A DNA stretch of 22,822 nt from a virus: IMG/VR virus record IMGVR_UViG_3300046734_000716, positions 1 through 22,822 of that record; one strand, given 5' to 3'. Below are positions 1 through 22,822 of the stretch, piece after piece. The notes below the pieces were generated by a model. The model had not been told where the DNA came from, did no database searches, and saw only the letters and a program-made list of their open reading frames with translations. How positions within the stretch are numbered: the stretch's first letter is position 1; each line of letters begins with the position of its first letter. The position numbers and the translations under genes were made by a program.

Positions 1-375
1 AACGCTGCCGAAGCCGCTGCAAAAGCTGCCGCTGATGCTATTGCAGCAGAAAAAAAACGCCTTGAGATACTTGAGAAGGAAAAAAAGGAAAGAGAAGCAA
101 TTGCAGCAGCGGCTAAAGCACAACAGCAAATTGATGACAGAATGGGGCAAATCAGCGGTGTTCAAGCAAGTCTTCAAAATGCAATGACAAGGTCGTCCAT
201 CTCAGCAGTCTCATCAATGCAGTCAATTGGTGGCGGTGGTGGTGTTTACGGTGAGCTTGACATGATGAAGACTCAGGTGGATTTGCAAGAAAAGCTTGTG
301 ATTTTAAATGAAGAACTTTGTGAGCTAACGAGACAGCAGGTTGAGCAAGGCAAAGACGGAGTTGCTCAATACTAA
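1..375 (+). CDS. Tail tape measure protein, C-terminal end (5' truncated by window edge)
   Basis: The frame is open from base 1 to the TAA at 373-375, giving 124 residues with no start in view; the ATG at 142 is an internal methionine. The first 45 residues are Ala/Lys/Glu-rich and should form a coiled coil. The last 75 residues contain SSMQSIGGGGGVYGELD followed by a Leu/Gln/Glu helix. A glycine-rich turn followed by a short amphipathic helix is what I expect at the C terminus of siphophage tape measure proteins, which set tail length and sit in the tail lumen. The beta-rich distal-tail and adhesin genes immediately downstream fit this. The bulk of the protein lies outside the window, so the call rests on composition and position. 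Another long coiled-coil tail protein is the main alternative. Confidence 0.62.
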   Translation, partial: NAAEAAAKAAADAIAAEKKRLEILEKEKKEREAIAAAAKAQQQIDDRMGQISGVQASLQNAMTRSSISAVSSMQSIGGGGGVYGELDMMKTQVDLQEKLVILNEELCELTRQQVEQGKDGVAQY

Positions 376-398
376 CTTTTGACACCCAAAAAAATACG

Positions 399-1328
399 AT
401 GGAGCTATTTGTTGAACTAGAAACCCTCAAGCTGGTAGCTAGCCAGAACGACAGGAGAGAGAAGCCGTCAATTACTATTAAGCGGGGTGATGCTTTACCG
501 CTTACTGTGCGCTTCCTACAAGCTCAAGCACCGACTCGGCTTGATGCAACGACAACTATTAGCTTTGCACTAAAAGAGTCAGGCAAGTATGATGCCACTC
601 CGGTAGTGCTAGAGCAGACTTTCACAGCTTCAACCGTAGGAAGCCCAGACAGTGACCCGCATTACACTGCGACTCCTAGCCTAAACACTACGGAGCTAAA
701 CGCTCTCTTTTCTATTGACGGCAACTCTGCAAACGACCCGGCAAGCGTTAATTTGATGGGTGAGATTACTTGGACAGCGACAGGAGACACAGGGCCGACA
801 TCAATCAAAACTTTTGCAGTAAACTGTGAAAATGATGTTTACCGGGGAACTGAAAGCGCACCATCGTCACAGCCAAGCCCTGATGATTGGCTTGCAAGCC
901 GTGGTGTCTTACCAATTCGCACAGGTGCAACCCACGTTTGGCCAGCAGCATTGACTCTTGAAGGTGAAATTCTAAATGACTCAAACAACCCGCTGACGCT
1001 TTCAAATTTAGCTTTTGTTTCAGTTGGGAATGGTCGTCCAACTTACTCAGTCAATTTGGCTGATGGAACAAGCCTTGATTTGTCATGGTCTTCTGGAGAT
1101 TGGGAGTTAGAAGTTGATAGTAATTCAATTTCAAACATTTTGCAATACATTGGAACAACTGACAGAAAAGACCCAACTGATGTTGTCTTGTTAGGCTCTG
1201 GCGGTAGGAGTAATCTTACACTCCGTGATTCAAGCGGGAAGGTTGCTCCTAAAATTGGCAATCTTGCACGGTTTACTGACACAAACACAACGCACATCTG
1301 GACTGGCACCGACTACTCCGCAATTTAA
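399..1328 (+). CDS. Beta-rich distal tail/baseplate protein, BppU-like N-terminal domain (tentative)
   Basis: 309 residues. The N-terminal 130 residues contain ITIKRGDALPLTVRF, then an alternating hydrophobic/polar pattern with LDATTTISFALKESGKYD. This resembles the beta-sandwich domain at the N terminus of lactococcal BppU-type baseplate proteins and related tail accessory proteins. The C-terminal half is Ser/Thr/Asn-rich beta sequence ending RFTDTNTTHIWTGTDYSAI, with no catalytic motif. The product is probably a structural subunit linking the tail tip to receptor-binding proteins. It starts 24 bases after the tape measure stop with no clear Shine-Dalgarno, behind a CTTTTGACAC motif shared with other gaps in this operon. 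Homology is judged by eye; fold prediction should confirm or refute it. Confidence 0.5.
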   Translation: MELFVELETLKLVASQNDRREKPSITIKRGDALPLTVRFLQAQAPTRLDATTTISFALKESGKYDATPVVLEQTFTASTVGSPDSDPHYTATPSLNTTELNALFSIDGNSANDPASVNLMGEITWTATGDTGPTSIKTFAVNCENDVYRGTESAPSSQPSPDDWLASRGVLPIRTGATHVWPAALTLEGEILNDSNNPLTLSNLAFVSVGNGRPTYSVNLADGTSLDLSWSSGDWELEVDSNSISNILQYIGTTDRKDPTDVVLLGSGGRSNLTLRDSSGKVAPKIGNLARFTDTNTTHIWTGTDYSAI

Positions 1329-1334
1329 AAGGTC

Positions 1335-1664
1335 ATGGCAATAACAACCGACGAAATAGTCTGGGGCGAAACCTACGACATCAGCGTTTCTGCTCAAGAC
1401 ACGGGCGGCAACCCTATCACCTTGGACGGCACATGGAGCGCGGCTTGCCGTATTACTGAAGACCACATTGGCGGTGACATTGTTCTAAATCCAACCATGA
1501 CAATTGCCGCCGGGGTAGCCACTACAACTATCGACACGGGCAACTCAGAATGGTGCTATGGCACTTACTACTATGACATCAGGTTGACCGATGCTGACGG
1601 CCATGACTATTGGACAAGCCCGGTTCGCCTAATCCTTGCAAACCGCAACACACCGAACACCTAA
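1335..1664 (+). CDS. Small beta-sandwich tail accessory protein (BppU-N-like)
   Basis: 109 residues of beta-rich sequence: a WGETYDISVSAQDTGGNPITL strand-turn-strand segment (the GNPI turn is typical), then ITEDHIGGDIVL, and a closing YYYDIRLTDADGHDYWTSPV. The pattern of a polar strand, a D..GNPI turn and a final 'DIRLTDADG' strand matches small phage proteins with a BppU N-terminal-like fold found beside tail fibre genes. The role is inferred as a structural adaptor at the tail tip. It lies 6 bases after the previous gene, and its stop overlaps the next start by one base (TAATG), so it is co-translated. There is no enzyme motif. Confidence 0.5.
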   Translation: MAITTDEIVWGETYDISVSAQDTGGNPITLDGTWSAACRITEDHIGGDIVLNPTMTIAAGVATTTIDTGNSEWCYGTYYYDIRLTDADGHDYWTSPVRLILANRNTPNT

Positions 1665-2017
1665 TGAGCGTTGCAACAATTGTAATCACAACGACCCGGG
1701 CAGGTGCAGCTTCATCTGTAATCATTAACCGTGGCGGCGGCAATCTAAATGAGATTACAAGCGCAACCGGAAGCGATGGAACAGGTGACATTGATTTGCT
1801 CAACTTAGACGTGAGCGGGCTGCTAAACGTCACAGGAATCACTCAGCAAGCCGTTTACACCGTGGCAACTCTTCCAGCCGCAACGGTGCAGGGCAAGCGT
1901 GCATTTGTAAGTGATTCAACCAATGGACTTGGGAACCACCACAACCACGTTGTCGTTGGTGGCGGTAGTAATTTTACGCCCGTATTTTCAGACGGCACCA
2001 ACTGGCGCATCGGCTAG
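1664..2017 (+). CDS. Tail fibre-associated structural protein
   Basis: 117 residues. I chose the ATG at 1664 because its first base is the last base of the upstream TAA; the frame is open further 5' but that part is only a shadow of the previous gene. The N-terminal half is Gly/Thr/Ser-rich with a GDIDLLNLDVSGLLNVTG repeat-like stretch. The C-terminal half, YTVATLPAATVQGKRAFVSD followed by GGGSNFTPVFSDGTNWRIG, has the layout of a short domain common at the ends of phage fibre and spike proteins (a 'TLP.A..G.RAFVSD' opening and a 'VFSDGTNWR' closing). It probably packs against or caps the adhesins downstream. No catalytic residues are recognisable. Confidence 0.55.
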   Translation: MSVATIVITTTRAGAASSVIINRGGGNLNEITSATGSDGTGDIDLLNLDVSGLLNVTGITQQAVYTVATLPAATVQGKRAFVSDSTNGLGNHHNHVVVGGGSNFTPVFSDGTNWRIG

Positions 2018-2051
2018 ACACTTAATTTGACACAAAAAGAAATTTAGAATT

Positions 2052-2297
2052 ATGACTGTTACATTCGCAAACACCACCCCGGTCGAATACCCGATTGAGC
2101 GCGGCAGGACACACTACATTTCTGCTGCAAGCGGTGACCTTACGGTTGAACGCTACACAGCAGCGGGAGCATGGTTAGCTGTTGATGGTAGCCCGGTTAC
2201 TGCTGGAACGGAAAAGTTTCTTGTGACTTATTCCAACGGCGACAAAATCAGAGTGACTCCTTCAGCGGCTGGAACTGAGATGGTTCTTGAGAAATGA
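2052..2297 (+). CDS. Small beta-rich tail protein, function unknown
   Basis: 81 residues, almost entirely predicted beta strand with Thr/Ala/Gly: MTVTFANTTPVEYPIERGRTH at the start and KIRVTPSAAGTEMVLEK at the end. No recognised motif, signal peptide or membrane segment. It starts 34 bases after the preceding gene behind an AATTTGACAC motif like those at 376 and 3546, and its TGA overlaps the next ATG (ATGA), so it is translationally coupled to the adhesin that follows. Position and composition suggest a small structural tail-tip or fibre component. It could also be a chaperone-like partner of the adhesin, which I cannot tell from sequence. Confidence 0.6.
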   Translation: MTVTFANTTPVEYPIERGRTHYISAASGDLTVERYTAAGAWLAVDGSPVTAGTEKFLVTYSNGDKIRVTPSAAGTEMVLEK

Positions 2298-3541
2298 AGA
2301 TTCAGAGTGCCAAAGCTGGGATTGGAACAGGACGGGCCGGATTGCAAGCAGCTTCCGGCCTGTTTTCTAGTGCTGGTTTATTTCAAAAGGGTGTTAAATC
2401 TTTTAACCCTTTAAGCCTAGACCCTTACCTTTTGTTTGACGCTGAGACATCAATGCGCGGCACACTTGAGGCGTTCACACTCGACCTAGACCCGGCGAAT
2501 CCATCGACGCTCGACGTTATCACAGCGACCCGCGCAGGAATCGCAACGGTCACTTCTGCCAGCGGAACCGTAGTGGCCGCCAGTCCCAACACTGTAAGAG
2601 TGGATTATTCTTTAGGCTATCCCGCGATTCTGGTGGAGCCGTCGAGTGAAAACTTGGTAACTCATTCTGACTTTTCGGGAGGGTGGCAGGAGTACCTGAT
2701 TAACTCATCCGCTGGGGGTGGTTATGCGTCTCAGCCTTCTCGCGTCATTACCTCTACAGGAGTCAATGCAGCTTATATCATTTCAGTGGCAACAAGCAAT
2801 GGCGTGTCATATACAGCCTCAATCTGGGCAAGGCGCGTCTCAGGAAGTGGTGGTTGTAACATAATTTATATAAGTTCACCCACAGCAAAGCAATCAATTT
2901 CCCTTACGAGTGAATTCCAAAAGTTTACCGCGACATTCACGGGCAAATCAGGCGGTGGAAATGTTACCTTCGGTGTTGATATAGTTACCGCTGGCGACTC
3001 AATAGAGATAGCAATGCCTCAAGTTGAGGTCGGCGCAGTGGCAACATCGTTCATACCGACATCAGGCGGAAATGCCGCAGCAAGAACGCGAGCCGCTGAC
3101 GACCTTAAGATAACCGGCAGTGCCTTCACCGACTTCTTTTCAAGCTCAGAAGGAACGTTTTACGCTGAGTATCAATTCAACGATGCTGATGGGGCTAACT
3201 CACTTATCTATGGTGAATACGATAGTCATCGTTTCGCTTACAAAAATTTAGGTTCTGCATCGCCGCTCCTTAGTTGGGACGGGACCAATGTCTTAAATTA
3301 CGGTCGTTTAGCTGCAGGGACTCTTTTGAGAACAGCCTTGAGCTATAACTCTAACAGCATGGAGGGTTCTCAGGACGGTTCTGCCGCCACCATGAGCAAT
3401 CAAACTGCTCCATTCCCACACACCGGCAACTTTCTTACGGCAAGCAAGCTGCACATCGGCTCTGACACAAATGGAGGAAAACAACTCAACGGCCAAATCA
3501 AGCGTCTGATATACTGGCCAACGGTGAGCGGGAGACTGTGA
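2294..3541 (+). CDS. Tail fibre/receptor-binding protein with carbohydrate-binding-type beta-sandwich and LamG-like domain
   Basis: 415 residues. Residues 1-45 are a short Ala/Gly-rich N-terminal segment, probably the virion attachment part. From about residue 95, NTVRVDYSLGYPAILVEPSSENLV, then a YTASIWARR strand and a VEVGAVATSFIPTSG segment followed by ARTRAADD, reproduce the layout of the carbohydrate-binding-like domain seen in phage head-spike and fibre proteins ('ILVEP..N.V', 'YT.S.WA', 'SFIPT.G', 'TRAAD'). The final 135 residues (from TGSAFTDFFSSSEGTFYAEY) look like a concanavalin A/laminin-G jelly roll ending GQIKRLIYWP. Such proteins bind surface glycans during adsorption. There is no hydrolase motif, so recognition rather than depolymerisation is likely. 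It is coupled to the upstream gene by ATGA. Confidence 0.68.
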   Translation: MKIQSAKAGIGTGRAGLQAASGLFSSAGLFQKGVKSFNPLSLDPYLLFDAETSMRGTLEAFTLDLDPANPSTLDVITATRAGIATVTSASGTVVAASPNTVRVDYSLGYPAILVEPSSENLVTHSDFSGGWQEYLINSSAGGGYASQPSRVITSTGVNAAYIISVATSNGVSYTASIWARRVSGSGGCNIIYISSPTAKQSISLTSEFQKFTATFTGKSGGGNVTFGVDIVTAGDSIEIAMPQVEVGAVATSFIPTSGGNAAARTRAADDLKITGSAFTDFFSSSEGTFYAEYQFNDADGANSLIYGEYDSHRFAYKNLGSASPLLSWDGTNVLNYGRLAAGTLLRTALSYNSNSMEGSQDGSAATMSNQTAPFPHTGNFLTASKLHIGSDTNGGKQLNGQIKRLIYWPTVSGRL

Positions 3542-3573
3542 TAAACTTTTAACACTCAGACAATCTCTAACTC

Positions 3574-4866
3574 ATGGCACTCAACTTAAACACACTGACC
3601 AACGCGTCAACATCAAGCACAGTCCTTGCCGAGGCGTTAACTACGGCCGACTTTTTGGACTCCGTGCCGATTTTAAAGAATCTCTCGCGTGGCAGTAACA
3701 AAGGCGGTGACGCAAAGCAGACGACTGGGCTAAATCAACCACGAGCATTGCCGCTCGAATCAAACGGAGATGGTTATTTTCTAGTTGGGGACGGAGTTGG
3801 TACTTCACACAGTGGAAATGCACAAGGGCCTTCAGTAACTATTGGTGCGAACGCATCATGGGAAGCTGAAATCGACATTTTTTTAACAAAATTCGATAAT
3901 TATATAATCCCGTTCGGGGTTCAAGGGTGGTCTGCCGGTATTGGGTTATTTTTAATCAATTCAGGAAGTGTTTTGGCATGGTCCAAAAGCGAGAATACAG
4001 GCTACATTTCCAATAACGGAATTTCTTTAAATATTTGGCATAATTTAAAATACGGTTATAACGGGACAAATTTATTCATTAAAGTTGATGGAATAGAAGT
4101 GGTTTCTGTGGCCAAAAGCAATCAATCGTCCTCGCTAAGTGGAAACGTGATAATCAATCAGAATACTCTCACTCCAAAAGGCGGCTTTAAAATTAAACGG
4201 GCAAAACTTTCAATTAATAATAGTGTCGCGTTCGATTGCGATTTCACTGATTCGAGCATAACGGACGGAGCGTCGTCATTCACGTCAACATCTGGCGACA
4301 CGGTCAACGTGTATCCAAATGGGCAAGACCCTGTAACCTTAGTGCGATTCAACCGCCTTAGATTTAGCGGAGCAGACACATGCCTCGGCGGCTCGTTCGC
4401 CTCAACAATTTCTTCGGGTTATATGTTCGTCGTTTTTCGCGTTCTTGGGAATGGTGGAGAAACCAGTGGTCGTGTGTTTGCAATTAATAGTACTGGTCAG
4501 GCAGGGCATGACTCTACCGGATTTATCGTCAGTGCTCAACTGAATGGAGACATCGCGTCTTACTATGCAGGCTGGAAAATCCAGCACGTTGACAAATTTG
4601 ACGAGGCTCTTGGTAATATTTTGCATCAACTTAAGTTTACGGCATCCAATCAGCTGAGTCGGTTCAATGGCGGAAATGATACAACGCGAACACAAGACAT
4701 GAGTGCGATTAGTGCCGAAGAGTATACAATTGCGGCTGGAACTCTGAGCGGCTCAAGCTCGCTGAATATCGATATTTTGGCCCTCAGCTTGTTCCCTAGC
4801 TCAATAACTGACAACCAAGCCGCTGAAATAGTTTCTTATTACAATTCAAAATTTAGCCTTTTCTAA
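3574..4866 (+). CDS. Second tail adhesin with two LamG/ConA-like domains
   Basis: 430 residues, Ser/Asn/Gly-rich. Residues 1-60 are a mostly polar N-terminal segment. Residues 85-220 hold a jelly-roll-like pattern (ASWEAEIDIFL, NIWHNLKYGYNGTNLFIKVDG, FKIKRAKLSI), including the typical 'W..LKYGYNG..L.IKVDG' strand pair of laminin-G/concanavalin A folds. A second copy from about residue 265 ends LNIDILALSLFPSSITDNQAAEIVSYYNSKF, the helix that commonly closes such phage adhesins. Likely an alternative or additional receptor-binding protein. Codon use is more AT-rich than the preceding genes, consistent with module exchange. It starts 32 bases after the previous stop, behind the CTTTTAACAC motif. 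Confidence 0.62.
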   Translation: MALNLNTLTNASTSSTVLAEALTTADFLDSVPILKNLSRGSNKGGDAKQTTGLNQPRALPLESNGDGYFLVGDGVGTSHSGNAQGPSVTIGANASWEAEIDIFLTKFDNYIIPFGVQGWSAGIGLFLINSGSVLAWSKSENTGYISNNGISLNIWHNLKYGYNGTNLFIKVDGIEVVSVAKSNQSSSLSGNVIINQNTLTPKGGFKIKRAKLSINNSVAFDCDFTDSSITDGASSFTSTSGDTVNVYPNGQDPVTLVRFNRLRFSGADTCLGGSFASTISSGYMFVVFRVLGNGGETSGRVFAINSTGQAGHDSTGFIVSAQLNGDIASYYAGWKIQHVDKFDEALGNILHQLKFTASNQLSRFNGGNDTTRTQDMSAISAEEYTIAAGTLSGSSSLNIDILALSLFPSSITDNQAAEIVSYYNSKFSLF

Positions 4867-4869
4867 AAT

Positions 4870-5202
4870 ATGGACCCTGACGCACCCTTAACTGACATTG
4901 AGCAATCCCGAGCCGACACTGGCTTCCGGTATTACGTGGTCAAACCTGACGAACTTTACACGGGACTTGTTGCAGCAGTCGATGCTGACCGTGGCTACCC
5001 GAACCCGAACACGTTCACTGGGTTACCACCTGTAGAAACCTTGGCAGAAGCCACCGACGGCAGCGGGCGATTGATTGCAATTGATTGTTGGAGATTTACC
5101 GCAAACGATGACGCGCTGCTTGACGGCGTTGATGGCGTGCAGGAGTTGACCCAATTGGAGTTCTTAGCGATTAAGCCGGAGCCACAAAACGAACTTGAGT
5201 GA
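4870..5202 (+). CDS. Small acidic protein after the adhesin, function unknown
   Basis: 110 residues, acidic, beginning 3 bases after the adhesin stop. It contains GFRYYVVKPDELYTGLVAAV, ADRGYPNPNTFTGLPPVETL and a C-terminal QELTQLEFLAIKPEP. The tidy alternation of strands and helices suggests a small globular domain, not a fibre shaft. Small proteins at this site in other phages include fibre assembly chaperones and tail accessory proteins; I recognise no specific family here. Its TGA overlaps the next ATG by one base (TGATG), linking it to the lysis cassette. Confidence 0.55.
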   Translation: MDPDAPLTDIEQSRADTGFRYYVVKPDELYTGLVAAVDADRGYPNPNTFTGLPPVETLAEATDGSGRLIAIDCWRFTANDDALLDGVDGVQELTQLEFLAIKPEPQNELE

Positions 5203-5378
5203 TGAACTATTTGACGCACCCGGTTACAGGTATGATTGCTTCTAGCTGGTCGGCTATCTCAGCATATTTTGATTATTTCGAGATGGCAATTGGCTTCATC
5301 TCTGCAATTATTGGCTTGATTATTGGAATACTTTCTTTGGCAAACACTTGGCAGAAATTCAAAAACCGCAAAAAATGA
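5202..5378 (+). CDS. Putative holin-like membrane protein
   Basis: 58 residues from the ATG at 5202 (last base of the preceding TGA) to TGA 5376-5378. A polar N terminus is followed by one strongly hydrophobic segment at about residues 27-47 (MAIGFISAIIGLIIGILSL) and a basic tail (KFKNRKK), predicting one membrane span with the C terminus inside. Small size, a single span and the place directly before another membrane peptide, a lipoprotein and an amidase make a holin or holin partner the best reading. Holins form the timed inner-membrane lesion that starts lysis. It overlaps the next gene by ATGA. No holin family can be named. Confidence 0.55.
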   Translation: MNYLTHPVTGMIASSWSAISAYFDYFEMAIGFISAIIGLIIGILSLANTWQKFKNRKK

Positions 5379-5551
5379 TTGATTACATTATTGAACACAA
5401 AGAACAGCTCTTCGGAGTTGTCACCGCCGTCATCGCAGCCGCTTCCGCAATCGCTGCCCTGACACCCACGCCCAAAGATGACACCGTAATCGGCAAGGCA
5501 TATAAGCTTATTGACTGGCTAGCGTTAAACATCTTTAACGCTAGGAAGTGA
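5375..5551 (+). CDS. Second lysis-cassette membrane protein (holin/antiholin candidate)
   Basis: 58 residues from ATG 5375, chosen because it forms an ATGA overlap with the upstream stop; an in-frame ATG at 5348 lies inside the previous gene. Residues 1-11 are amphipathic, residues 12-30 (LFGVVTAVIAAASAIAAL) are a membrane span, then TPTPKDDTVIGKAYKLIDWLALN follows. The 'AALTPTPKDD..IGK.YK.IDWLALN' arrangement recurs in small proteins beside phage endolysins. Paired single-span proteins in a lysis cassette often work as holin and antiholin or as a two-component pore; which is which cannot be read here. Its TGA overlaps the next GTG start. Confidence 0.55.
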   Translation: MIDYIIEHKEQLFGVVTAVIAAASAIAALTPTPKDDTVIGKAYKLIDWLALNIFNARK

Positions 5552-5751
5552 TAAAGCTGCTCACAGCCGCTCTGAGAGCCTTTGTCGCTCATTTAGAGTG
5601 GAAGCAACGGAATTATATATATGGCCTTGAGGACGCAATTGATGAGCTTGCTGCTGACGGCAGTCCTGCTGCCAAGCTGCGCATTGAACGACTCGCTAAA
5701 AGGCTTGAACGAGAGCGCACTTTACGACCCGCCGACAGTGACTCTGATTAA
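5548..5751 (+). CDS. Short coiled-coil lysis-cassette protein, possible i-spanin-like partner
   Basis: 67 residues from a GTG at 5548 (GTGA overlap; AGGAA lies just upstream). The N-terminal 14 residues are moderately hydrophobic (MIKLLTAALRAFVAHL) but contain Arg and His, so a membrane anchor is doubtful. The rest is a charged amphipathic helix (LEDAIDELAADG, AAKLRIERLAKRLERERTL) suited to a coiled coil. The following lipoprotein gene starts inside it in the +1 frame. That nested layout resembles Rz/Rz1 spanin genes, where an inner-membrane coiled-coil protein overlaps an outer-membrane lipoprotein. The weak anchor and short length make this tentative; it may be a cytosolic accessory protein. 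Confidence 0.5.
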   Translation: MIKLLTAALRAFVAHLEWKQRNYIYGLEDAIDELAADGSPAAKLRIERLAKRLERERTLRPADSDSD

Positions 5752-5854
5752 CGGCCAGTTTTATCAATTCCAAGAAGGCATCCTACCCGGGCGCGGGCAG
5801 AAGTTTCACAGTGACTACTCCTATCGAAGAGCCATAATAATCGGCAGCAAATGA
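5621..5854 (+). CDS. Putative o-spanin-like outer-membrane lipoprotein
   Basis: 77 residues starting inside the preceding gene in another frame (131 bases of overlap). The N terminus MALRTQLMSLLLTAVLLPSC is a lipoprotein signal peptide: a basic start, a hydrophobic core and a lipobox LPSC with Cys20 as the lipidation site (Pro at -2 is unusual but tolerated). The mature part has a polar linker, then GQFYQFQEGILPGRGQKFHS and SYRRAIIIGSK. Location in a lysis cassette and nesting in a coiled-coil gene fit the outer-membrane subunit of a two-component spanin, which fuses the membranes in the last lysis step of Gram-negative hosts. It is not proline-rich like Rz1. It overlaps the amidase start by ATGA. 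Confidence 0.55.
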   Translation: MALRTQLMSLLLTAVLLPSCALNDSLKGLNESALYDPPTVTLINGQFYQFQEGILPGRGQKFHSDYSYRRAIIIGSK

Positions 5855-6468
5855 AATCTTTTTTCCAAAAACTGCTTGCCTTGTTTCTTAAGCGAGAGCC
5901 AAAGCCCGAGCCAGTCAGGAAGGTTTCCATATGCGTAGGCCACAGCCGAATCAACGATAGCGGAGCTAGAAGTGTGGGTGGAGTTAGTGAGTGGGAGTTC
6001 AATAATGCCGTTGCAATCTTTTTAAACGAGAAGCTGAAAGAGCGTGGAATTGCTTCCAAAGTTATTAATGACTACCCATTTAAGACCTACGGCAAATCAA
6101 TGGACTGGGTGCGGGAAAGAACATGGGGGTTTGATGTTGCGCTAGAGCTACATTTTAACAGCTACACAAGCACGTCAGCGAAAGGTTTTGAATACCTTTA
6201 CTATAACGGAAGCAAAAGCGGCGAGAAGCTAGCCAAGGCATTTGCCGATGCACATGAAGCAGCGATTCCAGCACAGAACAATCGGGGCGCAAAGATGGTG
6301 CGGGTTGGTGAGCGTGGTTACAAATTTCTAGTGAAGACAGAGCCGACAGCAATTATTTGCGAGCCATTCTTTGGCAGCAACCCCGGTGAATGGGTGCTGT
6401 TTGATGGCAATCAGGAAGTGCTTGCTGACGTATATGCTGACGCGCTCAAGAATTATTTTGCTGTTTAA
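5851..6468 (+). CDS. Endolysin: N-acetylmuramoyl-L-alanine amidase (Amidase_3 type)
   Basis: 205 residues. The enzyme cleaves the bond between N-acetylmuramic acid and L-alanine in peptidoglycan, using zinc. Ligands and catalytic residues fit the Amidase_3 pattern: His31 in CVGHSR, Glu47 in SEWEFN (the E...N arrangement), His101 in ELHFNS, and Glu171 in ICEPFFGSN as the catalytic glutamate. The catalytic domain fills residues 24-205, with no separate wall-binding domain. The first 14 residues (MKSFFQKLLALFLK) are hydrophobic/basic and could be a weak membrane-associating segment; there is no clear signal peptide, so release through the holin is expected. It is last in the lysis cassette, overlapping the lipoprotein by ATGA, and is followed by a hairpin. 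Confidence 0.9.
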   Translation: MKSFFQKLLALFLKREPKPEPVRKVSICVGHSRINDSGARSVGGVSEWEFNNAVAIFLNEKLKERGIASKVINDYPFKTYGKSMDWVRERTWGFDVALELHFNSYTSTSAKGFEYLYYNGSKSGEKLAKAFADAHEAAIPAQNNRGAKMVRVGERGYKFLVKTEPTAIICEPFFGSNPGEWVLFDGNQEVLADVYADALKNYFAV

Positions 6469-6469
6469 A

Positions 6470-6491
6470 CCCTTATAAAATAAGGGATTTT
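6470..6491 (+). terminator. Possible terminator after the lysis cassette
   Basis: A perfect 7-bp inverted repeat, CCCTTAT-AAA-ATAAGGG (6470-6486), starts 2 bases after the amidase stop and is followed by ATTTT. The stem is AT-rich and the T run short, so termination may be partial. It lies at the junction between the late tail/lysis genes and the next operon, where a terminator is expected. Confidence 0.5.
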
Positions 6492-6523
6492 AAAGAAAAT
6501 TGCTTCGGTGGATAAAAAAAGTC

Positions 6524-6560
6524 TTTTACCCCGGGAGCATTTGTGTATTCTCACGGCGAT
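6524..6560 (+). promoter_or_regulatory. Candidate promoter for the early operon
   Basis: A possible -35 TTTTAC (6524-6529) is separated by 16 bases from a possible -10 TATTCT (6546-6551), immediately upstream of the ATG at 6561. The block TATTCTCACGGCGATATG resembles CATATTCACGTTGATATG at 14168-14185, which precedes the first gene after the next terminator. The two share 14 of 18 bases. Both would give a start of transcription only a few bases before the ATG. Repetition at two operon starts supports function; the match to a sigma-70 consensus is only moderate. Confidence 0.4.
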
Positions 6561-6740
6561 ATGAATGATATAGATGATTTTTCAATTGAGGCTTTAGAGC
6601 GATTAGAAACGAAAACCAATGCAAACGGTGATGTTTATTACATCGACAAAGATGATAACGGTAAAACGATTTACTCATTTACTCCTGACTTTGAAGACTA
6701 TTGGACTCAAGAAGACGAAGATTTTCACAACAATATATAA
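6561..6740 (+). CDS. Small acidic protein, function unknown
   Basis: 59 residues from ATG 6561. The frame is open to a GTG at 6543, but the ATG is preferred because the same TCACG..GAT leader precedes the ATG at 14183. The product is very acidic (IDDFSIEALERLE, DYWTQEDEDFH) with a central VYYIDKDDNGKTIY beta hairpin. Short acidic proteins at the head of early phage operons can be inhibitors of host enzymes or DNA mimics; nothing here proves that. Its TAA overlaps the next ATG by one base. Confidence 0.6.
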   Translation: MNDIDDFSIEALERLETKTNANGDVYYIDKDDNGKTIYSFTPDFEDYWTQEDEDFHNNI

Positions 6741-6820
6741 TGAACCTAAAAGAGATTCTCCAAGCCATCGCCTACATCGCCATTTTAATCTTAATGGCAT
6801 GGGCTGGAGGACAAGTTTAA
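6740..6820 (+). CDS. Tiny single-span membrane peptide
   Basis: 26 residues from the ATG that shares its first base with the upstream TAA (TAATG) to TAA 6818-6820. MNLKEILQ is followed by a hydrophobic run AIAYIAILILMAWAG, long enough for one membrane span. The overlap with the previous gene and the clear hydrophobic character support expression, but at this length chance cannot be excluded. A contiguous 89-base gap follows, with only a small GCCCG/CGGGC hairpin at 6875-6890. Confidence 0.4.
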   Translation: MNLKEILQAIAYIAILILMAWAGGQV

Positions 6821-6909
6821 CGGCTGGGCATCCTACTCCCCGCTCCTTGGAACGAGCTTAAACAAATCCTGACAGCCCGGAAAGACGGGCAACCAACTAA
6901 AAAAACGAT

Positions 6910-7200
6910 ATGAAAAAATTAGACCAACTAAGCAACCGCCAATTTAAGGCACTAGACACAATTGCCAACCGGGGCATTGTTTATTTGAACTATTACACTG
7001 GCTCAGGCAGGTTTTCCAAGAAATCAGCCGACCACAACCAGCACCTTGTTCAAACATTGCAGGAGATTGGGCTTATTGAAGGCCGTCATTTTATAACAGG
7101 CAACGACTCACCCCGGGGTGGTTGGTCTGGCGGCTTTGTTAAGCTAATGGCAGCCGGCAAAAGATTAAAGGCAATTAAACTAATGAAAGTAAAGGCATGA
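6910..7200 (+). CDS. Small basic protein, possible winged-helix DNA-binding protein
   Basis: 96 residues, basic. LDQLSNRQFKALDTIANRGI followed by HLVQTLQEIGLIEGRHFITG has the helix-helix-helix-wing layout of a winged-helix domain, with GGWSGGFVKLMAAGKRLKA as a possible wing and closing helix. I do not recognise a family; a DNA-binding or replication accessory role is inferred from the fold pattern and basic charge only. It overlaps the next gene by ATGA, within the early operon leading to the recombination genes. Confidence 0.5.
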   Translation: MKKLDQLSNRQFKALDTIANRGIVYLNYYTGSGRFSKKSADHNQHLVQTLQEIGLIEGRHFITGNDSPRGGWSGGFVKLMAAGKRLKAIKLMKVKA

Positions 7201-7349
7201 ATCACCCACTTTTAACAATTCTTGCCATTGCTTTGATGGCACCATTTACAGTATTAGTGATTGCCTTAAATATAAGCAAAACTAACGACAGACATTTACG
7301 CAAGCTCAAGGAGCGTGCCGATAAAAAACAGAAAAGAAACCAACAATGA
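7197..7349 (+). CDS. Small membrane protein with basic tail
   Basis: 50 residues from ATG 7197 (ATGA overlap) to TGA 7347-7349, which overlaps the next start in the same way. Residues 4-25 (PLLTILAIALMAPFTVLVIA) form one membrane span; residues 27-50 are strongly basic and helical (LRKLKERADKKQKR), predicted to be cytoplasmic. Double ATGA coupling to both neighbours supports translation. Function unknown; superinfection exclusion or a membrane-anchored replication helper are possibilities without specific evidence. Confidence 0.6.
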   Translation: MNHPLLTILAIALMAPFTVLVIALNISKTNDRHLRKLKERADKKQKRNQQ

Positions 7350-7927
7350 AAACACCAAAAAACGCAATCGCATTGATTGCAGAACTAAAAACACCTAAGC
7401 AAAGAAAAAACAGCTTTGCAAAGTTTCAATATCGAAACGTCGAGGATATAACCCAAGCAGCCAAGCCGCTATTGGAAAAGCACAAGCTGCTTTTAAATAT
7501 TTCTGATGACCTTTACGAAGTTGATGGCCGCCTATTTGTGAAAGCAACAGCGACCATCTCAGACGGCGAGACTGCACTAGCAAGCACTGGCTACGCTGAA
7601 CTAGACTCTAGTCGTAAAGGCATGAGCATGGAGCAAATCAGCGGCTCTGCTAGTTCCTACGCTCGCAAGTATGCACTAGCCGGGCTTCTCTGCCTTGACG
7701 CTAGTGAAGACAGCGACAGCCACCAAGCACGGCACACAGTGCAGACAATTACAGCGGCACAAGCTAAAAAGTTGGAAGCCTTGCTGACTCAAACAAACTC
7801 TGATAAAGATAAATTCTTGAAGTGGCTTGGAGTTGACTCAATCAAGGATGTTCCAAAAATCGACTTTGTTAAGGCAAAGACGGTGCTTGAGAGCAAAATT
7901 CAAAACACAATCGAACCATTACAATGA
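7346..7927 (+). CDS. erf: ERF-family single-strand annealing protein
   Basis: 193 residues. The core matches the ERF superfamily of phage recombinases: FAKFQYRNVEDITQAAKPLL near residue 25, then the DGRLFVKATATISDGE strand pair, and the SGSASSYARKYALAGLLCLD signature ending in an acidic ASEDSD. These proteins bind single-stranded DNA and anneal complementary strands during recombination-dependent replication and repair. The C-terminal 60 residues (ITAAQAKKLEALL and following) look like a small helical domain often appended to ERF proteins. It is paired with the PD-(D/E)XK exonuclease immediately downstream through an ATGA overlap, the usual annealase-exonuclease arrangement (compare RecT/RecE). 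Confidence 0.88.
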   Translation: MKTPKNAIALIAELKTPKQRKNSFAKFQYRNVEDITQAAKPLLEKHKLLLNISDDLYEVDGRLFVKATATISDGETALASTGYAELDSSRKGMSMEQISGSASSYARKYALAGLLCLDASEDSDSHQARHTVQTITAAQAKKLEALLTQTNSDKDKFLKWLGVDSIKDVPKIDFVKAKTVLESKIQNTIEPLQ

Positions 7928-8772
7928 AGATTCACGAAGTAAGCAGTGCCGACTATCACACGCTGCTCAAATGCAACCGGGCTAATATATTTGCCCCGGA
8001 ATCATACCTTAGCAAATCAGTGCTTTGGGAGCTTAACAGTTCAAGTTTGTTTAAGTGGCGATTTCACCCACGGGAGTTCTCACCGACTCCAGCGATGCAG
8101 TGGGGTAGCTTAGTTGACTGTCTAACGACCACGCCAGAGTTGGTTGAAGAAGAAATAAGAATCTCACCTTTCTCAAGCTACAGAACCAAAGAAGCTAAGG
8201 AATGGCGTGATGAGCAGCTTGCAGTTGGAAAGACTATAATCACTCAAGCCCAGTTTGATGAAGGCGTTAAGGCATCAGAGATGCTAATGCAGACCAACGT
8301 GCAAAGTGCTGAGATATTTGATGGCAGTTTGAAGCAAGTAATTATTGGAGCAAAGGTTTCCGGCGTTCAGTTTAAAGGGCTAGTTGACCTTGCGCCAGTT
8401 GGTAAAGACTACCTTGTTGATTTAAAGACAACAGGCATGGATTTCACGCTTCAAGGCTTCAGCAAGGCAATCGCCAATTTTGGCTATCATGTGCAAGCCG
8501 GGCTTTACCTAGCACTCTGGAACAGCACACACCCGGAAGACACCCGGCAGCGGTTTAAAATCGTTTGGCAATCGAGCCAACCACCTTATGAAGTCTGCGT
8601 TACAGAGCTTCACCGGGATGAAATTGCGGCAGGGCTAAAGACTGCGCTAAGGTTACTTGGTAAGCTCAAACACGCTGTGCAGGAAGACCACTGGCCAATG
8701 TTGGCCGAGAACGAGACACCAATTCTAAACCGCCCGGTTTGGGCAGCTATGCAAGATGAAGACGATGTTTAA
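7924..8772 (+). CDS. PD-(D/E)XK exonuclease, exodeoxyribonuclease VIII/RecE-like
   Basis: 282 residues. The nuclease core is visible: VQFKGLVDLAP (Asp155), then YLVDLKTT with Asp166 and Lys168, and YHVQAGLYLALW with the Q..xY motif (Gln191, Tyr195). These match the PDDEXK phage exonucleases that resect double-stranded ends 5' to 3' and hand single strands to an annealase. The usual GxxxH motif before the core appears as GSLVD (Asp65 in place of His). It overlaps the ERF gene by 4 bases, so both are probably made in balance. The two together would form a phage recombination system. Confidence 0.82.
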   Translation: MKIHEVSSADYHTLLKCNRANIFAPESYLSKSVLWELNSSSLFKWRFHPREFSPTPAMQWGSLVDCLTTTPELVEEEIRISPFSSYRTKEAKEWRDEQLAVGKTIITQAQFDEGVKASEMLMQTNVQSAEIFDGSLKQVIIGAKVSGVQFKGLVDLAPVGKDYLVDLKTTGMDFTLQGFSKAIANFGYHVQAGLYLALWNSTHPEDTRQRFKIVWQSSQPPYEVCVTELHRDEIAAGLKTALRLLGKLKHAVQEDHWPMLAENETPILNRPVWAAMQDEDDV

Positions 8773-9073
8773 CCCATTCCAGCAAGATGTTCGATTTAGG
8801 ACGTTGCTCAACTTTACACTACTTGAGCAGCACGGGATTAGAACACTACGCCAAGCCCGAATCATTATAACCGTTTGCATTCAACCGGGAATCTCAACCG
8901 CTGAGTTGGCTGATGTTTGTAAAGTAGAGAATGAAACGGTAAGGGCAACAATTAAACGCTGCACCGCTTTGGGGTTAATCAAGCACAAGCGAGTGCAATC
9001 AACCGTTAATGGTGGCTTTCTAACCTATCACCCAACCGCTGACGGTCTAGCATTAGCCGACAAGCTCAAATGA
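8756..9073 (+). CDS. MarR-like winged-helix protein
   Basis: 105 residues from ATG 8756; an equally plausible ATG at 8765 would shorten it by 3 residues and reduce overlap with the exonuclease to 8 bases. The sequence reads as a winged helix: RQARIIITVCIQPGISTAELA then DVCKVENETVRATIKRCTAL (recognition helix), GLIKHKRV and a wing before YHPTADGLALADKL. The 'LT..G..LA' end is typical of MarR-like domains. It might regulate the early operon or assist replication. Its TGA overlaps the resolvase start by ATGA. Confidence 0.7.
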   Translation: MKTMFNPFQQDVRFRTLLNFTLLEQHGIRTLRQARIIITVCIQPGISTAELADVCKVENETVRATIKRCTALGLIKHKRVQSTVNGGFLTYHPTADGLALADKLK

Positions 9074-9552
9074 TAATTGTCGGCATAGACAACGGTCTTG
9101 ACGGCGGGTTAGCAGCTATTAGTTGCCACAACGGTGATTTGATTGACCGCATTAAAATGCCGACCAAAAAAGTGGGCAAGAAGCGCGAAGTTGATTCACT
9201 GGCCGTTTACCGTTGGCTGTGTGACTTGCATTCACCTTACGTTTTAGCCATCGAAGAGCCATTGCCGCACGCGAAGAGCAGTGCAGCAGTGCGCTCTATG
9301 GCTCTATCATTTGGCAAACTTGTAGGAATGGCAGAAAGTCGAGTGCAGCAAGTCGTAAGGGTGCAAGTTAGGGAATGGCAAAAGGCTATGCTTGGAAAGG
9401 TGCCAAGGGGTGAAACCAAAGCTTACGCTTTTTGTGAAGCAAGCCGACTTTGCCCGGATGAAAACTGGCTTGGAAGCGAAAGAGCTAAGAAACCACATGA
9501 CGGTATAATTGACGCTTACTTGATAGCGAGACACCACTGGCAACGAGCATGA
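9070..9552 (+). CDS. RuvC-like Holliday junction resolvase
   Basis: 160 residues with the RNase H-like acidic residues of RuvC-type resolvases: Asp7 in GIDNGLDGG, Glu62 in LAIEEP, and the pair in KPHDGIIDAYLIA (Asp144 and Asp148). RuvC is about 170 residues, so it is full length. It would cut four-way junctions and branched replication intermediates before packaging, using two metal ions. Placement after the annealase/exonuclease pair fits recombination-dependent replication. It is coupled to both neighbours by ATGA overlaps. Confidence 0.88.
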   Translation: MIIVGIDNGLDGGLAAISCHNGDLIDRIKMPTKKVGKKREVDSLAVYRWLCDLHSPYVLAIEEPLPHAKSSAAVRSMALSFGKLVGMAESRVQQVVRVQVREWQKAMLGKVPRGETKAYAFCEASRLCPDENWLGSERAKKPHDGIIDAYLIARHHWQRA

Positions 9553-9797
9553 GCGCACTAACCGAACATAATGACAAACTCAATCAAGCCCAGTGGCTTG
9601 TCTCACATTGTCCTAAATGTAAATGCCAGCCGCAACTACAATATGAGCCGGGTGTTACGTTTGCAGAGTGCAAGTGCCGCAAGCACGCTTTGCCGGATGA
9701 AAACTTTCTAGAACTTGCTCGGCAAATTAACGGAGTGCATGAGCCACGTTTAAAACATTACCAATTTTCAAAATGCCATTCCCGCAAAGTTGCTTAA
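9549..9797 (+). CDS. Small zinc-knuckle protein
   Basis: 82 residues. Cysteines at 21, 24, 26, 41 and 43 (HCPKCKCQ and AECKCRK) form a C-x2-C ... C-x-C zinc-binding module around short strands. The C-terminal part is polar and helical. Such small ribbon proteins in phage replication operons usually bind nucleic acid or protein partners; nothing more specific is recognisable. It overlaps the resolvase by ATGA and the next gene by 25 bases. Confidence 0.6.
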   Translation: MSALTEHNDKLNQAQWLVSHCPKCKCQPQLQYEPGVTFAECKCRKHALPDENFLELARQINGVHEPRLKHYQFSKCHSRKVA

Positions 9798-10063
9798 TAG
9801 CTGGTCAGCGCGTTAAAATAAAACGTGCCGAGCTAGATGACTGTTTTGGTCAATACCGACATGACGACAGGGTGATAGTCTTAAGTAAAGAAATTACTGG
9901 CTGGACGTTAGAGACAACTCTACGGCATGAAATGCTAGAAGCGTCACTATTGCTTTCAGGTGTTGGTTGGTGTGAAAACTTTGAGCAGGAAGCAGTTGTG
10001 CGCTGCATGGATGAAGTATTTTTCCCGGCATGGGAGCGAACTCAAAAAAGACTTAAACAATGA
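9773..10063 (+). CDS. Putative small zinc-metallopeptidase-like protein (HEMLE)
   Basis: 96 residues. The central helix LETTLRHEMLEASLLLSGVG places His52-Glu53 and Glu56 as HExxE where small phage and bacterial minimal peptidases (SprT/ImmA-like) carry HExxH, and is followed by ENFEQEAVVRCMDEVFFPAW, the acidic helix that supplies a third ligand in such folds. The protein resembles a family of short phage HE-motif proteins. With Glu at the third position it may bind zinc differently or be inactive. Its start lies inside the preceding gene, and its stop overlaps the next by ATGA. Confidence concerns the gene more than the activity. Confidence 0.55.
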   Translation: MPFPQSCLIAGQRVKIKRAELDDCFGQYRHDDRVIVLSKEITGWTLETTLRHEMLEASLLLSGVGWCENFEQEAVVRCMDEVFFPAWERTQKRLKQ

Positions 10064-11196
10064 GCGTTCCAAGACTAAGACTAAGCGAAGACGAATATAC
10101 TTTAATTAGGAAGCTTCGTAAAAAGGGCGTTGCAAGTGAGCTTGTAAACCAATGCGATGAAGCCGGGCTGCCGCTCTCAAACGTAAAGCACTTTTGGTAT
10201 AAATCGGAGAAGTTTTCAATTTTCAGCAAAACTGACGGCTTACAGCTTGAAGATGTCTTTGACCCTATCATTAAAGACGTTCAGCAATACTCACCAAAGT
10301 TTCGCAAAATAAAGAGAAGCAAAATCAAGAAACCGCATTGCTTAATTCTTGACCCTTCTGACATCCACGTTGGTAAGCTGGCAGTAAATCACGAAGCTGG
10401 AGAGAGTTACGATGTGAAAAAGGCCGTAAGCATAGTTGATTCTGGGATTGATTCGCTTCTGCAAAAGGCTGCCGGTTTTCCTATAGAAAAAATTATCTTT
10501 GTAATTGGCAACGATTGCCTGCACATCGACTCATCAAGCTCCCCTGTCACCACTGGCGGGACTAGCCAAGACATGGACGGGAAATGGCATGACGCCTTCC
10601 TGGCGGCTCGGGATATGTATATAAGGGCAATTGAGAAGTGCTTACCTTTGGCTGATGTTGAAATAATTTTTGCACCATCAAACCACGATTTTATGTCTGG
10701 TTTCATGCTTGCCCAAACAATCAAAGCTTATTTCCGCAAATCAAAAAACATCACCTTTGATGTCTCAATCGCCCATCGTAAATACACTGCTTACGGAAAG
10801 AACCTTTTATCATTCAGCCACGGCGATGGAGCGAAAATCGCAGACACGCCGCTTTTGATGGCAACCGAACGCCCAGAGATGTGGAGCAATAGCGTTCACC
10901 GTTATATTTACCTGCATCACATTCACCACAAACAGACAGCTAAATTTATGGCCGGGCAAGACTTCATTGGAGTCACAGCTGAGTATCTTCGCAGCCCGTC
11001 AGCAAGTGACGCTTGGCACGCAAAGAAGGGTTATCGCAGCCCGAAGGCGGTTGAAGCATTCATTCATTCTTACGACAATGGGCAAGTTGCCCGGCTGACG
11101 CATTACGTTGATACCGAGCAGAAAGTCTGCAAATGTGGCGTGAATCTTTACCACAATCACACTCAAGGTTGGATTTGTGAGCGGTGTGATGGCTGA
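10060..11196 (+). CDS. Calcineurin-like metallophosphoesterase with C-terminal zinc ribbon
   Basis: 378 residues. Phosphoesterase motifs occur in order: DPSDIHVGK (Asp101, His103), IGNDCLH (GND at 150-152), APSNHDF (Asn208-His209-Asp210), SFSHGDG (His254) and YLHHIHHK (286-290), the last in place of the usual GHxH. These bind two metal ions and hydrolyse phosphate esters; family members in phage replication operons are thought to act on nucleic acid, like Mre11/SbcD. Residues 1-90 are an extra helical and basic domain that may bind DNA. The C terminus has four cysteines at 357, 359, 373 and 376 forming a small zinc ribbon. It lies between the recombination genes and the replication initiator. 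Substrate unknown. Confidence 0.8.
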   Translation: MSVPRLRLSEDEYTLIRKLRKKGVASELVNQCDEAGLPLSNVKHFWYKSEKFSIFSKTDGLQLEDVFDPIIKDVQQYSPKFRKIKRSKIKKPHCLILDPSDIHVGKLAVNHEAGESYDVKKAVSIVDSGIDSLLQKAAGFPIEKIIFVIGNDCLHIDSSSSPVTTGGTSQDMDGKWHDAFLAARDMYIRAIEKCLPLADVEIIFAPSNHDFMSGFMLAQTIKAYFRKSKNITFDVSIAHRKYTAYGKNLLSFSHGDGAKIADTPLLMATERPEMWSNSVHRYIYLHHIHHKQTAKFMAGQDFIGVTAEYLRSPSASDAWHAKKGYRSPKAVEAFIHSYDNGQVARLTHYVDTEQKVCKCGVNLYHNHTQGWICERCDG

Positions 11197-11203
11197 ATTT
11201 TTT

Positions 11204-11290
11204 ATGACAAACGAAATGAAAATAGACAAAACGATAGGAGACCTTTATAGGCTCACAGAGCAACGACACGAAACCCAAAAGAGAGACTGA
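11204..11290 (+). CDS. Possible 28-residue peptide before the initiator gene
   Basis: An ATG at 11204 opens a 28-residue frame ending TGA 11288-11290, filling the 100-base gap between the phosphoesterase and the initiator. The peptide is charged and probably one helix (IGDLYRLTEQRHE). There is no Shine-Dalgarno beyond a T-rich leader. Support is only that it occupies an otherwise empty gap on the coding strand, so it may be a leader peptide or chance. Confidence 0.3.
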   Translation: MTNEMKIDKTIGDLYRLTEQRHETQKRD

Positions 11291-11296
11291 AAACGA

Positions 11297-12067
11297 ATGA
11301 ATTATTTGAACATCCACACTGACATTTTGCGCGGTGTTGAGTTTATTGGAGCCGACCCGGTAGAGCGAGCCACATGGCTGGCATTACTTGGATGGTGTGC
11401 GACACAGGAGAACAGCGGAACGATTGGAAACTGCAAATCTTGGAAAAGTCGGCAGTGGCAACAACTTGCAGGAGTGACTGAAGATGAAGTAAAAACCACC
11501 AGCGAACTTTATGGTTTTGAAGGGGAAAACTTAGTAGTTAAATTCTACCCGGTTGAGTCTGAAGCGGCGGTGAAATCTAAACGTGAAAAAGGCAAGCTTG
11601 GTGGCCGTCCAAGAAAAGTTAAGCCAACCGAAAACCCTGATGAAATAAAGGAAAAAAACCATATGGATAACCATAAGGTTAACCATATGGGTGACCATCA
11701 GCGAAACGAAAAGAAAGGAAAGGAGAAGAAAAGAAAGGAAAAGATAACTAAGAACTCCGCAAATGCGGAGGAGTTGGATAAGGATTTGCTGCGCTCATTC
11801 TGGAACTCTGCACCGGAGCGAGCTAGGCGAAGAAGTAGCCGCAAACAGGTGGCAGATGAGTGGAAGAAAATTAAAAAATCAGATAGGCCCGACAAAAACA
11901 CAATCGTCAACGCAATCGAAGCGTGGAAAAAGTGCGACGACTGGACGAAAGACGGCGGCAGCTTTGTCCCGGGTTTACACCTATGGTTAAAAAATGAAAA
12001 GTGGTTAGATTTGCCTGAGCAGCCGGAAAAGAAAAGGACAAGAATCCTAACCAAGGAAATGCTATGA
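11297..12067 (+). CDS. Phage replication initiator/replisome organiser (lambda O-like architecture)
   Basis: 256 residues. The N-terminal domain (about 1-85) has ERATWLALLGWCATQENSGTIGNC and a following helix-turn-helix typical of winged-helix origin-binding domains. Residues 95-155 are a basic linker with a GGRPRK AT-hook-like motif and a (N/D)Hxx tetrapeptide repeat at 121-136. The C-terminal part, AIEAWKKCDDWTKDGGSFVP and LHLWLKNEKWLDLPE, matches the helicase-loading end of phage initiators (W....GG.FVP....WL....W). It should bind the origin and load the DnaB-type helicase encoded next (4-base ATGA overlap). The linker DNA carries an origin-like repeat array, as in lambda O. Confidence 0.78.
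   Translation: MNYLNIHTDILRGVEFIGADPVERATWLALLGWCATQENSGTIGNCKSWKSRQWQQLAGVTEDEVKTTSELYGFEGENLVVKFYPVESEAAVKSKREKGKLGGRPRKVKPTENPDEIKEKNHMDNHKVNHMGDHQRNEKKGKEKKRKEKITKNSANAEELDKDLLRSFWNSAPERARRRSSRKQVADEWKKIKKSDRPDKNTIVNAIEAWKKCDDWTKDGGSFVPGLHLWLKNEKWLDLPEQPEKKRTRILTKEML
11658..11775 (+). other. Candidate replication origin: four 12-bp iterons, purine tract, inverted repeat
   Basis: Inside the initiator gene four 12-bp direct repeats run head to tail: 11658-11669 ACCATATGGATA, 11670-11681 ACCATAAGGTTA, 11682-11693 ACCATATGGGTG and a degenerate ACCATCAGCGAA at 11694-11705. They are followed by 37 uninterrupted purines (11708-11744) and then an inverted repeat, CTCCGC-AAAT-GCGGAG (11755-11770), extendable with AACTCC/GGAGTT. 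The lambda origin, also inside its initiator gene, has the same order: iterons, an asymmetric purine-rich/A-T tract, an inverted repeat. The repeats also encode a protein repeat, so codon-level duplication is an alternative. Confidence 0.6.
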
Positions 12068-13365
12068 ACGAAATCCAAAAACCGACAGCACTGGAAGCTG
12101 AAAAATATGTTCTCAGCGTGGTGATGCAAAAGCTACCCGGTTGGGATGAGAAACCGATACAACCGGAATGGTTCTACTCACAGCACTATCGTCAACTCTA
12201 CGAATTTGCAACGAGCAACAAGCTTCCGGCTGATGTGCAAGGTGACTTGTCCTTGACCGTTGAAGCACTCAAGCAGCGCGGAATGATTGACGGAACTGAT
12301 GGCGTGGCTGAAATTGCAAAGATTCTTATTCATGCTCCAAGCATTAGCCACTTTGGGCAAAGCATCGAAGCAATGCGGGATTGTCACAGCAGACGGCTGG
12401 CGATTAATGCAGCCGAAAACCTTGCAGAGCGAGCAGCCGACATGAACGACAAAACGGGCTTCATCGAAGCAACCGGGCAGCCAATGACGGAAGTAGCCGA
12501 ATCAGCAACCGACACGGAGACAACCAGAGACCGGGCAGCATTGCTGAAAGCGGTGGCTGATGAATTTGCTGCTTTGGTTGATGGTAAAACCCAGCCAAAT
12601 GGTTTTGAAGTTTCACTGTCCACGCTTTCGGCAGCTTTGCGGGGATTTAAAACGCCACGCTACTGCGTGATTGCAGGATTTCCCGGGAGCGGCAAGACAT
12701 TGCTTGCCGGGCAGTTTCTGACAGACATTGCAAGCACCGGGACACCTTGCCTGATGATTTCTTGTGAGATGACAGCCCAGCAAATCATGCAAAGGTTCAT
12801 AGGGACATATGGCAGGTTACCGTCTGAATTGCTCTCAGACCCGCTCTCATACGCCCGGAAGCAAAATAGGCGAACTGTATCCAAAGAAGAGCTAAATGCC
12901 TTTAGAAAGGCTTACAGGGCCATTAAAGATATGCCGCTGCATTTTGAAGAGCCAGTCTCACCGAGAATCGGTCAAATTATTACCATGATACGGCGAGCAC
13001 ACAAACGCCACGGCGTGAGAGTGGTTGGAATCGATTATCTGCAACTTATCCAAGTCGCTGATGCCAGTAGCAAGGAACAGGAATTGACTCAGATTTCACA
13101 CGCTTTGCAAGGTATTGCCAAGGAGCTAGATTTGCTTATTTTCGTGCTTTCTCAGCAGAACAAGGAAGGACACCTAAAATATGCCACATCCATCAACGAA
13201 GATGCTGACTACGTGCTTTCACTGGTGCAAGAAATGGATGAAAAGGATGATGACTATCTTTCTGTTACTGGTATTACAATCAAGAAAGACAGGCACACCG
13301 GACGCTCTGGTTTGCTGCTGCCAATCGTTAGAGATGCAGACAAAATCTACTTTCGCGAGTCATAA
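12064..13365 (+). CDS. Replicative DnaB-type helicase
   Basis: 433 residues. The N-terminal domain (about 5-110) begins ALEAEKYVLSVVMQ, as in DnaB N-domains. A linker helix region leads to the RecA-type motor: Walker A GFPGSGKT (205-212), SCEMT (about 233-237), Walker B VVGIDYLQLI with Asp324, and the LSQQNKE motif (363-367) after it. ENEDADYV-type signatures appear as INEDADYVLSL near 378. The enzyme would form a hexamer on single-stranded DNA and unwind the fork 5' to 3' using ATP. It overlaps the initiator gene by ATGA, the usual initiator-helicase pair. An AGGA sits before the ATG, one of the better ribosome sites here. Confidence 0.92.
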   Translation: MNEIQKPTALEAEKYVLSVVMQKLPGWDEKPIQPEWFYSQHYRQLYEFATSNKLPADVQGDLSLTVEALKQRGMIDGTDGVAEIAKILIHAPSISHFGQSIEAMRDCHSRRLAINAAENLAERAADMNDKTGFIEATGQPMTEVAESATDTETTRDRAALLKAVADEFAALVDGKTQPNGFEVSLSTLSAALRGFKTPRYCVIAGFPGSGKTLLAGQFLTDIASTGTPCLMISCEMTAQQIMQRFIGTYGRLPSELLSDPLSYARKQNRRTVSKEELNAFRKAYRAIKDMPLHFEEPVSPRIGQIITMIRRAHKRHGVRVVGIDYLQLIQVADASSKEQELTQISHALQGIAKELDLLIFVLSQQNKEGHLKYATSINEDADYVLSLVQEMDEKDDDYLSVTGITIKKDRHTGRSGLLLPIVRDADKIYFRES

Positions 13366-13411
13366 AAAAAACACTTGCTAAAACACTCAAAAACCTAACA
13401 ATCACAACGAA

Positions 13412-13690
13412 ATGAAACGCAAGCCAGACACAAAGCTGGGTGAAATTATTGAAATTGAACCGGAAGAAGTATATGAAAATGGCTTCCGCAAATCTCGCTT
13501 TGTAATCGAAACACCCGGAGCTTATTCTCAAGAATTGCTTTTTGAGTTACACAATAACAAGGCTCACATTATTGCCGCTTACCAGCCCGGTGACTTCGTC
13601 AGAGTCTCTTACGACATCAAAGGCAATCGGGGGACAGACAATAAACGCTACACAAATCTCGTTGCTTGGCAAATTGAATGTGCTGAGTGA
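13412..13690 (+). CDS. DUF3127-like OB-fold protein, probable SSB-like
   Basis: 92 residues. KLGEIIEIEPEEVYENGFRK then SRFVIETPGAYSQELLFEL, a PGDFVRVSYDIKGNRG strand and RYTNLVAWQIE at the end match the layout of the DUF3127 family, whose members are predicted OB-fold single-strand-binding-like proteins ('I..I.PEE.Y.NG..K..FVIET', 'NLVAW.IE'). It follows the helicase by 46 bases, in an A-rich leader with no Shine-Dalgarno. It probably protects single strands at the fork alongside the second OB-fold candidate downstream. DUF3127 is common in Bacteroidota but is found elsewhere, so it is weak host evidence. Confidence 0.7.
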   Translation: MKRKPDTKLGEIIEIEPEEVYENGFRKSRFVIETPGAYSQELLFELHNNKAHIIAAYQPGDFVRVSYDIKGNRGTDNKRYTNLVAWQIECAE

Positions 13691-13724
13691 TAGAAACCAA
13701 AAAACCAAAAAAACAAAAAAACAA

Positions 13725-14027
13725 ATGAGTGGAAAATTAGTAAAAATAAAGATTAATCTGAAAAAGCTAGATAAAAGTCGGTTTTATGTTGGTGAACAAG
13801 GAACTTATTGTGATTTAGATGTTTGGATTAATCAGGAAAAAGACTCTTACGGGTATGATGCAAGTGTAAATCAAACGCAAAGCAAAGAAGAGCGTGTTTC
13901 TAAAGTTCCTAAAATTTATGTTGGAAACGGCTGGAAGAATTATGGTTGGGACAACAATAAACAACAAAGACCAAGCGGGGAGCAAGTAGCTGCCGACATA
14001 GATGACGGGGACGAAATCCCGTTTTAA
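13725..14027 (+). CDS. Probable single-stranded DNA-binding protein
   Basis: 100 residues from ATG 13725; the open frame runs further 5' only as a shadow of the previous gene. KIKINLKKLDKSRFYVGEQG, then YCDLDVWIN, VNQTQSKEERVSK, and IYVGNGW give an OB-fold-like strand order. The C terminus DIDDGDEIPF is the acidic tip ending in Ile-Pro-Phe that is characteristic of SSB and recruits partner enzymes. The leader 13691-13724 is almost only A and C (AAACCAAAAAACC-like) without a Shine-Dalgarno, possibly helping ribosome entry. It is the last gene of the replication operon, ahead of a strong terminator. Confidence 0.72.
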   Translation: MSGKLVKIKINLKKLDKSRFYVGEQGTYCDLDVWINQEKDSYGYDASVNQTQSKEERVSKVPKIYVGNGWKNYGWDNNKQQRPSGEQVAADIDDGDEIPF

Positions 14028-14048
14028 ATTTGTAAGTGTGTGTATTCA

Positions 14049-14088
14049 CGGGGTGGGGTGTAAAAGCCCTGCCCCGTTTTTTGTTTTT
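14049..14088 (+). terminator. Strong Rho-independent terminator
   Basis: A 10-bp stem CGGGGTGGGG / CCCTGCCCCG (14049-14058 with 14067-14076, two G-U pairs, 8-base loop) is followed by TTTTTTGTTTTT. It closes the replication operon 21 bases after the SSB stop. Confidence 0.92.
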
Positions 14089-14144
14089 GCTAATAGGGGA
14101 CACCTGAAAATCGGGCTGCCTCCTATTTATTTTCATTTTAGGGG

Positions 14145-14182
14145 TTTACATCATTCAAGAAATAGCCCATATTCACGTTGAT
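14145..14182 (+). promoter_or_regulatory. Candidate promoter for the accessory operon
   Basis: TTTACA (14145-14150) and CATATT (14168-14173) with a 17-base spacer lie between the terminator and the ATG at 14183. The segment to the ATG resembles the one upstream of 6561 (shared TCACG..GATATG). Transcription would start about 3 bases before the ATG, giving a nearly leaderless message. The -10 element matches the consensus at only 4 of 6 positions. Confidence 0.45.
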
Positions 14183-14431
14183 ATGAAACTAAAAAACGCC
14201 AGAAACAAGTTAGAGAAAGCAGGTTTTGCTGTAAGAATTAAGCCTTGGAACGGCTATAAAGCAGAAAGAGAATTTGGCAAATACGTCATAGAATTCCAAG
14301 CTGATGGTGATGGGGATGTTAGCCACTTTTCCGTTAGGCAAAAAGACGATTTGCCAGACATGCAATCAGATTACTTCCCATATTTCTTTTTCGATACTTG
14401 CAAAAGAGCAATTGAATTCGCATCTCGTTAA
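14183..14431 (+). CDS. Small phage protein, function unknown
   Basis: 82 residues: a basic N-terminal helix (MKLKNARNKLEKAGFAVRI), a beta section, YVIEFQADGDGDVSHFSVRQ, and LPDMQSDYFPYFFFDTCKRAIEFASR at the end. The 'DDLPDMQSDYFP..F..T...AI' pattern recurs in short phage proteins of unknown role. No motif for enzyme or DNA binding is clear. It is the first gene after the terminator and its candidate promoter; the next gene starts 5 bases on. Confidence 0.55.
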   Translation: MKLKNARNKLEKAGFAVRIKPWNGYKAEREFGKYVIEFQADGDGDVSHFSVRQKDDLPDMQSDYFPYFFFDTCKRAIEFASR

Positions 14432-14436
14432 TAGAT

Positions 14437-14691
14437 ATGAGAGCAAGAATCAACAAAGCACTCGCCCACCTTGGGCTTGAGATACAAGGCGGCAACGGAA
14501 GCGGTTGCTTTTACTTCACAAATGCACACGGTGCATTAAACGCTGACTCAGTAATGGTCTCAGCCATGACTCACTTACCTGTTTCAAGGTGGGTTGCAGA
14601 AGCAGAAAGCGCAGTTGAGCAAGACAGGCAAAACCAAACGCCATTTAAAGAGTTGGTGCCAGTCATCAAGCTATCAAAAAGGATTTACTAA
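14437..14691 (+). CDS. Small phage protein, function unknown
   Basis: 84 residues. MRARINKALAHLGLEIQGGN is followed by GCFYFTNAHGALNADSVMV and HLPVSRWVAEAESAVEQD. The 'GNGSGCFYF' and 'SVMVSAMTHLPVSRWV' segments give a compact alpha/beta domain that I have seen as an unnamed protein beside the preceding type of gene in phages. No function is assigned. It sits 5 bases after the previous gene, and the next starts one base after its stop. Confidence 0.55.
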   Translation: MRARINKALAHLGLEIQGGNGSGCFYFTNAHGALNADSVMVSAMTHLPVSRWVAEAESAVEQDRQNQTPFKELVPVIKLSKRIY

Positions 14692-14692
14692 A

Positions 14693-14968
14693 ATGAAAAA
14701 ATTTAACAATTTTCCTGCCCGCATCAAACTCTTTATTGAAGATGATGTAATTACTGAATTCCACGCTTCTTCTTTAAAAGATTACAAGGAAAAGCTGTAT
14801 GGCATTATTGAGGAAAAAGAATTGTATCACACTTTTATTGATACTTATGCAGTCGAGGGAAACAGATACAATCAGACACTCAAAGAGGTTGAATCATTTC
14901 TTGTGGCCAGCAAAAAAACTTGGGTCGAGCGAAAAACCATAAAAGTAGAAAAAATAACAAATGAATAA
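14693..14968 (+). CDS. Small helical protein, function unknown
   Basis: 91 residues from ATG 14693; an upstream in-frame start at 14594 lies inside the preceding gene and is rejected. The product is charged and mainly helical (SLKDYKEKLYGIIEEKELYH, TLKEVESFLVASKKTWVERK) with a short beta start. AT-rich codon use is more marked than in the structural genes. No family is recognised. It overlaps the following RHH gene by 8 bases. Confidence 0.5.
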   Translation: MKKFNNFPARIKLFIEDDVITEFHASSLKDYKEKLYGIIEEKELYHTFIDTYAVEGNRYNQTLKEVESFLVASKKTWVERKTIKVEKITNE

Positions 14969-15146
14969 ACATGGAGGAAAACGAGCAGGAGCTGGAAGGC
15001 CCAAGGGCAGCGGCAAGGGCCGCACTGTTAAGACTAGCAGCATCAACCTACCGCCAGCGGTATGGGATAAGCTGGACGCAATCCGGGGTGGTTTGAGCCG
15101 CTCTAAGTGGATTGATGAGACAATTCAAAAACATAATTTAAATTAA
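14961..15146 (+). CDS. Small ribbon-helix-helix DNA-binding protein with GRPKGS arm
   Basis: 61 residues. The N-terminal arm KRAGAGRPKGSGKGR is the Gly/Arg/Lys sequence often found in small DNA-binding proteins (AT-hook-like GRP core). It is followed by a ribbon-helix-helix: TVKTSSINLPPAVWDKLDAI as strand and first helix, then LSRSKWIDETIQKH as second helix. RHH dimers bind operator DNA with the strand pair, so this is a candidate local regulator of the accessory operon. Confidence 0.65.
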   Translation: MNKHGGKRAGAGRPKGSGKGRTVKTSSINLPPAVWDKLDAIRGGLSRSKWIDETIQKHNLN

Positions 15147-15157
15147 AAGAAAACACA

Positions 15158-15775
15158 ATGAAGGAAAATGCAAATTTAGCAGATTTAATTGATGAAAATA
15201 TTAAAAAAAACGCGGAAAAACAAAAAAAAGAGTTTCAGCTAGAACTTATGCAAATAGACCAGCTTACTCATCAGAATATTTCTAGCATTCTTAGTAATGG
15301 AATCACTAATAAAAAAAAGCTCCAAGATTTTTATGAGAGCGGATTATTAAAAAAATTCCGAACATTTGGAAAAGTGGCTTTAAATGGTGTTGAAATATAT
15401 TTGGGTTTAGCAGACTTACCAAAAGAAATATGTGAAAAAGACATAGAAAAATACAAACAAAAATTAAAAGCCATACGAGGAAAGATTGAGAAACTTAGTG
15501 CTAAGGCAAAAATGATTAATGAATCACTTGCATTATTTAAGAGAAAAAAAAGAAGAGATTTAGTATCGCAGAAAGCGAAAAAAGATAAAGAAATAATAAA
15601 CAGATTTATCAAAGGTGAAAGCATGGCTAAGATAGCGCGTGAGCAAGGAGTAAGTTCAAATACAATAAGGCAAAGAATTTTCAGCGGTTGGAAAAATGGA
15701 TATAAAGAGCATTATATCGAAAACAACAGGGGTGATTTGGCTGTTTTAAGAAAAATACCACCAAAAAGCAAATAA
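15158..15775 (+). CDS. AT-rich coiled-coil protein with C-terminal helix-turn-helix
   Basis: 205 residues, unusually Lys-rich and encoded in AT-rich codons, unlike the flanking genes. Residues 1-120 are long amphipathic helices (coiled coil, with a hydrophobic stretch FRTFGKVALNGVEIYLGLAD). The C terminus, INRFIKGESMAKIAREQGVS then NTIRQRIF, is a resolvase/Sigma-type HTH ('I..E.GVS..TI..RI'). Possibly a transposon- or plasmid-derived regulator acquired as a moron. Its TAA overlaps the next ATG by one base. Function unknown. Confidence 0.5.
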   Translation: MKENANLADLIDENIKKNAEKQKKEFQLELMQIDQLTHQNISSILSNGITNKKKLQDFYESGLLKKFRTFGKVALNGVEIYLGLADLPKEICEKDIEKYKQKLKAIRGKIEKLSAKAKMINESLALFKRKKRRDLVSQKAKKDKEIINRFIKGESMAKIAREQGVSSNTIRQRIFSGWKNGYKEHYIENNRGDLAVLRKIPPKSK

Positions 15776-16167
15776 TGATAAGACCCCTAGAACACCCAGA
15801 ACGAGCAGCGCAACTGATTGACCTCACAGGAATCAACTATGGCAATGCAAGCCCCACTGATGTGGATGGCTTCCTTGAGATAAAGAATAAGCTCTTTGTC
15901 TTCCTTGAGTTCAAGAACGAGAACGCTCAACCAATTGGCTACGGGCAAAGGACAGCACTGGAAAGGGTTGTTGATGCCTTACACCAAAGCGGCAAGGTCT
16001 CACTGGCTGTCATAGGTCAGCACAACACGGCACACACTGAGATAGTCAACGGGGCAGCGAGCAAGGCTTTAGAAGTGCGGTGGCAAGGGCAATGGGTGAG
16101 CTTAGAGGGTGACAGGTATACAGTCAGGGACTGTGTGAATAGGGCAATGACCTACGCTTTCACTTAA
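15775..16167 (+). CDS. PD-(D/E)XK-like nuclease-fold protein
   Basis: 130 residues. ASPTDVDGFLEIKN, then LFVFLEFKNENAQPIG and YGQRTALERVVDALHQSGK give the restriction-endonuclease-like core: Asp31, Glu45-x-Lys47 and a Gln58-Arg59 helix start, as in small VRR/Holliday-type phage nucleases. It probably cuts or binds branched or damaged DNA. It precedes the ParB-Mom pair, so a role in restriction-related or modification functions is also possible. The start ATG shares one base with the upstream TAA. Confidence 0.65.
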   Translation: MIRPLEHPERAAQLIDLTGINYGNASPTDVDGFLEIKNKLFVFLEFKNENAQPIGYGQRTALERVVDALHQSGKVSLAVIGQHNTAHTEIVNGAASKALEVRWQGQWVSLEGDRYTVRDCVNRAMTYAFT

Positions 16168-16171
16168 TCAG

Positions 16172-16306
16172 ATGAACACCACTCAAAACGGTGATTTGAT
16201 GCTAATCGTTGAGAGTCAAAGGCTTACGGGTCCTTCCGCCGAGAAACGTCTCTTAGTCAACTGTCATCCCTGCATTTTTCTAGTCAAAACTTTTTCCAAA
16301 TGCTAG
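16172..16306 (+). CDS. Possible 44-residue ORF in the gap before the ParB-like gene
   Basis: The 152-base gap 16168-16319 holds an ATG-to-TAG frame of 44 residues (start MNTTQNGDLMLIVESQ, two cysteines in CHPCIF) with no recognisable family. The same stretch contains an inverted repeat GTTGA (16208-16212) / TCAAC (16257-16261) enclosing a small CGG/CCG hairpin, so it may instead be a structured leader RNA. Either is possible and neither is well supported. Confidence 0.25.
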   Translation: MNTTQNGDLMLIVESQRLTGPSAEKRLLVNCHPCIFLVKTFSKC

Positions 16307-16319
16307 TTTGTTTTTGCAG

Positions 16320-16865
16320 ATGAACAAGAAACCCAAACAACCCCAAGAGCTTGAGAGCTTAGAAGTTAGTGAGCTGATACCATATGCAAGGAACAGCCGC
16401 ACACACTCAGAAGAGCAAGTGATTCAAATAGCTGGCAGCATTCAAGAGTTTGGATTTACCAACCCGGTTCTGGTTGGAACTGACAATGACATCATTGCTG
16501 GACATGGCCGAGTAATGGCAGCTAAGAAACTTGGCATCAGCAAAGTGCCTTGCATCCGTTTGGGGCATCTTTCTGATGCTCAAAAGAAGGCTTACATCAT
16601 TGCAGACAACAAGCTGGCACTCAATGCTGGATGGGATGAAGAGCTGCTTGGCATTGAGCTTAGTGAGCTGAGAGAGCAAGATTTTGATTTAAACCTAACA
16701 GGTTTTGATGGTGATGAAATTGAAAGGATTTTAAATCCTAATGAGATTGATTTTGAGCCCGGAACAGAAGATGAACAAGGCAAACTTGATGAGTTAAAAC
16801 CTAAAATTGTAAAATGCCCGCATTGTTTTAAAACATTTGATTCAAGAGAGCATGAGCAAGAATGA
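16320..16865 (+). CDS. ParB/Srx-like domain protein with C-terminal zinc knuckle
   Basis: 181 residues from ATG 16320 (a TTG at 16308 is in frame but unnecessary). Residues 12-120 are a ParB N-terminal-like domain: ELIPYARNSRTHSEEQVIQI, FTNPVLVGTDNDIIAGHGRV (the I.GH.R core) and KKAYIIADNKLAL. In phages this domain is often fused to a DNA methyltransferase; here no methyltransferase motifs follow. Instead the protein ends KIVKCPHCFKTFDSREHEQE, a Cys166-x2-Cys169 knuckle with His178. It overlaps the mom start by 14 bases. ParB domains bind DNA and hydrolyse CTP or cleave DNA; a role in targeting or controlling Mom modification is inferred from this pairing. Confidence 0.8.
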   Translation: MNKKPKQPQELESLEVSELIPYARNSRTHSEEQVIQIAGSIQEFGFTNPVLVGTDNDIIAGHGRVMAAKKLGISKVPCIRLGHLSDAQKKAYIIADNKLALNAGWDEELLGIELSELREQDFDLNLTGFDGDEIERILNPNEIDFEPGTEDEQGKLDELKPKIVKCPHCFKTFDSREHEQE

Positions 16866-17520
16866 TTTAAAAATAGATTGGGCAACTTATGAAGCTTCAA
16901 AATATGCTTGTGAAAATTGGCACTATTCAAAATGTATGCCATCAGGCAAATTAGTTAAAATAGGTGTCTGGGAGTTTGGGAAATTTATTGGAGTTGTGAT
17001 TTTTGGGCATGGTGCAAATCACAACATGAGCAAAGCATATAATTTAAAACAAAATGAAGCTTGTGAGCTTGTCAGAATTGCTTTAAATAAGCACAAAAAT
17101 GCAGTTTCAAGAATATCAGCATTGGCAATAAAGTTTTTAAGAAACAAAAACCCCGGAATTAGGTTGGTTATTTCCTATGCTGACCCAGAACAAGGCCATT
17201 ATGGTGGTGTCTACCAAGCAGGAAATTGGATTTACAAAGGACTTTCTGCAAGCTCAGTCAAAGTTTGGTATAAAAACAAATGGTCACACAAAAAAACTGT
17301 TGATGATTCTGGTGTTGACCAGAGGAATTTACGAAAAAAGAAAGTGGCAGGAAAATATACATATTTGATGCCACTTGACAAAAATATGAGAAAAAACATA
17401 ATTGTTTTATCTAAGCCTTATCCGAAACGCGTATCAAGTGAAACCAGTGACACGCCAGACTTCCAGTCTGGAAAGGGCGGTGCAACTCCGACCGATGCGC
17501 TCCATCCTTCTCAAGAATAA
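16852..17520 (+). CDS. mom: Mom-family DNA adenine modification protein
   Basis: 222 residues from ATG 16852; the frame opens with a TTG at 16837. It shares the Mom layout: ENWHYSKCMPSGKLVKIGVW at residue 21, KFIGVVIFGHGANHN, ACELVRIALNKHKNAVSRIS, RLVISYADPEQGHYGGVYQA followed by GNWIYKG. Mu Mom is a GNAT-fold-like enzyme that converts adenine in phage DNA to N6-carbamoylmethyladenine and protects it from restriction. The sequence shows family membership; chemistry here is inferred. The last 26 residues (193-218) are encoded by a tRNA-like element and read FQSGKGGATPTDALHPS. It overlaps the ParB-zinc-knuckle gene, recalling the com-mom overlap in Mu. Confidence 0.87.
   Translation: MSKNDLKIDWATYEASKYACENWHYSKCMPSGKLVKIGVWEFGKFIGVVIFGHGANHNMSKAYNLKQNEACELVRIALNKHKNAVSRISALAIKFLRNKNPGIRLVISYADPEQGHYGGVYQAGNWIYKGLSASSVKVWYKNKWSHKKTVDDSGVDQRNLRKKKVAGKYTYLMPLDKNMRKNIIVLSKPYPKRVSSETSDTPDFQSGKGGATPTDALHPSQE
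17429..17504 (+). tRNA. tRNA-like element, anticodon UCC (glycine), nested in the mom 3' end
   Basis: 76 bases fold as a cloverleaf with an encoded CCA. Acceptor stem: GCGTATC (17429-17435) with GATGCGC (17494-17500), 7 of 7 pairs, one G-U. D stem: GTG (17438-17440) with CAC (17451-17453). Anticodon stem CCAGA/TCTGG (17455-17459, 17467-17471) closes a CTTCCAG loop: T33, anticodon TCC (17462-17464), A37. T loop TGCAACT (17481-17487) closed by G53-C61. T at 17501 is the discriminator, CCA at 17502-17504. G1-C72, C2-G71, G3-C70, C35, C36 and U73 are the glycine identity set. Departures: A8, T19, G55, a 6-bp T stem with a G-A mismatch and a 3-base variable loop. Expression and charging are unproven. 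Confidence 0.62.
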
Positions 17521-17999
17521 TGGCAAAGAAAGATAATATTGCAAAAGACAACGGAAAATCTCCAACTGTTCCAGTCTCAACGCTTGCAAAGCTGTTTAAT
17601 CTTACTTCTGTTCGTGTTCAGCAATTAGCTGCTGACGGTATTATTCAAAAGTCAGGACGGGGACGCTATGACCTTTGGCCTAGTGTCCGGGCTTACATTG
17701 CTTATCTGCAAGAAAGGAAAGTAAACCAATGGGATAGTGACACAGCTGACCCGACTGAAATCAAAAAGCAGCAACTTCGACGAACCAAGGAAGAAGCCGA
17801 TAAGCTAGAACTTGCCAATGCTAGAACCCGGGGTGAACTTATTCCTGTCGAAGATGTGGAAAGGGCTGGTCAAGAAATCATGGCGGCAATAAAAAACGTA
17901 ATTCTAAATGATGCAGTGACCGATGAAGCAAAAGATAAATGTTTAAAAAACCTATCAGGTTTAAAAATCAAAATAAAAGGATTAAGTGAGCAAGGTTGA
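17520..17999 (+). CDS. Terminase small subunit (Nu1-like)
   Basis: 159 residues. A winged-helix N-terminal domain (VPVSTLAKLFNLTSVRVQQLA then GIIQKSGRGRYDLWPSVRAY) is the Nu1-type DNA-binding module. The acidic-basic helical C-terminal part (KKQQLRRTKEEADKLELANA and RGELIPVEDVERAGQEI) matches terminase small subunit linkers that dimerise and contact the large subunit. It recognises the packaging site. It begins at an ATG sharing its first base with the mom TAA, and overlaps the large subunit by 14 bases. Confidence 0.82.
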   Translation: MAKKDNIAKDNGKSPTVPVSTLAKLFNLTSVRVQQLAADGIIQKSGRGRYDLWPSVRAYIAYLQERKVNQWDSDTADPTEIKKQQLRRTKEEADKLELANARTRGELIPVEDVERAGQEIMAAIKNVILNDAVTDEAKDKCLKNLSGLKIKIKGLSEQG

Positions 18000-19809
18000 G
18001 AAAATCATTCAATCATGGCTTTCGGTTTGTGAACCGCCGCCAAGGGTAACAGTGTCAGAGTGGGCTGACCAATACCGTTTTCTTTCGCCAGAGTCATCAG
18101 GGCAGCCGGGCAAGTATTCTTCTGACCTAACACCATACGCACGAGAATGGATGGATTCAATTAACGACCCGGAAGCAACCGGAACCGTGCTAATGGTGGG
18201 GGCACAATTAGGCAAGACTGAAGTCCTAAACAACATGATTGGATATTTTGTCGATGTTGAGCCGTCACCTATGCTGATGGTGCAGCCGACGATTGAGATG
18301 GGTGAAGCTTGGAGCAAAGAGCGACTTGCACCGATGTGCCGGGATACGCCGAGAATCAAAGACAAGATTGCAGACGTAAAATCGCGAACTAGCGGCAACA
18401 CAATATTGCACAAGACCTTCCCGGGTGGCAACTTGGCTATTGCTGGAGCTAATGCCCCGGCTGGCTTGGCATCGCGTCCAAGGCGGGTTGTGTTATTGGA
18501 TGAAGTTGACCGCTACCCAGTCACAGCAGGAAGTGAAGGTGACCCGTCTAGTTTGGCTATAAGACGAACAGAAACATTCTGGAACGCTGTTATCGTAATG
18601 ACATCAACGCCGACCGTAAAAGGCCGGAGCAGAGTCGAGACTGAATTTGAAGCAAGCGACCAGCGGAGATTTCACGTTGATTGCCCAGAATGCGGCTATT
18701 CTCAAAGCTTGAAATGGGTAAATGTTCAATGGGAAGCAGAAGACGGCAGTGATGCGTGGTTGCAATGTGAAGGTTGCAAGGCAAAGCTAACTGATGAGCA
18801 GCGGATTGAGATGGTAAAAGCAGGTAAATGGGTGCCAACTTACCCAGAACGAACTAGCCGGGGCTATCATTTGCCGGGAATAGCATCACTTTTCCGGCAC
18901 AAAAAGGGTTACAAATCGCGATTGCACCAAATGGCTGCCGACAATATCAAAGCCAAAAAGTCAGGAAAAGAAACGCTAAGGACATGGATTAACACGTTTT
19001 TGGCCGAAACATGGGAAGATGAAGGTGAGAGCGTAGCATGGGAGCCGTTAATGCAACGCCGGGAAGACTGGGGTGATTTTCCGAAAAATGCGCTTATCCT
19101 TACTGCTGGCGTTGACATCCAAGGTGACCGCTTTGAAGTCGAAATTGTCGGCTGGGGTGAAGGAGAAGAGTCTTGGAGCATTGACCACTACAACGTCATG
19201 GGTGATTTTAACTCACCGGACACACAAGCCGCACTTGATGAGATTCTGCAAAAGAAGTTCACACACCCGAGCGGTGTAGAGCTACCAATCACTTGCACGT
19301 TTATCGACTCAGGACACAAGACCAAAGCAGTTTATTCATTTACTAAGCCAAGAGAAGGCCGCAGAGTCTACGCTTGCAAAGGTATGGGTGGCCCGGGTGT
19401 CCCATTAGTTGGCAGACCGACAAGAAGGGGAGCAGAGAGAGCCGCACTGTTTAGCGTTGGAACTGACACGGCAAAGGAATTGACCTACTCCAGACTTTCA
19501 CTCGGTGAAAAAGGAAGCGGCTTTATGCACTTTCCAAATGACCGCCCAGAAGATTGGTTTCGTCAGCTTGTAAGCGAAACAAAAGTCACCCGCTACAAAA
19601 ACGGCGTGCCTTACACACGTTTTGAGAACCCAAGCAAGGCAAGAAACGAAGCTCTTGACATCCGAGTCTATGCAACTGCCGCACTGTCATTGATGCGTGT
19701 GAACTGGGACAAGCTGAAGCAAAGCATCCAAGACCCACCCAAGAAAAAAGCCGCTAAATCAAAAAAGAATGCCCGTAAAAAGAAAGGTGGGTGGGTGAAT
19801 GATTGGTAG
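17986..19809 (+). CDS. Terminase large subunit (GpA family)
   Basis: 607 residues from GTG 17986. Packages DNA into proheads and cuts the concatemer. ATPase motifs: Walker-A-like GAQLGKT (72-78) and Walker B VVLLDEVDRYP (Asp172, Glu173). A zinc ribbon with cysteines 233, 236, 261 and 264 lies between ATPase and nuclease. Nuclease acidic residues: Asp377 in AGVDIQGDR, Asp441 in TFIDSGHKT and Asp558 in NEALDIRVY. The basic C-terminal tail (KKKAAKSKKNARKKKGG) probably contacts DNA or portal. Length and order match lambda gpA-type enzymes, which cut at cos sites; no cos site was identified here. Confidence 0.94.
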   Translation: MSKVEKIIQSWLSVCEPPPRVTVSEWADQYRFLSPESSGQPGKYSSDLTPYAREWMDSINDPEATGTVLMVGAQLGKTEVLNNMIGYFVDVEPSPMLMVQPTIEMGEAWSKERLAPMCRDTPRIKDKIADVKSRTSGNTILHKTFPGGNLAIAGANAPAGLASRPRRVVLLDEVDRYPVTAGSEGDPSSLAIRRTETFWNAVIVMTSTPTVKGRSRVETEFEASDQRRFHVDCPECGYSQSLKWVNVQWEAEDGSDAWLQCEGCKAKLTDEQRIEMVKAGKWVPTYPERTSRGYHLPGIASLFRHKKGYKSRLHQMAADNIKAKKSGKETLRTWINTFLAETWEDEGESVAWEPLMQRREDWGDFPKNALILTAGVDIQGDRFEVEIVGWGEGEESWSIDHYNVMGDFNSPDTQAALDEILQKKFTHPSGVELPITCTFIDSGHKTKAVYSFTKPREGRRVYACKGMGGPGVPLVGRPTRRGAERAALFSVGTDTAKELTYSRLSLGEKGSGFMHFPNDRPEDWFRQLVSETKVTRYKNGVPYTRFENPSKARNEALDIRVYATAALSLMRVNWDKLKQSIQDPPKKKAAKSKKNARKKKGGWVNDW

Positions 19810-19832
19810 AGTTTGACATTAGTCAAAATTCA

Positions 19833-20075
19833 ATGGCCGACAAAACCGACGAAGAAAAACTGACAGCAGCGTTGGATATGATAACCAAGATTGAAACGAC
19901 TCTTGGAACTCTCTATGAGAAAACGGCTAGTGCTACAAGTTTCGGCGACCAATCTTTGACACTTGCAAGCATCGCTGATTTAGAAAAGAGCCGTGACCGT
20001 TGGAGACAAGAAGCGGAAACATTGAAGGCATCAGTTAATCGTCACCGCAAAACTTTGAAAATTCAATTCAGATGA
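19833..20075 (+). CDS. gpW-like head-tail connector protein
   Basis: 80 residues from ATG 19833; the frame opens with a TTG at 19803 overlapping the terminase stop. TTLGTLYEKTASATSFGDQS then LTLASIADLEKSRDRWRQEA fits the gpW pattern of two helices around a short strand pair. Lambda gpW sits between the terminase large subunit and portal genes and is needed to complete the head-tail junction; the position here is identical. It overlaps the portal start by ATGA. Confidence 0.7.
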   Translation: MADKTDEEKLTAALDMITKIETTLGTLYEKTASATSFGDQSLTLASIADLEKSRDRWRQEAETLKASVNRHRKTLKIQFR

Positions 20076-21778
20076 TTCAATACCTAAAGCGCAAATTCTC
20101 ACCGCCAAAAACAGCCGTTCGCAGATTCAACGCCACCCAGTCAAGCCGCCTGACGCTCGACTGGATTACTGCGTGTCTGTCGCAAGATGGTGAGCTTAAA
20201 GGCCAGCTTCCGATTCTTCGTGACCGCTCGCGTGACCTTGAGCGAAATAATGAATGGGTAAAAGGTTTTTTGCGTAGCCTTGAGAACAACACGCTTGGAG
20301 AAAAGGGTGTGTCTTTACAGGTTAGGGCAAAAGAGCCAAGCGGACAGCTTGACGAAATCGCAAACAATATCATTGAGCGGGCTTGGAAGCAGTGGAGCAA
20401 GGTTGGCAACTGCGAAGTCACAGGGCGGCACTCTTGGGTTGACGTTCAACGCTTAATACTTCGCTGCATTGCCCGTGACGGTGAAGTTCTTATTCGCATG
20501 ATTAAGAAAAGCACCGGGCTTTGCTTGCAGATTCTTGAAGCCGACTTGCTTGATGATAGCTACAATGCCCGGGCTGACAACGGCAATGAAATCCGCTTTG
20601 GTGTCGAGTTTGATTCATACCGCCGCCCGGTTGCTTACCACCTTCTCGGCAACCACCCGGGTGACTCACAATTCAACGCTGATTTTAAGCGGAGAATCCG
20701 AGTGCCAGCCGAAGAAATTATTCACCCGTTTAAGACTGAGAGACCAGAGCAAAGCCGTGGCATCCCTTGGCTTGTCAGCTCAATGAACAGGCTCAAAATG
20801 TTAGACGGCTATGCAGAAGCCGAGCTTGTCGCAGCTAGAACCGGGGCCGCAAAAATGGGCTTCTTTACTAAAGCAACACCAGACGGGTGGACAGGTGAGA
20901 TTGATGATGACGGCAACTTGCCTGTTGATTCATCACCCGGAACGATTGAAGAACTTCCTGCTGGCGTAGATTTCAAAAGCTGGGACACCAACCACCCAAA
21001 TTCAGGCTATGGAGATTTCGTTAAATCATGCCTGCGCGGAGTTGCTACTTCTCTTGGCATTTCTTACAATGCTCTTTCAAATGATTTGGAGGGAGTGAAC
21101 TATTCAAGCATTAGAGCCGGGTTGATTGAAGAGCGTGAAGTCTGGAAAGCCGTGCAGCGCATGATGATTGACCACGTTCTGGAACCAGTGTTTGAAGCTT
21201 GGCTTGAAGTCGAGCTTCTTTCTGGCCGCCTTGGTTTACCTTTCGACAAGTTCTTTAAGTTTAACGCTCCAGAGTTCCGGGGCCGCCGTTGGGCTTGGGT
21301 TGACCCCAAAAAAGACATGGAAGCCGCCGTGCTTGCTATGCGTAACCGAATTAAGCCACTTCGAGACATCATTGCCGAAGCTGGTGATGACATCTATGAC
21401 GTTCTTGCCAAAGTAAAAGAAGACGAAGAACTTGCTGCAAGTTATGGTTTAAGCCTTTCGGAAGAAGTCGCATCTGAAACAATTGTCTCAACTGACAACT
21501 CTGATGACGGAGACAGCCCAAGTTCAAACGAAGAAGCTGCTGAATCTGGAGAAATCCAAAAGACTGGAATGAATGGTGCGCAAATCGCATCATTGATTAA
21601 ACTTGCTTCTGAAGTTGGAGAAGGATTGATTCCGCTAAAATCAGCTAAAGCAATTGCAGCCGCCGCATTCCCGCTTTTGTCAGAAGCTGAAATCAATAAA
21701 ATCTTCGCAAATACCACAGCCAAAAAACCAGCTAAAATTGACACTCCCAAAAAGGTCAATGAGTCGCAAGAAGGTTGA
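20072..21778 (+). CDS. Portal protein (lambda gpB family)
   Basis: 568 residues. The gpB-type portal core is recognisable by DRSRDLERNNEWVKGFLRSL near residue 50, GRHSWVDVQRLILRCIARDG and EVLIRM, LQILEADLLDDSYNARADNG, PAEEIIHPFKTERPEQSRGI, and GISYNALSNDLEGVNYSSIR in the later part. It forms the dodecameric ring for DNA entry. The C terminus beyond residue 455 is an added acidic Ser/Asp/Glu linker (residues 470-505) and a helical NGAQIASLIKLASEVGEG...AFPLLSEAE module also seen at the ends of other phage portals. It overlaps the next gene by 20 bases. Confidence 0.92.
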   Translation: MIQYLKRKFSPPKTAVRRFNATQSSRLTLDWITACLSQDGELKGQLPILRDRSRDLERNNEWVKGFLRSLENNTLGEKGVSLQVRAKEPSGQLDEIANNIIERAWKQWSKVGNCEVTGRHSWVDVQRLILRCIARDGEVLIRMIKKSTGLCLQILEADLLDDSYNARADNGNEIRFGVEFDSYRRPVAYHLLGNHPGDSQFNADFKRRIRVPAEEIIHPFKTERPEQSRGIPWLVSSMNRLKMLDGYAEAELVAARTGAAKMGFFTKATPDGWTGEIDDDGNLPVDSSPGTIEELPAGVDFKSWDTNHPNSGYGDFVKSCLRGVATSLGISYNALSNDLEGVNYSSIRAGLIEEREVWKAVQRMMIDHVLEPVFEAWLEVELLSGRLGLPFDKFFKFNAPEFRGRRWAWVDPKKDMEAAVLAMRNRIKPLRDIIAEAGDDIYDVLAKVKEDEELAASYGLSLSEEVASETIVSTDNSDDGDSPSSNEEAAESGEIQKTGMNGAQIASLIKLASEVGEGLIPLKSAKAIAAAAFPLLSEAEINKIFANTTAKKPAKIDTPKKVNESQEG

Positions 21779-22822
21779 AGAACTGTCGCACCGCTCGTTT
21801 GAGTTAAATCAAAGGGCGATTAACGAAGAAGACCGCACAATTGAAATTGCGTTTTCTTCTGAAGCCGAAGTAGAGCGCGGATACGGCACTGAAGTGCTAG
21901 ACCATCGCTCTGAAAGCGTTCGCCTTGACCGTTTAAACAACGGCGGGGCTTTCCTGATGGAACACAACCGCAACGACCAGATTGGCGTTGTAGAGAGAGC
22001 ATGGATTGATGACGACAAAAAAGGCCGTGCAGTTGTTAAGTTTTCAAAATCGGCAAGAGCCGAAGAGATTTTCGAGGACGTGAAAGATGGCATTCGCAGA
22101 TTGGTTTCTGTCGGCTATCGCATTCACGAAATGGATTCTGAAAAGATGGACGGAGGACGGGAGTCTATCCGTGCAACTGATTGGGAGCCATATGAACTCA
22201 GCCTTGTGAGCATTCCAGCCGACGACTCCGTGGGAGTTGGCAGGGGAATGGAAAACCAAACAACGGAAAACCAAAATTTAAAAACTGAAAATATGTCCGA
22301 AAATAACGACATCCCATCGGCTCCCGAGCAACGCTCTGTGGAGGTTATCAACGAAGCTCCCCGTGTTGACATTAACGCAGAGCGTCACAGTGCTGTTTCT
22401 GCCGAGCGTAGCCGCATCGCAAACATCCAAGCAGTTGCCGAGCAAGCTAAAGAGCGCGGCATTAGCCTTGATGTAAGCAAAGCTGTTTCTGAAGGCGTAT
22501 CTGCTGACGATTTCCGTCAGGCTGCATTCGACAAAGTTTGCGAAAAGAAAGCTGAGTTTGTTCCAGCCGACCTTTCCAAATCTGAGAAGCGCGACCTTGG
22601 CCGTTTCGACCTTGGTGCCGCTCTTCGCGCTCACTACTCCGGTGCAAAGCTGGAAGGTGCAGAGCGTGAAGTCGTTGAAGAAGGAATTCGCGAAGCCAAG
22701 AACGCTGGCATTGGCCAGTCTCGCGGAATTATGCTTCCTTCGTTCTACGTTAACAAGCGTGACATGACTGCTGGAACTGCCAACCAAGGCGGCCACACTG
22801 TTGCAACTGATAAAGCTGGGCT
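21759..22822 (+). CDS. Prohead protease-major capsid protein fusion (3' truncated by window edge)
   Basis: The frame is open from ATG 21759 to the window end (354 codons). Residues 1-165 are an S78/HK97-type prohead serine protease: FLMEHNRNDQIGVV gives His69, RRLVSVGYRIHE gives Ser117, and DWEPYELSLVSIPAD supplies Glu146. A linker at about 165-205 precedes a Lys/Glu helical delta-like region (DFRQAAFDKVCEKKAEFVPA) and then the capsid-type N-arm (SRGIMLPSFYVN, TAGTANQGGHTVATD). In HK97-like phages these are often separate genes; here they are one polypeptide, which should self-cleave after assembly. A methionine at residue 179 could be an internal start. Confidence 0.88.
   Translation, partial: MSRKKVEELSHRSFELNQRAINEEDRTIEIAFSSEAEVERGYGTEVLDHRSESVRLDRLNNGGAFLMEHNRNDQIGVVERAWIDDDKKGRAVVKFSKSARAEEIFEDVKDGIRRLVSVGYRIHEMDSEKMDGGRESIRATDWEPYELSLVSIPADDSVGVGRGMENQTTENQNLKTENMSENNDIPSAPEQRSVEVINEAPRVDINAERHSAVSAERSRIANIQAVAEQAKERGISLDVSKAVSEGVSADDFRQAAFDKVCEKKAEFVPADLSKSEKRDLGRFDLGAALRAHYSGAKLEGAEREVVEEGIREAKNAGIGQSRGIMLPSFYVNKRDMTAGTANQGGHTVATDKAG

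Follow-up and report, generated by a model that had tools for sequence, protein, structure and literature searches.

A phage initiator gene that probably contains the origin of replication

Results

The initiator gene and its neighbours

The window analysed in this study is the whole 22,822-nucleotide stretch of the IMG/VR virus record IMGVR_UViG_3300046734_000716. At positions 11297-12067 (+ strand) it carries a gene for a protein of 256 amino acids, which we assign as the replication initiator from its matches to PHROG families of replication initiation and primosomal proteins (phrog_270 2.5e-11, phrog_9327 2.5e-10, phrog_9474 1e-9). These matches cover the C-terminal two thirds of the protein, with the C-terminal part matching the primosomal protein phrog_9327. 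A Pfam search returned no match, DUF1376 included, and the Phage_rep_O model (PF04492), which recognizes lambda O and P22 gp18 at 1e-36 to 1e-38, gave none to the window initiator at E<=1; an HMM of the window's initiator family reached lambda O with an E value of 0.16. Judged by its sequence the initiator is outside Phage_rep_O, and no sequence relationship to lambda O or to the P22 initiator was detected.

The N-terminal domain (11297-11611, + strand) is predicted by AlphaFold2, in a model built from 40 relatives, to be a winged helix (pLDDT 92.7), and is the presumed binder of the repeats described below. A Foldseek search of BFVD with this model retrieved replisome organizers, DUF1376 proteins and Lin1244-type phage proteins with probabilities of up to 1.00 (E 1e-3 to 1e-1, TM about 0.5-0.65), so that the predicted fold appears similar to that of the DUF1376 and Lin1244-type phage primosomal proteins. 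The winged-helix matches in the PDB were weak, with the initiator N-domains 4pql and 4pt7 (Z about 3.6-3.8) tied with CRP-type folds. The C-terminal domain (11776-12067, + strand) is predicted to be helical, with a mediocre AlphaFold2 model (pLDDT 71) for which a fold search of the PDB found no match; from the comparison of relatives it behaves as an exchangeable module, and its function can only be proposed.

The initiator stop is overlapped by a gene for a phage DnaB-like replicative helicase (12064-13365, + strand; PF03796 7.6e-33, phrog_19 9.7e-54), which matches P22 gp12 with an E value of 8e-16. A DnaB-like helicase gene also follows the initiator in L006 and in the Akkermansia phages Chambord and Chantilly; in six other relatives (L034, L052, L083, L105, L012, L088) its place is taken by a DnaC-like loader, and therefore helicase and loader alternate behind similar initiators. 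A fixed pairing of C-domain and helicase is unsupported: the C-domain of L027 is unrelated to that of the window, at a helicase similarity of 0.89. The preliminary description had placed the origin between a DNA-binding and a helicase-loading domain of the initiator. The site does lie where stated, after the N-terminal domain and ahead of the C-terminal part, but the helicase-loading label is unsupported, since L027 has nearly the same helicase with an unrelated C-domain, and L012 combines the window's type of C-domain with a DnaC-like loader.

Other genes can be recognized nearby. A single-strand DNA binding protein-like gene (13412-13690, phrog_4932) lies 3' of the helicase; upstream of the replication genes an ERF-like annealing protein and an exonuclease VIII-like gene form a recombination module (7346-8772), and a small MarR/HTH-like protein (8756-9073) shows weak matches to the replication initiation families phrog_1032 and phrog_8540.

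Anatomy of the initiator linker

Between the two domains the gene contains three elements, in the order iterons, purine tract, inverted repeat that had been described for it. The iteron array (11657-11704, + strand) consists, as claimed, of four abutting 12-bp units, three of them alike, and begins one base upstream of the start previously given (11658): AACCATATGGAT (11657-11668), AACCATAAGGTT (11669-11680), AACCATATGGGT (11681-11692) and the degenerate GACCATCAGCGA (11693-11704). Units 1-3 are near-palindromic (10 of 12 positions self-complementary). Three tandem 12-mers agreeing at >=9/12 positions occur nowhere else in the window, and in none of 40 first-order resamples. The least stable duplex of the origin region spans approximately 11641-11700, which falls in the top 2-5% of the window without being its minimum.

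The array is followed by an all-purine tract of 37 nt and 68% AT (11708-11744, + strand), the presumed unwinding element. Both its length and its place in the order of elements agree with the preliminary description; it is the longest purine run in the window, where the next longest measures 25 nt and essentially no run of 37 nt is expected. The inverted repeat CTCCGC-AAAT-GCGGAG (11755-11770), which had likewise been noticed after the tract, extends into a longer imperfect form (11753-11775) and is kept in near relatives. By itself it is weak evidence when set against synonymous shuffles (p 0.06), and hairpin enrichment in the window's initiator family is also weak (6 of 39 genes individually, combined p 2e-4).

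The linker is constrained as DNA

An alignment of the window with three near relatives (L022, L024, L026) was used to examine whether synonymous sites in the repeats are conserved, the lack of which had been named as grounds for rejecting the origin. None of the 14 degenerate iteron codons varies synonymously, versus 117 of 242 gene-wide (p=7e-5), and all the 16-codon windows without synonymous change overlap the array; synonymous change is absent over ~45 bp at the iterons.

A second approach compared the repeats with a null in which the protein is kept and synonymous codons are permuted. For the window gene alone the excess of repeats is marginal (p=0.076), because the encoded protein repeats as well: the 12-bp period corresponds to four codons and encodes NHMDNHKVNHMGDH. 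The test was therefore extended to 39 representatives, drawn from 75 distinct relatives of the N-domain; 28 of the 39 have linker repeats above the synonymous null at p<0.05 (combined p 5e-38), as compared with only 6 of 117 control windows from other genes of the same loci; the linkers of L031, L081, L084 and L103 had no significant repeats in this test. Pooled over the relatives, the repeat lags peak at 11-12, 22-24, 34-36 and 45-48 bp, with a family-wide period of ~11.5 bp. Lags such as 11, 22, 34 and 46, and likewise 23 and 35, break the reading frame; not being multiples of three, they cannot be produced by a protein repeat. In 22 of the 39 representatives, copies of the commonest repeated 6-mer fall in two or more reading frames, and AACCATATGGTT is also present in L009 and L010 in a frame other than that of the window. 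On this comparative sequence evidence the iteron array is selected as DNA.

The purine tract by itself is seldom significant against the synonymous null when genes are taken one by one, and for this reason codon choice was pooled across genes, comparing the most K/R/E/G-rich 12-codon window of each with the codons elsewhere. In the tract, glycine is encoded by GGR in a proportion of 81:13 (338:382 elsewhere), arginine by AGR in a proportion of 50:26 (159:523 elsewhere), and Glu exceeds Asp by 102:5 (963:501 elsewhere), each with p about 1e-13. This bias indicates that the tract was chosen for purines, and that charge is not its sole cause. The longest purine run of the gene sits at the position of the tract in 72 of 75 relatives. 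Its length varies by whole units between relatives (GATAAA in L006/L007, GGAGAA in L011-L017), a slippage-like pattern from which tract length seems to be loosely constrained. One linker of a different kind (L038:3001-3876) carries, beside a purine run, five copies of a 5-bp-spaced unit (AACGGA) and no 11-12 bp iterons.

Exchange of modules among relatives

In L006/L007 the N-domain is kept and the C-domain replaced. L011-L017 have the window's type of C-domain (44-47% identity) with a different N-domain, and their array, made up of four strict 11-bp units (GCCACCTCCGT), again precedes a purine tract. The N-domains of L083 and L104 are 94% identical, their C-domains unrelated and their arrays nearly the same (0.93); L064 and L096 have similar C-domains (0.91), N-domains only 57% identical and unlike arrays (0.01). 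From these swaps it follows that arrays travel with the N-domain. Since the array adjoins the N-domain, part of this co-inheritance is simple linkage. Over pairs with unrelated C-domains the rank correlation between N-domain and iteron similarity is weak (0.05), iteron likeness being limited to pairs above ~65% N-domain identity.

Comparison with known origins

The closest known layout is that of P22 and phage L (initiator, then DnaB-type helicase), not that of lambda (O, then the loader P). As in the window, iterons lie inside the P22 initiator gene 18 and are followed by an AT-rich stretch, a hairpin (CCCCCTTACCCCCTAAAGGGGG) and the DnaB-like gene 12; in phage L, six imprecise 11-bp repeats inside the initiator gene 18, upstream of a DnaB-type helicase, have been termed the likely origin (PMC8022706). 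Unlike the window initiator, P22 gp18 belongs to Phage_rep_O, and the iteron sequences of P22 and L are unrelated to those of the window.

The iterons and AT-rich region of lambda are proven origin elements (PMC7466680), and its ori resembles the window in that four near-palindromic repeats, A/purine-rich DNA and an inverted repeat succeed one another midway through the initiator gene. When lambda O was run as a positive control with the same script, its iterons were recovered (p=0.002), with the longest purine run directly after them and then the inverted repeat. The differences are that lambda iterons measure 18-19 bp and are about 20-24 bp apart, as opposed to the abutting 12-bp units of the window, and that O is followed by the loader gene P rather than by a DnaB-like helicase. 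The preliminary description called the origin lambda-like; P22 and phage L are closer, and the initiator is outside Phage_rep_O.

In SPP1, oriL is located within gene 38, which encodes the replisome organizer gp38 and contains direct repeats and an AT-rich unwinding element (PMC6316719), an arrangement like that seen in the window; the fold search with the window's N-domain also retrieved replisome organizers. SPP1 differs in its separate loader gp39 and its second origin, oriR.

A recurrent hairpin in initiator genes

Prompted by the P22-type hairpin, we scanned viral contigs for similar elements. The pattern CCCCCTNANNCCCCCN{1,4}GGGGGATG had six occurrences, of which five lie in the linkers of initiators; two looser forms had at least 204, with at least 160 of these inside same-strand ORFs of 120 aa or more. 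A hairpin CCCCCTNA(NN)CCCCC-loop-GGGGG can be seen mid-gene in many unrelated phage initiators, after iterons and an AT-rich stretch (L112-L310; P22 L111:1321-1560). Among the matches listed, phrog_678 (O-like) by itself accounts for 40 of 89 proteins of hairpin ORFs, and many of the rest belong with other initiator families; the Pfam families represented among the matches listed are HTH_36, DUF1376, Phage_rep_O and Lin1244_N. After the removal of eight loci (five apparent non-initiators by eye and three of the window's family), 103 ORFs remained among the matches listed. In these the hairpin sits at 0.41-0.67 of the ORF length (5-95%), upstream repeats exceed the synonymous null in 79 of the 103, and the 50 nt preceding the hairpin are 65% AT versus 47% gene-wide. 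The mirror pattern, with C and G exchanged, occurs in 40 places, with an initiator match in only 1 of 21 ORFs scanned. Since initiator matches are far above this control, the hairpin appears, from these sequence comparisons, to recur as a third element of origins that lie within initiator genes.

Discussion

The anatomy of the linker, together with the comparative evidence, leads us to conclude with a probability of roughly 0.9 that 11657-11770 is the origin of replication of the phage, contained within the gene for its own initiator. Our analyses document constraint at the DNA level, an ordered layout, conservation and modular exchange of these elements. The preliminary proposal of an origin buried in the initiator gene is borne out by synonymous invariance, a frame-breaking ~11.5-bp periodicity and repeats in several frames, as well as by co-inheritance with the N-domain, the purine codons of the tract and the neighbouring helicase or loader genes. 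The GC skew of the window is uninformative, showing no more than a change of slope near 11 kb that is confounded by the one-strand gene layout, and the DNA of the origin region had no similarity match to annotated phages.

Our best reading is a theta-type origin of the lambda/P22 kind. Replication would start at 11657-11770, where the N-terminal winged-helix domain would bind the 12-bp iterons; with these about one helical turn apart, several copies of the initiator could assemble along a single face of the helix. Their assembly would melt the neighbouring tract, which is AT-rich and all-purine, and the DnaB-like helicase encoded by the next gene would be placed on the opened strand. The hairpin would mark where the melted stretch ends on the far side; it may help to expose a strand, help to position helicase or primase, or act as a boundary. 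For the C5/G5 hairpin a similar role (positioning of primase or helicase, or a limit to melting) is possible. The window's different stem may correspond to the same element; whether the C5/G5 hairpin is a general third element, of which CTCCGC/GCGGAG is a variant, kept or acquired by unrelated initiator families for a direct role at the start of replication, we regard as an evenly balanced question.

Alternatively, the array might serve in autoregulation, partition or copy control, with the initiator or a different phage protein bound to it. Plasmid arrays of this kind also act as operators or incompatibility sites, and this general precedent is what speaks for such a function; we nevertheless consider it very improbable, because the array lies inside the gene, well beyond its start, with a purine/AT tract and then a helicase or loader gene downstream, and because in lambda an origin of this layout is proven (PMC7466680), while gene 38 of SPP1 contains oriL (PMC6316719).

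Still less probable is that the repeats and the Lys/Glu-rich stretch are protein features, a His-rich repeat and a charged flexible linker, of which the DNA repeats are a mere reflection. The four-codon period encoding NHMDNHKVNHMGDH and the window's own p=0.076 would be expected if this were so, but the explanation is already contradicted by relatives with 11-bp and mixed 11/12-bp periods across frames, and it does not agree with iterons lacking synonymous change or with the preference of the tract for GGR and AGR codons and for Glu over Asp. Least probable of all is a slippage hot spot, with functionless tandem repeats and purine microsatellites. Slippage would account for the unit-wise differences in tract length (GATAAA in L006/L007, GGAGAA in L011-L017); it does not predict a single ~11.5-bp period in unrelated linkers, the lack of synonymous change over ~45 bp, or the fixed order of iterons, tract and hairpin. 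We accept neither protein repeats nor slippage as the sole cause.

Our search of open-access papers found no description of an origin for the window's phage group, and no paper that treats the origin of the window or presents the hairpin as an element common to phage origins. If the embedded-origin reading is right, an origin is located with a precision of about 120 bp in a group of phages akin to those of Akkermansia (Verrucomicrobiota), and initiators of a family for which Pfam has no model use the lambda-type solution. The combination of frame-breaking repeats, purine tract and hairpin in an initiator linker may offer a sequence-only recipe for locating the origins of uncultured phages. Because the hairpin recurs, what it does at phage origins is open to direct testing, and matched pairs of N-domain and iterons with swapped C-domains are natural material for decoding the residues that would determine iteron specificity.
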